Source: Agathobaculum massiliense (lineage in GTDB: Bacteria > Bacillota > Clostridia > Oscillospirales > Butyricicoccaceae). Taken from it: DNA of 64,000 bases. The first letter of the stretch is position 1, and each line of letters starts with the position of its first letter. The notes below the pieces were generated by a model. That model made no database searches, was not told the origin of the DNA, and was given only the letters and a program-made list of their open reading frames with translations. The stretch covers positions 1,116,001 to 1,180,000 of the forward strand of contig NZ_OMPN01000001.1 of assembly GCF_900291975.1 (NCBI RefSeq). Direction: 5' to 3'. This document shows, piece after piece, positions 1 through 64,000 of this stretch. A program made the translations under genes and the position numbers.

Positions 1-339
1 GAAAGCCCGATCAAGGCGGGCGGCCGCCTGATCGTGATCGACGGCGGCTTCTGCCGCGCGTACCAGCCCACCACCGGCATCGCGGGCTATACGCTGGTAT
101 ACGATTCCTGGGGCATCCACATCACGGCACACGAGCCGTTTCCAGGCAGACGCAACGCCATTCGGGACAACAAGGATATCCTGTCCACCTCCATGGCGTT
201 CGACCGGTCAGAAAACCGCATCCGCATCAGCGAGACCGACAACGGCCGCGCGCTTCAGCAGACAATCGACGACCTCAAGGACCTGCTGGCCGCGTTCCGG
301 CGCGGCGAGATCAAGGAGGATAACAGCGGCGCCGAATAG
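1..339 (+). CDS. fbp: Fructose-1,6-bisphosphatase class III, C-terminal end (partial)
   Basis: The reading frame is open from base 1 and gives the last 112 residues of a class III (Bacillus-type, manganese-dependent) fructose-1,6-bisphosphatase, a cytoplasmic gluconeogenic enzyme that converts fructose-1,6-bisphosphate to fructose-6-phosphate. The segment ESPIKAGGRLIVIDGGFCRAY followed by TTGIAGYTL is the conserved C-terminal signature as I remember it from B. subtilis Fbp. The full family protein is about 650-670 residues, so most of the gene lies upstream of the window. The stop codon is followed by a strong bidirectional terminator. Confidence 0.9.
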   Translation, partial: ESPIKAGGRLIVIDGGFCRAYQPTTGIAGYTLVYDSWGIHITAHEPFPGRRNAIRDNKDILSTSMAFDRSENRIRISETDNGRALQQTIDDLKDLLAAFRRGEIKEDNSGAE

Positions 340-365
340 GCGCCGCCCGTCCGTCCACACACAGC

Positions 366-397
366 AAAAAACCGCAGCCTGACGGCTGCGGTTTTTT
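366..397. terminator. Bidirectional terminator between fbp and the SLH protein gene
   Basis: The arms AACCGCAGCC and GGCTGCGGTT close a 4-nt loop. An A-run lies on one side and a T-run on the other, so the hairpin can end both converging transcripts. Confidence 0.85.
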
Positions 398-408
398 CAT
401 AGCAACGC

Positions 409-2190
409 TTACTCCGCTACGGCGATCGAGCGGAAATTTTCCAGATAATAGTCCGCGTTTTCATCATCCATGATTACGCAGACCAGATTGCCGACGCTGT
501 CGATCTTGACGTTTTCGTCCGCCACGCCCACGCAGATCCACTTGCGCGGGTCCACGCTTTCGGCCAGCTTGCTCTTGGCCGCGTCCACGTCCGCACCGTC
601 CGCAAGGCGGAGCAGGACCACCGAGTGCGCCTGCGAGGTGATCGCGGACTCGGAGGCAAGGCCGGCCTCAAACGCGATATCCTCGGTGCCGAGGTACCAC
701 TGCAGCCCGCGGCTCATGCCGTCCGCGCCCATGCCGCTGTACAGCGGAGTCTGCATGACCATGCCGCCGTACGGCTTATTGCCATAGACCTTTTCCATCA
801 GCGAAACCAGAGCGGCGTCCGCCTCCGGCTCCTGCGGTTCCTCCGGCGACTGAGGCTCGTCGGATTTCTTGTAGCCCCATTCCGCTTCGCCGTAGGGCTT
901 CATAAACAGGTCGTAGTACTCGTCATAACGGGCGGCGTAAACACTCTCGATCTGCGGGTCGAATGTATAGGCTGTGCCGTCGATTGTGATCTCGGTCCAA
1001 GCGTGTACCGATTCGCTGCCCTTGGGGCTGACGCCCGTGCCGACGACCGTCTTGGCATCATAGCCGACCTGGCGCGCCAGATAGGTGAACAGGGATGCCC
1101 AGGAGTAGCAGTTTCCCCTGCCCGTTTTGAGCATGTTGATCGCCTGCTCGATCTCCCAGCCGGCCTTGGAGGTATCGACCTCGCCAATGCCCAGATAGCC
1201 AAACGAACCCTTGGCGTACAAGTATACCGCCCTCAGGCGCTCCATCTGGGTCAATCCGTCCTTCAGCACGTTGCCCACCGCCGGAGCGAGCAACCGATCC
1301 AGCTCCTCCGAGCCGGTCGTGTAGCGGCCGTTACGGTCCAGCTCCAGATTGTCGATCACCACGTTGTGATCAAACTGCCCGTCCGCGTTGACATGGAACA
1401 GCATGCCGCTTATGTTCTGCCAACCTTCCGCCAGACCGGAAACCTCCCTGTCAAAGCCGGTCCAGCTCTCGATCCCGTCGGTTATCTCATATTCGTGGTC
1501 TGTGGTCGCTTCCAGCATGTCCAGATAAGCCCAGTGCGTATCCGGCACGTCCGGCATGATGCGGATGCCCTCGCTGGTAGCAGCCGTCACCGCGTCGCCC
1601 GCACGGCCCAGCACGCGGTTGAGGATGGCGACGGTTTCCGCGCGGGTGATCGGGTCGTCCGGCCGGAACAGGCCGGACGGGTCGCCGGAGATCCAGCCCT
1701 GCGCCAGCGCGGTCTGCACCGCGCCGTGCGCCCAGTGGGAGGCGGGTACGTCGGCAAACGTCCGCTCCGTGCCGATATCATCATGCGGGAAGCGCGCGAG
1801 GATGGTGACGAACTCCGCGCGGGTAATCGCCATGTCCGGCAGGAACGTGCCGTCCGCATAGCCGCTCACCAGGCCGAAGCCAGCCATCTGGCGCACCGCG
1901 TCCGCGTACCACGCGGAAACGTCCACATCCGTGAACAGATGATCCCCGTTTGCCGCTTTTGTGGTCAGGAGTGAAGCGATCAGCTTGCACGCCTCCGCGC
2001 GGATGATCGGGATATCCGGCCGGAACGTGCCGTCCGCATAGCCGTTCATATACTGCATGTGGTCGGCCGTATTAAGCTGCGGCACGGGCGCGCCGTCTGT
2101 TTCATTCGAGGCGGCGGCGCATGCGGAAATCGGCAGTGTCGTTACCGCCATCAGCGCCGCAAGCGAAGCCGCGGTCAGTCTTTTTTTCAT
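409..2190 (-). CDS. SLH-domain lipoprotein with transglutaminase-like and DUF4358-like domains
   Basis: A 593-residue exported protein. The signal peptide ends in a lipobox-like ISAC with Cys24. Three S-layer homology repeats follow at about 45-75, 86-135 and 145-195 (NGYADGTFRPD, SGYADGTFLPD, SGDPSGLFRPD). A transglutaminase-like fold at about 300-415 keeps a plausible Cys361-His396-Asp411 triad (GRGNCYSWA, SVHAW, FDPQ). The C-terminal 125 residues resemble DUF4358 (SVDPRKWICVG). SLH repeats bind secondary cell-wall polymer, so the protein probably sits on the cell wall; whether it crosslinks or cleaves protein cannot be told. It follows the gene at 2227-3111 after 36 bp with its own AGGAAAGGGG ribosome site, likely as one operon. 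The lipobox together with SLH repeats is unusual. Confidence 0.8.
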   Translation of the reverse strand: MKKRLTAASLAALMAVTTLPISACAAASNETDGAPVPQLNTADHMQYMNGYADGTFRPDIPIIRAEACKLIASLLTTKAANGDHLFTDVDVSAWYADAVRQMAGFGLVSGYADGTFLPDMAITRAEFVTILARFPHDDIGTERTFADVPASHWAHGAVQTALAQGWISGDPSGLFRPDDPITRAETVAILNRVLGRAGDAVTAATSEGIRIMPDVPDTHWAYLDMLEATTDHEYEITDGIESWTGFDREVSGLAEGWQNISGMLFHVNADGQFDHNVVIDNLELDRNGRYTTGSEELDRLLAPAVGNVLKDGLTQMERLRAVYLYAKGSFGYLGIGEVDTSKAGWEIEQAINMLKTGRGNCYSWASLFTYLARQVGYDAKTVVGTGVSPKGSESVHAWTEITIDGTAYTFDPQIESVYAARYDEYYDLFMKPYGEAEWGYKKSDEPQSPEEPQEPEADAALVSLMEKVYGNKPYGGMVMQTPLYSGMGADGMSRGLQWYLGTEDIAFEAGLASESAITSQAHSVVLLRLADGADVDAAKSKLAESVDPRKWICVGVADENVKIDSVGNLVCVIMDDENADYYLENFRSIAVAE

Positions 2191-2226
2191 GTGTTTGGGA
2201 TTCCCCTTTCCTGATTCTCTGAAGGG

Positions 2227-3111
2227 TTAGACGGAGCCGCCGCCGTCCGGTTCCCTGTCCCCCGCGTTTTTTTGTGTTTTTTCCGTTTTATCCTGCTGCT
2301 CCGCCTCATCCGGATCAAGCACGATGGGGATAAGCGACGCCGCCAGCTTCCCCCTGCCGCGGGTCTTGACGTAAAAGAACCCGATCGCGGAAAAAATGAC
2401 CGCGCCGACAAAATTCACCAGCAGATCCTTCATCGTGTCGATCAGGCCGATATCCAGATAGCCGCCTGGGAACTGCATCCAGTCCTTCCCGTTAACGATC
2501 AGGCTCTCGATCGGTTCATGCACGACCGTGTTGAGACCCGTGGGGTTGAGGGACACGGAATTGACCGTTTGGACGAGGAAATCCTTTTGCATATCCGTTC
2601 CGAAAAACTGATCCATGCCGAATTCAAAAAACTCCCACAAAACGCCAACCGTCATGGAAAAGCAGAACGCCACGATCGCCAGGAACAGCGGCGACAGCTT
2701 AAAGGAAAACCGCTCACTCCGGTTGAACAGATCGATCAGGGAGAAGCCGACCGCCGCGACCAGAAAGCCGTTGATAGTGTGCAGCATGGTGTCCCAGCCG
2801 GGTATGATCGTATAAAACGAGTTGATTTCGCCCAGTATTTCCGCCGCATAGATAAAGCAGTAGATGATCCCCTCCATCAAAGGCGGGATATCGATTGCCA
2901 AGCTGCGCTCGATCAGCATGGGTACGCAGAACAGGATCAGCGCGAGCAGCGCCACGAACATATTCTCATAGCGGTGCATGAAAGCCGAACGGATGAACGT
3001 CAGAATGATAAAAAAGGACAGCACGCCGCGGATGGTCAGCCGCCGCCGCACCCGCCTGCGCGTTTCTACCGCGCTTTCTGCCTTTGCCGGTTTATTTCTT
3101 CTTTTGAACAT
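2227..3111 (-). CDS. YjdF/DUF2238-like multipass membrane protein
   Basis: A membrane protein with about six hydrophobic segments and charged tails. It contains a PGWDTMLHTINGFL stretch and a VGVLWEFFEFGMDQ stretch typical of the YjdF (DUF2238) family, whose function is unknown. I place the start at 3111 because GGAGAGGAGAGCTC precedes this ATG. An upstream in-frame ATG at 3144 has no ribosome site and falls only a few bases after a TATACT -10 box (3154-3159), so it would be nearly leaderless. The C-terminal tail is hydrophilic and rich in Lys, Glu and Asp. It is the first gene of a probable two-gene operon with the SLH lipoprotein. Confidence 0.7.
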   Translation of the reverse strand: MFKRRNKPAKAESAVETRRRVRRRLTIRGVLSFFIILTFIRSAFMHRYENMFVALLALILFCVPMLIERSLAIDIPPLMEGIIYCFIYAAEILGEINSFYTIIPGWDTMLHTINGFLVAAVGFSLIDLFNRSERFSFKLSPLFLAIVAFCFSMTVGVLWEFFEFGMDQFFGTDMQKDFLVQTVNSVSLNPTGLNTVVHEPIESLIVNGKDWMQFPGGYLDIGLIDTMKDLLVNFVGAVIFSAIGFFYVKTRGRGKLAASLIPIVLDPDEAEQQDKTEKTQKNAGDREPDGGGSV

Positions 3112-3260
3112 GAGCTCTCCTCTCCGCCGGTCTGTGATTTCCAACTATCATACAGTATAGCATACCACGCGGCAAAAGGAAAGGATGCTTTCCCCGCTCT
3201 TTTTTGTCCGCCGCCCTGCCGGCCGCCTCCCCCAAATTTTATTTCGTTTCAATCCGGCTC

Positions 3261-3289
3261 TTGACAAATAGCGCGCCGGCGGTTACAAT
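3261..3289 (+). promoter_or_regulatory. Sigma-A-type promoter of tRNA-Gly
   Basis: TTGACA at 3261-3266, a 17-bp spacer and TACAAT at 3284-3289, directly upstream of the tRNA gene. Confidence 0.85.
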
Positions 3290-3302
3290 AAAAGCGTTAT
3301 CC

Positions 3303-3376
3303 GCGGGTGTAGTTCATCGGTAGAACGGCAGCTTCCCAAGCTGCATAGGTGGGTTCGACTCCCATCATCCGCTCCA
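3303..3376 (+). tRNA. tRNA-Gly (anticodon CCC)
   Basis: Cloverleaf read by eye. The acceptor arms GCGGGTG and CATCCGC pair with one G-U. The anticodon stem GCAGC/GCTGC encloses the loop TTCCCAA, giving anticodon CCC. The T-arm GGGTTCGACTCCC is present, and CCA is encoded at 3374-3376. It has its own promoter and a terminator immediately downstream. Confidence 0.95.
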
Positions 3377-3385
3377 TATCCCGAA

Positions 3386-3417
3386 AGGCCCCCCTGAAAA
3401 CAGGGGGGCCTTGTTTT
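3386..3417. terminator. Terminator after tRNA-Gly
   Basis: AGGCCCCCCTG-AAAA-CAGGGGGGCCT followed by TGTTTT. It lies between the tRNA and a convergent gene. Confidence 0.85.
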
Positions 3418-3456
3418 ACCGGCTTGCCCTTCCGGCGCTGGTCGGGATGCATTCCC

Positions 3457-3870
3457 TTATCGCCATACCGCTATCCATATGCGGTTCGCCAGGGCGTGCA
3501 GCCCGTCCTCCAGCCTTGCGGCCACGGCGCTCAGAAGCAGCCATGCCAGGCTGTAAGGCAGGCAGATCTGCCCCATAAAATTGAGGGGCATATCGCTGTA
3601 ATCCCACACATTCCATCCCAGCCACCTGTTTACGATCAGCCCCGTCGCCAGTTCCAGCAACGTCACCGCCGCCGCGCCGGCCGCAGCCTGCGCCCAGAGC
3701 GGCGGCGCGCAGCCCTGCCGCTCGTTGAGCCGCCCGATCACGACAAAGCACACGCCGCCCAGCAGCAGCATGGTCGGATGGCTGCGGCCGCGCCACAACA
3801 CCTCTATCCCCATGTAGACCAAGCCGCCCAACACGCCGAACACGGCATGCTCCACAACCGATCGCTTCAT
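3457..3870 (-). CDS. Putative ABC-transporter type IV (CmpB-like) membrane protein
   Basis: A 137-residue membrane protein with four hydrophobic segments and the sequence WDYSDMPLNFMGQICLPYS. I recognise this as the core of the 'putative ABC-transporter type IV' family (Pfam ABC_trans_CmpB), whose function is not established despite the name. The start at 3870 is chosen because GGAGGGGGAAGAA precedes it; a longer frame to 3939 has no ribosome site. It stands alone, with no ATP-binding partner nearby. Confidence 0.7.
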   Translation of the reverse strand: MKRSVVEHAVFGVLGGLVYMGIEVLWRGRSHPTMLLLGGVCFVVIGRLNERQGCAPPLWAQAAAGAAAVTLLELATGLIVNRWLGWNVWDYSDMPLNFMGQICLPYSLAWLLLSAVAARLEDGLHALANRIWIAVWR

Positions 3871-3951
3871 TTCTTCCCCCTCCTGCCGCCTGTCTAACCG
3901 CCTGATCGTCGAAATCCTGCGTTTTTTGTGGAAAAACAAAATTCCCTGTGG

Positions 3952-3957
3952 TATAAT
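3952..3957 (+). promoter_or_regulatory. -10 box (TATAAT) upstream of the GH25 gene
   Basis: A perfect TATAAT 35 bp before the start codon. The -35 region is poor: TTGTGG at 3926-3931 leaves a 20-bp spacer. Confidence 0.5.
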
Positions 3958-3992
3958 GCCTTATATCCTAACCAATGCTTCAAGGAGTGTCT

Positions 3993-4841
3993 ATGAGTCA
4001 GCCTCTTTACCCCCGCCGGCCGCAGCGCCGCGCGAAAAAATCCAGGCGGCTGCTGCTGTTGGCGCTGGCCGCTGTTTTCCTCGTGTCTACCGCAGTAACC
4101 ATATTCGTGGCATACCACGCCCACCACAGCATCATCAAAAACGCGCTCGGCCTGCGCAATATCCAGGTGGATCATGTCCTGCTGCAGACCGGCAGCCCGT
4201 TCTATACATATGAGGACAGCGGAAAAAATATTATCGCCTCGCCGGGCATCGACGTTTCCACCTTCCAAGGGGAAATCGACTGGCAGGCGGTCAAGGAATC
4301 GGGCGCGGAATTCGCCATCATCCGCGCCGCCTACCGCGGCTATGAAACCGGCCGGCTCGTGCCGGACGATACGTTTGAAAAAAATATCCAGGGCGCCGCG
4401 GACGCCGGCCTGCAGGTGGGCGTCTACCTTTACTCCCAGGCCCTGAACGAAGCCGAGGCCGAGGAGGAGGCCGATTACCTGCTCGATTTGATCCGCGACT
4501 ATCCGGTCGGGTATCCGGTTGTATACGACCAGGAGGAATACTCAGCGGGTCAGACGCGGACGGACGGCCTGAGCGGCGAACAGGCGACGCTGAACGCGCT
4601 CGCTTTCTGCCGGCGCATTTACAAGGCCGGCTACTTGCCCATGATCTATGTCAATACCGACTGGGCGCACAATATGTACGATATGGAAAAGCTCGACCAC
4701 TATCCGGTCTGGTATGCGGACTATACGGCAAGCCCCTCCCTTCCGGGCGGCTTCGCCATGTGGCAGTATACGGACGAGGGCCGGATTTCCGGCATCGAAG
4801 GGCCGGTCGACCTGAACCTGCTGTTCCTGCCCGCGGAATGA
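3993..4841 (+). CDS. Membrane-anchored GH25 muramidase (lysozyme family)
   Basis: A 282-residue protein: a basic N-terminus, one membrane segment at about 19-41, then a glycoside hydrolase family 25 domain. GH25 enzymes cut the MurNAc-GlcNAc bond of peptidoglycan. The first active-site strand is GIDVSTFQG (Asp87) and the acid pair is in VVYDQEE (Asp179 and Glu181), the D-x-E of the family. The tail contains WQYTDEGRISG and DLNL, typical of the last strands. I start at 3993 because AAGGAG sits 7 nt upstream; the ATG at 3975 lacks a site. The single anchor suggests an outward-facing wall-remodelling enzyme. Monocistronic, with a terminator at 4851-4881. Confidence 0.9.
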   Translation: MSQPLYPRRPQRRAKKSRRLLLLALAAVFLVSTAVTIFVAYHAHHSIIKNALGLRNIQVDHVLLQTGSPFYTYEDSGKNIIASPGIDVSTFQGEIDWQAVKESGAEFAIIRAAYRGYETGRLVPDDTFEKNIQGAADAGLQVGVYLYSQALNEAEAEEEADYLLDLIRDYPVGYPVVYDQEEYSAGQTRTDGLSGEQATLNALAFCRRIYKAGYLPMIYVNTDWAHNMYDMEKLDHYPVWYADYTASPSLPGGFAMWQYTDEGRISGIEGPVDLNLLFLPAE

Positions 4842-4850
4842 GCATCCGGC

Positions 4851-4881
4851 AAACCAGCCTCCTGCGGAGGCTGGTTTTTTT
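4851..4881 (+). terminator. Terminator after the GH25 gene
   Basis: AAACCAGCCTCC-TGC-GGAGGCTGGTTTTTTT, a perfect stem with a T-run. Confidence 0.85.
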
Positions 4882-4950
4882 ATAAATCCCCCAATCATGG
4901 GAGCCTATGCCGTAAAAGGCTGATATTACCACGCCTGCTTGAGATTATAA

Positions 4951-4979
4951 TTGCTATCCCCGCATAATCCTGTTACAAT
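4951..4979 (+). promoter_or_regulatory. Promoter of the siroheme reductase-like gene
   Basis: TTGCTA (4951-4956), a 17-bp spacer and TACAAT (4974-4979). The leader of about 93 nt is GC-rich and could fold (GTGCGG near 4995 with CCGCAC near 5035). Confidence 0.6.
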
Positions 4980-5078
4980 AAAAACAAAGACAGTGTGCGG
5001 TCCTTTCACATGTGCCGCCGCGTACCGGCGCGGCGCGCCGCACAGCGCCCCAACCGCATCAGGACAAGGAGGAATATT

Positions 5079-5975
5079 ATGAACACAGCGGGTACGATCC
5101 CCTCCGCCGAGGATATCAAGCGCGTTAAAGGGCTTGGCTTCCTGCGGGATAAGAACACAAAGGATTGCTTTAACGGCCGCGTCATCACCCGTAACGGTAA
5201 GATCACCGCCGCGGAAAGTCGCGCGATCGCCGAAGCCGCCGAGCGCTTCGGCAACGGCGAAATCGCCATGACCACCCGCCTGACCGTTGAGATCCAGCAT
5301 GTCCCCTATGACAATATCGAGCCGATGCGCGCGTTCCTCAAGGAGTACGGCCTGGAAACCGGCGGCACCGGCCCAAAGGTCCGGCCGGTCGTTTCCTGCA
5401 AGGGTACAACCTGCCAGTACGGCCTGATCGATACCTATGCGCTCTCGCGCGAGATACACGACAAGTTTTTTATCGGCTGGCATGAGGAGCGCCTGCCGCA
5501 CAAGTTCAAGATCGCGGTCGGCGGCTGCCCGAACAACTGCGTCAAGCCCGACCTGAACGATATTGGCGTCATCGGCCAGCGTGTACCCGCCCACGATATG
5601 GACAAGTGCCGCGGCTGCAAGGTCTGCCAAATTGAAAAGGCCTGCCCGATCGGCGCCAGCAAGCTGGGCGACGGCAAGCTGGATTTCAACAGCGAGGCTT
5701 GTAACCACTGCGGGCGCTGCTACCAGAAGTGTCCGTTCGGCGTGGTCGGCGCCAAGGTGCAGGGCTATGCGGTCTATATCGGCGGGCGCTGGGGCAAGCG
5801 CACCGCTATGGGCCGCAAGCTCGACCGCATTTTCACCGATAAGGACGAGGTGCTCGCGGTCATCGAACGCGCGCTGACGCTGTTCCGCGACCAAGGCAGG
5901 CAGGGCGAGCGCTTTTCGGACACCATCGCCCGCCTGGGCTTTGAAACCGTGCAGCAGCAGCTTCTCGCGGACTGA
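5079..5975 (+). CDS. Stand-alone siroheme/4Fe-4S nitrite-sulfite reductase-like protein with two ferredoxin clusters
   Basis: A 298-residue cytoplasmic redox protein. The N-terminal ferrodoxin-like half leads to a siroheme/4Fe-4S motif: Cys107 and Cys112 (SCKGTTCQYG), then Cys150 and Cys154 (GGCPNNC). A bacterial ferredoxin insert follows with two 4Fe-4S sets (Cys177, 180, 183, 189 and Cys208, 211, 214, 218). This layout resembles AsrC, the catalytic subunit of anaerobic sulfite reductase, but no asrA or asrB lies nearby, so substrate and electron donor are unknown. The start at 5079 follows AAGGAGG; the open frame to 4995 has no ribosome site. It has its own promoter and terminator. Calling it a true sulfite reductase would be over-reach. 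Confidence 0.75.
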   Translation: MNTAGTIPSAEDIKRVKGLGFLRDKNTKDCFNGRVITRNGKITAAESRAIAEAAERFGNGEIAMTTRLTVEIQHVPYDNIEPMRAFLKEYGLETGGTGPKVRPVVSCKGTTCQYGLIDTYALSREIHDKFFIGWHEERLPHKFKIAVGGCPNNCVKPDLNDIGVIGQRVPAHDMDKCRGCKVCQIEKACPIGASKLGDGKLDFNSEACNHCGRCYQKCPFGVVGAKVQGYAVYIGGRWGKRTAMGRKLDRIFTDKDEVLAVIERALTLFRDQGRQGERFSDTIARLGFETVQQQLLAD

Positions 5976-5991
5976 GCTTCCCTGTTTTTTC

Positions 5992-6020
5992 GGGCTTCCC
6001 CCAAAAGGGAAGCCCTTTTT
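5992..6020 (+). terminator. Terminator after the siroheme reductase-like gene
   Basis: GGGCTTCCC-CCAAAA-GGGAAGCCC followed by TTTTT. Confidence 0.85.
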
Positions 6021-6052
6021 ATTGCTTTTTTTGTTTTGGTATGCTAATATTT

Positions 6053-6069
6053 AGTTAGTATAAGTAACT
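6053..6069. promoter_or_regulatory. Inverted repeat, candidate MarR autoregulatory operator
   Basis: AGTTA-GTATAAG-TAACT centred 29 bp before the marR start. Position and symmetry fit a MarR dimer site, but no binding is shown. It does not match the FabT-type box seen at 34041. Confidence 0.4.
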
Positions 6070-6089
6070 GATGGGAAGGCGGTGCATAT

Positions 6090-6554
6090 ATGGCCAGCGC
6101 AGAGCAGCTCAATTCCTTTCTGGTCGATATGTTCGGCCGCATCAATAAAATTGAGGAGCGCGTCATGGCAGAAGGCCTGGGCAGCGCGGTTTCGATCACC
6201 GAAATCCATATCATCGAAAAAATCGGAGCGCTTGAGCCGATCCGCATGAGCGAGGTCGCGCGCTCAATCGGCGTCACGCTGGCCACCCTGACCGTGGCCT
6301 GCGACAAGCTGGAGGCAAAAGATCTCGTGCGGCGCTCGCGCGACAAAAGCGACCGTCGCGTGGTCAACGTCACGCTCACCGACAAGGGTCGCGCGGCTTA
6401 CGAATACCACCGCGCGTTCCACGACCGCATGATCGCGTCGGTCATGGACACGCTCTCGCCCGAGCAGGCTGCTATTCTGGCGCAGAGCCTGGAAAAGCTG
6501 CAGGACTTCTTCCAGCAGGAAGAGGCCGGAATGGGGGGCGCCGCAAATGGATAA
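6090..6554 (+). CDS. MarR-family winged-helix regulator, FabT-like
   Basis: A 154-residue MarR-type repressor. The winged helix spans about 35-105: recognition helix region MSEVARSIGVTLATLTVACDKL and wing RSRDKSDRRVVNVTLTDKG. The pattern VSITEIHIIEKIG followed by TLATLTVACDKL and YEYHRAFH recalls streptococcal FabT, the regulator of fatty-acid synthesis. Here the gene sits 20 kb from the fab operon and overlaps an AEC transporter gene by 8 bp, so the local target is probably its own operon. An inverted repeat lies upstream at 6053-6069. Whether it also acts on the FabT-like box at 34041 is an open inference. Confidence 0.8.
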   Translation: MASAEQLNSFLVDMFGRINKIEERVMAEGLGSAVSITEIHIIEKIGALEPIRMSEVARSIGVTLATLTVACDKLEAKDLVRRSRDKSDRRVVNVTLTDKGRAAYEYHRAFHDRMIASVMDTLSPEQAAILAQSLEKLQDFFQQEEAGMGGAANG

Positions 6555-7491
6555 CCTGATTTTCTGTCTCAACGCCACCGTACCAATTTTTGTCCTGATT
6601 ATTTTGGGCAAGCTGCTGCAGCGGTGGCATTTTTTCTCTCCCGCCACGATGAAGGATATGGACAACCTGGTGTTCAAATTGCTGCTGCCCATTTCTCTCT
6701 TCCGCAGCATCTCCTCTAACAGCATCGCCGAGCAGTTCGACCTGCGTTTTTTCCTGTTCTGCTTCTGCGCGACGCTGCTCTCGTTCTTCGTGATCTGGGC
6801 GGGCGCGAGCCTGCTGCTGCCCGAAAAGGCCATGGTCGGCGCGTTCACCCAGGGTGCTTTCCGCGGCTCCCAGGCGATCCTCGGCATGGCTTTTATGATG
6901 AACCTTTACGGCAACGCCGGCCTAGTGCCGTTGATGATCCTGGCAAGCGTACCACTGTTCAATATTTTCTCGGTCGTTGCGCTCACGCTGAGCGCCGCCG
7001 GACCCTCTCAGAAAAAGGGGCTTGCGGGCCGCACGCTTCACGGCGTAGTCACCAACCCCATCATCCTCGGCATCCTGATCGCGCTGCCGTTCTCTTTCCT
7101 GCAGGTCGAGTTCCCCGCCATGGTGGCCAAAACGCTCGACGCGCTGGCAAACTGCGCCACGCCACTCGCCCTGCTCAGTATCGGCGCGAGCTTTGAGGGC
7201 GCCAAAGCGTTCAAGAAGATCGTACCAACCTCGGCTGCGTCGTTCATCAAGCTGGTCGGCCTGCCGATCGTGTTCCTGCCGGTTGCTGTCTGGATGGGCT
7301 TCCGCGGGCAGGCGCTTGTGACCATCCTGATTATGCTTGGCACGCCCGCCCCTCCGGCCGGCTACGTTATGGCGAAAAAGCTGCACGGGGATGCGGAACT
7401 CGCCTCCTCCATCGTTGTTGTGACCACCGCGTTCAGCGCGGTGACGCTGACCGTACTGCTGTACATCGTACGCGTGCTCGGACTGGTCTGA
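6547..7491 (+). CDS. AEC-family (auxin efflux carrier-like) permease
   Basis: A 314-residue protein with about ten hydrophobic segments. The N-terminal FVLIILGKLLQRWHFFSP and the C-terminal LGTPAPPAGYVMAKKLHGD are typical of the AEC/malonate-malate carrier family in bacteria. These carriers export or import organic anions such as malate, malonate or citrate; the substrate cannot be read from sequence. It overlaps the end of the MarR gene by 8 bp and is very likely translationally coupled to it and controlled by it. Confidence 0.8.
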   Translation: MDNLIFCLNATVPIFVLIILGKLLQRWHFFSPATMKDMDNLVFKLLLPISLFRSISSNSIAEQFDLRFFLFCFCATLLSFFVIWAGASLLLPEKAMVGAFTQGAFRGSQAILGMAFMMNLYGNAGLVPLMILASVPLFNIFSVVALTLSAAGPSQKKGLAGRTLHGVVTNPIILGILIALPFSFLQVEFPAMVAKTLDALANCATPLALLSIGASFEGAKAFKKIVPTSAASFIKLVGLPIVFLPVAVWMGFRGQALVTILIMLGTPAPPAGYVMAKKLHGDAELASSIVVVTTAFSAVTLTVLLYIVRVLGLV

Positions 7492-7528
7492 CCGCCGTGT
7501 CCGCACGCAGCCAAAAGGAGTCTTCACC

Positions 7529-8020
7529 ATGGATATTATTGTCAAAAAATTTGAGCCGTCGCTGAATGCGGCGGCGGTCGCAATCTGGAACGAGGTCGTC
7601 GAGGAGGGCATGGCTTTCCCGCAGACCGAGACGCTCGATCATCCCTCCGGTCTGGCGTTCTTTAGCGAGCAGTCCTTTACCGGCGTTGCGGTCGATCAGG
7701 AGAGCGGCCAGGCCGTCGGCCTTTATATCCTGCATCCCAACAACGTGGGCCGATGCGGCCACATCTGCAACGCGAGCTATGCCGTAAAAAGCGGGCTGCG
7801 CGGGCAGCATATCGGGGAGACGCTCGTGCGGCACTGCATGGAAGCCGCCAAGGACCTCGGCTTCCGTGTGCTGCAATTCAACGCGGTCGTCCGCACCAAC
7901 GCGCCCGCGCTCGCGCTGTACCGGCGGCTCGGCTTTGTACAGCTCGGCGTCATCCCCGGCGGCTTCCGCAGGAAGGACGGCCGGTACGAGGATATCATCC
8001 CGCACTACCATGTTCTGTGA
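7529..8020 (+). CDS. GNAT-family N-acetyltransferase
   Basis: A 163-residue single-domain GNAT protein. The acetyl-CoA loop is GLRGQHIGETLVRH and the C-terminal strand is LYRRLGFVQLGVIPGGF. AAAAGGAG precedes the start. Substrate unknown; the family acetylates amines on antibiotics, peptides or metabolites. It lies 37 bp after the AEC permease gene and may be cotranscribed with it. Confidence 0.8.
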   Translation: MDIIVKKFEPSLNAAAVAIWNEVVEEGMAFPQTETLDHPSGLAFFSEQSFTGVAVDQESGQAVGLYILHPNNVGRCGHICNASYAVKSGLRGQHIGETLVRHCMEAAKDLGFRVLQFNAVVRTNAPALALYRRLGFVQLGVIPGGFRRKDGRYEDIIPHYHVL

Positions 8021-8032
8021 CCGTATATATCA

Positions 8033-8061
8033 TTGACATTATCCCTTCATACTGGTATTGT
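8033..8061 (+). promoter_or_regulatory. Promoter of the DUF5655 gene
   Basis: TTGACA (8033-8038), 17 bp, TATTGT (8056-8061). A 17-bp inverted repeat ATTGT-N7-ACAAT (8057-8073) overlaps the -10 and start site, so a repressor could sit there. Confidence 0.65.
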
Positions 8062-8094
8062 AAAGATAACAATGCCAGCATGGAGGGATTTGCT

Positions 8095-8472
8095 ATGCCG
8101 GATTTTTCTGCGATGGATGTACTGCGTTTTTTTGACCGCCGCCCGCGCGAGCTTGAACTGTACCAGGCTTTTGCCGCCAAGGTGCTGGCTGCCCGTCCGG
8201 ATACCCATATCCGCGTGCTGAAAAGCCAGATCACCCTGGAAAACCGGCACGGGTTTGCGTTTGTCTCCCTGCCGCGCCGCAAGGTCGGCGAGCCGTCTGT
8301 CGTGGTCAGCATCGGGCTGCCGTACCGGATATCCTCACCGCGCATCTGGATGGCGGTCGAGCCGTACCCCAACCGATGGACGCACCATCTACTTCTCTCA
8401 GATGAGACACAGCTCGATGCGGAGCTGATGGGCTGGATAACAGAAGCCGCCGCATTTGCGGCGGCCAAATAA
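8095..8472 (+). CDS. DUF5655-type small protein
   Basis: A 125-residue soluble protein. The pattern RVLKSQITLENRHGFAFVS followed by VEPYPNRWTHHLLL and a C-terminal ELMGWITEAAAFA matches my memory of the DUF5655 domain, which has no known function. The start at 8095 is supported by GGAGGG at 8082-8087; a second ATG at 8080 overlaps this site and is unlikely to be used. It has its own promoter and precedes the MocR-type regulator by 34 bp, so the two may be cotranscribed. Confidence 0.65.
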   Translation: MPDFSAMDVLRFFDRRPRELELYQAFAAKVLAARPDTHIRVLKSQITLENRHGFAFVSLPRRKVGEPSVVVSIGLPYRISSPRIWMAVEPYPNRWTHHLLLSDETQLDAELMGWITEAAAFAAAK

Positions 8473-8506
8473 GCCCACTTTTGGCCACACCCTGCAAGGA
8501 GGTTCT

Positions 8507-9913
8507 ATGCTCACCTATCATCTCGATCCGCACGCCAAAACCCCGCTGTATGAACAACTCTACCGCGCGGTGCGCGCGGATATTATGTCCGGCACGCTCG
8601 CGGGCGGCGAACGCCTGCCCAGCAAACGGCAGCTCGCCGCCAACCTGCGCATCAGTCAGATCACGGTCGAAACCGCTTACAGCCAGCTTCTGGCCGAAGG
8701 TTATCTGGTTTCCGAGCCGCGGCGCGGCTATTTTGTGCAGCGTCAGCTCGCTGTGCCGGCCGCCCCGCCCCGCGTTGCGGCTGCGCAGGCACCGCAGCGT
8801 AACGCTCCGGAGCCGGTCTGCCGTTATGATTTCCGCACCAACATCGTGGACAACGGCTGCTTCCCGTTTTCCACCTGGGCGCGCCTATCGCGCAGCGTGC
8901 TGAGCGAATACTCCGACCGCCTGCTGCGCGCGACCGACCCCTGCGGCGCGTCTGAGCTGCGCGCGGAGATCGTTCGCTACCTGTACGATTTTCGCGGAAT
9001 CAACGTGTCGCCGGACAATATTCTGGTGGGCGCGGGGTCGGAATACCTGATGCATCTGGTCATCCAGCTTTTGGGCCGCGACCGTGTGTACGCATTGGAA
9101 AACCCCGGCTACCGCAAGCTGTACCAGATCTTCGCGGTGAACGGCATCACAGCGCGCCCGATCCCGCTGGACAAGCAGGGCCTGCGCGCGGATGCGCTCG
9201 CCGCGAGCGACGCCTCCGTGGTCTACCTGACGCCCTCACACCATTTCCCGCTCGGCACGGTCATGCCCGCGGCGCGGCGGCTCGAGCTGCTGCGCTGGGC
9301 CTCCGCCGCTCCGGACCGGTATATCATCGAGGATGATTACGACAGTGAGTTCCGCTATGCCTCCCGCCCCATCCCCGCGCTGGGCGAGCTGGATCGCGCA
9401 GGCCGCGTGGTGTATGTCAACACCTTCGCCAAAAGCCTGGCGCCCGGCCTGCGCATCAGCTATCTGGTGCTGCCGGACGCGCTCATGGCCCGCTACCGCG
9501 CGCAGTTCTCGCTCTATTCCTCCACCGTACCCAGCTTTGACCAGCATACGCTCGCCGCGTTTATGCGCACGGGGGGCTTCGAACGGCATATCAGCCGCAG
9601 CCGCAAGGTGTACCAAGCGCGGCGCGACGCGCTCATGGCCGCGCTCGACCGGGAGCTGGCCGGCCTGCCGCACGAGGTTTCGCGCTCCGAAGCCGGACTG
9701 CACCTGCTGCTGCATATGCGCAGCGGCATGCTGGAAGGCGAGCTGATCAACCGGGCACGCGCGGTCGGGGTGCGGGTCTACGGTCTGTCCGCCTATTACA
9801 CGCCGCCGGTCAAGCCGCCGCGGGCCACGCTGGTGCTCGGCTACGCCGGCCTGACCGAGCGCCAGATCGACGAAGCCGCCGCGCTTCTGCGTCAGGCCTG
9901 GGACGGCCGCTGA
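8507..9913 (+). CDS. MocR/PdxR-type regulator (GntR helix-turn-helix fused to PLP aminotransferase domain)
   Basis: A 468-residue fusion. The N-terminal GntR winged helix (about 10-75; TPLYEQLYRAVRADIMSGTLAGGERLPSKRQLA, then a SQITVETAY recognition helix) is followed by a class I aminotransferase fold. That fold has IIEDDYDSEFRY and NTFAKSLAPGLR, with PLP-binding Lys309. MocR proteins use PLP or an aldimine as effector; PdxR members control pyridoxal synthesis and others control GABA or taurine use. No pdxST or gab genes are adjacent, so the target is unknown. The start at 8507 follows AAGGAGG. The downstream terminator is shared with dinB. Confidence 0.85.
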   Translation: MLTYHLDPHAKTPLYEQLYRAVRADIMSGTLAGGERLPSKRQLAANLRISQITVETAYSQLLAEGYLVSEPRRGYFVQRQLAVPAAPPRVAAAQAPQRNAPEPVCRYDFRTNIVDNGCFPFSTWARLSRSVLSEYSDRLLRATDPCGASELRAEIVRYLYDFRGINVSPDNILVGAGSEYLMHLVIQLLGRDRVYALENPGYRKLYQIFAVNGITARPIPLDKQGLRADALAASDASVVYLTPSHHFPLGTVMPAARRLELLRWASAAPDRYIIEDDYDSEFRYASRPIPALGELDRAGRVVYVNTFAKSLAPGLRISYLVLPDALMARYRAQFSLYSSTVPSFDQHTLAAFMRTGGFERHISRSRKVYQARRDALMAALDRELAGLPHEVSRSEAGLHLLLHMRSGMLEGELINRARAVGVRVYGLSAYYTPPVKPPRATLVLGYAGLTERQIDEAAALLRQAWDGR

Positions 9914-9917
9914 AGCA

Positions 9918-9947
9918 ATAAGCCCTGATACTGTCAGGGCTTATTTT
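9918..9947. terminator. Bidirectional terminator between the MocR gene and dinB
   Basis: ATAAGCCCTGA-TACTG-TCAGGGCTTAT followed by TTTCTT. It overlaps the last codons of the convergent dinB gene. Confidence 0.8.
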
Positions 9948-11157
9948 CTTCTTTTTCCTTATCCTCTTTCTTTACCGAGTGGGCGAACACCACCGACTGG
10001 TCTCCGAACCGCTCCCGCAGTGCATCCACCGTCCGGTCCAGCCGGCGCTGCTTTTCGCGCGCCTGCCGCGCTTCCGCTGCGTCAAACAGGGAAAGCTGCT
10101 CGCACGACTGCGCTTCGGGCAGCAGGTTCGCCGCCGTGACCGACAGCAGCCGGATCGGCCTGCCGATCTGCCAGTGCGCGCGCAACAGGGCCATGGAAAT
10201 ATCGATCAGCGCGCGCGTGGAATTGGTCGGGCGTTCCAGCGTGACCTGCCGCGAGCGGTTGCGGAATTCCGGATCGCGGATGCCGAGCTGCACGGTCTGG
10301 CACACCAGCCCATGCCGCCGCAAGCGGCGGCCGACATTGTCGCACAGTGCGGTCAGCCCCATCCGGCATTCGTCCTCGCCCACCAGATTATGCGCGAATG
10401 TCATGCTGTTCCCCACGGATTTGACCTCGCGCTCCTCGTAAAACGGGCGCACCGGCTCGTCGTCCTCCCCGCGGGCGTAGCACAGCAGGGTGTCGCCCAT
10501 TTTCCCGAAAACGCCGTGCAGGAACGCAGGGTCGCACACGGCCAGATCGCCTATGGTATACACGCCCAGGCGGCTGAGCTTATCCAGCGCATGCCGACCC
10601 ACATACAGCAGCGCGCTGACCGGCAACGGCCAGACCTTGTCCTTGTAATTCCCGCGCGAAAACACGGTTGTCCCGTCCGGCTTTTTGTAATCGCTGCCCA
10701 GCTTGGCGAACGCGCGGTTGAACGACACGCCCACCGAGATCGTCAGCCCTACCTCCACGCGCATGCGGCGGCGCAGCTCGTCCGCGATCTGCTCCCCCGT
10801 GCCGAACAGATGTGCCGTTCCGGTTACATCCAGAAAGGATTCATCAATACCGAACGGGTCAACCAGATCGGTATACTGTAGGTACAACTCGTTGCACCGG
10901 CGTGAATATTTGACATACTCCGACCGGTGCGGCGCGACCAGGCGTAAGTCTGGACACTTACGCCTGGCCTGCCAGATGGTCTCGGCCGTTTGTACACCGA
11001 ACGCTTTCGCTTTCTCATTTTTTGCAAGGATGATGCCGCGCCGGCTTTCCGGATCGCCGCAGACCGCGCTCGGCCCTTCGGCCAGCGTGGGGTCGAGTAG
11101 CGTCTCCACCGAGACATAAAACGCGTTACAGTCACAGTGCAGGATCGTGCGTTCCAC
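9934..11157 (-). CDS. dinB: DNA polymerase IV (Y-family translesion polymerase)
   Basis: About 407 residues. The palm carries the catalytic acidic residues in LHCDCNAFYVSVE and DESFLDVTG. Thumb and little-finger regions follow, and the tail holds a beta-clamp-binding motif, QLSLFDA. Y-family polymerases copy past damaged bases with low fidelity. I favour the GTG at 11157 over the ATG at 11172 because GGAGG lies about 7 nt before the GTG and the family usually begins a few residues before the first catalytic Asp. It stands alone between a convergent gene and the thiamine riboswitch promoter. Confidence 0.9.
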   Translation of the reverse strand: MERTILHCDCNAFYVSVETLLDPTLAEGPSAVCGDPESRRGIILAKNEKAKAFGVQTAETIWQARRKCPDLRLVAPHRSEYVKYSRRCNELYLQYTDLVDPFGIDESFLDVTGTAHLFGTGEQIADELRRRMRVEVGLTISVGVSFNRAFAKLGSDYKKPDGTTVFSRGNYKDKVWPLPVSALLYVGRHALDKLSRLGVYTIGDLAVCDPAFLHGVFGKMGDTLLCYARGEDDEPVRPFYEEREVKSVGNSMTFAHNLVGEDECRMGLTALCDNVGRRLRRHGLVCQTVQLGIRDPEFRNRSRQVTLERPTNSTRALIDISMALLRAHWQIGRPIRLLSVTAANLLPEAQSCEQLSLFDAAEARQAREKQRRLDRTVDALRERFGDQSVVFAHSVKKEDKEKEENKP

Positions 11158-11212
11158 AGCATCCCCTCCCACCGAACATTTGTTTCTTTTATTATACCGT
11201 GAAAATTCCGTC

Positions 11213-11242
11213 TTGACAACCGTATCCGATCAGGTCTATACT
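11213..11242 (+). promoter_or_regulatory. Promoter of the thiamine operon
   Basis: TTGACA (11213-11218), 18 bp, TATACT (11237-11242), just upstream of the TPP aptamer. Confidence 0.85.
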
Positions 11243-11251
11243 GAGTTTGCA

Positions 11252-11334
11252 AGCAAGGGTGCCGTGATGAGCGGCTGAGAGGGCGAGAGCCTAACCTTTT
11301 GAACCTGTTGGTTAACACCATCGTAGGGAAGCTG
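11252..11334 (+). ncRNA. TPP riboswitch (THI element)
   Basis: The conserved THI blocks are present in order: GGGTGCC, CTGAGAGGGCGAGAGCC, TTTTGAACCTG, and GTTAACACCATCGTAGGGAAG. This aptamer binds thiamine pyrophosphate in the nascent mRNA. It sits between a strong promoter and a terminator hairpin at 11355-11397, so ligand binding should favour termination and shut off thiS onward. Confidence 0.95.
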
Positions 11335-11354
11335 TCGCATCGCAGAACATTCAA

Positions 11355-11397
11355 ATGCCCCGGTTTTACCGCATGGTGAAACCGAGGCATTTTTTCT
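11355..11397 (+). terminator. Riboswitch-linked intrinsic terminator
   Basis: ATGCC(C)CGGTTTTACC pairs with GGTGAAACCGAGGCAT, followed by TTTTTTC. It is the expression platform of the TPP riboswitch. Confidence 0.85.
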
Positions 11398-11420
11398 TGC
11401 GGAAAAGAGGGGGTATTTTG

Positions 11421-11615
11421 ATGAAAGTAAACGGACAAACACAGCCCTGCCCTGCGTTACTGACCGTGCAGGCCCTTGTGCAGTCGCGCGGCCTTGACCC
11501 GCAGCGCGTGGCGGTGGAAAAGAACGGGCATATCATCCCGCGCAGCCGCTTTGCAGAGGAGACGCTGTGCGACGCCGACACGGTCGAGATCGTACAGTTC
11601 GTGGGCGGAGGCTGA
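11421..11615 (+). CDS. thiS: Sulfur carrier protein ThiS
   Basis: A 64-residue ubiquitin-like carrier ending in the required di-glycine (FVGGG). After adenylation by ThiF its C-terminus carries sulfur as a thiocarboxylate to ThiG for the thiazole ring. The NGHIIPRSRFAEETLCDADTVEIV stretch is typical. The start at 11421 follows AAGAGGGGG. It is the first gene after the TPP riboswitch terminator; thiF begins 5 bp after the stop. Confidence 0.9.
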   Translation: MKVNGQTQPCPALLTVQALVQSRGLDPQRVAVEKNGHIIPRSRFAEETLCDADTVEIVQFVGGG

Positions 11616-11620
11616 ATACG

Positions 11621-12256
11621 ATGGTTTTAACACAGAAAGAGCTGCACGACGCGCTCTCCGGCCGGCACGGCGCCGCTGTTCAGGCGCAGCTCGACCGCGC
11701 CGCGGTCGGCATCGCGGGGCTGGGCGGACTCGGCTCCCATATCGCCGTATCGCTCGCGCGGCTCGGGGTCGGCCGGCTAGTGCTTGTCGATTTCGACGTG
11801 GTCGATGTGACCAACCTCAACCGCCAGCACTATACCATGAAAGACATCGGCATCCCCAAAACACTCGCCCTCCTGGAACAACTAGAGGCAATCAATCCAT
11901 ACTTAAATTACGAAACGTATACCGAGCGCATCATTCCGGCAAACGCCGCCCGTCTGTTCGCGGGCTGCGACGTGGTATGCGAGGCGTTCGACCGCCCCGA
12001 CCAGAAAGCCATGCTGATCGAAACGCTGCTCGAACAGCAGCCGAAAACCCCTATCGTCTCCGGCAGCGGCATGGCAGGCTTCGGCTCGGCCAACGCCATC
12101 CGCACGGAACGGCGGTTCGGCCGCCTGTACCTCTGCGGGGACGGAATGAGCGATGTATCCGACGGGCTGGGGCTGATGGCGCCGCGTGTCGCAGTCTGCG
12201 CGGCGCACCAGGCGGCCATGACGCTGCGCCTGCTGCTAGGCGAGCACGAACCGTAA
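11621..12256 (+). CDS. thiF: ThiS adenylyltransferase ThiF (family 2)
   Basis: A 211-residue E1-like adenylyltransferase. The nucleotide-binding loop is [13 protein letters not shown] and the acidic strand [16 protein letters not shown] is diagnostic of the ThiF/MoeB/E1 fold. The short form without the zinc-binding Cys pairs matches the family sometimes called ThiF family 2. It activates the ThiS C-terminus with ATP. The start is ATG at 11621 with GGAGG in the end of thiS, so the two are translationally linked. A bidirectional terminator follows before the convergent mscL. Confidence 0.9.
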
Positions 12257-12266
12257 CGGGCAAAAA

Positions 12267-12292
12267 AGAAAAAGGCCCTGCGGGCCTTTTTC
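12267..12292. terminator. Bidirectional terminator between thiF and mscL
   Basis: AAAAAGGCCC-TGC-GGGCCTTTTT. It can end thiSF transcription and mscL transcription. Confidence 0.8.
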
Positions 12293-12308
12293 CGGATGGG
12301 GTCGGCGC

Positions 12309-12725
12309 TTACTCCTCACGGGGCAACTCAGAGGCGCAGTGCGCGCATTTGGTCGCCGCGATCGGGATATCGCTGCAGCAATACGGGCATTTCTTGGTCG
12401 TCGGGGCGGCGGGCGCGTCCGGCTTTCTGCCCAGGCTGGTCAGCTTGTTGACCGCCTTGAGCATGCAGAACAGCACGAACGCCATAATCAGGAAATTGAT
12501 GACCGAGGTCAGGAACGCGCCGTACTTGAGTTCGATTCCCGCAATCTGCAGTGTGAACGCGCTCAGGTCGGTGTTGCCCGCCAAGCCGAGGAGCGGGTTA
12601 ATCAGGTTATCGGTCAGCGAGGTCACAATGCTGGTGAACGCGCCGCCGATGATAACACCGATCGCCATATCCATCACGTTGCCGCGCAGCGCGAAGGACT
12701 TGAATTCCTCAATAAACTTTTTCAT
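12309..12725 (-). CDS. mscL: Large-conductance mechanosensitive channel MscL with C-terminal zinc ribbon
   Basis: A 138-residue channel protein. The N-terminal amphipathic helix [21 protein letters not shown] is followed by two membrane helices (about 15-45 and 68-95) that form the pentameric pore. The pore opens under membrane tension and saves cells from osmotic downshock. The C-terminus carries CPYCCSDIP and CAHCASELP, a Cys4 zinc ribbon seen in clostridial MscL. It is encoded against the surrounding thi genes and has its own strong promoter at 12765-12793. The insertion splits the thiamine locus. Confidence 0.92.
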
Positions 12726-12764
12726 ACTGGCACCTCAAAATCTTTTATTTTTCTCCCTTTTCAT

Positions 12765-12793
12765 AGTATATCGACCTTTTTCGAGCCGGTCAA
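12765..12793 (-). promoter_or_regulatory. Promoter of mscL
   Basis: Read on the minus strand: TTGACC (12793-12788), 17 bp, TATACT (12770-12765). Confidence 0.8.
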
Positions 12794-12824
12794 GCAAAAA
12801 TTCACAAAAAAAGGAGTGCTTTTT

Positions 12825-13589
12825 ATGGCAGACAAGCTGATTCTGGGCGGGCATGAATTCACCTCCCGCTTCATCCTCGGTTCGGGCAAATATTCGCTCG
12901 ACCTGATCAACGCCGCCGTACATCACGCGGGCGCGCAGATCATTACCCTCGCGCTGCGCCGTGCGAATGAAGGCGGCGTGGCCAACATTCTGGACTATAT
13001 CCCCTCGGGCGTGACCCTGCTGCCCAATACCTCGGGCGCGCGCAACGCGGAGGAGGCCGTGCGCATCGCGCGCCTGTCGCGCGAATGTGGCTGCGGCGAC
13101 TTTGTCAAAATCGAGATCATGCGCGACAGCAAATACCTGCTGCCCGACAATCAGGAAACCATACGCGCGACCGAAATCCTCGCCAAAGAGGGCTTTATCG
13201 TCATGCCGTACATGTACCCTGATCTGAATGTTGCCCGCGACCTGGCCGGCGCGGGCGCGGCGTGCGTCATGCCACTCGGTGCGCCGATCGGTACGAACAA
13301 GGGCCTGACGACACGGGAATTCATCCAGATCCTGATCGACGAGATCGACCTGCCCATCATCGTGGACGCAGGCATCGGCCGCCCCTCGCAGGCCTGCGAA
13401 GCCATGGAAATGGGCGCGGCCGCGGTCATGGCAAACACCGCGATCGCCACCGCGGGCGACATTCCGGCGATGGCGGCAGCGTTCCGGCAGGCGATCGAAG
13501 CGGGCCGCACGGCGTATCTCGCCGGATTAGGGCGCGTGCGCGAAACCGCGTCCGCCTCCTCCCCGCTGACCGGCTTTTTGCACGATTGA
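12825..13589 (+). CDS. thiG: Thiazole synthase ThiG
   Basis: A 254-residue TIM-barrel enzyme that builds the thiazole phosphate from deoxyxylulose-5-phosphate, ThiS-thiocarboxylate and dehydroglycine. The N-terminal [17 protein letters not shown], the Schiff-base Lys95 in DFVKIE, and the phosphate loop [23 protein letters not shown] are all present. AAGGAG lies 8 nt upstream of the start. No convincing plus-strand promoter is visible in 12726-12824, so expression may depend on read-through across mscL. Confidence 0.93.
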
Positions 13590-13628
13590 GCCGCGTCCCC
13601 CCGAAAACCGCAGGAAAGGAACTTTTTC

Positions 13629-14819
13629 ATGAACGACAACAAGACGGAGATCGTCTCCGCAAGCTATATCACCGCCGAAACCGACCACATGGCGTACCAG
13701 CCCGGCATGGACGACATCGGCTCGGAAATACAGGACGAGGTTATCGCCCGTATGAACGCCTACGACGCGAACCGCTACACCGCCGCGGATGTGCAGCGCG
13801 CGCTGCAGCGTGATGTGCTGCAGCCCGAGGATTTCGCCGCGCTGCTGTCGCCTGCGGCCGCGCCTTTCCTCGAACAGATGGCGCGGCGCGCGCAGGCCGA
13901 AACGCGGAAGCACTTCGGCAACTCGGTGCAGATGTTCACCCCGCTGTACATCGCCAACTACTGTGAAAACTACTGCGTCTACTGCGGCTTCAACTGCCAT
14001 AACAAGATCCGCCGCGCCAAGCTCGACGCGAAGGAGATCGAACGGGAGCTGCAGGCGATCGCGGCCACCGGCCTGCAGGAAATCCTGCTGCTCACCGGCG
14101 AAAGCCGCTCCATGTCGCCGGTTTCCTACATCGGCGAGACGGCCAGGTGCGCGCGCAAGTATTTCCGTGTGATCGGCGTCGAAATCTATCCGCTCAACGT
14201 AGAGGAATACGCCTACCTGCATGCGTGCGGCGTGGATTATGTGACCGTATTCCAGGAAACCTACGACGCGGACAAATACAAGACCCTGCACCTTGGCGGA
14301 CATAAGCGCATCTTCCCCTACCGCCTGAACGCGCAGGAGCGTGCGCTGATGGGCGGCATGCGCGGCGTGGGCTTCGCGGCGCTGCTCGGCCTGTCCGACT
14401 TCCGCAGGGACGCGTTCGCGACCGGCCTGCACGCCCACCTCATCCAGCGCAAGTACCCGCACGCGGAGATCGCGTTCTCCTGCCCGCGTCTGCGGCCGAT
14501 CATCAACAACGACAAGGTGGGGCCGAAGGACGTACACGAGCCGCAGCTTCTGCAGGTCGTGTGCGCCTACCGCATATTCATGCCGTTCGCGTCCATCACG
14601 ATTTCGACGCGCGAGCGCGCGGACTTCCGTGACAACATCATCGGCATCGCCGCGACCAAGATCTCAGCAGGCGTCGATGTGGGTATCGGCGGCCATTCGG
14701 GCGAGGAAAAGGGCGACGAGCAGTTTGAAATCTCGGACGAGCGCTCGGTCGAGGAGGTCTATGATGCCATCTGCCGGCACGGGCTTCAGCCGGTCATGGC
14801 CGATTATCTGTACGTCTGA
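13629..14819 (+). CDS. thiH: 2-iminoacetate synthase ThiH (radical SAM tyrosine lyase)
   Basis: A 396-residue radical SAM enzyme with the CX3CX2C cluster Cys112-Cys116-Cys119 (YCENYCVYCGF). It cleaves tyrosine to p-cresol and dehydroglycine, the anaerobic source of the glycine-imine unit of thiazole. Its use instead of the oxygen-dependent ThiO fits an anaerobe. HydG, the hydrogenase maturase, is a close relative, but position directly after thiG and before thiC, and length, favour ThiH. AGGAAAGGAAC precedes the start. Confidence 0.9.
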   Translation: MNDNKTEIVSASYITAETDHMAYQPGMDDIGSEIQDEVIARMNAYDANRYTAADVQRALQRDVLQPEDFAALLSPAAAPFLEQMARRAQAETRKHFGNSVQMFTPLYIANYCENYCVYCGFNCHNKIRRAKLDAKEIERELQAIAATGLQEILLLTGESRSMSPVSYIGETARCARKYFRVIGVEIYPLNVEEYAYLHACGVDYVTVFQETYDADKYKTLHLGGHKRIFPYRLNAQERALMGGMRGVGFAALLGLSDFRRDAFATGLHAHLIQRKYPHAEIAFSCPRLRPIINNDKVGPKDVHEPQLLQVVCAYRIFMPFASITISTRERADFRDNIIGIAATKISAGVDVGIGGHSGEEKGDEQFEISDERSVEEVYDAICRHGLQPVMADYLYV

Positions 14820-14838
14820 CCACCGCAGGCATCCCACA

Positions 14839-14946
14839 CGGGAGGGGGACTTTCTCCCGCAGCCTTTTGTCAGCCGCCGGAACACGGCGCGCCGCCGCGG
14901 ACAGAGCGCACCGCATGCTGCGGCGGTCTGGGAAACGCCGTGTTCG
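14839..14946 (+). promoter_or_regulatory. Structured leader between thiH and thiC
   Basis: The 161-bp gap holds a small hairpin (CGGGAG/CTCCCG, 14839-14859). A long one follows with outer arms GAACACGGCG (14880-14889) and CGCCGTGTTC (14936-14945) and inner arms CCGCCGC (14892-14898) and GCGGCGG (14920-14926). I see no THI-box blocks, so it is not a second TPP riboswitch. Role unknown: mRNA processing or translational control of thiC are possible. Confidence 0.5.
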
Positions 14947-14980
14947 GGTGACAATATAAGAAAAGGAGCATCAGCAAGCC

Positions 14981-16303
14981 ATGAGAAACTATGCAACCCA
15001 GATGGACGCCGCCAAGCGCGGCATCGTCACGCCGGAGATCGAAACGGTCGCCAAAAAGGAGAACCGTCCGGTCGAGTTCATCATGGAACGCGTCGCAAAG
15101 GGTACGATTGCGATTCCGGCCAACATCAACCACAAAAGTCTGTCCGCGGAGGCGGTGGGCGACGGCACCCGTGTCAAGATCAACGTCAACCTCGGCATTT
15201 CGGGCGACTGCAAGGATTATGAGATGGAGATGCGCAAGGTACGCATGGCCATCGATATGGGCGCGGAATCCATCATGGACCTGTCCAACTACGGCAAGAC
15301 CAATACGTTCCGCCAGCAGCTCATCGACCTTTCTCCCGCCATGATCGGCACGGTACCCATGTACGATGCAATCGGGTATCTGGAAAAGGACCTGCTGGAG
15401 ATCTCCGCGCAGGATTTCCTGCGCGTGGTAGAGGCGCACGCCAGGGAGGGAGTGGACTTCATGACCATCCACGCGGGCCTCAACCGCCGCGCGGTCGAGG
15501 CCTTCATGCGCGAGGGGCGCAAAATGAATATCGTATCGCGCGGCGGCTCGCTGCTGTTCGCGTGGATGCAGACGACCGGCCACGAGAACCCGTTCTTCGA
15601 GTATTACGACGATGTGCTTGACATCCTGCGCCAATACGATGTGACCATTTCGCTCGGCGACGCGCTGCGCCCCGGCTGCCTGGCCGACGCCTCGGACGCG
15701 GGCCAGCTCAGCGAGCTGATCGAGCTGGGCAGCCTGACACGCCGCGCCTGGGCGCGCGATGTGCAGGTCATGGTCGAGGGGCCGGGCCATATGGCGATGG
15801 ACGAAATCGCAGCCAACATGAAACTGCAGAAGCGCCTGTGCCACGGCGCGCCGTTCTATGTCCTCGGCCCGCTGGTAACCGATATCGCGCCCGGCTATGA
15901 CCATATCACCTCGGCGATCGGCGGCGCAATCGCGGCGCAGGCCGGCGCGAATTTCCTATGCTACGTCACACCGGCCGAGCATCTGCGCCTGCCGGATGAG
16001 AACGACGTACGCGAGGGGATCGCTGCCAGCAAAATCGCGGCGCACGCGGCGGATATCGCGCTCGGCCTGCCCGGCGCGCGCGACCGCGACAACGCTATGG
16101 CCGAGGCCCGTCACCGGCTGGATTGGGAACGACAGTTCTCGCTCGCGCTCGATCCGGAAAAGGCCGAGCGATTTTACAACCAGGTGCCGCCGAGCGAACG
16201 GCACCAATGCTCGATGTGCGGCAAAATGTGCGCCGTGCGCACGACCAACCTCATTCTGGAAGGGAAAAAGATTGCGTTCTGCAGCGAAAAGGGCGCTTGC
16301 TGA
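14981..16303 (+). CDS. thiC: Phosphomethylpyrimidine synthase ThiC (radical SAM)
   Basis: A 440-residue enzyme that rearranges aminoimidazole ribotide to hydroxymethylpyrimidine phosphate. The conserved [33 protein letters not shown] and VMVEGPGH segments are present. The C-terminal cluster reads CSMCGKMC, that is CX2CX3C rather than the CX2CX4C I recall for E. coli, as in other anaerobes. It lacks the N-terminal extension of proteobacterial and plant ThiC. AAAAGGAG precedes the start. It is the last gene of the locus; thiD and thiE are not in the window and thiN is far away at 52.7 kb. Confidence 0.93.
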
Positions 16304-16345
16304 TGCAGACCGTTCCGGCAGGCCCGCCTTCCAGAAGATAAGAAA

Positions 16346-16374
16346 AACAGGCCGCGGCGCGGCCTGTTTTTTTA
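16346..16374 (+). terminator. Terminator of the thi operon
   Basis: AACAGGCCGC-GGC-GCGGCCTGTT followed by TTTTT. Confidence 0.85.
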
Positions 16375-16396
16375 CGCTTCCCACGCGGCAGCCTGT

Positions 16397-16741
16397 TTAC
16401 CGGCAGGGGGTATAATCGATTTCCGACCGCTCCTCCGTCGCCTCCAGCTTGAAGATGACCGGCCGCAGCCCATCGTTGCAGCTACAGATCGCTACGCCCG
16501 GCTTGCGGATCCAGTCGCCATAATAAAACGTTTCCCTTCCCGCGCCGTGTGCCAGCGCGAATACATACTGGTAGATGGCTTTCCACGCCTCGTCGCACAG
16601 CCCGTCCGGCTTGGCGTAATCAGCGTAGAACACCTGTCCCTCGCGGAGCATCGGGCAGGCCTTCAGCCCCTCGGCCCCATACTCCCGCGCGAGCTCTTCA
16701 TCCAGCGTGGTTTTCAGCACCGTGATTTTTACCTTGTTCAT
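16397..16741 (-). CDS. TIGR04076 family protein
   Basis: A 114-residue small protein. The pattern KITVLKTT near the N-terminus, then CPMLREGQVF, an invariant-looking CDEAW, and the C-terminal DGLRPVIFKLEA match the TIGR04076 family as I recall it. Its function is unknown and conserved cysteines hint at metal or redox chemistry. AAAGGAGG precedes the start. Monocistronic, with convergent thiC on one side. Confidence 0.7.
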   Translation of the reverse strand: MNKVKITVLKTTLDEELAREYGAEGLKACPMLREGQVFYADYAKPDGLCDEAWKAIYQYVFALAHGAGRETFYYGDWIRKPGVAICSCNDGLRPVIFKLEATEERSEIDYTPCR

Positions 16742-16826
16742 ATCCTTATCCCTCCTTTTCCCATTGTACTATAAAAGGGAAAGCGCGGGCAAGCCCTCGT
16801 CGGGAAATATCCGGTCCCGCCACGCG

Positions 16827-17366
16827 TCACAGGCTCCACAGCGCGGCAAAGCCCACGCGGAGCAGCGCGCCGCAGACGGCCAGCAGGATACAGAGCGCAT
16901 ACGGTGTGCGGCAGGTACGCAGCGAATACCGCCCCGTCGTTTCCCCGCTCTGCCACACCATCGCGCAGGCCGCCAGCAGGGCGGAAACGCTGAGCACAGC
17001 GGGTATGCCGGCCGCGCACAGCGAAAGCAGCAGGCTTTCCTCCCGCCCGACGCCGACCGCTACGGTCAGCGCAAGCACAAAGCCGCGCGCCGCTGCCAGT
17101 CCGGACAGGAAAAACGCCGCCGGACGCAGCAGCACGCATACCAGCGGCAGCGCCACCCATAGCACCGCGCACAGCACGCTTTTCACCGCCTGCCCCGGCA
17201 GCGCTGCAAGCATGGTGGTCAGCTCGACCGCACTGTCTCCCTCGCTGGCATGCAGGCCGGTGAGTCCGCCCGCCAGCGCGCCGCACAAAAACATGGCGCA
17301 CAGGAACAGGAACGCCGGCGTGCGCACCAGGGAATCAAAAAAACCGAGAATATGCTGTTTCTTCAT
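16827..17366 (-). CDS. Multipass membrane protein, possibly SpoIIM-like
   Basis: A 179-residue membrane protein with about five hydrophobic segments and a short basic N-terminus. The overall pattern (a single helix, a loop with charged residues, then FLSGLAAARGFVLALT and SLLLSLCAAGIP) recalls stage II sporulation protein M, but I cannot claim homology. The start at 17366 is preceded by GAGGGGGAGACGT. This ribosome site and start codon lie in the loop of a perfect 20-bp hairpin (17342-17411), and codons 2-9 form the descending arm. It follows the Rossmann-domain gene by 65 bp. Confidence 0.5.
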   Translation of the reverse strand: MKKQHILGFFDSLVRTPAFLFLCAMFLCGALAGGLTGLHASEGDSAVELTTMLAALPGQAVKSVLCAVLWVALPLVCVLLRPAAFFLSGLAAARGFVLALTVAVGVGREESLLLSLCAAGIPAVLSVSALLAACAMVWQSGETTGRYSLRTCRTPYALCILLAVCGALLRVGFAALWSL

Positions 17367-17411
17367 ACGTCTCCCCCTCACGGAAGGTCATGAAACAGCA
17401 TATTCTCGGTT
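17342..17411 (-). terminator. Perfect 20-bp hairpin with T7, overlapping the start of the downstream gene
   Basis: Arms 17392-17411 and 17342-17361 (AACCGAGAATATGCTGTTTC and its exact complement) enclose a 30-nt loop holding GAGGGGGAGA and an ATG. On the minus strand the stem runs straight into TTTTTTT. It has the form of an intrinsic terminator for the 17432-17905 gene, yet its second arm is coding sequence. Confidence 0.75.
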
Positions 17412-17431
17412 CGGAATTTTTAGAACCCGCT

Positions 17432-17905
17432 TCAGCGGCAGAGCGCGTCCACCATATCGCGGCAGGGCTGGTGCAGGAACAGCCGCACCCCGTCGTCGAT
17501 CGCATAGGTCGCATACAGGCCGCCGTCCTCGCCGCGGTGGATGGTAGCGGCGATGATCTCCGTCCCAAAGACCACGCGCTCCTTGACGAACGCGATATCC
17601 ACTGCGCCGCTGTCGCAGATGGTGACCAGCGTCCGCCCGCGGGTACACTGGGAAATCGGCGCAAGCTCGGTCCCCATCTCACGCCTGGATGCGCAGACCA
17701 GCACGATCTCGCTGTTGACCACGGCCGCGGCGCTGCTTTCGCAGAGCTGCACACCGCGCCCCGCGGCCGCTTCGACCGCCGCCTTGTCCTGCTCGGACAG
17801 GAACATATTGCCGGCGGGGATGATCTGCCGGTCCAGAATCGCGCGGACTAGGCGCGGCACATATTCATCCTCACCGATTACAGCTACACGGATATTATGC
17901 GGCAT
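17432..17905 (-). CDS. Rossmann-fold protein resembling the N-terminal domain of pyrroline-5-carboxylate reductase
   Basis: A 157-residue soluble protein. VAVIGEDEYVPRLVRAILDRQIIPAGNMFLSEQD looks like the first beta-alpha-beta of ProC-type NAD(P)-binding domains, followed by SEIVLVCASRREM and TLVTICDSGAVDIA. The C-terminal dimerisation and catalytic domain of ProC is missing, so it is not a complete P5C reductase. It may be a regulator or a divergent oxidoreductase. The start at 17905 follows AAGGAGATGATGGT. The -10 box TATAAT is at 17952-17947 on the minus strand. Confidence 0.5.
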   Translation of the reverse strand: MPHNIRVAVIGEDEYVPRLVRAILDRQIIPAGNMFLSEQDKAAVEAAAGRGVQLCESSAAAVVNSEIVLVCASRREMGTELAPISQCTRGRTLVTICDSGAVDIAFVKERVVFGTEIIAATIHRGEDGGLYATYAIDDGVRLFLHQPCRDMVDALCR

Positions 17906-18014
17906 ACCATCATCTCCTTTACGAAGCACTGAAAAATACAGTATTCATTATACGGCACAATATACCACATCTGCAACGAATTTTACAAAAACTTCACCTT
18001 AATCGGCACTGTGC

Positions 18015-19385
18015 TCAATTATTGCACATTTTATCCATTGCTTTCAAGTAGATTGCACATTCCAGGCGTTTGCGCTCCATTTCGCAGCCCAGATCGTAGG
18101 AATCGTTCATATCGTGGTTCATATTGTAATTTGCCGCCGAGCATCCGCCCGAGCAGTAGAACTTTGCCCAGCATTTCTGACACTTGGGGCGCGAATAAAT
18201 ATTCATGCCAGCAAAGCGGGCCGCGATGTCCATATCGAACGACTTGTCGAGTACGCTGCCCTGCTTGAATTCCTCCTTGCCGACAAACTGGTGGCAGGGA
18301 TAGATGTCGCCGTCCGGCGTGACCGCGACATACTCGTAGCCCGCGCCGCAGCCGCGCAGCCGCTTGACCACGCACGGTCCCTGGTCCAGATCGACCATGA
18401 AGTGAAAAAATGAGAACGGCTTCCCCGCCTTTTTCCGCTCCAGCATGATCTCGGTCAGGCGGTCGTACTCGGCCTCTATCTGGGGCAGGTCGGCCTCGGT
18501 CAGGTCATAGCCGCAGCCCGGGTCCGCTGTGACCGGCTCGACCGAAAGGCGGTTGAAGCCCGCGTCCGCAATATGGACGACGTCCTCGGCAAAGTCCAGG
18601 TTGTGCGAGGTGAACGTACCCCGCGCATAATAGTCCTTTTCCGGATCACGGGCATCGACCAGCGCCTTGAACTTAGGTACAATCACGTCATAGCTGCCCG
18701 CGCCGGACACGGTCTTGCGGAACTCATCGTTGACCGACGGGCGCCCGTCGAGTGAGAGCACGACGTTATCCATATTCTCGTTGATATACGCCTGCTTGTC
18801 CGCATCAAGCAGCAAACCGTTGGTGGTGATGGTAAAGCGGAACTTTTTGCCATGCTTTTCCTCCAGACTGCGGGCATAATCGACCGTCTGGACAACCGTA
18901 TCCCACGCCATCAGCGGCTCGCCGCCGAAGAAGTCCACCTCGATATTATGCCGCTTTCCCGAACGCGCGATCACAAAATCGATCGCCTTTTTCGCAATCT
19001 CCGGCGGCATAATCTTGCGCCCCTGGCCGAAATCGCCAGTGGATGCAAAGCAGTATTTGCACCTGAGGTTGCAGTCATGCGCGACATGCAGGCAAAGCGC
19101 CTTGACCGGCGCGCCGACCGGTATGTAGCGGCTGACATCGATATAGTCGTCCTCCGCAAACAGCAGGCCAGCCCGCTTCAGCTCGTACAGCTCGCCATAG
19201 GCCTCGCGCACCTCTTCCGCCGGATACTGCGGCAATGCGTCCACGATCGCCTGCGGGCATGCTTCCGCCATATCGGCATCGATCAGACCGGACACGGCAT
19301 AGCACAGCTCGTCCAGCACATGCACCGCGCCGGAGTTGACATCCAGCACGAAGTGCAGCCCGTTTTTCACATAACGATGGATCAT
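18015..19385 (-). CDS. scfB: SCIFF peptide maturase, radical SAM thioether-forming enzyme
   Basis: A 456-residue radical SAM protein. The N-terminal about 95 residues fit a peptide-recognition domain. The core has CX3CX2C at Cys105, Cys109 and Cys112 (DCNLRCKYCF) with FFGGEPLMAW. The C-terminal SPASM/twitch region carries two auxiliary-cluster Cys sets (GCGAGYEYVAVTPDGDIYPCHQF and CQKCWAKFYCSGGCSAANY). It installs thioether crosslinks in the adjacent six-cysteine peptide. The start at 19385 is preceded by GGAGGAAATAATAAA. It follows scfA by 81 bp in the order yajC, TIGR04086, scfA, scfB that is conserved across Clostridia. The biological role of the modified peptide is not settled. Confidence 0.92.
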   Translation of the reverse strand: MIHRYVKNGLHFVLDVNSGAVHVLDELCYAVSGLIDADMAEACPQAIVDALPQYPAEEVREAYGELYELKRAGLLFAEDDYIDVSRYIPVGAPVKALCLHVAHDCNLRCKYCFASTGDFGQGRKIMPPEIAKKAIDFVIARSGKRHNIEVDFFGGEPLMAWDTVVQTVDYARSLEEKHGKKFRFTITTNGLLLDADKQAYINENMDNVVLSLDGRPSVNDEFRKTVSGAGSYDVIVPKFKALVDARDPEKDYYARGTFTSHNLDFAEDVVHIADAGFNRLSVEPVTADPGCGYDLTEADLPQIEAEYDRLTEIMLERKKAGKPFSFFHFMVDLDQGPCVVKRLRGCGAGYEYVAVTPDGDIYPCHQFVGKEEFKQGSVLDKSFDMDIAARFAGMNIYSRPKCQKCWAKFYCSGGCSAANYNMNHDMNDSYDLGCEMERKRLECAIYLKAMDKMCNN

Positions 19386-19466
19386 TTTATTATTTCCTCC
19401 GATAATACAGCAAACAAGGCGCGCCTTGACCGGCACGCCTTGCGATTGACTTCATGGAACCCGCGG

Positions 19467-19610
19467 TTACTTCGCGTGTTCACACTTCTGGTTGGCCACC
19501 GTGCAAGAGGTCTTGCAGGCGGACTGGCAGGAAGTCTGGCATTCGCCGCAGCCGCCGTGGGCCGCGGTCTGCTTCAGGGTGGCAGAGGTCAGCGTGGATA
19601 CATGCTTCAT
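19467..19610 (-). CDS. scfA: SCIFF precursor peptide (six cysteines in forty-five)
   Basis: A 47-codon gene missed by length cut-offs. It starts MKHVSTLTSATLKQ, has a GG at 19-20, then six cysteines at 21, 24, 28, 32, 36 and 43, and ends in EHAK. This spacing is the hallmark of the SCIFF family, the substrate of the maturase encoded next door, which links Cys sulfurs to neighbouring residues. AGGAGGG precedes the start. The leader is very short and shows no obvious transporter partner in this window. Confidence 0.95.
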   Translation of the reverse strand: MKHVSTLTSATLKQTAAHGGCGECQTSCQSACKTSCTVANQKCEHAK

Positions 19611-19622
19611 GATAATTCCCTC

Positions 19623-20036
19623 CTACTTTTTCAAATGACTGTAACGCTTTTTCTTGCGCATACTGGCGCCCGCCAAGCCGCCGAGCGCCGAAGCGGCCAG
19701 CGCGCAGAGCAGGCTGATCGCAATACGTACGATATGTGCCGGCTGGTCGAGCAGCGCGGCTCCTGTGGCCAGCAGGATCAGAAAAACCAACATCCCCGCG
19801 CCGAGCGCCCAGAAGAATCTGCCGCCGGAGGCGCGCTTTGCGGAAATAAACGCCGCTGCCAGACAGCCAAGCGCCAGAAAGGCCAGGGCAACCGGAGCGA
19901 TCAGCCCTTCTTCCAGCGTCCCGCGCTGGACAAAAACCGCTCCCACCAGCATCAGAAACAGGGTTGTCAACAAGCCAGCCGCTGCGGACGGCAACAAAAT
20001 GCCGGCCGGCGACCGGCCCTCATTGGTTTTTCTCAT
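19623..20036 (-). CDS. TIGR04086 family membrane protein
   Basis: A 137-residue protein with four hydrophobic segments and basic tails (ending SMRKKKRYSHLKK). Its position between yajC and the SCIFF precursor is the usual place for the TIGR04086/YrzE family. Function unknown. It ends 12 bp before scfA, so they share a transcript. Confidence 0.75.
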   Translation of the reverse strand: MRKTNEGRSPAGILLPSAAAGLLTTLFLMLVGAVFVQRGTLEEGLIAPVALAFLALGCLAAAFISAKRASGGRFFWALGAGMLVFLILLATGAALLDQPAHIVRIAISLLCALAASALGGLAGASMRKKKRYSHLKK

Positions 20037-20098
20037 AGCTTACGCATCCTCCCGCCGAACATATGATAGTTTAGCATATTCGGCAAGCATCAAGGATA

Positions 20099-20431
20099 TT
20101 ACTTAGCGTCCTTATTGGCATCCTTGGGGGCTTCGACCGTTTCGGTCGGCTCGGCCTCCTTGCCGCGGATCGCCCAGCGGTAAATCTTGAGCTTGGTGCG
20201 GTCGTTCGACGACTCGATGATCAGCACGTCGTCCTTGATGTTGACGACACGGCCAATGAAGCCGCCGATCGTAGAAATCTCATCGCCCACCGCAATCGAG
20301 TTGCGCATCTCGCGTTCCGCCTTGTCGCGCTTGCGCTGCGGACGGATCAGCAGGAAATAGAACAGAACGATGATAATGACCAGCGGAGCAAAGCTCATGA
20401 TTGCATTCAGGTATTCCTGTCCACCTGGCAT
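20099..20431 (-). CDS. yajC: Preprotein translocase accessory subunit YajC
   Basis: A 110-residue protein with one membrane helix (about 10-30) followed by RPQRKRDKAEREM and VGDEISTIGGFIGRVVNIKDD, the standard YajC core. It associates with SecDF and SecYEG to help late steps of export. GAGGAGG lies upstream. First gene of the SCIFF operon here; secD and secF are 26 kb away. Confidence 0.92.
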   Translation of the reverse strand: MPGGQEYLNAIMSFAPLVIIIVLFYFLLIRPQRKRDKAEREMRNSIAVGDEISTIGGFIGRVVNIKDDVLIIESSNDRTKLKIYRWAIRGKEAEPTETVEAPKDANKDAK

Positions 20432-20578
20432 TTGTTACACCTCCTCGTGCATTTTGCCGTTAGTATTAATATTATACTGGATATTTTGCCAAAATACAAG
20501 CCCTATTTTCTCAGGCATAGGACATCCTGCGGCGCGCATAGGGTAGCGGTATTCCAACCGAAACGAGGTGCATGCCCT

Positions 20579-21274
20579 ATGCTGTTTCCCGCCCTGCTCG
20601 CGCTCGGCGGCGCATTCTTTTTCTTCGTCCTGCGCGTGCAGGGCGCAGACGGTTCCTTCCCCAAGCCGCTCACGCCGGAAGAAGAGAGCCGGCTACTGCG
20701 CCGGATGCAGGAGGAGGGGGATGAAAAGGCCCGCGCGCTGCTGATCGAGCACAACCTACGGCTGGTCGCGCATATCGTCAAAAAATATTATGCCGCCAGC
20801 GCCGAACAGGACGACTTAATCTCGATCGGCACCATCGGGCTGATCAAGGCGGTCAACACCTTCAAGCCGGATAAAAACATCAAGCTGGCCACCTATGCCT
20901 CCAAATGTATCCAAAACGAGCTGCTCATGCACTTCCGCCAAAAGCGGAAATCCGCGGGCGAGCTGTCGCTCTCGGACGCGCTGGACACCGACGGGGACGG
21001 CAACGCGCTCGCGCTGCAGGACGTAATCTGCTGTGAGGACGACGGGCTTTCCGCGGTTGACGACCACGACCGGTATGACGCCATGCACCAAGCGCTCGCT
21101 CACAGTCTCTCCCCGCGAGAGCGTGAGATCATCCGCCTGCGTTACGGTCTGGGACTGCCCGCCCCGTTGCCCCAGCGGGAGATCGCCAAGCAGCTCGGGA
21201 TCTCCCGAAGCTATGTATCCCGCATCGAAAAGCGGGCGCTGGAGAAGCTGCGCGACGCGCTCAAACAGGCGTAG
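20579..21274 (+). CDS. sigK: Sporulation sigma factor SigK, uninterrupted
   Basis: A 231-residue mother-cell late sporulation sigma factor. The hydrophobic N-terminal pro-sequence (MLFPALLALGGAFFFFVLRV) is the part normally cleaved on activation. Region 2 has EHNLRLVAHIVKKYY, DDLISIGTIGLIKAV and KLATYASKCIQNELLM. Region 4 ends SRSYVSRIEKRALEKL. The start at 20579 is supported by AGGTG and by the pro-sequence. No recombination (skin) element interrupts the gene. It is divergent from yajC. Confidence 0.92.
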   Translation: MLFPALLALGGAFFFFVLRVQGADGSFPKPLTPEEESRLLRRMQEEGDEKARALLIEHNLRLVAHIVKKYYAASAEQDDLISIGTIGLIKAVNTFKPDKNIKLATYASKCIQNELLMHFRQKRKSAGELSLSDALDTDGDGNALALQDVICCEDDGLSAVDDHDRYDAMHQALAHSLSPREREIIRLRYGLGLPAPLPQREIAKQLGISRSYVSRIEKRALEKLRDALKQA

Positions 21275-21286
21275 CGGCGCCTTTTG

Positions 21287-21315
21287 TTGCCGCACGGCGC
21301 GGTTTATGCTATACT
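21287..21315 (+). promoter_or_regulatory. Promoter of the aldo/keto reductase gene
   Basis: TTGCCG (21287-21292), 17 bp, TATACT (21310-21315). Confidence 0.55.
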
Positions 21316-21346
21316 GAGGAAAAGATGTGAAAAAGGAGCCAGCGCC

Positions 21347-22195
21347 ATGAACCATATCCAGGACCGCATCCCGCTTGCAAACGGCACCGCCATCCCCTGT
21401 GTCGGCTTCGGCACATGGAAAACGCCCGCCAGTCAGGCGGCCGCTTCGGTTGCCGCTGCGCTCGCCGCGGGATACCGGCATATCGACACCGCAACCGCCT
21501 ACCACAATGAACAGGCCGTGGGCGAGGCCGTCGCCGCCTCCGGCATCCCGCGCGGCGCGCTTTTCCTCACCACAAAGCTGTGGAATCCCGATCAGGGCTA
21601 CCGTTCCACGCTCGCCGCATGCGACCGCTCTCTCTGCGCGCTGGGAACGGATTATGTGGATCTTTACCTGATCCACTGGCCGCACGACCCCAAATACTTT
21701 GACAACTGGCAGGAGGTCAACCTTGAAACCTGGCGCGCGTTTGAGGCGTTGTATCAGGCCGGCAAGGTCCGCGCGATCGGCCTGTCAAACTTCCGGCCCA
21801 GGCATATCGAAAACATCCTGCGCTCCTGTACGGTCAAGCCCATGGTTGACCAGATCGAGTTCCATCCCGGCATGGCGCAGCAGGAGACCGTATCGTTCTG
21901 CCGCACGCACGGCATGGCCGTCGAGGGCTGGAGCCCGCTCGGCTCGGGCCGCATATTCCAGGTGCCAGAAATCCAGGCCATGTCGGAAAAATACGGCCGC
22001 TCGGTCGCGCAGCTCTGTCTGCGCTGGGCGCTGCAGCATGACGTGATCCCGCTTCCCAAAAGCGTCACGCCCGCCCGCATTGCGGAAAACGCACGGCTTT
22101 TTGATTTTTCGCTTGACGAAGCAGATATGCGGACGTTGGACGCCCTGACCGGCTGCGGATGGTCCGGACTCGACCCCGATCACCTGGTATATTAA
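21347..22195 (+). CDS. Aldo/keto reductase (AKR5-like)
   Basis: A 282-residue NADPH-dependent TIM-barrel oxidoreductase. The catalytic tetrad region is visible: Asp and Tyr in HIDTATAYHNE, Lys in TTKLW, His in LIHWP. The cofactor-binding end has IPLPKSVTPARIAENARLFDF. Substrates are usually 2,5-diketo-gluconate-like, methylglyoxal-like or other aldehydes; none can be assigned. AAGGAG lies upstream, with its own promoter. Confidence 0.88.
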   Translation: MNHIQDRIPLANGTAIPCVGFGTWKTPASQAAASVAAALAAGYRHIDTATAYHNEQAVGEAVAASGIPRGALFLTTKLWNPDQGYRSTLAACDRSLCALGTDYVDLYLIHWPHDPKYFDNWQEVNLETWRAFEALYQAGKVRAIGLSNFRPRHIENILRSCTVKPMVDQIEFHPGMAQQETVSFCRTHGMAVEGWSPLGSGRIFQVPEIQAMSEKYGRSVAQLCLRWALQHDVIPLPKSVTPARIAENARLFDFSLDEADMRTLDALTGCGWSGLDPDHLVY

Positions 22196-22240
22196 TGGAA
22201 AGGGCGGCACGACCCGCGCGCAAGCCTGTGTCTGAATCAG

Positions 22241-22277
22241 AAAAAAAGCAGCTTTCCGCAAAGGAAAGCTGCTTTTT
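22241..22277. terminator. Bidirectional terminator between the AKR gene and tRNA-Gln
   Basis: AAAGCAGCTTTCC-GCAAA-GGAAAGCTGCTTTTT, with T-runs on both strands. Confidence 0.85.
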
Positions 22278-22280
22278 CAG

Positions 22281-22354
22281 TGGCAGCCGAAGAAGGATTC
22301 GAACCCTCACAAACAGAGTCAGAGTCTGTCGTGCTACCTTTACACAATTCGGCT
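22281..22354 (-). tRNA. tRNA-Gln (anticodon CTG)
   Basis: On the minus strand the acceptor arms AGCCGAA and TTCGGCT pair. The anticodon stem ACAGA/TCTGT encloses CTCTGAC (anticodon CTG). The T-arm GAGGGTTCGAATCCTTC is present and CCA is encoded at the 3' end. It has its own promoter and terminator. Confidence 0.93.
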
Positions 22355-22714
22355 ATCAATGCTTGCCAGTCAAACTGACAGAAAGTATTATACAATAGGT
22401 TTTGCCGCAAAGTCAAGCTTTTATCCAATATTTTTTTAATTTTTTTCGCTCCGTCCGGCGAGGCGGGTGCTGCCGCGGCATAGGGCGCGTTTTTTCCGTC
22501 CATACTACAATCCCAGCCGCAAGCGCGGACGCAGGGCCGGCGCGTCTTCCCGTTCCCCGCCGCAAGCGTTGCGTAACCGTGCGGAAATCGCAAATATTGA
22601 CAGTTTTATACCTTTATATCGCACTATTTTTGATGATAAAACAAGTGGAAAACCCACTAAAAAAACAGTATAATAATATCTGCACGAAAATTTTCCGCTG
22701 ATGGAGGAATATAC
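22355..22714. promoter_or_regulatory. 360-bp divergent region between tRNA-Gln and typA
   Basis: The tRNA promoter reads on the minus strand: TTGACT (22416-22411), 18 bp, TATAAT (22392-22387). On the plus side a TATAAT at 22669-22674 lies 41 bp before typA; no good -35 pairs with it. An isolated TTGACA is at 22597-22602. The GC-rich stretch 22440-22580 shows no gene that I can support. Confidence 0.6.
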
Positions 22715-24541
<1,827 letters not shown>

Positions 24542-24584
24542 TCCTGTTCAACCAAAACCATTTCAATAAAGGAGTTTTTCCACC

Positions 24585-24971
24585 ATGGCAATTAAAGAAG
24601 TTCTTCATTCCGATTTCGCGCCCAAGGCGGTCGGCCCGTATTCCCAGGCCGTTGTCACGGGCAACCTGATCTTCACCTCCGGCCAGGTGCCGATCGACCC
24701 TAAGACCGGCAAGATCGAGGCCGCTACCATCGAGGAGCAGACCGAACAGGTCATGAAAAACCTGCATTATGTACTCGCCCAGGGCGGCGTGGCGTTCGAC
24801 CGTGTGGTCAAGACCACCTGCTTCCTGTCCGACATCAATGATTTCGCGGCGTTCAACGGCGTGTATGCCAAGTATTTCCCCGAAAATCCGCCCGCGCGCT
24901 CCTGCGTGCAGGTCGCGGCGCTGCCGCTCGGCGCAAAGGTCGAGGTGGAAGTCATCGCGGTCAGAGGCTGA
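24585..24971 (+). CDS. ridA: RidA family enamine/imine deaminase
   Basis: A 128-residue YjgF/YER057c/UK114 protein that hydrolyses reactive 2-aminoacrylate from PLP enzymes. Arg105 (PARSCVQV) and the GPYSQAV, FTSGQVPIDP and VEVEVIAV segments are the family signature. AAAGGAG precedes the start. Terminated at 24988-25019. Confidence 0.92.
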   Translation: MAIKEVLHSDFAPKAVGPYSQAVVTGNLIFTSGQVPIDPKTGKIEAATIEEQTEQVMKNLHYVLAQGGVAFDRVVKTTCFLSDINDFAAFNGVYAKYFPENPPARSCVQVAALPLGAKVEVEVIAVRG

Positions 24972-24987
24972 GGACGGATGGACAAGC

Positions 24988-25019
24988 AAAGAGGACGGAA
25001 AAATTTCCGTCCTCTTTTT
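24988..25019. terminator. Bidirectional terminator after ridA
   Basis: AAAGAGGACGGAAA-AA-TTTCCGTCCTCTTT, with T-runs on both strands. It also serves the convergent gene at 25021. Confidence 0.85.
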
Positions 25020-25020
25020 G

Positions 25021-25587
25021 CTATGCGTTCTTCTCGGCCTGTTTGACCGCCTCAAGGTACTGCCAGAGCAGCACCAGCGTGATAACCGTTATCACAATAT
25101 TGCATGCTTCTGCAAACCAAGCCGCCCCCAACTGTTCTGTGATTCCGACGACCACCCCGCCAATCAGCGACAGCCAGAAACACCGCTTGATGCGACCCTG
25201 CGGATAAGCATAGCCGCGCAAGGCAGCCAAGTCGTCCAGTCCGAAATAAAAATAATAATCTGCAACGAGCAGTACAATCGCCCCTGCCAGCGCGGCCAGC
25301 GCAAAGATAACGCTCAGTATCGAGCCGAACGCCAGCAGCCCGAGCAACGAACACCCAACCGTCAGCGCCAGTCCGGTGATCAGCACACGGTATGCGCGCG
25401 CCATCCCATCCGATACGTCGGCCAGCGCGCGCACCTGCACAATCCGCACGATAAGCAAAACAATGCCGGCCACCGTGACCAGAATGTTATCAAAAAACGA
25501 AAACACAAAGCCAATCACCTGCACCTGCCAGATGATCCGCAGGTTCCGGTAAACCGGCCGCTGGATTCCCTCTAAATTCTCTTCCAT
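25021..25587 (-). CDS. Hypothetical multipass membrane protein
   Basis: A 188-residue protein with about five or six hydrophobic segments and few charged loops. I do not recognise a family. The motif YYFYFGLDDLAALRGYAYPQGRIKRCFWLS between helices looks cytoplasmic. GGGAGGAGATCGGG precedes the start. It sits alone between ridA and the fab operon terminator. Confidence 0.6.
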   Translation of the reverse strand: MEENLEGIQRPVYRNLRIIWQVQVIGFVFSFFDNILVTVAGIVLLIVRIVQVRALADVSDGMARAYRVLITGLALTVGCSLLGLLAFGSILSVIFALAALAGAIVLLVADYYFYFGLDDLAALRGYAYPQGRIKRCFWLSLIGGVVVGITEQLGAAWFAEACNIVITVITLVLLWQYLEAVKQAEKNA

Positions 25588-25675
25588 CCCGATCTCCTCC
25601 CTTTTCTTTCACTATAACAGATACCATCCCCTGTTGCAACAAAAAACAGGTAAAGCCGGCAGCGTCCGGCAGAGC

Positions 25676-25715
25676 AAAAAAAGGCTTCGGAACCATAGGG
25701 TTCCGAAGCCTTTTT
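25676..25715. terminator. Terminator of the fab operon
   Basis: AAAGGCTTCGGAACC-ATA-GGTTCCGAAGCCTTT, with A/T runs on both sides, 15 bp after the acpP stop. Confidence 0.88.
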
Positions 25716-25729
25716 CCGCTTTGGCAAAA

Positions 25730-25957
25730 TCAGTCCTGATGCTCCTCAATATACTTGACGATATCGCCGATGGTGCTCATCTGGGTCGCTTCCTCATCGG
25801 AAATGGTAATGCCGAAGTTCTCCTCCAAGTCCATCATCAGCTCGACAACGTCGAGGGAGTCCGCGTTCAGGTCCTCCTTGATTTTGGTGTCCATGGTCAT
25901 GGTAGAAGCATCAGCGTCAAACTTGTCAGCCAGCAGCTCGCAGATCTTTTCAAACAT
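25730..25957 (-). CDS. acpP: Acyl carrier protein
   Basis: A 75-residue acidic four-helix carrier. The phosphopantetheine Ser34 is in NADSLDVVEL. It holds growing acyl chains for the fab enzymes. It begins 4 bp after accA as the last gene of the ten-gene operon. Confidence 0.95.
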   Translation of the reverse strand: MFEKICELLADKFDADASTMTMDTKIKEDLNADSLDVVELMMDLEENFGITISDEEATQMSTIGDIVKYIEEHQD

Positions 25958-25961
25958 GGGT

Positions 25962-26783
25962 CTACACTCCTTCGATTTCTTCTTGTTTTATTTGTCTGAA
26001 AACTCCGATCTTACGGAATTTTTCATACCGTTTTTGCAGCATCGTATCCATATCCGGCTCGGCCGCCAGTTCCGCGAGCGTGTCGCGCAGCGCGCGGCCC
26101 ACGTTGCGGATCAGTTGTGAGCCCGACTGCCCCTCCGGTATGATGCCCTCGATCATGCCGAATTCGTACAGGTCCTGCGCGGTGATGCGCAGCGCGTCCG
26201 CGGCCTCTCCCTCGCGCGTAGGGTCTTTCCACAGGATAGACGCGCAGCCGCGCGGCGAAACGACCGAATAGATCGCGTTTTCCAGCATCAGCACGCGGTC
26301 GGCCACAGCCAGCGCCAGCGCGCCGCCCGAGCCGCCCTCGCCCGTGACAATTGAAATCACCGGCGTCTTCAGCTCGATAAACTCATAAAGGCAGCGGGCG
26401 ATCGCCTCGCCCTGCCCGCGCTCCTCCGCGCCCACGCCCGGGTATGCGCCCGAGGTATCCACAAAATTGATGACTGGGCGGCGGAACTTTTCCGCCTGGT
26501 GCGCAAGGCGCAGCGCCTTGCGATAGCCCTCCGGATTGGCCATGCCGAAGTTCGCGTCCATATTCTGCTCAATCGTGCGGCCCTTGCGGTGGCCGATCAC
26601 GGTTACCGGCGTGCCGTTCAACCAGCCGATGCCCGCCATGATCGCGTGGTCGTCCGCGAAATAGCGGTCGCCGTGCAGTTCGATGAAATCATCGAACAGC
26701 GTCTCGATATAGTCGCTCAACATAGGCCGCTTGGTATCGTGTATGATGCGCATTTTTTCGCTTGCCGGCCTGTTATTCTTCAT
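25962..26783 (-). CDS. accA: Acetyl-CoA carboxylase carboxyltransferase subunit alpha
   Basis: A 273-residue subunit that with AccD transfers CO2 from carboxybiotin to acetyl-CoA. ELHGDRYFADD, GHRKGR, NFGMANPEGYRKALRL, DTSGAYPGVGAEERGQ and TGEGGSGGALAL are the standard blocks. The ATG at 26783 overlaps the end of accD by 11 bp, so the subunits are translationally coupled; the longer open frame to 26819 is just accD read in another frame. Confidence 0.93.
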   Translation of the reverse strand: MKNNRPASEKMRIIHDTKRPMLSDYIETLFDDFIELHGDRYFADDHAIMAGIGWLNGTPVTVIGHRKGRTIEQNMDANFGMANPEGYRKALRLAHQAEKFRRPVINFVDTSGAYPGVGAEERGQGEAIARCLYEFIELKTPVISIVTGEGGSGGALALAVADRVLMLENAIYSVVSPRGCASILWKDPTREGEAADALRITAQDLYEFGMIEGIIPEGQSGSQLIRNVGRALRDTLAELAAEPDMDTMLQKRYEKFRKIGVFRQIKQEEIEGV

Positions 26784-27651
26784 GGCGCCACACCTGCCGT
26801 TTCTTCCCCTTGGGCGCACAGTGGAGCTTGAGCAGGTTCTCCAAAGTTCCCCTCAGTTGATTGCGCGGAACTATTTTATCACAGAAGCCATGCGAAAGCA
26901 AGAACTCCGAGGACTGAAAATCCTCCGGCAGCGTCTCGCCGATGGTTCCCTCGATCACGCGCCGCCCCGCAAAGCCGATGGTTGTGCGCGGCTCGGCGAG
27001 GATGATGTCGCCCAGCATCGCGAACGAGGCGGTCACGCCGCCAGTCGTCGGGTCGGTAAGCACGGTGATATACAGCAGCCCTGCATCCGAGTGCCGCCGC
27101 GCCGCGGCGGACACCTTGGCCATCTGCAGGAGCGAATACATCCCTTCCTGCATACGCGCGCCGCCCGAACAGGTGAAAACCACCACGGGCAGCCCTTTTT
27201 CGGTCGCGTATTCGAACAGGCGGGTCAGCTTTTCGCCCACAACCGAGCCCATGGACGCCATCATAAAGTGGCTGTCCATCACGCCGATGCAGGTTTCCAC
27301 GCCGCCAATGCGGCACACGCCGGTTTTGACCGCGTCCAGCATGCCGACCTTTTCTGCCAGCTCCGCAGCCTTATCCGCATAGCCCGGAAAATCGATCGGG
27401 TCCGCAGGCGCCAGGTCACCGTACAGCTCGGTAAAGCTGTCCTTATCCGCGACCTGCCGGATGCGGGTGCGCGCCAGCAGGCGGCCGTACCGGCCGCAGT
27501 GCGGGCAGACGTACAGGTTTTTCCCGTAAGCATATGCCTTGATCTCCGCGCCACAGCCCTTGCATTTGACTACCTTGACGCCTTCCTCCTCCTGGGGCTT
27601 CATCTCCATGGAGGTTTCGCGCGTTTTCTGGAAAAGGTCGATCAGTCCCAT
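26773..27651 (-). CDS. accD: Acetyl-CoA carboxylase carboxyltransferase subunit beta
   Basis: A 292-residue subunit with an N-terminal zinc ribbon Cys30, Cys33, Cys49, Cys52 (KCKGCG, VCPHCG) and a crotonase-like body (TCSGGARMQEGMYSLLQMAK, GDIILAEPRTTIGFAGRRVIE). It pairs with AccA. The stop codon lies within the accA start region. Confidence 0.94.
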   Translation of the reverse strand: MGLIDLFQKTRETSMEMKPQEEEGVKVVKCKGCGAEIKAYAYGKNLYVCPHCGRYGRLLARTRIRQVADKDSFTELYGDLAPADPIDFPGYADKAAELAEKVGMLDAVKTGVCRIGGVETCIGVMDSHFMMASMGSVVGEKLTRLFEYATEKGLPVVVFTCSGGARMQEGMYSLLQMAKVSAAARRHSDAGLLYITVLTDPTTGGVTASFAMLGDIILAEPRTTIGFAGRRVIEGTIGETLPEDFQSSEFLLSHGFCDKIVPRNQLRGTLENLLKLHCAPKGKKRQVWRHEE

Positions 27652-27666
27652 ACCGTTCCCCCCTTA

Positions 27667-29013
27667 TTAGTGGTCAAAATCGCCGTTGGCGATCGAATTG
27701 ACATTGAACCGCGCTTCCTCGAAGGCCTTGGAGCGCAGAATGTGCATCTGGTAGTCCGTACCGGTCACGACGCCCTCAAACAACGTCTCGGCCAGCGCGC
27801 GGCGCATGCGTGCGATCGCCTGCTGCCGGTCCGCGCCGTAAACGATCAGCTTGCCAATCATGGAATCATAAAACGGCGGTATCTGATAGCCCTGATAGGC
27901 CGCCGTATCCATGCGCACGCCCGGTCCGCCCGGCAGGTGCATGGACACCAGCGTCCCCGGACAGGGCGCGAAATTGCGGGCAGGATCCTCGGCATTGATG
28001 CGGCACTCGATCGCGTGGCCGCGCAGCGTCAAATCCTCCTGCGCGAACGAGAGCGGCCGGCCCGCCGCGACCCGAATCTGCTCGCACACCAAGTCCACGC
28101 CGGTCACCTGTTCGGTAACAGGATGCTCTACCTGAATGCGGGTATTCATTTCGCAGAAATAAAAGTTACGGTCGCTATCCACCAGGAATTCGATCGTACC
28201 CGCGTTGCGGTAGCCCACGCGCCTGGCCAGATCGACCGCGGCCCTGGTCATCCTTTCGCGCAGCTCGGGTGTGACGAACGCGGACGGGCTTTCCTCGATC
28301 AGCTTCTGATGGCGGCGCTGCACCGAGCATTCGCGCTCGAACAGGTGTACCACGTTGCCGAAATTGTCCCCGATGATCTGCACCTCAATATGGCGCGGGT
28401 TTTGGATGTACTTTTCCATATACAGGCGCCCGTCGCCGAAATTGGCGACCGCTTCCGCCGCCGCGCTGTCGTAGGCGTCCTTCAGCTCCCGAACGCTGTG
28501 CGCCACGCGGATCCCCTTGCCGCCGCCGCCCGACGCGGCCTTGAGCATAACCGGATACCCGATGCGCTCGGCCTCGCTGATCGCCTCGTCAAAATCGCGC
28601 AGCGGCCCATCCGTGCCGAGCGCGACCGGCACGCCCGCCGCGATGGCGTTGCGCTTGGCTTCGGATTTATCGCCCATCAGACGGATGGTGGCCGAGGTCG
28701 GCCCGATGAACGCCAGCCCGGCCTGGGTGGTAAGCTCGGCAAAATCGGGATTTTCCGACAGGAAGCCAAAGCCCGGATGGATCGCCTGACACCCCGAGGC
28801 CAGCGCCGCGGAGATAATGTTCTCCATATTCAGATAGCTTTCCGAAGCGCGCGCCGGCCCGATGCACACCGCTTCATCCGCGATCTGCGCGTGCAGCGCC
28901 TCGCGGTCGGCCTCGGAATATACCGCGACCGAAATGATGCCCAGGTCGCGGCAAGCCTGTATGATGCGGACCGCGATCTCGCCGCGGTTCGCGATGAGTA
29001 CCTTTTGAAACAT
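27667..29013 (-). CDS. accC: Biotin carboxylase
   Basis: A 448-residue ATP-grasp enzyme that carboxylates biotin on AccB. FQKVLIANRGEIAVRII, the glycine-rich ATP loop KAASGGGGKGIRV, ERECSVQRRHQKLIEE and EMNTRIQVEHPVTE are present. It lies 13 bp after fabZ. Confidence 0.95.
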   Translation of the reverse strand: MFQKVLIANRGEIAVRIIQACRDLGIISVAVYSEADREALHAQIADEAVCIGPARASESYLNMENIISAALASGCQAIHPGFGFLSENPDFAELTTQAGLAFIGPTSATIRLMGDKSEAKRNAIAAGVPVALGTDGPLRDFDEAISEAERIGYPVMLKAASGGGGKGIRVAHSVRELKDAYDSAAAEAVANFGDGRLYMEKYIQNPRHIEVQIIGDNFGNVVHLFERECSVQRRHQKLIEESPSAFVTPELRERMTRAAVDLARRVGYRNAGTIEFLVDSDRNFYFCEMNTRIQVEHPVTEQVTGVDLVCEQIRVAAGRPLSFAQEDLTLRGHAIECRINAEDPARNFAPCPGTLVSMHLPGGPGVRMDTAAYQGYQIPPFYDSMIGKLIVYGADRQQAIARMRRALAETLFEGVVTGTDYQMHILRSKAFEEARFNVNSIANGDFDH

Positions 29014-29026
29014 TGTTTCCCCTGCC

Positions 29027-29452
29027 TTAGTCCATGATGACCATGCACTTGATTTCCGCCTCGGCGGCTTTCTGATCGCCGACCCAAGCTACGCCCTCGG
29101 CGACCGCCATCGGACCGCGGCGCTTGACAAACCTCACCTCCAGCCGGAGCGTATCGCCCGGCTTGGCCATGGCGCGGAATTTCGCCTTATCAATACCGGT
29201 ATACACCGCGGTCTTCCCCTTGAATTCCGGAATGGACAGCAGCGCCACGCCGCCGACCTGCGCCAGCGCCTCCAGCCGGAACACGGCGGGCATGATCGGG
29301 TTGCCCGGGAAGTGGCCCTGGAAGAAAAACTCGTCGCCCGTCAGGTGCAGCGTGCCTACCGCGTGCTCCTCGTCCATTTCGAGGATCTCGTCCACCAGCA
29401 GCATGGGCGGGCGGTGCGGAAGGATCTCCATGATCTGTTCTTTGTTCAGCAT
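29027..29452 (-). CDS. fabZ: 3-hydroxyacyl-ACP dehydratase FabZ
   Basis: A 141-residue hot-dog-fold enzyme. ILPHRPPMLLVDEI and catalytic His47 (GHFPGNPIMPAV) and Glu61 (LEALAQVGG) are conserved. It dehydrates 3-hydroxyacyl-ACP in each elongation cycle. The usual PGV after the His loop reads PAV here, a small variation. Confidence 0.93.
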   Translation of the reverse strand: MLNKEQIMEILPHRPPMLLVDEILEMDEEHAVGTLHLTGDEFFFQGHFPGNPIMPAVFRLEALAQVGGVALLSIPEFKGKTAVYTGIDKAKFRAMAKPGDTLRLEVRFVKRRGPMAVAEGVAWVGDQKAAEAEIKCMVIMD

Positions 29453-29525
29453 ATTATAATCCCTCTCCTGTGAAAACGCAAGCCCTTTCCCGCCGCGCCC
29501 TGCGGCGAACCGGCTGCCGTTTCCC

Positions 29526-29984
29526 TTATTCGATCACAACGATGATCTGGTTATACTCGACCATATCGCCCGGCTGCGCCAGAATGCGCACGACCGTTCC
29601 GTCGCACGGGGACTTGATCTCGTTCATGGTCTTCATCGCTTCCACGATGAATAGCGTGTCGCCCTCCTTGACCTTCTGGCCGACCAGCACGAACGGCGGC
29701 GCGTCCGGGGACGGGGAGGAATAGAACGTTCCCACCAGCGGGCTCCTAACCGGCGTACCCTCGGGCAGGTCCTCGGCCGCGGCAGGCGCCTCGTCCTCCG
29801 ACGCGGCAGCGGGGGCAGCCGCCGGTGCTACCGCCGCCGCGGGAGCCGCCACAACCGGCGCGGGAGGAGCGGATTTGATCTTCAGCTTCATGTCGTCCAG
29901 TTCGATCTCTACCTCGCCCAGGCCCTTGGCCTTGAGCGCATCCATCAGCTCGATGGCAACGTCTTTCAGTTCCTTGATATCCAT
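29526..29984 (-). CDS. accB: Biotin carboxyl carrier protein
   Basis: A 152-residue protein: an N-terminal helical part, an Ala/Pro-rich flexible linker (about 38-72), then the biotinyl domain with Lys118 in EAMKTMNEI. It shuttles carboxybiotin from AccC to AccAD. It begins 3 bp after fabF. Confidence 0.95.
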
Positions 29985-29987
29985 ATC

Positions 29988-31217
29988 TTACACCTTCTTA
30001 ATCAGGATGCAGGCGTTATGGCCGCCAAAGCCCAACGAATTGGAAATCGCCACGTTCACGGGCATTTCAACCGCCCTGTTCGGGGTGATATCCAGATCGC
30101 AGTCCGGATCCGCCTCCTGATAGCCGATGGTTGGCGGCACCACACCGTCGCGGATCGCCATGACGCACGCAATCGCCTCAACCGCGGCCGCGCCGCCCAG
30201 CAGGTGGCCGGTCATCGACTTGGTGGACGACACCTTGACCTTGTACGCCTCGTCCCCAAACGCCTTTTTGATGGCGATGGTTTCATACTTTTCATTCAGC
30301 GGGGTGGACGTGCCGTGCGCGTTGATATAGTCCACATCCGCAGGAGTCAGGCCCGCGTCCGTGATCGCGCCTAGGATGGCGCGCGAAGCGGCCTCTCCGT
30401 CCGGAGAGGGGCTGGTGATATGGTAGGCGTCTCCGGTCGCGCCGTAGCCCGCAATCTCCGCGAGGATCGTCGCGCCGCGCGCTTGGGCATGCGTCAGGCT
30501 CTCAAGCACCAGGCAGCCCGCGCCCTCGCCCATCACAAAGCCCGACCGGCGGGCGTCGAACGGAATGGAGGCGCATGCCGGCTCATCGCCCATATGCACG
30601 GCTTTCATGTTCTGGAAGCCTGCCATCGAGATCGGGATAATACCGTTCTCGGTGCCGCCGCAGACCACGACGTCCTGATAGCCATGCCGGATAGCGCGCA
30701 TAGCCTCGCCGATCGCATGGTTGCCCGTCGCACAGGCGGAAACCGGACAGAAATTCTCGCCCTTGAAGCCGAACCGCATGGAGATATACGCCGCCGCCAT
30801 GTTGGCGATCATCTCCGGAATACACAGCGGGGACACGCGCCCCGGCCCCTTTTCGTTCAGCTTGGGGATCTCCTGCTCAGCGATCTGCAGACCGCCCACG
30901 CCCGAGCCATAAATCACGCCCGCGCGGTAGGGATCGAAGCTCCCTTCCCTGAGGCCCGCCTGGTCGACCGCCTGTTGCGCCGCCGCCAGCGCAAAGTGGC
31001 AGTTGACGTCCATCCGGCGCGCCTCGCGCTTATCTACATACTGCGTCACGTCGAAATCCTTGACCTCAGCGGCCAGCTTTACCTTAAATTCCGATACATC
31101 GAACTTGGTGATCGGACCTACACCGCACTTACCGGCCTTGAGCGACTCCCAAAACGTCTGGACGTCGTTGCCGACCGGCGTGACCGCGCCCATACCAGTG
31201 ATAACTACCCGTTCCAT
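29988..31217 (-). CDS. fabF: 3-oxoacyl-ACP synthase II
   Basis: A 409-residue condensing enzyme with the Cys-His-His triad: Cys162 in VSACATGNHAIG, His in NAHGTSTPLNE and His in SMTGHLLGGA. It elongates acyl-ACP with malonyl-ACP. The true start is the ATG at 31217 (AAGGAGATGCTTTG upstream); the codon before it is TTG. The fabF-fabG gap of 78 bp is the longest in the operon. Confidence 0.95.
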   Translation of the reverse strand: MERVVITGMGAVTPVGNDVQTFWESLKAGKCGVGPITKFDVSEFKVKLAAEVKDFDVTQYVDKREARRMDVNCHFALAAAQQAVDQAGLREGSFDPYRAGVIYGSGVGGLQIAEQEIPKLNEKGPGRVSPLCIPEMIANMAAAYISMRFGFKGENFCPVSACATGNHAIGEAMRAIRHGYQDVVVCGGTENGIIPISMAGFQNMKAVHMGDEPACASIPFDARRSGFVMGEGAGCLVLESLTHAQARGATILAEIAGYGATGDAYHITSPSPDGEAASRAILGAITDAGLTPADVDYINAHGTSTPLNEKYETIAIKKAFGDEAYKVKVSSTKSMTGHLLGGAAAVEAIACVMAIRDGVVPPTIGYQEADPDCDLDITPNRAVEMPVNVAISNSLGFGGHNACILIKKV

Positions 31218-31295
31218 CAAAGCATCTCCTTCTTCCTCGTTTTCCCGGGACGTGCCGCCTGCGCGTGTCCCGCCCTTCTGCTTCCGTGCGGCAGG

Positions 31296-32024
31296 TCAAA
31301 GCATGCCGCCGTCCGCAACGATGACCTGTCCGGTGATATACGAGGCCGCGTCCGACGCAAGGAACGAAACGATATCCGCGATCTCCTCCGGACGGCCGCA
31401 GCGCTTCATGGCGATCTGCGCCAGCATGCCTTTCTTCACATCCTCCGGCAGCACGTCGGTCATATCGCTTTCGATAAAGCCCGGCGCCACCGCGTTGACG
31501 CGCACGCCGCGCGCCCCCAGCTCCTTGGCCGCGGATTTGGTCAGGCCGATCACGCCCGCCTTAGAAGCCGCGTAATTCGCCTGCCCCGCATTGCCCGAAA
31601 TACCGACCACGCTCGACAGGCTGACAATGCTGCCCGCCTTGGCGCGCAGCATCATCGCGCCGACGATCTGGGTCATGTTGAAAGTCCCCTTCAGGTTGGT
31701 CGAAACGACCGCGTCAAACTGGTCGGGCTTCATGCGGACGAGCAGCCCGTCGCGCGTGATGCCCGCGTTATTGACCAGCACCGCTGGCACGCCCAGCTCC
31801 TCCTTGATCTGCTTGACCGCCGCCTCGCACGCCGCGTAATCCGCGACATCCCACTGCTTTACGACCGCCTTGACGCCGTGCGCGCGGCACTTCTCCGCGA
31901 CGCCCTCCGCCTTCTCCACCGAGGAGGCACAGTTGATCACAACATCATAGCCGTCCTTTGCCAGCTTTTCCGAAATAGCCGCGCCGATGCCGCGCGAGCC
32001 GCCAGTTACAATTGCAACACCCAT
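31296..32024 (-). CDS. fabG: 3-oxoacyl-ACP reductase FabG
   Basis: A 242-residue short-chain dehydrogenase: nucleotide loop TGGSRGIG, NNAGITRDG, catalytic Ser (SLSSVVG) and YxxxK (YAASK). It reduces 3-oxoacyl-ACP with NADPH. The ATG at 32024 follows AAGGAG, 13 bp after the fabK stop; the open frame upstream overlaps fabK and is not needed. Confidence 0.94.
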   Translation of the reverse strand: MGVAIVTGGSRGIGAAISEKLAKDGYDVVINCASSVEKAEGVAEKCRAHGVKAVVKQWDVADYAACEAAVKQIKEELGVPAVLVNNAGITRDGLLVRMKPDQFDAVVSTNLKGTFNMTQIVGAMMLRAKAGSIVSLSSVVGISGNAGQANYAASKAGVIGLTKSAAKELGARGVRVNAVAPGFIESDMTDVLPEDVKKGMLAQIAMKRCGRPEEIADIVSFLASDAASYITGQVIVADGGML

Positions 32025-32037
32025 GTTCCCGCTCTCC

Positions 32038-32985
32038 TTATTCAAAACGCTGATATGCGGTGCGGAGCAGCTGCTCCGCTCCCTCAGTCATGCCGCGCAG
32101 GATATCCGCGCACGGGCGCAGCTCGGTGAGCATACCCGCGATCTGGCCGGACATAAACGTGCCTTCCTCATAGTTCCCATCCTGCACCGCCTTGCGCAGA
32201 GAACCCGCGGTCGCAGCCTCCAGCTCCTCCAGCGACTGCTCGGTGCCGATCTTCTCCAGTTCCAGGCACTTGCGCGCCATCGGCGTTTTGAGCGAGCGCA
32301 CCGGATGGCCGGACGGACGTCCGGTAACAACCGTGGAGATATCGCTCGCCTTGAGCACAAGCTCCTTGTACTTATCCGAAATATAGCACTCGTCGGACGC
32401 GAGGAACACCGTGCCGCACTGCACGCCCTCCGCGCCCAGCAGGAGCGCCGCGGCCATGCCGCGGCCGTCCGCGATACCGCCCGCCGCGATAACCGGCACA
32501 TCCACCGCGTCCACTACCTGCGGCACAAGCGGCATGGTCGTCAGCTCGCCGATGTGGCCGCCGCCCTCCATGCCTTCCGCGATAACCGCGTCCGCGCCCG
32601 CGCGCGCCATGCGCTTGGCCAGCGCGACCGACGCGACGACCGGCATCACCTTGATGCCCGCGCTCTTCCAGCCTTCCATATATTTGCCCGGATTGCCCGC
32701 GCCCGTGGTCAGCACCTCGATCTTCTCGTCGATGGCGAGCTGGGCGAGGTCGTCCGCGTTCGGGGAGAGCAGCATGATATTCATGCCCAGCGGCTTATCC
32801 GTAATCGCGCGCGCCTTATGGATCTCATCGCGGATATAATCCACCGGCGCCGCGCCGCCCGCGATGATGCCCAGGCCGCCCGCCTTGGACACCGCCGCCG
32901 CGAGGTGGTGCTCCGCGATCCACGCCATCGCGCCCTGCACAATCGGATATTCAATACCGAGAAGTTCTGTGATCTTGGTCTTCAT
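32038..32985 (-). CDS. fabK: Enoyl-ACP reductase II (FMN-dependent) FabK
   Basis: A 315-residue FMN-binding TIM-barrel of the nitronate monooxygenase superfamily. YPIVQGAMAWIA at the start, GMEGGGHIGELTTM, PVIAAGGIADGRGMAAALLLGAEGVQCGT and the C-terminal SGQIAGML are typical of FabK. Its place between fabH and fabG in a complete fab operon supports the last-step reductase role. FabK is insensitive to triclosan, unlike FabI. The start at 32985 follows GGGGAGCG. Confidence 0.92.
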   Translation of the reverse strand: MKTKITELLGIEYPIVQGAMAWIAEHHLAAAVSKAGGLGIIAGGAAPVDYIRDEIHKARAITDKPLGMNIMLLSPNADDLAQLAIDEKIEVLTTGAGNPGKYMEGWKSAGIKVMPVVASVALAKRMARAGADAVIAEGMEGGGHIGELTTMPLVPQVVDAVDVPVIAAGGIADGRGMAAALLLGAEGVQCGTVFLASDECYISDKYKELVLKASDISTVVTGRPSGHPVRSLKTPMARKCLELEKIGTEQSLEELEAATAGSLRKAVQDGNYEEGTFMSGQIAGMLTELRPCADILRGMTEGAEQLLRTAYQRFE

Positions 32986-33001
32986 TTGATTCGCTCCCCT
33001 T

Positions 33002-34006
33002 TTACAGTTTGAGTACAAACGCGCCGTAGGTCAGCCCACCGCCGAAGCCGGTGCAGACGATGGTCTGGCCCGCTTTGAGCAGGCCCTTGCGGCGCATCTC
33101 GTCCAGGCAGATCGGCACACTGGCCGAAGAGGTGTTGCCGAAGCGGTCCATGTTCACATAGACCTTTTCTTTCGGCAGATGGTAGCGCTTGGCGATCACG
33201 TCCAGGATGCGCAGGTTGGCCTGATGCGGCACCACCCAGTCGATCTCCTCGGCCGAAACGCCCGCGCGCTGCAGCGCGGTATCGATTGCCAGCGGAACCG
33301 CGCGCGCGGTGAACCGCACGACCGCCGCGCCCTGCATTTTCAGGAAGCGCGCCTTAGGGTCGACTGTCCGCTCGGGCGCGAACGGGTCTTCGACCGGCAG
33401 CGCCTCCATGTACAGGTACTCCGCGCCCGAGCCGTCCGCCGCGATAAACGTGGACTGGATGCCCACGGCGGCGTCCTCGGTCGCGCGGTAGACCGCTGCG
33501 GCCGCCCCGTCGCCAAACAGGATGCAGGTGGAGCGGTCGGTGTAATCCGTGATGCGGTGCAGCGTTTCCGCCGAAACGACGAGTACGGTCTTCGCCTTGC
33601 CCGACCGGATGTAGCTGTCCGCGATGTCGGTCGCGGAGATGAAGCCCGCGCAGGCGTTGTTGATATCCATCGCGCCAACCTGGCGAGCGCCCAGCTTGTC
33701 CTGCAGGACGCTCGCGGTGTTGGGCGTGTTGGTATCCGGCGTGCAAGTGCTGACCAGGAGCAGGTCAAGCTCCTCCGCCGTGATTCCCGCGTCCGCCAGC
33801 GCGTTCTGCGCTGCGCCGAGCGCCAACTCCCATGTGCGGGTGTTCCTGGCGATGCGGCGCTCGCGCACGCCGGTGCGCTTGACGATCCACTCGTCGCTGG
33901 TGTCGACCATCTGCTCGAGCATCGCATTGGTCAGGGCAAACTCCGGAATGCACGATCCCGTGCCGATCAGTTGAGTGTTGATGATAGCCACGCTCCCTAA
34001 AATCAA
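33002..34006 (-). CDS. fabH: 3-oxoacyl-ACP synthase III FabH
   Basis: The condensing enzyme that starts chains from acyl-CoA and malonyl-ACP. DTSDEWIVKRTGVRERRI, Cys in DINNACAGFI, His in VVPHQANLRI and Asn in GNTSSAS are conserved. The start is uncertain. TTG at 34006 has GGGAG at a good 6-nt spacing and is my choice. GTG at 33991 gives the usual N-terminus (AIINTQLIGTGS) but its SD is only 1 nt away. The ATG at 34054 lies in the operator region and is unlikely. First gene of the fab operon. Confidence 0.88.
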   Translation of the reverse strand: MILGSVAIINTQLIGTGSCIPEFALTNAMLEQMVDTSDEWIVKRTGVRERRIARNTRTWELALGAAQNALADAGITAEELDLLLVSTCTPDTNTPNTASVLQDKLGARQVGAMDINNACAGFISATDIADSYIRSGKAKTVLVVSAETLHRITDYTDRSTCILFGDGAAAAVYRATEDAAVGIQSTFIAADGSGAEYLYMEALPVEDPFAPERTVDPKARFLKMQGAAVVRFTARAVPLAIDTALQRAGVSAEEIDWVVPHQANLRILDVIAKRYHLPKEKVYVNMDRFGNTSSASVPICLDEMRRKGLLKAGQTIVCTGFGGGLTYGAFVLKL

Positions 34007-34040
34007 ATCGCTCTCCCAAAAACCGTGGAAAAGCGACAAT

Positions 34041-34057
34041 AGTTTGATTGACAAAGT
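34041..34057. promoter_or_regulatory. FabT-like operator between fabH and fabD
   Basis: AGTTTGATTGACAAAGT is a near-palindrome. It closely matches the FabT box consensus I recall from streptococci and lactococci (ANTTTGATTATCAAATT). It overlaps the -35 of the fabD promoter and lies in front of fabH, so one site could control both arms. Confidence 0.6.
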
Positions 34058-34076
34058 AATCCTTGACTATTATAAT
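34048..34076 (+). promoter_or_regulatory. Promoter of fabD
   Basis: TTGACA (34048-34053), 17 bp, TATAAT (34071-34076), a consensus sigma-A promoter. Confidence 0.85.
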
Positions 34077-34136
34077 AAAAGGACACGAAAATGTCAACCT
34101 TTTCCGAGGTCTGGCATCGGTATTTGGAGGAACGAA

Positions 34137-35054
34137 ATGGAATACGGTTTTGCATTTTTCCCCGGCCAGGGCGCGCAGGTCCCGGGCATGGGCAGGGACC
34201 TGTACGAAAATTCGCAGGCCGCACGGCTGGTTTTTGAAGAGGCCAGCGACGGGGCGGGCCTGGACGTTGCAAAGCTCTGCTTTGACAGCGATAAGGAGGC
34301 GCTTTCCCGCACGGAAAACAGCCAGATCGCGATTTTTACGCACTCGATGGCCGCGCTCGCGGCGCTGCAGGAGGCCGGCGTATCTTTCAAGGCCGCGGCG
34401 GGCTTCTCGTTGGGCGAATACACGGCGCTCGCGGCAGCCGGCGTGGTGTCGCTCACGGACGGCGTCAGGATCGTGTCCATGCGGGGCAAACTGATGCAGC
34501 AGGCGGCGGACTCGATCGACGGCGGCATGGCCGCCATCCTCGGGCTGGACGACGCGGCGATCGAGCAGGCCTGCGCCCAGGTGACAGGCGGCCTGGTGCG
34601 TCCGGTCAACTACAACTGCCCCGGCCAGCTCGTCATCGCGGGCGAGCGCAAGGCGCTGGACGAGGCGGTTGAGAACTGCAAGGCGGCCGGCGCGCGGCGC
34701 GCGCTCCCGCTCGCGGTTTCCGGCGCGTTCCACACGCCGCTGATGGCCAAGGCGGCGGCCGAGCTGCGCGCTTATGTGTCGGACTTTACTTTCTCCGCGC
34801 CCAGAATGGATATCTACTCCAACCTGGACGGCAACGTACTCGACTGCGCCGACCTGCCCGCGCATCTGGAGCAACACATGATCTCTCCCGTGCGCTGGAC
34901 GCAGCTCGTCCGCAACGGCATGGCGGCGGGCCTTACCACCGCGTGCGAGATCGGCCCGGGCAAAACGCTCACCGGCTTCGCGGGCAAGATCAGCAAGGAG
35001 CTGGCGTGCAAGCCCGTGCAGGACATGGCGGGCGTACAGGCCGCAGCAGAATGA
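34137..35054 (+). CDS. fabD: Malonyl-CoA:ACP transacylase FabD
   Basis: A 305-residue acyltransferase. FFPGQGAQVPGMG, nucleophile Ser91 in GFSLGEYTAL and His in SGAFHTPLM are present. It loads malonyl onto ACP. GGAGG precedes the ATG at 34137. Unlike most Firmicutes, where fabD follows fabK inside the operon, here it is divergent from fabH as a single-gene transcript sharing the FabT-like box. Confidence 0.94.
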   Translation: MEYGFAFFPGQGAQVPGMGRDLYENSQAARLVFEEASDGAGLDVAKLCFDSDKEALSRTENSQIAIFTHSMAALAALQEAGVSFKAAAGFSLGEYTALAAAGVVSLTDGVRIVSMRGKLMQQAADSIDGGMAAILGLDDAAIEQACAQVTGGLVRPVNYNCPGQLVIAGERKALDEAVENCKAAGARRALPLAVSGAFHTPLMAKAAAELRAYVSDFTFSAPRMDIYSNLDGNVLDCADLPAHLEQHMISPVRWTQLVRNGMAAGLTTACEIGPGKTLTGFAGKISKELACKPVQDMAGVQAAAE

Positions 35055-35062
35055 GAATCAAA

Positions 35063-35094
35063 AAAAGAACCGCTTTCCAGCGGTTCTTTTTTTG
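35063..35094. terminator. Bidirectional terminator between fabD and metQ
   Basis: AAAGAACCGCT-TTCC-AGCGGTTCTTT, with long A and T runs. It can serve both converging operons. Confidence 0.88.
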
Positions 35095-35143
35095 ATCCAT
35101 CCTCCAAACGGGGCGGCTTTGCCTCCCTGTCTGATGGCCTGTT

Positions 35144-35992
35144 TTAGTAAGTCGCCACCACGGCGCCCTTATAGGTTTCCTCGATGAACTGCTTGACCGT
35201 ATCGCTCTGCAGCGCCTCGGCCAGCGCCTGAATTTTTTCGCTGTCCTCGTCGCCGCTGCGGCAGGCGATCACGTTGACGTATACCTGCGCATACTCCGGA
35301 TTTTCCGTGATGAGCGAGTCCTCCTTGGCGTTCAGGTCGGCCTGCAGGGCATAGTTGCCGTTGATGACCGCAAGGTCAACGTCCTGCAGCGAACGCGGGA
35401 GCTGCTCCGCGGCGATCTCCTGGATATCCAGGTTCTTCGGGTTTTCCACGATGTCCAGCTTGGTCGCGTCCGAGGTCGGGTCGATCCCGTCCTTAAGCTT
35501 AATCAGACCCGCGTCCTGCAGAAGCAGCAGCGCGCGCGTCTCGTTGGAGCCATCGTTCGGCACGGCGATGGTAGCGCCGTCCGCCACTTCGTCCAGCGTC
35601 GCGGTCTTGCCCGGGTAAATGCCGAACGGCTCATAGTGCATCTCGATCGCGGGGACCAGGTCGCCGTTGTTCTCCTTATTGAAGTTGTTCAGGTACGGGA
35701 TGTGCTGGAAATAGTTCGCGTCCAGTTCGCCCTCAACCAGCGCAGTGTTCGGGGTCACATAGTCGGTGAACTCCACCACTTCGAGCGTGTAGCCCGCCTC
35801 GGCCAGCACGTCCTTTGCCGCCTTCAGGATCTCCGCATGGGGCGTGGGCGACGCGCCGACCGTAATGGTCTTTGCCGCGTCATCCGATGCGCCGCCGTTA
35901 TCCGCGTCCTGGTCCTGGCTGTTCCCGCCGCAGGCTGCAAGCGCTGTCAGGCACAGCGCGCCCGCAAGCAAAGCTGCGATTTTCTTTTTCAT
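35144..35992 (-). CDS. metQ: Methionine ABC transporter substrate-binding lipoprotein MetQ
   Basis: A 282-residue lipoprotein with lipobox LAAC (Cys21). The binding domain has VGASPTPHAEIL, YFQHIPYLNNF and VPNDGSNETRALLLLQDAGLI, typical of the NlpA/MetQ family. It captures methionine outside the cell. Last gene of metNIQ, 92 bp after metI. Confidence 0.93.
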   Translation of the reverse strand: MKKKIAALLAGALCLTALAACGGNSQDQDADNGGASDDAAKTITVGASPTPHAEILKAAKDVLAEAGYTLEVVEFTDYVTPNTALVEGELDANYFQHIPYLNNFNKENNGDLVPAIEMHYEPFGIYPGKTATLDEVADGATIAVPNDGSNETRALLLLQDAGLIKLKDGIDPTSDATKLDIVENPKNLDIQEIAAEQLPRSLQDVDLAVINGNYALQADLNAKEDSLITENPEYAQVYVNVIACRSGDEDSEKIQALAEALQSDTVKQFIEETYKGAVVATY

Positions 35993-36084
35993 AATCAGTT
36001 CTCTCCTTTTCTCATTGGTGGGACGGCGCGCGGCCGCAGCGCCGCCCCCATATCATTAATTTAATGATAACAAAACAAATTGCT

Positions 36085-36738
36085 TTACCGGTTGCGCTTA
36101 TCCAGCCGGCGCGCCAGCCAAAGGCCAGCCTCCTGGAAGATCTGCACGACCACGACAATGATGATCACCGCAACCAGCATAATATCGAACTGATAGCGGT
36201 TATAGCCATAGGTGACTGCCACTGCGCCCAGGCCGCCGCCGCCGATAAAGCCGGCCATCGCGGAATAGCCCAGGATAGTGACGACCGAGATCGCGCCGCC
36301 GACCATGAGCGAGGGCTTGGCCTCCGGCACAAGCACCTTCCACACGATCTGCCACGGGCTTGCCCCCATAGACTGCGCGGCCTCGATCACGCCAAACGGC
36401 ACCTCCTTGATGGAGGATTCTACCATGCGCGCCACATAGGGGGCGGCCGCCATGGTCAGCGGCACGATCATCGCGGTCGTGCCAATCGAGGAGCCTGTGA
36501 TCGCGCGCGTCATCGGCGTAATCATAACGCCCAGGATCAGGAACGGCACCGAGCGCAGAATATTGACAACCACGCCCAGCACGGTGTTGAGTACCGGAAT
36601 CGGGCGGATGCCGCCCTTATCGCTCACCACCAGCAGCAGGCCGACCGGCAGCCCGATCGCATAGGACACCACGGTGGATACCGCGACCATGTACAAGGTT
36701 TCCCACAGGGCCTGCGCCCAGAAATCAGGTGAAAGCAT
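36085..36738 (-). CDS. metI: Methionine ABC transporter permease MetI
   Basis: A 217-residue permease with five membrane helices and the EAA loop (SSIKEVPFGVIEAAQSMGASPWQI). It overlaps the end of metN by 14 bp, with GGAGGGCGACGC upstream. Confidence 0.93.
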   Translation of the reverse strand: MLSPDFWAQALWETLYMVAVSTVVSYAIGLPVGLLLVVSDKGGIRPIPVLNTVLGVVVNILRSVPFLILGVMITPMTRAITGSSIGTTAMIVPLTMAAAPYVARMVESSIKEVPFGVIEAAQSMGASPWQIVWKVLVPEAKPSLMVGGAISVVTILGYSAMAGFIGGGGLGAVAVTYGYNRYQFDIMLVAVIIIVVVVQIFQEAGLWLARRLDKRNR

Positions 36739-37744
36739 GCGCGTCGCCCTCCTCTACATGCACGTTCTGCGTTTCCAGATAGGCCAGCGCCCGCTTTGCC
36801 GCGCGTTCATCCTCCGGCAACTGCAGGATCATCTGGCCATATGCCTTCCCGTCGATATCCTTGGTGTCCGCAAACATGATATTGACCGGCGCCTTGCATT
36901 CCAGCACCATGTTGGATACCACCGGCTCAAACGACGAGTTTCCATCAAACACGATGCGGCAGTAATGCCTGCCCGTGGCCAGGCGCTCCCGCCTGCCATC
37001 CGGATAGATCAACTGCTTGGCCATCGCGGACTGCGGGCGGGTGAACACCCGATCGACCGTGCCGACCTCTGCGATGCGGCTGGAATCGATGATCGCCACG
37101 CGCTGACAGATCTCCTCGATGACCGCCATCTCATGCGTGATGACCACAATCGTGATGCCGAGCGTCTGATTGATCTCCTTAAGCAGCGCGAGGATGGAGC
37201 GCGTCGTCGTCGGGTCCAGCGCGCTGGTCGCCTCGTCGCAGAGCAGGATCTTAGGGTTGGTCGCCAAGGCTCGCGCGATGGCCACGCGCTGCTGCTGGCC
37301 GCCGGAAAGCTGGGATGGGTAATTACCCGCGCGGTCGCTCAGGCCGACGATATCGAGCAGTTCGCGCGCCCGCTTTTCCGCCTCCGCCTTACCCGTCCCC
37401 GCGATTTCCAACGGGAAGCAGATATTTTGCAGCGCGGTGCGCTGTTGCAGCAGGTTGAACTGCTGGAAGATCATGCCCATGGAGCGGCGCGCCTGCAGCA
37501 GCTCCTTTTTGGAAAGCGCCCCCAGCTCCTGCCCGTCCACCGTGACCGTACCCTCGGTCGGCTTTTCCAGAAAATTGATGCACCGCACCAGCGTGGATTT
37601 GCCCGCGCCGGACAGGCCGATGATGCCAAATATCTCGCCGCGTCTGATGTCCAGGCTGACACCGTCAAGCGCCACAACCGTACCCGCGCGCCCGCGGAAC
37701 GTCTTGTTCAGGTTTTGGATTCGCACAATAACATCCTGTTCCAA
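36725..37744 (-). CDS. metN: Methionine ABC transporter ATPase MetN with NIL domain
   Basis: A 339-residue ATPase: Walker [10 protein letters not shown], signature [15 protein letters not shown], Walker [13 protein letters not shown] and H-loop THEM. The C-terminal about 90 residues form the NIL domain that senses internal methionine and inhibits transport. The start is TTG at 37744 behind GGGGGA. First structural gene after the leader ORF and hairpin at 37766-37933. Confidence 0.93.
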
Positions 37745-37765
37745 ACCTTATTCCCCCTTGTTTCA

Positions 37766-37798
37766 AAATAAAAGCGGAAAGCAGTCCTGCTTTCCGCT
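37766..37798 (-). terminator. Attenuator-like terminator in the metNIQ leader
   Basis: On the minus strand AGCGGAAAGCAG-GA-CTGCTTTCCGCT is followed by TTTATTTT, 22 bp before metN. A perfect 12-bp stem. Confidence 0.75.
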
Positions 37799-37864
37799 CG
37801 CTTTCCATCTGAACCGCATCGCGCCGCATGACAAATACGGCCCGCTTGCAGCATAACAGCCCTG

Positions 37865-37933
37865 TTACGGCTGTATTGCAGAAAAACGAGCAAAACCGCA
37901 CATCATGCACATGGACATTCGCAGTGCCAGCAT
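37865..37933 (-). CDS. Methionine/cysteine-rich leader peptide upstream of metNIQ
   Basis: A 22-codon ORF starting MLALRMSMCMMC. It has five Met codons (1, 6, 8, 10, 11) and two Cys (9, 12) in its first twelve positions. AAAAGGAGGAGACCGTA gives a strong ribosome site and a consensus promoter lies about 60 bp upstream. The stop lies in a second small hairpin (ACAGCC/GGGCTGT). The terminator hairpin starts about 67 bp after the stop. The layout is that of a ribosome-mediated attenuation leader sensing charged Met-tRNA or Cys-tRNA. No SAM riboswitch or T-box blocks are visible. Confidence 0.65.
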   Translation of the reverse strand: MLALRMSMCMMCGFARFSAIQP

Positions 37934-37983
37934 TACGGTCTCCTCCTTTTCCTACAATTTCTATAGTATATTGCTTGGTTATT

Positions 37984-38012
37984 AGTGTACCGCTCTTTGC
38001 GGGATTTGTCAA
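37984..38012 (-). promoter_or_regulatory. Promoter of the metNIQ transcript
   Basis: Minus strand: TTGACA (38012-38007), 17 bp, TACACT (37989-37984). Confidence 0.85.
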
Positions 38013-38141
38013 GGATTTTTTGTAATCCTCCTACTGAAATCGATCCTAACGTCCCATATTTTTGAACTGATTTTCATTGTATGAATTCATTATGATATTA
38101 TCACATAATATTTAATCTGATTTTAGCATATTGCCCCCATA

Positions 38142-39260
38142 TCACAAGCCTAATATTTCATATAGCTTCTTATATTGCATGCCATGTGCTTCTGCTACGC
38201 CTTTGCAGGTAACTTTCCCATCATAGCAGTTAATTCCCGACGCAATACATGAATTCTGTTTTGCTGTCTGCTCCAATCCGTTATTTGCAATCGTTAGCCC
38301 GATTTGTATCGTTGCATTTGTCAGCGCTTCTGTTGCAGTATATGCAACCGCCCCCGGCATATTGGAAACACAATAATGTACGATGCCGGAATCAATAAAT
38401 ACCGGCTCCTGATGCGTTGTGACATGTGATGTCTCAAAACATCCGCCCTGATCAATCGCAACATCTACAATGACCGCTCCCTGCTGCATGATAGCCAAAT
38501 CGTCGCGTGTTACCAGGCAAGGCGCTTTTCTTCCCGGCGACAGCACGGCACCGACTACAAGATCTGCTTTTTTCAGGCTTGTCGCAATGTTGTCTTGCGT
38601 ACTATACAATGTTTGTATCCTGCTGCCATATTGCTGGTCCAAAGCAGTCAATCTGTTAACGTTAATATCCAGTATTGTTACATCAGCCCCCATACCTACG
38701 GCGATTTTACAAGCATTGGAACCAACCGTACCTGCCCCCAGAATAACAACCTTTGCTTTGTATACACCCGGAACACCGGAGAGCAGCACCCCTCTTCCTC
38801 CAAATGTTTTCTCCAGGTATTTAGCGCCTTCCTGCACCGACATCCGTCCGGCAATTTCGCTCATCGGTGTCAGGCACGGAAGGCCTCCATTTTTATCCGT
38901 AATCGTCTCATACGCTACTGCACGGATATGTTTTGCTACTAGCGCCTCCGTCAGAGGCCTATCGGCTGCAAGATGCAAGTAGGTATACAAAATCTGTCCT
39001 TCCCGCATCAGCGGATATTCGCTCGCAATCGGCTCCTTTACTTTTACGATCATTTCCGATGCTTTCCATATCCGCTCTGCATCCTCTGCACATTGTGCGC
39101 CTGCAGATATATAATCATCATCGCTGAAGCCCACTCCCAGCCCCGCACCTTTTTCGACCATTACCGTGTGCCCGGCAGCCGTATATGCCCGCACATTTGC
39201 AGGAGTCATACCAACGCGATATTCATTATTTTTACGCTCTTTGACCAATCCGATTTTCAT
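38142..39260 (-). CDS. ald: Alanine dehydrogenase
   Basis: A 372-residue NAD-dependent enzyme interconverting L-alanine with pyruvate, ammonia and NADH. MKIGLVKERKNNEYRVGMTPANV, MIVKVKEPI, the Rossmann loop VILGAGTVGSNACKIAVGMGADVTILDIN and the C-terminal tail are typical. AGGAGG precedes the start. It is the distal gene of the leftward arm (EIIA, HAD phosphatase, Ald) of the AT-rich island. Beside a class III aminotransferase it could recycle pyruvate and release ammonia. Confidence 0.92.
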   Translation of the reverse strand: MKIGLVKERKNNEYRVGMTPANVRAYTAAGHTVMVEKGAGLGVGFSDDDYISAGAQCAEDAERIWKASEMIVKVKEPIASEYPLMREGQILYTYLHLAADRPLTEALVAKHIRAVAYETITDKNGGLPCLTPMSEIAGRMSVQEGAKYLEKTFGGRGVLLSGVPGVYKAKVVILGAGTVGSNACKIAVGMGADVTILDINVNRLTALDQQYGSRIQTLYSTQDNIATSLKKADLVVGAVLSPGRKAPCLVTRDDLAIMQQGAVIVDVAIDQGGCFETSHVTTHQEPVFIDSGIVHYCVSNMPGAVAYTATEALTNATIQIGLTIANNGLEQTAKQNSCIASGINCYDGKVTCKGVAEAHGMQYKKLYEILGL

Positions 39261-39297
39261 AATGTGTCCTCCTGAACCATGCTCTTATCTGTTAGCA

Positions 39298-40089
39298 TCA
39301 TCCAATATGAAACCATTTTTTTATTGCGCCTACTACAGCGTTTTCATTATTCGAGCCAATCTGGTATTTACACATAGCGGCCAACGCAGGGTGCGAATTC
39401 TTCATGGCGAACGTATGGGTACACGCCTTCATTAGGCCTATATCATTCAGATAGTCTCCAAACGCCATACTTTCACCGGCAGTAATGCCGTATCGCTGTT
39501 GCAGTTCCTGCAAGCCCGTACCTTTATCGACACCAAGTCGGTGTATATCAACCCACATGTTTTCAGACAGATAAATTTCTATACACTCTTTAAATGCAGA
39601 CAGCGCAGGGAGAACATGTTTTTTTGCCTCAGGATGATATACGGAACACTGTACCACCTTATCTGTTTTCAGAATCTGCTCAAAGCAGTCAACCTGCTGC
39701 AAATCGCAAAAGTACTTTTTCGCAAACTGCAGAAAATCCTGATCGCGGCTCTCTGTATATACACCATCCACACATGTAACAACCATATGCGAACCTGCAA
39801 TATGCCGCGCTGTACCGATTGGTTCATATAGTAAATTCGGATCAATTTCATATATGGAGACAAGTTGTCCCCTATCATATATTAGCGATCCGTTCACACA
39901 TATAAATGCTATTATGTCAGATATTTCCGGAAAAAAAGAGAGCAAGTTCTTATATTGTCTGCCGGAGGCGACAACAAAACGCACATCCATGCGCTGTAGC
40001 ACTTTGATAACAGGCACAATGTCTTCAGGCAGTTCTTTTCGATTGTTTAAGAGCGTGCCATCCATATCCGCTGCAATCAGACGAACCAT
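39298..40089 (-). CDS. Cof-type HAD hydrolase
   Basis: A 263-residue HAD-superfamily phosphatase. The nucleophile motif is Asp8-Met-Asp10 (AADMDGTLLNN), motif II is VASGRQ, and the end is GDYLNDIGLMKAC. The large C2-type cap fits Cof/YidA sugar-phosphate phosphatases. It lies 6 bp after the EIIA gene, so a role in dephosphorylating the PTS product is attractive but not shown. AT-rich codon use. Confidence 0.85.
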   Translation of the reverse strand: MVRLIAADMDGTLLNNRKELPEDIVPVIKVLQRMDVRFVVASGRQYKNLLSFFPEISDIIAFICVNGSLIYDRGQLVSIYEIDPNLLYEPIGTARHIAGSHMVVTCVDGVYTESRDQDFLQFAKKYFCDLQQVDCFEQILKTDKVVQCSVYHPEAKKHVLPALSAFKECIEIYLSENMWVDIHRLGVDKGTGLQELQQRYGITAGESMAFGDYLNDIGLMKACTHTFAMKNSHPALAAMCKYQIGSNNENAVVGAIKKWFHIG

Positions 40090-40095
40090 AAATAT

Positions 40096-40593
40096 TCACT
40101 TCCCGCTCTTTTGGATCAGTGAGGCAAAACGAGTCGCGGCCTCCTCACAGGTATCTGCTTGCAGAATGCTTTGGACAGCTCCCTCGGTCTGAAATACTTC
40201 CATCAGATTCTGCAGTACATCAATCTGTTTATTGGGATCCTTTATTGCCAACATCACCAACAGATGTACCGCTCCCTTTCGATCCGGTTCGCCCATTAGT
40301 TGAAAATCGACAGGATTCCGCAGTATGCCCAAAGCAATTGCAGATTCTTTTACATGCACCGCCTCTGCGTGTGGGATTGCAACGCAGATATCTTTGAGCT
40401 GAAGACCGGTAGGGAAACTCTGCTCACGCTTCCATACTGCGTCCGGATAGCTTTTCTCCACACATCCTGCATTGATCAGCAGTTGTGCCGTTTGAAAAAT
40501 TGCGCACTCACTGTTATCGGAAATAATATTGATATCAATTAGCTGTGAACCGAATGTGATTGTTCCTAATAACTTATCTTTGTTTTTTTCCAT
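40096..40593 (-). CDS. PTS EIIA component (fructose/galactitol type)
   Basis: A 165-residue phosphocarrier. The active-site His75 is in ICVAIPHAEAVHV, and the fold resembles GatA/EIIA-Ntr. It takes phosphate from HPr and passes it to EIIB (41821-42123), encoded on the other arm. First gene of the leftward transcript. A -10 TATAAT at 40651-40646 pairs with TTTACT at 40673-40668 (16 bp). Confidence 0.85.
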   Translation of the reverse strand: MEKNKDKLLGTITFGSQLIDINIISDNSECAIFQTAQLLINAGCVEKSYPDAVWKREQSFPTGLQLKDICVAIPHAEAVHVKESAIALGILRNPVDFQLMGEPDRKGAVHLLVMLAIKDPNKQIDVLQNLMEVFQTEGAVQSILQADTCEEAATRFASLIQKSGK

Positions 40594-40929
40594 GGAATCC
40601 CTTCTTTCTTTTATCCGAGCAGTAATGGGTCATAGATTGATCTTTATTATAACACTTTACATTCAAAAGTAAATAATTTAAAAACACAAATACAAACCAA
40701 AATTCAAAAAACAAAAATGTCAAAAATGCACAATTTCATTTTTTGTTTTGTTTTTTTAAAATAAATTCTTATTTTTATCCTAAATTCTCGCATATTATTC
40801 CTATTTTTATTATTTATAGTGTTTTTTGTTTTCTTTGTTTTTGTTGACATAAATGCAAACCAGAAGTATAATATAAAAAAACAAAAGATCAATACAGAAA
40901 ATAAAGGCATAGAAAACGGAGGCATTTTT
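40594..40929. promoter_or_regulatory. AT-rich divergent control region of the PTS island
   Basis: 336 bp without a gene. The rightward promoter is consensus: TTGACA (40844-40849), 17 bp, TATAAT (40867-40872). The leftward promoter is near 40646-40673. Repeated T/A tracts with a central G or C (TTTTGTTTT-type or complement) occur at 40706-40719, 40737-40757, 40820-40845 and 40876-40888. They are candidate sites for the DeoR-type regulator. Confidence 0.6.
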
Positions 40930-41742
40930 ATGGCAAACGATCGGGAATCATATATTCTGAAGAAAATACAAACCGAAAAACGAGTAAAGGTTACCGAGCT
41001 AGCCGAAGCGCTTCAGGTGACGCCAGAAACAATCAGAAAAGACTTAACCGAAATGGAAGAGCGCCGTTTGTTAAAGCGTGTTCATGGAGGCGCTGTTATC
41101 CCCTCCTACTTCAAGTCCTCTGAGCCGGCATATGACGACAGAAGCGAGATGCAGGTTGCTGCTAAAAAGCGTATTGCCGAAGAAGTTGCCAACGATATAT
41201 TACCCGGCGAGACGCTCTTGATAGATAACGGATCAACCATATACGAACTCGCCAAAGCAATCAGCAATATACCTCAGCTCACCATCATCACTCCGTCGTT
41301 AAAGATTGCAATGGTCTTTTTAAAAAACCCCTCTGCAAAAGTCTTCCTTCTGGGCGGATGGCTTCGCTTCACCGAACCCTCAACATTTGGCGATGTTACC
41401 ATTAATCAGTTAAAGGGGTTTCATGTAAATAAAACTATTTTATCCGTCGCAGGACTTTCTGCAGAATATGGTCTGACCGAATATCTTGAAGAGGATGCTG
41501 CCATCAAGAGGCAAGCTCTACAGTGCGGCGAGAAAAAAATAGTGCTGGTAGACCACACTAAGCTGGATGTAACCGCCCTGCTCACAGTTGCCGCTATTGA
41601 GCAGGTCGATCAAATTTATGTAGACGGATATGACGCAGATCCCCGTATCTGCTCCATTCGCGAAAAAGGCATAGAGGTTATATGCATTCCCCATGCACAA
41701 GGGATGCAAAATAACGCCGTATCAGACAACCCGCAAGAATAA
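40930..41742 (+). CDS. DeoR-family transcriptional regulator
   Basis: A 270-residue repressor. The N-terminal helix-turn-helix is about 5-55 (VKVTELAEALQVTPETIRKDLTEMEERRLLKRVHGGAV). The C-terminal DeoRC sugar-phosphate sensor domain has DNGSTIYELAKAI and LTIITPSLKIA. Such regulators usually respond to a phosphorylated sugar made by the pathway they control. The start at 40930 follows GGAGG; the open frame to 40819 spans the promoter. It probably controls both arms of the island. Confidence 0.88.
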   Translation: MANDRESYILKKIQTEKRVKVTELAEALQVTPETIRKDLTEMEERRLLKRVHGGAVIPSYFKSSEPAYDDRSEMQVAAKKRIAEEVANDILPGETLLIDNGSTIYELAKAISNIPQLTIITPSLKIAMVFLKNPSAKVFLLGGWLRFTEPSTFGDVTINQLKGFHVNKTILSVAGLSAEYGLTEYLEEDAAIKRQALQCGEKKIVLVDHTKLDVTALLTVAAIEQVDQIYVDGYDADPRICSIREKGIEVICIPHAQGMQNNAVSDNPQE

Positions 41743-41820
41743 GACTTTTTCTGAAGCAAGGAGGGATGCGATCAAGTAATAATATCGCCAAAAAATGCAA
41801 AAAAAGGAGGTAAAAATGTT

Positions 41821-42123
41821 ATGAAGCCAACCATTCTCGTCTGCTGTGCAAGCTCTGTGGCAACCTCGACTATTGTCGCTGGAAAAGTTCGGGAAATCCT
41901 TGACGATCAAGGCTTTGACGTTGAGGTTATTCAAAGTTCCTTCGCAGAAATGAATTCTAAAATCGAAATGCGGCATCCCTGCCTTATCATGGTTACCGGT
42001 GCAGTTTCAACGCCAGAGGACATTCCAGCACTTGTGGCGACGCCGTTTTTGACAGGGATCGGCAAAGAAGCGATTATTGAAAAGATGTGTGAAATCGTTG
42101 GACAGGCAGTGGCTGGAAAGTGA
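41821..42123 (+). CDS. PTS EIIB component (galactitol type)
   Basis: A 100-residue phosphocarrier with active Cys9 in LVCCASSVATST, aligning with the GatB loop. It takes phosphate from EIIA and gives it to the sugar during transport. Odd start: AAGGAGG is best spaced for an ATG at 41816 that begins a two-codon frame (ATG TTA TGA) overlapping the real ATG at 41821. Reinitiation may tune expression. Confidence 0.85.
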   Translation: MKPTILVCCASSVATSTIVAGKVREILDDQGFDVEVIQSSFAEMNSKIEMRHPCLIMVTGAVSTPEDIPALVATPFLTGIGKEAIIEKMCEIVGQAVAGK

Positions 42124-42135
42124 GGAGGGAACCAA

Positions 42136-43428
42136 ATGAGTCAATTATTAGAACTGATCAAATCTCTTTTTCAGGTATTGCTTGATTTTGATTCTTTTGT
42201 TTTGGTTCCGCTCTTCCTGCTGATCATGGCGCTGGTCATGGGGGCAAAATTCAGCAAAGCTCTGCGCGCCGCACTGACGGTAGGCGTCGGCTTTGTTGGT
42301 GTGTCCACACTGACCAATCTGTTTTTCACAGTTCTTGCGCCAGTGGCAGAATCGATGGTTGAACGTTGGGATCTTTCACTAAATGTTATTGATGTTGGAT
42401 GGGGTCCCTTCATGAGTGCAATCTGGGCCCTCCCGATTTCTCTGCTCATGCTTCCGCTGTTTGTAATCCTCAACATCATTCTTCTCCTAGTCAAATATAC
42501 CGATACTTTGGATATTGATTTGTGGAATTATGCACTTTGCTTTTATGCCGGCATGTTCACTTATGTCGCAACTGATCATAATATGTTTTTGGCCATTCTT
42601 GCCTTTTCGGTCTGTGTCTGCATTATTTTGAAGCTCGCTGACCTCATCGCTCCGCGAACGGAAGATTTTTTTGGTCTTCCAGGCATTTCCTTCCCCCAAC
42701 TTGTTTCGATATCATTCATGCCGATCGGATGGGTTCTTGCAAAAGGAATGGACAAAGTTCCCGTTTTGAAAAATTTGGATGGTGATTCGGAATCGCTTCG
42801 AAAAAGATTCGGCATTTTGGGCGAACCAATTTTTATGGGATTTGTGATAGGTCTTGTCATTTCCCTGCTGGCGGGACAAAATCTTGGCGGATCGCTTGGC
42901 GTCGGCATGACAATGGCCGGTGTAATGGTCTTGCTTCCTCGAATGGTATCTGTGTTGGTGGAAGGCTTGAGTCCACTGAGCGAAGTGATCCGTACCCGTT
43001 TCGAAAAATGGATGCCTGGCCGTAAGATCCGCATTGGCCTGGATACCGCTGTTATCATCGGCAACCCCGCTACACTGGCTGCGAGCATTATGCTTGTCCC
43101 CGTCTCGCTCATATTGGCCGCCGTACTTCCTTACAACCGCGTTATCCCATTTGCCGATTTGGCCAGTATTGCATTTGCCATCTGCCTAATTACGCCATTT
43201 GTCAAAGGTAATGTTATCAAATTATTTATTATCGGCGTATTTCTGATCGCATTTGTTATGCTTCCGATTTCTACTTTGGTTTCACCGGAAATCACCGCAG
43301 TCGTTCAAGAGGCCAATATGTTTAGTCTGCCGGATGGCTTTGGCACAGCAAGCATGGTTACTTCGTTTGTGGATGGATCCAACCCGATTAGCTTTATTGT
43401 TTATAAAATATTCTCACTTTTCGGCTAA
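42136..43428 (+). CDS. PTS EIIC permease (galactitol family)
   Basis: A 430-residue membrane transporter with about nine or ten hydrophobic segments. The N-terminal VPLFLLIMALVMGAKFSKALRAALTVGVGFVG and the middle GDSESLRKRFGILGEP are typical of GatC/SgcC-type EIIC. Members carry galactitol, pentitols and other polyols; the substrate here is unknown. It follows EIIB by 12 bp. Confidence 0.88.
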   Translation: MSQLLELIKSLFQVLLDFDSFVLVPLFLLIMALVMGAKFSKALRAALTVGVGFVGVSTLTNLFFTVLAPVAESMVERWDLSLNVIDVGWGPFMSAIWALPISLLMLPLFVILNIILLLVKYTDTLDIDLWNYALCFYAGMFTYVATDHNMFLAILAFSVCVCIILKLADLIAPRTEDFFGLPGISFPQLVSISFMPIGWVLAKGMDKVPVLKNLDGDSESLRKRFGILGEPIFMGFVIGLVISLLAGQNLGGSLGVGMTMAGVMVLLPRMVSVLVEGLSPLSEVIRTRFEKWMPGRKIRIGLDTAVIIGNPATLAASIMLVPVSLILAAVLPYNRVIPFADLASIAFAICLITPFVKGNVIKLFIIGVFLIAFVMLPISTLVSPEITAVVQEANMFSLPDGFGTASMVTSFVDGSNPISFIVYKIFSLFG

Positions 43429-43442
43429 ATGGAGGTTAAAGT

Positions 43443-44777
43443 ATGAAACAGATTCCCAACAGTTTCGATGTCGCGACCGAACAACAGTTAAAAGAACATA
43501 TGATGTTCGGTGGTCCATGGAGAGGTCCGCTGATCATACGTGGTCAAGGTGTCTACTGTTACGATCGTGATGGCAAGGAATATCTTGATTTTGAATCACA
43601 GGCATGGTCGCTTGCATTGGGCTTTGGCAATCAGGAAATTATGGAAGCTGCATTTGAGCAAGCCAAATTCCTATACCACATGAAGGGTGGACTGAACACT
43701 TTTCCCAGGCTGAAACTTGTCGATAAAATTCTTAGCATGGTGCCGGATTGCTTCGATCGTGTTTCATTTGAACCAAGCGGTTCAATTGCAAACGAGGCGG
43801 CAATGAAAATCTCCATGATCAACCGTCCAGAAGCCCGGTATTTCATCAGTCTGTATCACGCCTTCCACGGAAATACACTTGCCACCTCCGCTGGCGGATG
43901 GCATGCAACAAAAGCACCCAGACATTACGGCGGCGGCATTAAGTACATTGGGTTCATGCAGAATTTCGTTCGGGCACAGAATCCTTATTGTTACCGCTGT
44001 CCATATGGCAAGGAGTGCGGGAAATGCAACTACCTATGCGCAGAGGAACTCCGCAATACAATTTTGTATGGTGTTTCCGGACCTGTCGCTGCCGTGATTC
44101 TCGAACCAGTACAGGGCAGCGGCGGACAGATCCCCTGTCCCCCCGGCTATATGAAACGTGTGCGGGAGATCTGTGATGAAACAGGAACACTTCTTATTTT
44201 CGACGAAATGCAAACCGGTTTCGGACGTTGTGGCACTATGTTTGCCATGGATTATTTAGGCGTCACACCGGATATTTTCACAATTGGCAAAGCAATGGGC
44301 AACGGTTTCCCGATCGCCGGCACAGTCATTCAGAAGAGTCTAAAAGGTTTTCAGGATGGCACAGATGATAATTTCACATTCTGCAACAACCCCATGGCGC
44401 AGGCTGCATCACTCAAAACAATTGAGATTATGCAACGAGACCATGTGCCGGAAAACGCTAAAAAAATGGGGGATTTCCTAACGCATGGCCTAAAAGAGAT
44501 TCAAAAGCGATATCCGGTTATGGGTGATGTCCGTGGTCCCGGTCTGCATATCGGGATTGAAATGGTTCGTGATCCTGAAACCAAGGAACCCGATGTACAA
44601 CTGGCAGCCTCCATCTATGAGAACGCACTGCACAACGGTGTTATTATGGGGTTGGGCGGCTCTTCGCCACATGTGATCAAAGTGAAACCGCCTCTAATCA
44701 TTAATGAGCAGCAATGCAGCGCATTTTTGGAGCGTTTTGAGAAGTCCTTGCAACAAGCCCTTCAAGATCGAAGATAA
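43443..44777 (+). CDS. Class III PLP aminotransferase
   Basis: A 444-residue fold-type I enzyme. IFDEMQTGFGRCGTMFA holds the PLP-ring Asp and Lys283 in TIGKAMGNGFPIAG binds PLP. A cysteine-rich insert (PYCYRCPYGKECGKCNYLC) occurs in several related class III enzymes. This class acts on omega- or beta-amino groups, often with pyruvate as acceptor (taurine, beta-alanine and GABA transaminases). It is the last gene of the PTS operon, 14 bp after EIIC. Pairing with Ald suggests amino-group transfer to pyruvate and release as ammonia. Substrate unknown. Confidence 0.85.
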   Translation: MKQIPNSFDVATEQQLKEHMMFGGPWRGPLIIRGQGVYCYDRDGKEYLDFESQAWSLALGFGNQEIMEAAFEQAKFLYHMKGGLNTFPRLKLVDKILSMVPDCFDRVSFEPSGSIANEAAMKISMINRPEARYFISLYHAFHGNTLATSAGGWHATKAPRHYGGGIKYIGFMQNFVRAQNPYCYRCPYGKECGKCNYLCAEELRNTILYGVSGPVAAVILEPVQGSGGQIPCPPGYMKRVREICDETGTLLIFDEMQTGFGRCGTMFAMDYLGVTPDIFTIGKAMGNGFPIAGTVIQKSLKGFQDGTDDNFTFCNNPMAQAASLKTIEIMQRDHVPENAKKMGDFLTHGLKEIQKRYPVMGDVRGPGLHIGIEMVRDPETKEPDVQLAASIYENALHNGVIMGLGGSSPHVIKVKPPLIINEQQCSAFLERFEKSLQQALQDRR

Positions 44778-45007
44778 TGATAAAATAATATAAAGGATGC
44801 GTATTGGAAATGAAAAATGCAGCAAAAAAACACAGGTTGCTGTATGAATTACAGGGTGTGTGGCAATACCTGCTTCATTTCAATCCAGCAATCCTGTGTT
44901 AGTTTTAGTATAGCATGCTCCCCTCCCACTTTCAAGCATGATAGAGCAGAAACAGTTCAGTGGGGCTGCTGCAAAGTAGTCTGTTGAAAAAAACGCACAA
45001 AAAATCG

Positions 45008-45052
45008 GCACCCAAAGAAGCAAAAAACGCTTCCACGGGTGCCATTTTTCTG
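45008..45052 (+). terminator. Terminator-like hairpin right of the island
   Basis: GGCACCC-AAA-GAAGC-AAAAAAC-GCTTC-CAC-GGGTGCC followed by ATTTTTCT. Confidence 0.6.
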
Positions 45053-45133
45053 AGATTATTTTGTGCAAAGCATTATAGCAGCGAAACATACTGAACCCAA
45101 GCGAAATATTTCTCCGTTATCATTCATTTCCCA

Positions 45134-45172
45134 ATAAAAAGGACCCCAAGCACGTTTTCGTACCTTGGATCC
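45134..45172 (-). terminator. Terminator of nrdR
   Basis: On the minus strand GGATCCAAGGTACG-AAAA-CGTGCTTGGGGTCC, with several G-U pairs and one mismatch, followed by TTTTTATT. Confidence 0.65.
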
Positions 45173-45227
45173 TGATTGACTGTTTTGGTGAGACGTTGAA
45201 GGTATTTTTGCGGGGAAAGCCTCATAT

Positions 45228-45683
45228 TTATTTATCTTTAATCAAAGTATTAAGCTCTTCCATGAACGTATTGATATCTTTGAACTGGCGGTAAACCGAG
45301 GCAAAGCGCACATAGGCCACCTCGTCCACCTTGCGGAGCTGCTCCATGACCAATTCTCCGATGACCTTGCTGGATACCTCACTCTCGAGCGAGCCGAACA
45401 CCTTCTGCTCCACATTATCCACGATCTGCTCGAGCTGCATGAGCGAAACCGGCCGCTTTTCGCAGGCCTTCATCAGCCCGTTCAACAGCTTCTGGCGGTC
45501 GTAGGCCTGTCGGGTACCGTCCCGCTTGACCAGCATGAGCGGCATGCGCTCGACCGTTTCGTAGGTGGTAAAACGCTTGAGGCATTTGAGACATTCGCGC
45601 CGACGGCGGATACTCGTCCCCTCGTCGGTCGGCCGCGAATCGACTACCTTGCTGTCCTCATAGCCGCAAAACGGACATTTCAT
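45228..45683 (-). CDS. nrdR: Ribonucleotide reductase repressor NrdR
   Basis: A 151-residue regulator with a zinc ribbon Cys3, Cys6, Cys31, Cys34 and an ATP-cone (about 48-140; [28 protein letters not shown]). It senses ATP/dATP and represses nrd genes. GAGGGTGA precedes the start. Promoter at 45730-45759. Confidence 0.95.
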
Positions 45684-45729
45684 CGGGCTTCACCCTCGCA
45701 ATCCTATAAAATGTGAATCATTTGTGGTT

Positions 45730-45759
45730 ATTATACCACCCCTTGTATAAAAAAGTCAA
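45730..45759 (-). promoter_or_regulatory. Promoter of nrdR
   Basis: Minus strand: TTGACT (45759-45754), 18 bp, TATAAT (45735-45730). Confidence 0.8.
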
Positions 45760-45782
45760 CCATAGCGGGCGCATTTACCCCG

Positions 45783-46574
45783 TCAAACCGTCAAAAAGCG
45801 GGAAAGCACGCTCACGGCGCGCGCCAGATCGTCCGGTCCCGTGAAATTCGAGCGGTATACCTCGATCAACGCATGCCCGCTGTAGCCGGCTGCGCGCAGG
45901 CGTGAGAAAAAGTCCGCGTAATCCATCGTTCCCGCCCCGGGCAGCAGGCAGCTCTGCTCGGCTGAGAAATCGTTAATATGGATGTTTACCAGCCGTTCCC
46001 CCACTGCATCGATGAATTCCCTCGGGTGACGGCCGGCGCGGTGCGCCTGCTTGATGTCGAGCGTGTACCGCAGCGCGGGAACGTCGCGGTACAGGGCGCT
46101 CAGGAATGCGGGGTCGCGCGAACGGCACCACGCCACATTCTCCTGCGCGAGCGTCACGCCGCAGGAGGCTGCGAGCCCGCACAGCCGGCGGTATACCTCG
46201 CACTTGCGCGCCCAGCGTGCCGGATCGTCCGCATGCCCCATATCGCGCTCCCCGTGGAAGGTGAAAAAGCGCGCGCCCAGCGCCGCCGCGCATTCCAGAT
46301 AGCGCTGGTACTGCATCAGCCCGTCCTCTGTGCGGCGCTGGTAATCGGAGAACAGGAGCAGCCCCTCCATCAGCGAGGTGTAGGGGTGGACAGACACGAT
46401 ATCCAGCCCCAGTTGACGCGCCTGCGCGCCCAACTGCTCATAAAAGCGCGGCGAGAACTCGCTCTCCGTATTAAAGAAAACCTCAACCGCATGCACGCCC
46501 AGTCCGGCCAGGATGGGCAGTATCTCCTCGACCGGCTGCGGATAGAAGCACGCAGTCGAAATGCCCAGACGCAT
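45783..46574 (-). CDS. TIM-barrel sugar isomerase/epimerase (AP endonuclease 2 family)
   Basis: A 263-residue protein of the xylose-isomerase-like superfamily. It starts MRLGISTACFYPQ and has FFTFHGERD, VTLAQENVAW, YTLDIKQAHRAG and the metal-site strand LVNIHINDFS, then ALIEVYRS. Members are sugar or inositol epimerases and isomerases with a divalent metal; the substrate is unknown. The start at 46574 follows AGGAGGGACCCCC; an upstream in-frame ATG at 46622 falls in a terminator hairpin. That terminator (46593-46631) ends just before this ribosome site. Confidence 0.75.
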   Translation of the reverse strand: MRLGISTACFYPQPVEEILPILAGLGVHAVEVFFNTESEFSPRFYEQLGAQARQLGLDIVSVHPYTSLMEGLLLFSDYQRRTEDGLMQYQRYLECAAALGARFFTFHGERDMGHADDPARWARKCEVYRRLCGLAASCGVTLAQENVAWCRSRDPAFLSALYRDVPALRYTLDIKQAHRAGRHPREFIDAVGERLVNIHINDFSAEQSCLLPGAGTMDYADFFSRLRAAGYSGHALIEVYRSNFTGPDDLARAVSVLSRFLTV

Positions 46575-46592
46575 GGGGGTCCCTCCTTTTCC

Positions 46593-46631
46593 AAAAAAAC
46601 CGGACGGGGATACACGCCGCACCCCCGTCCG
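46593..46631 (-). terminator. Terminator after secF, just before the isomerase gene
   Basis: Minus strand: CGGACGGGGG-N12-CCCCGTCCG followed by TTTTTTT. The next gene's ribosome site begins a few bases later. Confidence 0.8.
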
Positions 46632-46665
46632 TTGTTTCGCGCAGTACGCGCTTCTTTCCCTTTAT

Positions 46666-47580
46666 TCAGATACGTTTCTTGCGGAAATGCTTGCGGTAGA
46701 ACGACCAGAAGCTTGCCGACAGCATGATCGACGACCAGGCGCCCGCAACGATGCCCACGATCAGCGGCAGCGTAAACTGCTTGAGAGACGGCACGCCCAG
46801 AACAAAGATCATGCCGACTGTGAACAGCGTGGTAAGGGTCGTGTTGATAGTACGTCCCATGGTCTGCCAGACGCTGCGCTCCGCGACCTCCTCAAACGGC
46901 TCCTTGCGCGCCACACGCAGGTTCTCACGGATGCGGTCGAATACGATGATGGACGCGTTGATCGAATAGCCGAGTATGGTCAGCGCCGCAGCGATAAAGC
47001 CGGTGTCCAGCGGGATCTGGAACCATACATAGACCGACAGCATGATCAACAGGTCGTGGATCAGGCAGGTGACCGCCGCCAGGCCGCTGGTGAGTTCAAA
47101 TCGGATGGTGATATAGATCAGCATCAGCACGATCGCCACTACCGCGCACAGGAACGCCGCGCGCTGTAGGTCGCTGCCGACCGAAGGGGAAACGTCGTTA
47201 TTGTTGTATAGATCTTTGCCATCTTTGTCCAGGCTGTAGGTTTCGACCATCTTGTCGATGACAGCCGCGCGCTTTTCCGAATCGATCGAGGTAGAGCGGA
47301 TCAGCACGTTTTCGTTGCTGTCGCCCGACGAGGTGACCGAGGACGGGTCGACGCCCGTTACCTCCTGAAACAACTCGCGCACCTCAGTCTGGACCGTCTG
47401 GTCCACCGTCTTGTGCAGGTTGAACTCCATCTCCGTGCCGCCGGCAAAGTCGATGCTCAGGTTAAAGAAGTTCTGGCCGAACGGCAGCGCAATCAGAGCC
47501 ACCAAGCCGGTCGCGCACAGCAGGATGGAGATAATGCCAAAAATCTTGAAATTCTTCAGAATGGGAAACTTGGGTTTCAT
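46666..47580 (-). CDS. secF: Protein translocase subunit SecF
   Basis: A 304-residue RND-type membrane protein with six helices. The first periplasmic-type domain starts IDFAGGTEMEF, and the helix-4/5 signature AALTILGYSINASIIVFDRIREN is diagnostic. With SecD it helps pull exported chains using the proton or sodium gradient. AAAGGAGGAG precedes the start, 18 bp after secD. Confidence 0.95.
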   Translation of the reverse strand: MKPKFPILKNFKIFGIISILLCATGLVALIALPFGQNFFNLSIDFAGGTEMEFNLHKTVDQTVQTEVRELFQEVTGVDPSSVTSSGDSNENVLIRSTSIDSEKRAAVIDKMVETYSLDKDGKDLYNNNDVSPSVGSDLQRAAFLCAVVAIVLMLIYITIRFELTSGLAAVTCLIHDLLIMLSVYVWFQIPLDTGFIAAALTILGYSINASIIVFDRIRENLRVARKEPFEEVAERSVWQTMGRTINTTLTTLFTVGMIFVLGVPSLKQFTLPLIVGIVAGAWSSIMLSASFWSFYRKHFRKKRI

Positions 47581-47598
47581 TATTTATCTCCTCCTTTC

Positions 47599-48888
47599 TT
47601 AAACGCCGTAAGCCTTGGGGCTGCGAACATGGAAATCCACCATGCGGTTGAGCAGGAAATGGGTCACCGTCAGGGCTGTAAACATGGAAATGATAACGCC
47701 GAGACCCAGCGTGGTCGCAAAGCCGACGATTGTGCCGGTACCCATCCAGAACAGCACCGCGGCCGCAATCAGCGTGGTGATGTTGGAGTCCAGGATCGCG
47801 GTGAACGCGCGCTTAAAGCCGGAGTCGATAGCACTCTTGACGGTCTTGCCCGCGCGCAGCTCTTCCTTGATGCGTTCAAAGATAATGACGTTCGCATCGA
47901 CCGCCATGCCGATCGACAGGATGATGCCCGCGATACCCGGCAGGGACAGGTTGACACGGATCAGGCCGAACACGACCGCTTCAATGACAATATAGAAGCC
48001 GAGCGCCAGACAGGCGACCAGGCCCGGGATGCGGTAAACGATCAGCATGAACAGGCAGACCAGCACAATGCCGATCGCGCCCGCGAGCAGCGAGGTCTGC
48101 AGGGCGTTCGCGCCGAGCTGCGGGCCAACCGAGCGAAGCTCAACCTGCTTGAGGCTGAACGGCATCTGGCCGACGTTGATCAGGTCCGCCAGCTCCTTGG
48201 CGCTTTCCGCCGTGAAGTTGCCTCCCGAGATCACGCAGGTACTCTGCGTCAGCTGGTTCTCCACCATCGGTGTGGAAATCGCCTGATCGTCCATGACGAT
48301 GGCAAGGAAGTTCATACCGTCCGTATTTTTCCGCGCCGCGATCGAAGCGGTCGCCTCGGAGAATTTCTGCGTTCCCTCGTCGGTGAACTCGATCTGGACG
48401 TAATGCTCGTCCGTCAGTTCCGCGCCGGTCGGCTGGCCGTACATGGCGGTCGCACGCTTGATATCTGTGCCGGTCAGCCACTCCTTGCCGTCCGCGTCCA
48501 TAAACACGAGCTGCGCGGTCGAGCCCAACGTCTGCACGGCTTCTTCAGGATTGGTGATCTGCGGGATCTCGACCGAGATGCGGTTGTCGCCCGAAAGCGC
48601 GACAGTCGCCTCGGTGAAGCCCTTGTTGGTCAGGCGCTGACGGATCATGGACTGCGCCGTTTCCATATCGCTGGACAGGTTGCCCGTATCGTAGCCCTCC
48701 GGCAGCTCCGCCTCATATACGATGCGCGAACCGCCCACCAGATCGAGGCCGAGCCGGATGCCGTGCTCGGTATCATTCACCGCAGGGATGATCGTGCGCC
48801 CTGCAACGGTAAAGCCCATTACCGCGCAAAGACCGAGCAAAACGATCACGAGCATGACTGCGATGAAAGAAATCACACTCTTTTTCAA
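47599..48888 (-). CDS. secD: Protein translocase subunit SecD
   Basis: A 429-residue partner of SecF. LGLDLVGGSRIVYE, RIEIP-like EIPQITNPEEA, and PGIAGIILSIGMAVDANVIIFERIKEE are typical. The start is TTG at 48888 behind AAAGGAGG. Promoter at 48928-48956. Confidence 0.95.
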   Translation of the reverse strand: MKKSVISFIAVMLVIVLLGLCAVMGFTVAGRTIIPAVNDTEHGIRLGLDLVGGSRIVYEAELPEGYDTGNLSSDMETAQSMIRQRLTNKGFTEATVALSGDNRISVEIPQITNPEEAVQTLGSTAQLVFMDADGKEWLTGTDIKRATAMYGQPTGAELTDEHYVQIEFTDEGTQKFSEATASIAARKNTDGMNFLAIVMDDQAISTPMVENQLTQSTCVISGGNFTAESAKELADLINVGQMPFSLKQVELRSVGPQLGANALQTSLLAGAIGIVLVCLFMLIVYRIPGLVACLALGFYIVIEAVVFGLIRVNLSLPGIAGIILSIGMAVDANVIIFERIKEELRAGKTVKSAIDSGFKRAFTAILDSNITTLIAAAVLFWMGTGTIVGFATTLGLGVIISMFTALTVTHFLLNRMVDFHVRSPKAYGV

Positions 48889-48927
48889 TGTTTTACAGCC
48901 TCCTTTGTTTTCTTACACAACTGATTT

Positions 48928-48956
48928 AGTATACTGCGAAACCGCAGAAAAGTCAA
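48928..48956 (-). promoter_or_regulatory. Promoter of secDF
   Basis: Minus strand: TTGACT (48956-48951), 17 bp, TATACT (48933-48928). Confidence 0.8.
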
Positions 48957-48980
48957 TATTGCCGTGTCTGGCCACCGCGC

Positions 48981-50411
48981 TTACAGGTTGATCTCCACCG
49001 TGACGTCCCCGCCGTCCAGATAGGGCGCGATAGCCGGCCGGACGCACTCGCTGAGGAACTCGTCCACCTGGGACGGGCAGCGGCCGATATACGCGGACGG
49101 GTCCAGGTGCTCCATAATCTGCTCGCGCGTCATGCCGAACATCGGGTCCGCGGCGATGCGGTCGATCAGGTCGTTGTCCAGCCCTTCCTCCTTGATGCGC
49201 TTGCCCGCAGCCATGGAATGCTCGCGGATGCGCTCGTGCAGCTCCTGCCGGTTGCCGCCGCGCTTGACCGCGCCCATCATGATGTTTTCGGTCGCCATAA
49301 AGGGCAGCTCGTTCATCACGCGCTGGTGGATGACCTTGGGATATACCACCAGGCCGGACACCACGTTAATCATAATGTTCAGAATCGCGTCCACCGCAAG
49401 GAACGCCTCCGGCACGGAGATGCGCTTGTTCGCCGAATCGTCGAGCGTGCGCTCGAACCACTGGGTAGCAGAGGTAAAGGCGGGGTTCAGGCTGTCCGTG
49501 ATGACATAGCGCGCCAGCGCGCAGATTCGCTCGCTCCTCATCGGATTGCGCTTGTACGGCATCGCGGACGAGCCGATCTGGTGCGCCTCGAACGGCTCCT
49601 CAATCTCCTTGAGGTGCTGCAGCAAACGCAGGTCGGTGGCAAACTTGGACGCCGACTGCGCGATGCCGGACAGGGTAGCCAGCGTCTGCGCGTCGATCTT
49701 GCGCGAGTAGGTCTGTCCGGAAACCGGCACCACACCCGCGAAGCCGAAGTCCGCCGCGATGCGCGCTTCCAGCTCCTTGACCTTTCCCTCGTCCCCGTCG
49801 AACAGCTCCATAAAGGACGCCTGCGTGCCGGTCGTACCCTTGCTGCCCAGCATGCGCAGGTTTTCAATGCGGTACTCAACCTCGGCCAGATCCATCAGCA
49901 GCTCGTTCATCCACAGGGTCGCGCGCTTGCCGACCGTGGTGAGCTGCGCGGGCTGAAAGTGGGTGAAGCCCAGCGTGGGCTGCGCCTTGTGCGCGTCCGC
50001 GAAGCGCGCCAGCTTGTCCAGCACCACGGCCAGCTTTTTGCGCACGAGCAGCAGGCCCGCGCGGATCTGGATGATATCCGTGTTATCGCCCACATAGGCG
50101 CTCGTCGCGCCGAGGTGGATGATGCCCGCCGCCTTGGGCGCAGCCTTGCCGAACGTATAGACGTGCGCCATCACGTCGTGGCGGACCTCTTTCTCACGCG
50201 CCTTGGCCGTATCATAATCGATATCGGTCAAATGCGCCTCCATTTCGTCCACCTGCTCTTGGGTGATGGGCAGGCCGAGCGCCATCTCCGCCTTGGCCAG
50301 CGACACCCACAGGCGGCGCCAGGTAGAAAACTTCATATCCGAGGAAAAGGTATACAGCATCTCCTCCGAAGCGTAGCGCGAAGAAAGCGGGCTTTCGTAC
50401 ACGTTGTTCAT
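48981..50411 (-). CDS. purB: Adenylosuccinate lyase
   Basis: A 476-residue fumarase/aspartase-superfamily enzyme acting twice in purine synthesis: SAICAR to AICAR, and adenylosuccinate to AMP. IIHLGATSAYVGDNTD, TLGFTHFQPAQ and the signature GSSAMPYKRNPMRSERI are present. The start at 50411 (MNNVYESPLSSRY) is the family norm; the open frame to 50624 crosses the promoter. The transcript leader begins with a strong hairpin. Confidence 0.95.
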   Translation of the reverse strand: MNNVYESPLSSRYASEEMLYTFSSDMKFSTWRRLWVSLAKAEMALGLPITQEQVDEMEAHLTDIDYDTAKAREKEVRHDVMAHVYTFGKAAPKAAGIIHLGATSAYVGDNTDIIQIRAGLLLVRKKLAVVLDKLARFADAHKAQPTLGFTHFQPAQLTTVGKRATLWMNELLMDLAEVEYRIENLRMLGSKGTTGTQASFMELFDGDEGKVKELEARIAADFGFAGVVPVSGQTYSRKIDAQTLATLSGIAQSASKFATDLRLLQHLKEIEEPFEAHQIGSSAMPYKRNPMRSERICALARYVITDSLNPAFTSATQWFERTLDDSANKRISVPEAFLAVDAILNIMINVVSGLVVYPKVIHQRVMNELPFMATENIMMGAVKRGGNRQELHERIREHSMAAGKRIKEEGLDNDLIDRIAADPMFGMTREQIMEHLDPSAYIGRCPSQVDEFLSECVRPAIAPYLDGGDVTVEINL

Positions 50412-50458
50412 GTCAGTCGTCCTTTCCGATCTATCTTCATTTTTTGTGGAAACACAAA

Positions 50459-50513
50459 AGAACGGACTGAAACAGTCCGCTCTTAGTTTATCACCCCATC
50501 CCGCGCATTTCAA
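50459..50513 (-). promoter_or_regulatory. purB promoter and 5'-terminal hairpin
   Basis: Minus strand: TTGAAA (50513-50508), 17 bp, TAAACT (50490-50485). The expected transcript starts at about 50478, right in the hairpin AAGAGCGGACTG-TTT-CAGTCCGTTCTT (50483-50459), which is followed by TTGTGTTT. Confidence 0.55.
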
Positions 50514-50603
50514 GCAAAACCGCCTTGTTTTGCGCACACATTGTAACAATAAACAAAGAAATCCCCCGTGCGTGCCATTGATTTGACAGCGCCGCGGCAC
50601 GGC

Positions 50604-50632
50604 TTGACGGACCACGGCCTGCATGCTATCAT
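50604..50632 (+). promoter_or_regulatory. Promoter of the GNAT gene at 50661
   Basis: TTGACG (50604-50609), 17 bp, TATCAT (50627-50632). Confidence 0.65.
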
Positions 50633-50660
50633 CAAGTCAGCCACAAACCGGAGGTGCAAC

Positions 50661-51293
50661 ATGAGAAAAGCCCGTCAGGACGAGCTTCCAGCGCTGGCCG
50701 CGCTGATGTTCGACCAGTTTTATGAAAAGGAAGAGCTGCGGCAGCAGTTTTCCGGCGTGGATATGGAAACCGCCCGCCAGGTCGGTCCGACCATACTCAG
50801 CCTCGGACAGGACTATTTCTTCGAACACGGCGATGTTTTCGTCTGCGAGACTGCGGACGGTGCGCTCACCGGCGCGCTGGTCGGCACCGACCCGTGCAGG
50901 CGCGCCCCGCTCGGTCCGCTCGCGCAGATCATTTATCTGCTGCGGCGCGGCCGCGCGCTGCGCGGCATCCCCAAGCGCCTGCTCGCACAGCTCACACGCA
51001 ACAGCCGACCCGTTATGGCCGTACACAGCATGAACTGGTACCGGCGCTATTGCAACCGGCCGTACTACATCGCGCAGTTCGCTGTCGCCAAGGCGCACCG
51101 TGGCACAGGTGTCGCCCGCGAGCTGATGGACGGCGCGCTCGCCCGCGCAGCGGCGCTGGGCTGCCAGACAGTCGCGCTCGAAACCTTTTCACGGGAGAAT
51201 GTGCCGATTTACCTGCATTTCGGCTTCCAGCTCAAGCAGGTTCACACCTGCGGCGCGTTCACGGAATACCGCCTGCTCAAGCCGCTCGAATAA
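50661..51293 (+). CDS. GNAT-family acetyltransferase
   Basis: A 210-residue GNAT protein. The acetyl-CoA site is VAKAHRGTGVARELMDGAL and the end is NVPIYLHFGFQLKQVHTCGAF. The middle has a basic loop with many Arg. Substrate unknown. GGAGGTG precedes the ATG. Monocistronic, with a terminator at 51297-51326. Confidence 0.8.
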   Translation: MRKARQDELPALAALMFDQFYEKEELRQQFSGVDMETARQVGPTILSLGQDYFFEHGDVFVCETADGALTGALVGTDPCRRAPLGPLAQIIYLLRRGRALRGIPKRLLAQLTRNSRPVMAVHSMNWYRRYCNRPYYIAQFAVAKAHRGTGVARELMDGALARAAALGCQTVALETFSRENVPIYLHFGFQLKQVHTCGAFTEYRLLKPLE

Positions 51294-51296
51294 TGC

Positions 51297-51326
51297 AAAA
51301 GGGAGGACATCCGTCCTCCCTTTTCC
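51297..51326. terminator. Bidirectional terminator after the GNAT gene
   Basis: AAAAGGGAGGAC-ATCC-GTCCTCCCTTTT. Confidence 0.82.
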
Positions 51327-51331
51327 TGTCA

Positions 51332-52531
51332 TTATGCGTTTTGGATGAACTGTTCCAGCCGGTCCAGCCCCTTGTCGATCTCGGCCAGCGAAGTCGCGTA
51401 GCTCCAGCGGACAAAGCCAGGCGCCGCGAACGCCGTACACGGCACGGTCGCCACCAGCCCTTTTTCCAGGAACAGATGCGCGAAATCCTCCGCGCTCCCA
51501 ATCGTTTTCCCGTACATGGACTTGCCGATGAAGCTTTTCATGTTCATCATCACATAGAACGCGCCCTGCGGCTTGATGCAGGAAACACCCGCGATGCGGT
51601 TCATACGCCCGACCAGATGATCCCGACGCTTCTCAAACGCGCGTTTCATGGCCTGCATATCCTCCTGCGGGCCGCGCAGCGCCACGATCGCCGCGTGCTG
51701 GGAGATCGTGGAGGGCGCCGAGGTGGAATGGCTTAGGTAATTGCCCATCACACGGGCCAGCTCCGGATTGGAGGCCGTGTAGCCAATGCGCCAGCCGGTC
51801 ATGGCATAGCTCTTGGACACGCCGTTAACCAGTATGGTCCGCTCCTTGACATCCTCGCCCAGCGAAGCAAAGGATACGAACTCGATATCGTCATAGACCA
51901 GGTTGCAGTAAATCTCGTCCGCGATCACATAGACGTTGCGGCGGCAGCATACCTCGGCGATCGCCTCCAGCTCTGCGCGCGTATAGACCATGCCGGTCGG
52001 GTTGCAGGGCGAATTGAGCATAAACACCTTGGTCCGGTCGGTGATCGCCGCGTCGAGCTGCGCCGCCGTGATCTTGAAATCCTCGGCCTCGCCCGCGGCG
52101 ACAATCACAGGCACCGCGCCCGCCTGCTTGACCATCTCAGAATAGCTGACCCAGTAGGGCGCCGCGATCACGACCTCGTCGCCCGGGTCGCACAGCGTCA
52201 TCAGCGCCACATAGACCGAATGCTTCGCGCCGGACGCGACCACGATCTGGCTGGGCGCGTATTCCAGCCCAAAGTCCGCCTTCAGGCGGTAGCTCGCCGC
52301 TTCGCGGAGCTGCATCAGTCCTGCGGCCGGCGTATATTTGGTAAAGTTGTTTTCGATCGCATCGATGCCCGCCTGCTTGATATGCTCGGGCGTCGGGAAA
52401 TCCGGCTCGCCCGCGCCGAAGCCGACGACGTCCTTCCCCTCTGCTTTCATCTGCTTGAACAGCGAATCAATCGCAAGCGTGGTGGACGCCTGCACGCCGG
52501 CGGCGATTTTGGAAATCGGCTTCAATGCCAC
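51332..52531 (-). CDS. Class I aspartate-type aminotransferase
   Basis: A 399-residue PLP enzyme close to the Bacillus/Thermus aspartate aminotransferase branch (Ib). FGAGEPDFPTPEHI, NSPCNPTGMVY and the Lys motif VNGVSKSYAMTGWRIGY are present. It probably transfers amino groups between aspartate and 2-oxoglutarate, though prephenate or aromatic substrates are possible. Start is GTG at 52531. The promoter TTGCAA (52611-52606), 17 bp, TATAAT (52588-52583) lies upstream on the minus strand. Confidence 0.88.
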   Translation of the reverse strand: MALKPISKIAAGVQASTTLAIDSLFKQMKAEGKDVVGFGAGEPDFPTPEHIKQAGIDAIENNFTKYTPAAGLMQLREAASYRLKADFGLEYAPSQIVVASGAKHSVYVALMTLCDPGDEVVIAAPYWVSYSEMVKQAGAVPVIVAAGEAEDFKITAAQLDAAITDRTKVFMLNSPCNPTGMVYTRAELEAIAEVCCRRNVYVIADEIYCNLVYDDIEFVSFASLGEDVKERTILVNGVSKSYAMTGWRIGYTASNPELARVMGNYLSHSTSAPSTISQHAAIVALRGPQEDMQAMKRAFEKRRDHLVGRMNRIAGVSCIKPQGAFYVMMNMKSFIGKSMYGKTIGSAEDFAHLFLEKGLVATVPCTAFAAPGFVRWSYATSLAEIDKGLDRLEQFIQNA

Positions 52532-52582
52532 GATACAGCACTCTCCCTTACAAGTCTGTTCCCGTTTCTCTCTACAATCCTT

Positions 52583-52611
52583 ATTATATGCTTCCTTTTT
52601 TCATTTTGCAA
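52583..52611 (-). promoter_or_regulatory. Promoter of the aspartate aminotransferase gene
   Basis: Minus strand: TTGCAA, 17 bp, TATAAT. Confidence 0.7.
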
Positions 52612-52644
52612 GTATGCTATCAAAAAATTGCAAAAACGAAAGGG

Positions 52645-52675
52645 ATAAAAAAACCGCCCCTAGCGGCGGTTTTGG
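52645..52675 (-). terminator. Terminator downstream of thiN
   Basis: Minus strand: AACCGCCGCTA-GGGGCGGTT followed by TTTTT. It ends the long leftward cluster. Confidence 0.75.
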
Positions 52676-52685
52676 TGTGAATTTT

Positions 52686-53345
52686 TCACAAAACGCGCGT
52701 CCAGTCGCGCGAAAAGATCACAAGCGAGCGCCCCTCTCGAATGGTTACCGAAAAGCTGTCCGCGATTGCTTCGTTGGATATCGTGACCATTCCCGCCCTC
52801 GTGACGACCGCGTCGCGCAGCGGATACTTGGCGTTTTCGATACTTACGCCGGTCAAAACCGCGTCGAGCGGCACCAGCGAAAAATAGGCGTACTCCGGCG
52901 GCATTTTGAATTTTTGACAGCCGCCCTCATGCAAAACGATTTGATTCTGCCGGTCCAGCACTGTCAGGCGCCCACCCATCGCATACGCCTCCTCCAGCAG
53001 GGATAGGTTGGCGAGCATATGGTCGATGCGCCCGCCAGTCGCGCAGACCAGCGTCGCCTCGGTGCAGCCGCGGCGGAACACCTCGCGCAGACAGCCCTGC
53101 GTGTCCGTATCGTCTTTTTCCGGACGCAGGCGCACAACCTCGGCCCCCTCGACCTCCGGCATGGAGTCGCAGTCCGAAATCATGAAGTCCGGATGCAGGC
53201 CGAGCGCGCGGGCATGACGCAGGCCGCCGTCCGCGCAGGCGATCAGCGCGTCCGGATGCTCCTTCAGGAACGCGCGGATATAGCCGTATTCGGTTTCCGG
53301 CGCGGCCGCGAAAATCAGCGCGTGCCGCCTTTCAAAAGCTCCCAT
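52686..53345 (-). CDS. thiN: Thiamine diphosphokinase
   Basis: A 219-residue enzyme that makes thiamine diphosphate from thiamine and ATP. ACADGGLRHARALGLHPDFMISDCDS, EKDDTDTQGCL and ATGGRIDHMLANLSLL are the family blocks. It overlaps rsgA by 31 bp. The usual neighbour rpe, often found between rsgA and thiN, is absent here. Confidence 0.92.
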   Translation of the reverse strand: MGAFERRHALIFAAAPETEYGYIRAFLKEHPDALIACADGGLRHARALGLHPDFMISDCDSMPEVEGAEVVRLRPEKDDTDTQGCLREVFRRGCTEATLVCATGGRIDHMLANLSLLEEAYAMGGRLTVLDRQNQIVLHEGGCQKFKMPPEYAYFSLVPLDAVLTGVSIENAKYPLRDAVVTRAGMVTISNEAIADSFSVTIREGRSLVIFSRDWTRVL

Positions 53346-54214
53346 TCTTTCAGATCCTTTACACCCTCATAGAGTTTGACATAGCTCTCATGCCGGCTCT
53401 CCGCGATCTCCCCCGCCTGGACCGCCGCGCACACCGCGCAGCCCTTTTCCTTTACATGCGCGCAGCCGGTAAACCTGCACTGGCCCAAATAGGGCACGAA
53501 CTCGGGAAACGCGTACTGCAGATCCTCGGCCAGCACCAGATCCATCTGTCCAGTCTCGAACGAGGAAAAGCCGGGCGTGTCCGCGATATAGCCACCACCC
53601 TCCACAGGGTGCAGCTCGACATGGCGGGTCGTATGCCGCCCCCTGCCGATACGGTCGGAGATTGCACCCACCTCTGCGCCAAAGCCGCTGTCCAGCCGGT
53701 TGAGCACGCTGGACTTGCCCACGCCGGAGTTGCCGGCGAACGCCGCTACCCTGCCGCGGATGCGGTCCTTCAGGCGGTCGATGCCCTCTCCGGTCAGCGC
53801 GCTGACGCGCAACGTTTCGATCCCGCTTTTTTCGTAAATGCGGAACAAATCGTCCCCCGGGTCCTCGTCCGTTTTGTTGATGACGACCAGCGCACCGATC
53901 CCCTTATGGACCGCGATCGCCGTTACCTTATCGATCAAAAACGGGTCGGTCACCGGCGGGGCCGCGGAGGCGACCACCGCCAGCAGGTCCAGGTTTGCGA
54001 CCGCTGGACGCACTAGGCTGTTTTTGCGCGGATGGATATCGGTCAGGTAGCCCGTACCATCCTCCGGCTGGATTTCCAGCATAACCCGATCGCCAATGAT
54101 CGGCTTGCCGACCGTCTTGCGGAAACGGCCGCGCGCCTTGCACTCGATCAGCCCTTCGGCCGTATCCACATAATAGAAACCGCCGATGCCCTTGAGAATG
54201 ATCCCTTCGATCAA
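53315..54214 (-). CDS. rsgA: Ribosome small subunit GTPase RsgA
   Basis: A 299-residue circularly permuted GTPase for 30S maturation. An OB domain (EGIILKGIGGFYYV) is followed by permuted G motifs (NKTD, then GNSGVGKSSVLNRL, then DTPGFSSFE). The C-terminal zinc site is C-x(4)-C-x-H-x(5)-C (QCRFTGCAHVKEKGCAV). The start is TTG at 54214 behind AAAGGGGC, giving the M-x-EG start of the family; a TTG at 54235 overlaps pknB and is less likely. Confidence 0.92.
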   Translation of the reverse strand: MIEGIILKGIGGFYYVDTAEGLIECKARGRFRKTVGKPIIGDRVMLEIQPEDGTGYLTDIHPRKNSLVRPAVANLDLLAVVASAAPPVTDPFLIDKVTAIAVHKGIGALVVINKTDEDPGDDLFRIYEKSGIETLRVSALTGEGIDRLKDRIRGRVAAFAGNSGVGKSSVLNRLDSGFGAEVGAISDRIGRGRHTTRHVELHPVEGGGYIADTPGFSSFETGQMDLVLAEDLQYAFPEFVPYLGQCRFTGCAHVKEKGCAVCAAVQAGEIAESRHESYVKLYEGVKDLKEWELLKGGTR

Positions 54215-54231
54215 AAAATACGCCCCTTTTG

Positions 54232-56274
54232 TCAACTGAACGTGTAGGTGGAGGTCGATGCGTTTCCGTCAACGCTGACCGTGACCTCATGCTGCCCCGG
54301 CGTGCCTTTCACGCGGACGGTCACGCTGCCCGAATCGGTCGCATGCGTCTGGTCGTACTGCACCATACCGTCCACCGAAATGACCACATGCGCCATATCC
54401 GTGTTGTCCGGCAGCGCGACCGAAACGCTCGCGTAGCCGACCTGCGGCTCCTGCGGCTCGGGCTCGCTTCCGTTGTCCGTTTCGCCGCTGTCCGGATTAT
54501 CGTCCGGCTTATCCGGCTCCCCCTCGGGCGTCTGCGTCCTGCCCTTGGAGAGCTGGATGTTGACCACGGTACCCTCGCTGACCGTGGAATCCTTTTCCAC
54601 GGACTGCCAGATGACCGTGCCGGCCGCGGCATCGCTCTCAACCGGACTGACCGAGCCGAGCGCGAGACCCTTTTCCTCCAGCGCCTTCTGCGCCGCGCTC
54701 TGCGTCATGCCGAACAGGTTGGGTACCTGCGTCTCCTTTTCTTCCTTGCCGGTGCTGATATAGACGGTCAGCGTCGCGCCCCGCGCAAGCTCCTTCCCTG
54801 CGGCAGGGTCGGTTCGCGTGACCTTCCCCTTTTCCACTTCGTCCGACGGCTCCTCGGCGGTCTTGAGCGTGATATCCTCCTCCGCCAGCGCGGCCTGCAC
54901 ATATTCGAGCGTTTTATCCTTGAAATCGACGATCTTATAGGTGTTCTGCACATTATCGCCGCCCGCGGATACGGTAACGGTAATGATCGTACCCTTGACC
55001 GCGCTTTCGCCCGTACCCGGGTCCTGTTCCAGCACCTCGCCCACCGGCCGGTTGGATGCAACGCGCTTGTCCGCTTCCTTGATCGTGAAGTTTCCGGTCA
55101 CTTCGGTATCCGCCAGGATCTCCTCGATATCACGGCCCACAAGCGCCGGAACGCTGATCTTCTGCTCCCCGTTGCCGCCCGTGAACAGCAGGATGCCCGT
55201 CACCAGCAGCGCGATCACCGCAAACACAGCCACCGCGATGCCCGCGGCCAGCCCCGGCCGCTCCGCCAAGCGTTCGAAAAAGCCTTCCGGCTCCGGCTCG
55301 GGCGCCGGTGCGCGGCGATCCCGCCCGCCTGTCCGATCGCGCTCAGGCGATACCGGCGTGCGGCGCGCCGCCTGCTGCACCTCGCGGCCCAGCACCTGCG
55401 TTTCGCCCGCCTCGTCTGGCACGCAGCTGTAATGGAACTGCGCGTTCGCATCGTCTTTCAGTCGGTCCAGGTCGGCCAGAAGCTCTTCGGCCGACGTATA
55501 GCGCCTGCTGATATTCGCGCACATCGCGTGCATCACGACTTCGTCCAGCCCCTTGGGAACGTCGGGCTGCCGCTCGCTCGGCGCAAGCGGCACCGCGTTC
55601 AGGTGCTGCATAACGACCTGCAGCGCGGTTTCGCCCTCAAACGGCAGCTTGCCCGTCAGCATTTCGTACATCACGACGCCGAGCGAGTAGATATCCGTCC
55701 GGTAATCGATCTTGGAACCCTTAGCCTGTTCGGGCGAGATATAATGCACCGAGCCGATGGCCTCCTGCACGACGCGGGTCTCCTGTGTTGTAGCAAAGGA
55801 GGCAATGCCGAAGTCGGTCAGCTTGGCGGTGCCGTCCCGCAGGATAATAACGTTCTGCGGCTTGATATCCTGATGGATGATGCCGCGGGAATGGGCGTGT
55901 ACCAGCGCGCGGCAGATCTGCTGCGCGAAAAACAACGCCTCCTGCCAAGGCAGATACCCTTTTTTCTGCAGGTATTCCTTGAGCGTGACGCCCTCCATCA
56001 GCTCCATGACGATATAATCCGTGCCGTTGTCGCTGCCGACATCATAAACCGACACAATATTGTGGTGCGACAGCTTGGCGACCGCCTGCGACTCGATGGA
56101 AAAGCGCTTGCGGATATCCGGATCCCTGGCATATTCGTCCTTGAGGATCTTGACCGCCACATAGCGGTTGAGCACATGGCAGCGCGCGCGGTAGACGACC
56201 GCCATTCCGCCCACGCCGACCACGTCGATGATTTCGTACCGGCCGCCGAGCAGTTTGCCGATGTATTTATCCAT
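54232..56274 (-). CDS. pknB: Serine/threonine kinase PrkC/PknB with PASTA repeats
   Basis: A 680-residue membrane kinase. The kinase domain is about 12-275: glycine loop GVGGMAVVY, VAVKIL, catalytic loop IIHQDIKPQN, DFGIA. Then a basic linker, one membrane helix (about 345-370), three PASTA repeats (about 378-580) that bind muropeptides, an acidic Pro/Asp linker and a C-terminal beta domain. The catalytic loop has HQD (Gln135-Asp136) where HRD is usual. It lies 6 bp after prpC, its phosphatase. Confidence 0.93.
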   Translation of the reverse strand: MDKYIGKLLGGRYEIIDVVGVGGMAVVYRARCHVLNRYVAVKILKDEYARDPDIRKRFSIESQAVAKLSHHNIVSVYDVGSDNGTDYIVMELMEGVTLKEYLQKKGYLPWQEALFFAQQICRALVHAHSRGIIHQDIKPQNVIILRDGTAKLTDFGIASFATTQETRVVQEAIGSVHYISPEQAKGSKIDYRTDIYSLGVVMYEMLTGKLPFEGETALQVVMQHLNAVPLAPSERQPDVPKGLDEVVMHAMCANISRRYTSAEELLADLDRLKDDANAQFHYSCVPDEAGETQVLGREVQQAARRTPVSPERDRTGGRDRRAPAPEPEPEGFFERLAERPGLAAGIAVAVFAVIALLVTGILLFTGGNGEQKISVPALVGRDIEEILADTEVTGNFTIKEADKRVASNRPVGEVLEQDPGTGESAVKGTIITVTVSAGGDNVQNTYKIVDFKDKTLEYVQAALAEEDITLKTAEEPSDEVEKGKVTRTDPAAGKELARGATLTVYISTGKEEKETQVPNLFGMTQSAAQKALEEKGLALGSVSPVESDAAAGTVIWQSVEKDSTVSEGTVVNIQLSKGRTQTPEGEPDKPDDNPDSGETDNGSEPEPQEPQVGYASVSVALPDNTDMAHVVISVDGMVQYDQTHATDSGSVTVRVKGTPGQHEVTVSVDGNASTSTYTFS

Positions 56275-56280
56275 ATGCGG

Positions 56281-57033
56281 TCACGCCTCCTCTCCCGCGC
56301 CGCGGGTGAACAGCGCAACGGTGATATTGTCGCGGCCGCCGCCTTCCAGCGCAAGGGTCAGCAGCGCGTCGCCCGCCAGCGCGAGCGTTTTCGCGCTGCG
56401 GATGGTCTGCGCGATCTGCGCGTCCTCTGCCATGCCGCTCAGCCCGTCCGAGCAAAGCAGCAGAACCTCGTCCTCCTTCAAGCGCACCTCGAACAGGTCG
56501 CCCTCAACGTCCGGTTCCACGCCGACCGCGCGGGTGATCAGGTTCTTCTGCGGATGGGTGCGCGCATCCGCCTCGGTGATACGGCCCTGGCGGCGCATCT
56601 CCTCCACATAGGAATGGTCCTCGGTGATCTGGCGCAGCCGTTCCCCGTCGAACAGGTAAGCGCGGCTGTCCCCCACGTTGAGGATAGTCGCCTGCTCCCC
56701 TTTGACGAGCGCCGCGACCAGCGTCGTACCCATGCCGCGGAATTCGGGCTGCCGCCCCGCCAGGGCGAACACCGTGCCGTTTGCGGCGTCGAGCGCCGCG
56801 GTCAACGCCTGCTGGCGCGTTTTTTCCCCCAGCTCACCATCCAACTGGGGCCGCACCTCCTCCACGAACACCTGCGCGGCAAAGCGGCTCGCCACGTTGC
56901 CAGCGTTCGCGCCGCCCATACCGTCGCACACCACAAGCAGCGCGGACTCGCTCGGCTCGCGCACCTCGATCTGGTAAATATCCTGGTTGGTCGGACGCAC
57001 GCGCCCCTTATCGGTCAAGCCGAACCATTCCAC
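56281..57033 (-). CDS. prpC: PP2C-family protein phosphatase PrpC/Stp
   Basis: A 250-residue Mn-dependent Ser/Thr phosphatase. RVRPTNQD, VVCDGMGGANAGNVAS, LNVGDSRAYL and the C-terminal GGRDNITVALF carry the metal-binding Asp residues. It reverses PknB phosphorylation and is encoded immediately upstream. Confidence 0.93.
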   Translation of the reverse strand: MEWFGLTDKGRVRPTNQDIYQIEVREPSESALLVVCDGMGGANAGNVASRFAAQVFVEEVRPQLDGELGEKTRQQALTAALDAANGTVFALAGRQPEFRGMGTTLVAALVKGEQATILNVGDSRAYLFDGERLRQITEDHSYVEEMRRQGRITEADARTHPQKNLITRAVGVEPDVEGDLFEVRLKEDEVLLLCSDGLSGMAEDAQIAQTIRSAKTLALAGDALLTLALEGGGRDNITVALFTRGAGEEA

Positions 57034-57158
57034 AACAGAACACCTCCTGCGTCTTGACAGGGAGCCGCAGCCCCCGTTTACAGGGGATGCGCACGCTCCT
57101 CATCCGCATCCCCGTTCCCCGCGCCCCCGCACGGGACGCGCTTTTGCGGGCAAACCGT

Positions 57159-58205
57159 TTATTCTGCGCCGTCCGCCGCTGTCCGGCCAAGCTCCCTGCG
57201 CCGGAGCTGGCCGCAGGCCGCGTCGATATCCGGACCGAGCCGCCTCCTCACGGTCGCGGTCACGCCGCGGTTTTCCAGCGCCTGCTGAAAGCGGCGCACG
57301 ACCTCCGGCCGCGAAGGCCGCAGCGGGCTTTCGGCCACCTCGTTAAGCGGGATCAGGTTGACATGCGCCGGCCGGCCGCGCAGCAGCTTTGCCAGCTTTT
57401 CGGCCTGCCAGATGCGGTCGGTCATATCCCGCGCCATCATGTACTCATAGGAAATACGGCGGCCGGTGGTATCGAAATAATACCGGCACGCGCGCATGAG
57501 CCGCTCGACCGGATACGCCTCGTTCACCGGCATAATGGAGGAGCGCGTCTCGTCGTCCGGCGCGTGCAGCGACACGGACAGGGTGATCTGCAGCTTCTCC
57601 CCTGCTAACCTCTCTATTTTATCAGCAATTCCGCTGGTTGACAAGGAGATATGCCGCTGTCCAATATTTACCCCCTCCGGACAGCTCACCAAATGCAGGA
57701 ACCTGAGCACATTGTCGTAATTGTCCAGCGGCTCACCCGTACCCATAAGCACGATGTTGGATACCGCTTCGCCGCTGTCCTTCTGCATGAACAGAATCTC
57801 GTCCAGGATCTCGCCCGCGGACAGGTGGCGCTTAAGCCCATTCAGTCCGGACGCGCAGAACCGGCACCCCATGCGGCACCCGACCTGCGTGGAAACGCAC
57901 ACGGACACGCCGTGCTCATAGTGCATGAGCACGGACTCCACGCAGTCCCCGTCCCGCAGGCGCCACAGGTATTTGACCGTGCCGTCCACCTGGCTGACCT
58001 GCCTGCGCACGACCTGCGGCACGGTCAACACGAAACGCTCGGCCAGCCGCGCGCGCAGGTCCTTGGACAGGTTGGACATCTCTTCAAAGGACTCTACCCC
58101 CTGGTGGAGCCATTTGAAGATCTGTCCCGCGCGGAAGGGCTTCTCGCCCATGTCCGCCAGCGCGTTTTTCAGCTCTTCGATTGTCAGGGATTTGATTTCT
58201 GTCAT
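57159..58205 (-). CDS. rlmN: 23S rRNA/tRNA adenine-C2 methyltransferase RlmN
   Basis: A 348-residue radical SAM enzyme. The cluster is Cys110, Cys114, Cys117 (VGCRMGCRFCASG). MGTGEPLDNYDNV and the C-terminal ACGQLRR with the second catalytic Cys are present. It methylates A2503 of 23S rRNA and A37 of some tRNAs. It overlaps rsmB by 4 bp. A 125-bp gap separates it from prpC. Confidence 0.94.
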   Translation of the reverse strand: MTEIKSLTIEELKNALADMGEKPFRAGQIFKWLHQGVESFEEMSNLSKDLRARLAERFVLTVPQVVRRQVSQVDGTVKYLWRLRDGDCVESVLMHYEHGVSVCVSTQVGCRMGCRFCASGLNGLKRHLSAGEILDEILFMQKDSGEAVSNIVLMGTGEPLDNYDNVLRFLHLVSCPEGVNIGQRHISLSTSGIADKIERLAGEKLQITLSVSLHAPDDETRSSIMPVNEAYPVERLMRACRYYFDTTGRRISYEYMMARDMTDRIWQAEKLAKLLRGRPAHVNLIPLNEVAESPLRPSRPEVVRRFQQALENRGVTATVRRRLGPDIDAACGQLRRRELGRTAADGAE

Positions 58206-59551
58206 GTGTTTCTCCTCAGCTTGGCAATGAAAAAGCCGTCGGTATCATGTACGGGCGGCAGCAAAGTCGCCATCCCGTCCTCCCGCGCGCCGCACACCGG
58301 ATGCGCCCACGGAACAGCGGCGAAATCCGCGTTGTGCTCCAAAAAGGCGCGCACCACGTCCTCGTTTTCGCGCCGCAGGATCGTGCAGGTGGAATAGACC
58401 AGCGTGCCGCCCTGCCGCACATACCGCGCGCAGTTCTGTAAAATCGCCGCCTGCAAAGCGGGAAGCTCCTCCAGTCCAGCCGGATCCTTATAGCGGATCT
58501 CGGGCTTTTTGCGGATGATGCCGAAACCGGAGCACGGCACGTCGCACAGCACCACATCCGCCGTGCCGACCCAGTCCGCGCGCGGCGCGGCGGCGTCCTG
58601 CAGGGTGGTGCGGATGTTCGGCAGTCCGAGCCGCGCCGCACCCGCCCGGATGCGCTTGAGCTTATGTTCATAAATATCGCAGGATATGACGCTGCCCTTA
58701 CCCCACATGCGTTCGGCCATGACAAAGCTTTTGCCGCCCGGCGCGGCGCAGCAGTCGAGTACGGCGTCCCCCGGCTGGGGATCGGCCACCGCGGCCGCTA
58801 ACGCGCTCGCCGCGTCCTGTACGGTGATACGCCCCTCGGCGAACGCGGGCAGCGCGGCCGCATCCCCGCCGGTACACAGCAGGATCTCCGGAAAGTCGCG
58901 GTGCGGCGTAACCGTCAGCCCCGCCGCTTCCAGCTCGCGGCGGGCTGCCCCTGGCGTGGTTTTCATCGTGTTGACACGTACGGAAACCGGCGTGTCCGCG
59001 TTGTCCGCACGGCAGAGCGCCTCGGCTGTCTTCAGGCCGAACTGCGCCGACCACAGCCGTACCAGCCATTCAGGATGGCTGTACCGCAGCGCGTAATAGC
59101 TCTCCTTATCCGGACAGTCGGGCGCCGGCAGCGCGCCGGCTTCCGCGACCTGCGCCGCACGGCGCAGCACCGCGTTGACAAACGACGTCGTGCGTTCGTT
59201 CGCACGGCAGTACCGCCGCACCAGCGCGACCGTTTCGGATACCGCCGCGTGCGCGGGGATCTTGTCCAACAGGATGAGCTGGTACAGACCCATGCGCAGG
59301 CAGGCCAGCACGCGCGGCGCGATCTTTTTCAGCCGCACGCTGGAAAACTGCCGCAGGTACCAGTCGAGCAGCAGCTCGTTCTGCACCGTGCCGTAGGTGA
59401 GCCGCGCGGCCAGCGCCGCGTCTCGGCCGGCCAGCCCCGCGCGGGCGAGGTAGTGGTGCAGCGCCCCGTCCGACCACGCGCCCTCCTCCTGCATGGAAAA
59501 CAGGGAAAATGCTGCAGCCTCGCGCGGGGTGCGCGGACGCTTATCAATCAT
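58202..59551 (-). CDS. rsmB: 16S rRNA cytosine-C5 methyltransferase RsmB
   Basis: A 449-residue protein: an N-terminal NusB-like RNA-binding domain (about 8-140) and a SAM methyltransferase domain with CCAAPGGKSF, DVPCSGFGII and the nucleophile region YSTCTI. It modifies C967. The start overlaps yugP by 8 bp. Confidence 0.93.
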   Translation of the reverse strand: MIDKRPRTPREAAAFSLFSMQEEGAWSDGALHHYLARAGLAGRDAALAARLTYGTVQNELLLDWYLRQFSSVRLKKIAPRVLACLRMGLYQLILLDKIPAHAAVSETVALVRRYCRANERTTSFVNAVLRRAAQVAEAGALPAPDCPDKESYYALRYSHPEWLVRLWSAQFGLKTAEALCRADNADTPVSVRVNTMKTTPGAARRELEAAGLTVTPHRDFPEILLCTGGDAAALPAFAEGRITVQDAASALAAAVADPQPGDAVLDCCAAPGGKSFVMAERMWGKGSVISCDIYEHKLKRIRAGAARLGLPNIRTTLQDAAAPRADWVGTADVVLCDVPCSGFGIIRKKPEIRYKDPAGLEELPALQAAILQNCARYVRQGGTLVYSTCTILRRENEDVVRAFLEHNADFAAVPWAHPVCGAREDGMATLLPPVHDTDGFFIAKLRRNT

Positions 59552-60251
59552 GGCGGTTCCGTCCCCCGAAAATCAGCAGCAGGCGCAACAGCTGCGCGAA
59601 CGATACGGCGAGCGCCGCGAAATAGGTCATTGCGGCGGCGGTCAGCGTCTTCTTTGCCATCGGATACTCGTCCTCGGTCAGCAAGCCGCCCTGCTCGATC
59701 GCGGCGAGCGCGCGGTTGGACGCGTTGACCTCAACCGGCAGGGTCACCAGCTGGAACACGGTCGACAGCGCGAACGCCCAGATGCCGAGGTCGATCAGAA
59801 TGCCCGAATTCATAAACAGCCCCAGAATAATCAGCGGGAACGCGGCCATTGAGCCGAACTGCGTCACTGGAATAATGGCCGCGCGCAGACGGATGGGGAA
59901 ATATCCGACCGCGTACTGCACCGCATGCCCTGCCTCGTGCGCGGCCACGCCGACCGACGCGACCGAGGTGGAGGAATACACCGCGTTCGACAGACGGATG
60001 GTGTTGGTGCGCGGGTCAAAATGGTCGGTCAGCTTGCCCGCCACCCATTCGACGCGCACGCCGGTCACGCCGTTCTGGCGTAGCACAGCCTCGGCCGCCT
60101 GCGCGCCGGTCAAGCCGCGGCGGTTAAGCACCTGCGAATACCGGTTAAACGTGCTCTTTACCCTGGCCTGCGCCCAGAATGCCAGGATGATGCAGGGTAC
60201 GACCAGCACGATATAATACATATCAATCCCGTAAAAACCATAATAAGGCAT
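59544..60251 (-). CDS. yugP: YugP-type zinc metallopeptidase, membrane-bound
   Basis: A 235-residue protein with an N-terminal membrane helix, the zinc motif VAAHEAGHAVQY, and two or three further helices. The family (Pfam Zn_peptidase_2) has an unknown substrate. It sits between fmt and rsmB, as often in Clostridia. Confidence 0.88.
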   Translation of the reverse strand: MPYYGFYGIDMYYIVLVVPCIILAFWAQARVKSTFNRYSQVLNRRGLTGAQAAEAVLRQNGVTGVRVEWVAGKLTDHFDPRTNTIRLSNAVYSSTSVASVGVAAHEAGHAVQYAVGYFPIRLRAAIIPVTQFGSMAAFPLIILGLFMNSGILIDLGIWAFALSTVFQLVTLPVEVNASNRALAAIEQGGLLTEDEYPMAKKTLTAAAMTYFAALAVSFAQLLRLLLIFGGRNRHD

Positions 60252-60261
60252 AGCTACTCCT

Positions 60262-61185
60262 TTATCTGCCTAAAAAGTTTCCCTTCTCCACCGCATGACC
60301 GCGCAGGAAATCCGCGCATCCCATGCGTTTGCCGCCAACGGGCTGGATCTCGGTCAGCCGGAGCGCGCCCTCGCCACACGCAACGGTGAGGCCCTTTTTC
60401 GGGTCGCTTTCCAGCACCTCGCCCGGCCGGCCGTGTCCGGAAACCGGCTCGGCGGCGTATACCTTGAGCCGCGCGCCCGCGAGCGTGGTCAGCGCGACCG
60501 GCCAGGGGTTGAGCCCGCGGATCAGGCAGTCCACGGCGCGCGCGGGCTTGGTCCAGTCGATCACCGCCATCTGCTTATCCAGCATATGCGCATAGCAGCT
60601 TCGGCTGTCGTCCTGCGGGACGGGTGTGATACGGTCCAGCCGCTCCAGCGTCTCGATCAGCAGCGCCGCGCCCGCCTGTGCCAGCCGGTCGAACAGCTCG
60701 CCCGCGGTCTCCCGCGCGCCGATCGGTGTCTCATAGGTCAGCAGCATACCGCCGGTATCCAGCCCCTCGGCCATCTGCATGGTGGTCACACCGGCCTTTT
60801 CGTCGCCCGCGATGACCGACCACTGGATAGGCGCCGCACCGCGCCAGCGCGGCAGCAGCGAGCCGTGTACGTTGATGCACCCGCGCGGCGGGATGTCCAG
60901 CACTGCCCGCGGCAGCAGCTTGCCGTACGCCACCACGATGACCGCCTCCGGCGCGAGCGCGCGCAGCCGTTCCTGCTCGTCCTCGTTTTTCAGCGTCGCG
61001 GGCTGGCAGACCGGAATACCGCGCGCGAGCGCCAGCTCCTTGACCGGCGGCGCGGTCAGTACCTGCCTGCGGCCCTGCGGCTTATCCGGCTGGGTATACA
61101 CCGCGCACACCTCATGCCCCGCGTCGAGCAATGCACGCAGGCTCGGCACGGCGAAATCCGGCGTGCCCATAAACACAAGCCTCAT
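60262..61185 (-). CDS. fmt: Methionyl-tRNA formyltransferase
   Basis: A 307-residue enzyme that formylates initiator Met-tRNA. RLVFMGTPDFAVP, NVHGSLLPRWRGAAPIQW and AEGLDTGGML are conserved, with the C-terminal tRNA-binding domain. It overlaps def by 4 bp. Confidence 0.95.
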   Translation of the reverse strand: MRLVFMGTPDFAVPSLRALLDAGHEVCAVYTQPDKPQGRRQVLTAPPVKELALARGIPVCQPATLKNEDEQERLRALAPEAVIVVAYGKLLPRAVLDIPPRGCINVHGSLLPRWRGAAPIQWSVIAGDEKAGVTTMQMAEGLDTGGMLLTYETPIGARETAGELFDRLAQAGAALLIETLERLDRITPVPQDDSRSCYAHMLDKQMAVIDWTKPARAVDCLIRGLNPWPVALTTLAGARLKVYAAEPVSGHGRPGEVLESDPKKGLTVACGEGALRLTEIQPVGGKRMGCADFLRGHAVEKGNFLGR

Positions 61186-61688
61186 TCCGGCTCGCCCTCT
61201 TCCCCGTCTTCGCGCTGCAGCTCCTCGATGTCCACATACTCCTCCACCTTTTCGGTGAACAGATGTCCGTCCAGATGCTCGGTCTCATGGCAGAAGCACT
61301 GGGCAACGATGCCCTCGCCCTCGCGCTCGAACCAGTTGCCGTCGCGGTCCTGCGCGCGGATCCTGGCCCAGGTCGGGCGGGTGACGTAGCCGTACACGCC
61401 CGGCACGGACAGGCAGCCCTCCACGATGCGCTGCTCGCCGCTCTGCTCAACCACCTCGGGGTTGACCAGCTCGACCATCTCTTCCGGCTCCTGGTTCACG
61501 TCCAGCAGCACGACCACGCGGCGCAGCACGCCGACCTGCGGCGCAGCCAGCCCCACGCCGCCCGAATTCTCGAGCGTTTCGCGCATATCGTCGATCAGGG
61601 TATGCAGGCGCGCGTCGAACTTTTCCACCTTGCGGCTGCGCTTCAAAAGCTGCTCGTCGCCCTGCGTCAGAATTTTACGAAGTGCCAT
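61182..61688 (-). CDS. def: Peptide deformylase
   Basis: A 168-residue metal hydrolase that removes the N-formyl group. The three motifs GVGLAAPQVG, EGCLSVPG and CHETEHLDG hold the metal ligands. Coupled to fmt by an ATGA overlap. Confidence 0.95.
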   Translation of the reverse strand: MALRKILTQGDEQLLKRSRKVEKFDARLHTLIDDMRETLENSGGVGLAAPQVGVLRRVVVLLDVNQEPEEMVELVNPEVVEQSGEQRIVEGCLSVPGVYGYVTRPTWARIRAQDRDGNWFEREGEGIVAQCFCHETEHLDGHLFTEKVEEYVDIEELQREDGEEGEPE

Positions 61689-61694
61689 AGCGTT

Positions 61695-62297
61695 TCATTC
61701 CTCCATATTCAGCATTTCCGTGTAGCGTTGCAAACATTCCTGTATCTTCTTTTCGTCCAGCAACGGGAAAGCGATCACCGGTTCGGGCGCGCCCGCGCCG
61801 CCGAGACGCTTTTCAAACCAGCCGACATCATGCCATGTGCCAGCCTTCCAGCCCGACGCGCGCCATATCCCCGCGTCCACAAAGCCAAGCTTTCTGTGCA
61901 GCCGCTCGCTTTTTTCATTCGGCAGCGTGACGCAGCCGTACAGGCCGCGCAAATGCTGCAGCCCAAGCAGCTCGATCAGGCAGCGGTACAGCATAGTACC
62001 CAGCCCTTTCCCCTGCATCCCGCGCGCCAGATATACGGACAGTTCGGCGGCCCAGTCGTATGCCGCCCGCTCGCGCAGGCGGTGCGCATAGGCATAGCCC
62101 GCGATTTCCCCCGCCCGCTCGCACACCAGATAGGGGTACCAGGCGGATATCTCCCGTACCCGCGCGGCGAATTCCTCCGCCGTGGGTACGTCATATTCAA
62201 AGGTTACGGCCGTATCCGTGATGTACGGCGTGTAAATATCCAGCAGCGCGGCCGCGTCCTGTGGCGCTGACAGCCGGATGGTCCATTGTTGTTCCAT
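61695..62297 (-). CDS. GNAT acetyltransferase, phosphinothricin acetyltransferase-like
   Basis: A 200-residue GNAT enzyme. IYTPYITDTAVTFEYDVPTAEEF at the start, AELSVYLARGMQGKGLGTMLY in the acetyl-CoA site and GFVDAGIWRASGWKAGTWHDVGWFEK are the PAT/YwnH pattern. Such enzymes acetylate methionine sulfone, phosphinothricin or similar amines; the natural substrate is uncertain. The start at 62297 follows GGAGAG. It interrupts the usual priA-def order. Confidence 0.85.
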   Translation of the reverse strand: MEQQWTIRLSAPQDAAALLDIYTPYITDTAVTFEYDVPTAEEFAARVREISAWYPYLVCERAGEIAGYAYAHRLRERAAYDWAAELSVYLARGMQGKGLGTMLYRCLIELLGLQHLRGLYGCVTLPNEKSERLHRKLGFVDAGIWRASGWKAGTWHDVGWFEKRLGGAGAPEPVIAFPLLDEKKIQECLQRYTEMLNMEE

Positions 62298-62322
62298 AAT
62301 CGTTTCTCTCCTGCGCGGCGTG

Positions 62323-64000
62323 CTACAAGTCCGGATTTTCATCCGCAAACACGGTCACGCCGCGGTTTTTGCTGTCAAGCAGGAATTCGCGCAGCACGCC
62401 CGCGATCAGCGAGCGCCACCGCGCGGTGTTCCTCGCGCGCATGGTCAGGTGATAGCGGTAGCGCCCCATCACCCGCACCACCTGCGCCGCCGCCGGCCCC
62501 AGCACCGGTGCCTTTACATCTGCGTACTGCCCTTCCATCAGGCTTTGCAGGCGGGCCTTGAGGGCGAGCAGGCTTTTCAACACCTGCTGCTCGACCTCAC
62601 CCGCCGCGGTCAGCACGGTCAGGTCGCATACCGGCGGACACCGCAGCGCCTGGCGGGTTTCCAGCTCGCGCTCGAAAAACGCCTCATAATCCTGCCGCGC
62701 TGCAGCCAGGATGACCGGATGCGTGGGGCTGTAAGTCTGAATGACCGCCTTTCCGGTATCGAACCGCCGTCCCGCGCGCCCCACCACCTGCGTGATGAGC
62801 GAAAACGTGCGCTCACGCGCGCGGTAATCCTGCGCATACAGGCTCTGGTCCGCGTCCAGCACGCCGACCAGCGTGACGTTTTCAAAATCCAGCCCCTTGG
62901 TCACCATCTGGGTGCCGAGCAGGATATCCGCCTCGCCCTTGGCGAACTGCGCAAGCAGCTTTTCATGTGCGCCCTTGGTGTGCATGGTGTCCGCGTCCAT
63001 ACGCAGCACGCGCGCGGCTGGGAATTTCTCATGCAGCTCCTGCTCAACTTTCTGCGTGCCGGGCGTTTCGGTAAACAGGCTTTCCCCGCCGCAGGCCGGA
63101 CACCTTCCGGTGATCCTGACCGACGCCCCGCAGTAATGACACATCGCCCGTCCGGAGGCCGAATGATAGGTCATGCTGGTTGAACAGGACGGGCATTCCG
63201 GAACCCAGCCGCAGATCGCGCAGCCGATCACGCGGCTGTTGCCGCGCCGGTTGAGGAACAGGATCGCCTGCTTTCCCCGCCCGAGCGCGCCGATCAGCTC
63301 GCTTTCCAACTGCGGACCGATCACGCCCTCCCGTCCCTCTCGGGCCAGGCCGCGCATATCGGCGATCAGCACATCCGGCAGCCCCGCGCCGAGGAACCGC
63401 TCGCTGAGTGTAAACACCGGATATTTCCCCTGCTGGGAGCCGTAATAGGTCTCGACCGACGGGGTCGCGGAGCCGAATACGAGCAGCGCGTTCTCCTGCG
63501 CGGCGCGGTACTTGGCTACGTCCCGCGCGTGGTAGCGCGGGGACTGCTCGGACCGGTACGCCCCGTCCTGCTCCTCGTCGATAATCAGGATGCCGAGGTC
63601 TTTCACCGGCGCGAACACCGCCGACCGCGTGCCGATCACCACGCGCGCGCGGCCGGACTGTATCTTTTTGAAGCTGTCGTACCGCTCTCCGACCGAAAGC
63701 GCGGAATGCAGCACCGCAACCTCATCCCCGAACTGAGCCGCAAACTGGCGCAATACCTGCGGCGTCAGCCCGATTTCAGGCACCAGCACGATCGCGCCGC
63801 GTCCCTGCCCCAGCGCTCTGGCAATCAGCTTCAGGTAAACCTGCGTCTTGCCGCTCCCCGTTACGCCGAACAGCAGCGCGGCGCGCGGCGTCCTTTCGTC
63901 CAGAAGCGCGGCAAGCCCGTCGAACGCCTGCTGCTGCTGCGTGCTTAGCACCGGCGGCGCGGCTTTCGGCACCTCGGAAAAATCCGGCGCGCGCAGCCGC
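62323..64000 (-). CDS. priA: Primosomal helicase PriA (N-terminus beyond the window)
   Basis: About 559 C-terminal residues; the frame stays open to base 64000, so the N-terminal DNA-binding domain lies outside. Walker A is GVTGSGKT. The helicase DEAH-type box reads DEEQ (Gln codon 63568-63570) where I expect DEEH. The eight-Cys zinc insert (CAICGWVPECPSC, CHYCG, CPACGG) is intact, as is the VGRAGRR motif. PriA reloads the replisome at stalled forks. Last and most upstream gene of the priA-to-thiN leftward cluster here. Confidence 0.92.
   Translation of the reverse strand, partial: RLRAPDFSEVPKAAPPVLSTQQQQAFDGLAALLDERTPRAALLFGVTGSGKTQVYLKLIARALGQGRGAIVLVPEIGLTPQVLRQFAAQFGDEVAVLHSALSVGERYDSFKKIQSGRARVVIGTRSAVFAPVKDLGILIIDEEQDGAYRSEQSPRYHARDVAKYRAAQENALLVFGSATPSVETYYGSQQGKYPVFTLSERFLGAGLPDVLIADMRGLAREGREGVIGPQLESELIGALGRGKQAILFLNRRGNSRVIGCAICGWVPECPSCSTSMTYHSASGRAMCHYCGASVRITGRCPACGGESLFTETPGTQKVEQELHEKFPAARVLRMDADTMHTKGAHEKLLAQFAKGEADILLGTQMVTKGLDFENVTLVGVLDADQSLYAQDYRARERTFSLITQVVGRAGRRFDTGKAVIQTYSPTHPVILAAARQDYEAFFERELETRQALRCPPVCDLTVLTAAGEVEQQVLKSLLALKARLQSLMEGQYADVKAPVLGPAAAQVVRVMGRYRYHLTMRARNTARWRSLIAGVLREFLLDSKNRGVTVFADENPDL

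Follow-up and report, generated by a model that had tools for sequence, protein, structure and literature searches.

The leader upstream of metNIQ in the window (the whole 64,000-nucleotide stretch of Agathobaculum DNA that was analysed) is probably, at about four chances in five, a ribosome-mediated transcription attenuator of that operon, one that would sense the charging of Met-tRNA and perhaps of Cys-tRNA. Methionine transport in Firmicutes is usually put down to SAM riboswitches or T-boxes, and leader-peptide control has rarely been described in this bacterial branch; a third, ribosome-read sensor at metN would mean that sensors are easily swapped at one gene. Attenuation of this kind had been suggested by a sequence-only reading of the window, and the follow-up supports it, as close relatives conserve the leader-peptide ORF together with its Met and Cys codons, the RNA can adopt a competing antiterminator fold and the leader matches no SAM riboswitch or T-box.

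The leader is read from the minus strand. On one side of it lies a gene that by eye looks alanine-dehydrogenase-like, and on the other are three genes that we named from their best NCBIfam matches, all of which score under the model cut-offs: metN, encoding the ATP-binding subunit of the methionine ABC transporter (36725..37744, minus strand; TIGR02314), metI, encoding the permease (36085..36738, minus strand; PRK10782, slightly under cut-off) and metQ, encoding the substrate-binding lipoprotein (35144..35992, minus strand; PRK11063). Rfam searches of the leader with E values as high as 10 returned no SAM riboswitch or T-box, as the sequence-only reading had judged by eye, and the two matches that they did return, both to eukaryotic families, are chance. 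Elsewhere in the genome, the sole RF00162 match precedes a metK-like gene, which we take to be metK itself, and the 11 T-box matches, 5 of them above cut-off, all fall outside the window. The window does hold a TPP riboswitch at 11245-11347 (plus strand), above the Rfam cut-off, and a BLAST search of plasmids gave no match.

Comparison of the sequences yields the elements of the leader, their conservation and the possibility of mutually exclusive pairings, and all coordinates that follow are on the minus strand. The promoter, TTGACA-17-TACACT (37984..38012; -35 at 38012-38007, a 17-nt spacer and -10 at 37989-37984), scores 10 of 12 matches to the consensus, and CTTGACAAA of the promoter region is invariant in the 22 aligned leaders; the promoter match by itself is weak proof because the 1.5-kb region holds 3 promoter-like sites where 1.7 are expected. 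The Shine-Dalgarno (SD) region GUAGGAAAAGGAGGAGACCGU (37935..37955) is the ribosome-binding site of the leader ORF and carries GGAGG at 37946-37942, with the ATG at 37933 eight bases further on; as segment 1 it pairs with segment 2 in a protector hairpin, 1:2. The ORF itself, MLALRMSMCMMCGFARFSAIQP (37865..37933), has 22 codons, with Met at codons 1, 6, 8, 10 and 11 and Cys at 9 and 12, such that the control codons 6-12 (37898..37918) read Met, Ser, Met, Cys, Met, Met, Cys; ATGTGYATGATGTGY occurs once in the 64 kb and is absent from all 100 shuffles. Codons 13-19, up to the first two bases of 19, make up segment 2, GGUUUUGCUCGUUUUUCUGC (37878..37897), the partner of segment 1 or segment 3, and a 6-bp hairpin, ACAGCC/GGCUGU (37856..37874), lies over the stop codon. 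Pre-terminator segment 3, GGAAAGCGAGCGGAAAGCAG (37787..37806), pairs either with segment 2, forming the antiterminator, or with segment 4, forming the intrinsic terminator (37765..37799 with its T-rich tract; 12-bp stem at 37799-37772). Promoter, strong ribosome site, ORF with five Met and two Cys codons in its first twelve and hairpin over the stop all agree with the sequence-only reading, and so do the 12-bp stem and T-rich tract before metN, except in their distance from the gene: 20 bases separate the end of the tract (37765) from the TTG start of metN (37744), where that reading gave 22. Taken whole, the leader RNA is more stable than 200 of 200 shuffles (z = -5.8). A further small hairpin, CGGGCCG...CAUGCGG (37824..37844), whose alignment columns are invariant or nearly so in the genus, takes no part in 1:2, 2:3 or 3:4 and is perhaps an RNA polymerase pause site.

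From this layout we infer coupling, stalling, timing, the direction of the response, the amino acid sensed and action in vivo. A ribosome would load on the leader ORF once the SD is transcribed and, if charged Met-tRNA (perhaps Cys-tRNA) were scarce, would wait at codons 6-10, where its leading edge would spare segment 2 while its body would part segment 2 from segment 1. Segment 2 could then pair with segment 3, just ahead of and into the 5' arm of the terminator, and with 2:3 formed the terminator would come too late and metNIQ would be transcribed. With Met and Cys plentiful, the ribosome would cover segment 2, leaving segment 3 free, and 3:4 would end transcription. Were the ORF not translated at all, segment 1 would pair with segment 2 and the terminator would again form.

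Within the genus, a DNA search located the leader in 23 of 25 Agathobaculum genomes, the window's genome counted, and metN is present in the same 23, both being absent from G002 and G016. The alignments hold 22 of these 23 leaders, L023 having been omitted because its peptide is identical to that of L022, with L032 and L033 omitted as fragments. In one genome (G003), leader L011 lies near one contig end while metN with a partial, altered leader (L070) lies at another, probably reflecting a split locus or a second copy. The ORF is open in all 22 aligned leaders at 21-27 codons, its length changing by whole codons, and the Met/Cys run is retained apart from a partial loss in one lineage. With the AR of ARFSA as anchor, the positions of codons 8, 9, 11 and 12 hold Met or Cys in 21 of 22 leaders and that of codon 10 does so in 20, and codon 6 is other than Met in 6; the exceptional lineage (L022/L023; genomes G024 and G011) has a Cys-free run that retains two Met. 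Silent third positions vary at Arg5 (CGA, CGG and CGT; Arg in 20/22) and at Ala19 (GCA, GCC and GCG; Ala in 22/22). Frame +1 hits a stop within 0-9 codons in every aligned leader and frame +2 is stop-free across the aligned leader in 14 of 22, so the ORF frame is not alone in being open, and codon statistics alone are insufficient to prove translation because RNA constraints bear on the core codons as well.

Each of the three pairings is predicted in all 22 leaders, with segment 2 engaging either the ORF's own SD or segment 3 and with segments 3 and 4 making the terminator. For 1:2, 92.5% of cells are paired and five pairs are altered on both sides, with 0 of 500 shuffles matching either figure; this covariation is nevertheless weak because versions slid by 1-3 columns still show 1-4 pairs altered on both sides. 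In a duplex control, between 0 and 89 of 1000 shuffled versions of segment 1 equalled the real 1:2. The antiterminator 2:3 is paired in 97.7% of cells, compared with 50-60% when slid by 1-3 columns, yet compensatory two-sided changes in it are absent from the 22 leaders and its one-sided changes show no excess over shuffles. Its overlap with the terminator stem relies partly on weak G-U/A-U pairs, and when segment 3 was shuffled outside that stem, 3-215 of 1000 versions (32 for the window) equalled the real pairing. The terminator stem, 3:4, is paired in 97.9% of cells across the 22 leaders. Lastly, all 22 leaders have a predicted hairpin at the end of the ORF, which lies over the stop in 20 of them and next to it in the other two, L022 and L024. 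Its shape is kept while its sequence is not, as CG, GC, UA and GU pairs share the same 5' positions. Between 0 and 22 of 300 shuffles equal its stability; these counts, taken from the individual predicted folds, are biased in its favour. Of the structures compared, the stop hairpin and 1:2 thus have the best support as RNA, and 2:3 draws its support from conservation and complementarity.

Where the ribosome stands determines, in our models, which of these pairings prevails. With only the RNA ahead of the ribosome allowed to fold and the 3' arm of the terminator still absent (the cotranscriptional model), the mean probability of the 2:3 core was 0.96 with codons 2-8 in the A site, 0.95 at codon 9 and 0.91 at codon 10, then 0.62 at codon 11, 0.02 at codon 12 and 0 later. 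The extension of 2:3 into the terminator's 5' arm, which by this modelling should be the part that blocks the terminator, had probabilities of 0.81-0.89 at codons 2-8, 0.68 at 9, 0.34 at 10 and 0 from 11. Because of these probabilities, Met6, Met8, Cys9 and partly Met10 fall within the stalling window and Met11 and Cys12 fall just past it. When segment 2 was masked or the ribosome absent, 3:4 reached a probability of 1.00 in 22/22 leaders, a longer model of the same states giving 0.89 for the window, and with the whole leader present the window's terminator formed at all ribosome positions tried (0.82-0.89). With segment 2 free at equilibrium, the antiterminator was the more stable in 5 of the 22 leaders (L012, L014, L015, L018 and L022) and the terminator-forced fold in the other 17, and the 2:3 core is able to coexist with the terminator; antitermination, if real, must therefore be kinetic. 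The competing fold, which the sequence-only reading had left without a proposal, exists but is not the favoured one at equilibrium. Allowing helices to reach across the ribosome brings 1:2 back at certain stall codons, 8 and 11 among them. Ribosome-coupled attenuation requires close coupling, which is reported to be weak in Bacillus subtilis, and coupling has been disputed for Firmicutes since B. subtilis was reported uncoupled. The attenuator proposed here predicts that coupling in these Clostridia is tight enough to let a stalled ribosome guide RNA polymerase.

Which amino acid would be read is the question on which the closest alternative turns, namely that the same attenuator senses Cys, or Cys together with Met, with MetNIQ answering a general shortage of sulfur amino acids. 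This overlaps the main reading, and we count it as a sizeable minority share within the odds of that reading. The positions of Cys9 and Cys12 are conserved like those of Met8 and Met11 (21/22 each), both Cys are kept in L021 and L024 though Met10 is lost from both (and Met8 from L024), and leaders of other Clostridia mix Met with Cys; however, Cys12 lies past the modelled stalling window, L022 and L023 have a run without Cys and with two Met, and the downstream genes resemble methionine-transport genes.

Other explanations would do without codon hunger altogether. It is unlikely that the leader works as an undescribed riboswitch, or as an RNA bound by a protein, in which the ORF is a passenger: such an RNA would fit the conserved hairpin CGGGCCG...GCGG and the conserved shape of the stop-codon hairpin, but much of the RNA conservation is explained by 1:2, 2:3 and 3:4, the Rfam searches of the leader gave nothing beyond the two chance matches, and Met/Cys codons recur in other metN leaders. 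A nascent peptide might instead stall the ribosome with bound Met or SAM, in the way that TnaC arrests with tryptophan, and the near-invariant ARFSA beside the Met/Cys run speaks for this; that stretch is also segment 2, though, where 1:2 and 2:3 pairing limits the choice of bases, and the number and placing of Met and Cys differ among genera as codon-based sensing predicts, which leaves peptide arrest with a slightly smaller chance still. Least probable of all is that the ORF encodes a functional small protein, for instance a metal-binding peptide using Cys and Met, that precedes metNIQ by chance, since a conserved C-x-M-C motif, recurring as M-C-x-M-C-G in other Clostridia, has to be weighed against the unbroken association with metN within the genus, the terminator and alternative folds, different Met/Cys-rich peptides at the same place elsewhere and no NCBIfam match for the leader peptide at E up to 1.

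Ribosome-mediated attenuators of the trp/his type, such as E. coli trpL, combine a leader peptide with segments 1-4. The metN leader resembles them in its control codons, segments 1-4, default terminator and an untranslated state that would terminate through 1:2, and differs in carrying Met and Cys codons, in belonging to Clostridia, in having a transporter gene downstream and in taking segment 1 from the SD of the leader ORF instead of from the ORF. By its sequence it has the SD-led ORF with the operon's control codons and the intrinsic terminator of such an attenuator; conservation and modelling add the protector 1:2, with modest covariation, and the modelling adds suitably placed control codons (6-9, partly 10). 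T-box and SAM-I leaders serve the same gene, metN, in other clostridial loci, whereas this leader has no such match. The mechanism is known in kind, and the leader would be a variant of it in the amino acids that it reads, in its host group, in the gene that it precedes and in having the SD as segment 1.

A clostridial leader-peptide attenuator for Met or for Cys was not among the matches listed in a search of the open literature, which extends neither to subscription journals nor to preprints. The nearest precedent, judging from the portions of the paper available, is metL of Streptomyces lividans TK24, a predicted leader peptide before metNIQ with the sequence GARCMCRRMCAF (PMC8079986). It precedes the same operon and likewise mixes Cys and Met, a likeness judged by eye only, and it differs, as far as those portions go, in its leaderless start, in the absence of a typical intrinsic terminator according to its authors and in its phylum (PMC8079986). 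The uORFC-8-2 motif before cysS in Rhodobacterales, predicted to be a ribosome-mediated attenuator in the sections available of a 2021 motif survey, shares Cys codons and a terminator with our leader but has tandem Cys only, precedes an aminoacyl-tRNA synthetase gene and belongs to Alphaproteobacteria (PMC8632094). Ordinary His leader peptides before hisS/hisZ in Bacilli, described in the accessible text of a 2010 terminator survey, are likewise predicted leader peptides in place of a T-box in Firmicutes, differing in the amino acid (histidine), the gene and the class (PMC2965389). A 2005 actinobacterial survey, in its available part, describes Cys leader peptides and gives no conserved RNA structures before methionine operons, and the main text of a 2019 motif survey contains none of the terms methionine, cysteine and metN.

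When 87 genomes of the family were searched with a model built on the SD and ORF sequence, only one genome outside Agathobaculum matched at E < 1e-4 (G035, 4.4e-6; the next was G027 at 5.9e-4). In G035, which belongs to another genus of the family, the match precedes metN and encodes MMMQCAMMCRMSAMMCGFFQFHTKHSSMCVR, and the leader consists of an SD, a 31-codon ORF with 9 Met and 4 Cys and then a terminator-like hairpin with a T run. Two weaker matches were read as well: that in G003 is the metN copy at a contig end and that in G006 is the start of an ABC ATPase gene, which we rejected.

A wider comparison took in 80 named metN loci, 77 of which have at least 200 upstream bases (L111, L168 and L182 were dropped). 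The filter, chosen after the peptides were known, asked for an SD-led ORF whose Met/Cys residues number four or more past the start and make up 20% or more of it. In 37 of these 77 loci such an ORF precedes metN; none of the 77 reverse strands passed, and 16 of 1540 shuffles did. The Agathobaculum group contributed 17 of its 18 loci, the one miss (L129) having a shortened run, and 20 of 59 loci outside that group also passed. Nineteen of those 20 ORFs are alike, following M(R/K)TS...MC..MCGMC..M with exceptions such as L155, and this MRTS form was found in Herbinix and relatives, its Cys codons alternating between TGC and TGT. The twentieth, MKNFAMAMCGMMMCGSMSFGHGERVRPWVLA, lies about 216 bases before the metN match of Christensenella sp. 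UBA5394 (L189) and is unlike the other forms. By eye, the MRTS and Agathobaculum peptides have little in common except an M-C-x-M-C-G core, and their sequences may descend from a common leader, through one deep origin, or from several. Among 18 MRTS loci, pairing between the beginning of the ORF and the surroundings of its stop outdoes shuffles in 17, while 2:3 beats shuffles in only 3 (L133 was left out of this test, its terminator not matching the search string), which makes attenuation by the MRTS form a lead, short of demonstration.

An MRTS peptide profile, short and insensitive, found no true member in 391 class genomes; its one match (E 0.008) is antisense inside another gene and so is chance, and the MRTS form is either narrow or outside the reach of such a profile. 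A survey of the order covered 40 of 43 further out-of-genus metN matches (all but G141, G211 and G245), and a looser ORF filter was passed by 2 of the 40 upstream stretches, clearly by L109 and doubtfully by L078, with a T-box in 3 of the 40. L109 comes from another family of the order (G193, contig C99), where the leader ORF MTICGFVMMMAMFMCGMMMMPRFVLPAGSSCRMG stands before a second metN-like gene and is accompanied by a strong terminator-like hairpin. In the 60 of 61 named non-genus loci scanned for riboswitches (L182 was left out), T-boxes numbered 7 and SAM riboswitches 2, none of them at an ORF-positive locus, and about half of the 60 have, by these criteria, neither a Met/Cys-rich ORF nor a T-box or SAM riboswitch. 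Our broadest suggestion, to which we give rather less than even odds, is a widespread and undescribed class in Clostridia that has divergent forms (Agathobaculum, MRTS, Christensenella and a Met-rich one in another family) and senses Met and Cys jointly, the Agathobaculum SD acting as an anti-antiterminator.

Lastly, a tRNA-Pro(agg) gene lies upstream of nine MRTS-type leaders (L149, L151, L153, L155, L164, L171, L173, L176 and L180), preceded in 8 of the 9 by tRNA-Thr(ggt), the stretch of L164 starting just before the Pro gene; these tRNA genes are probably mere neighbours.
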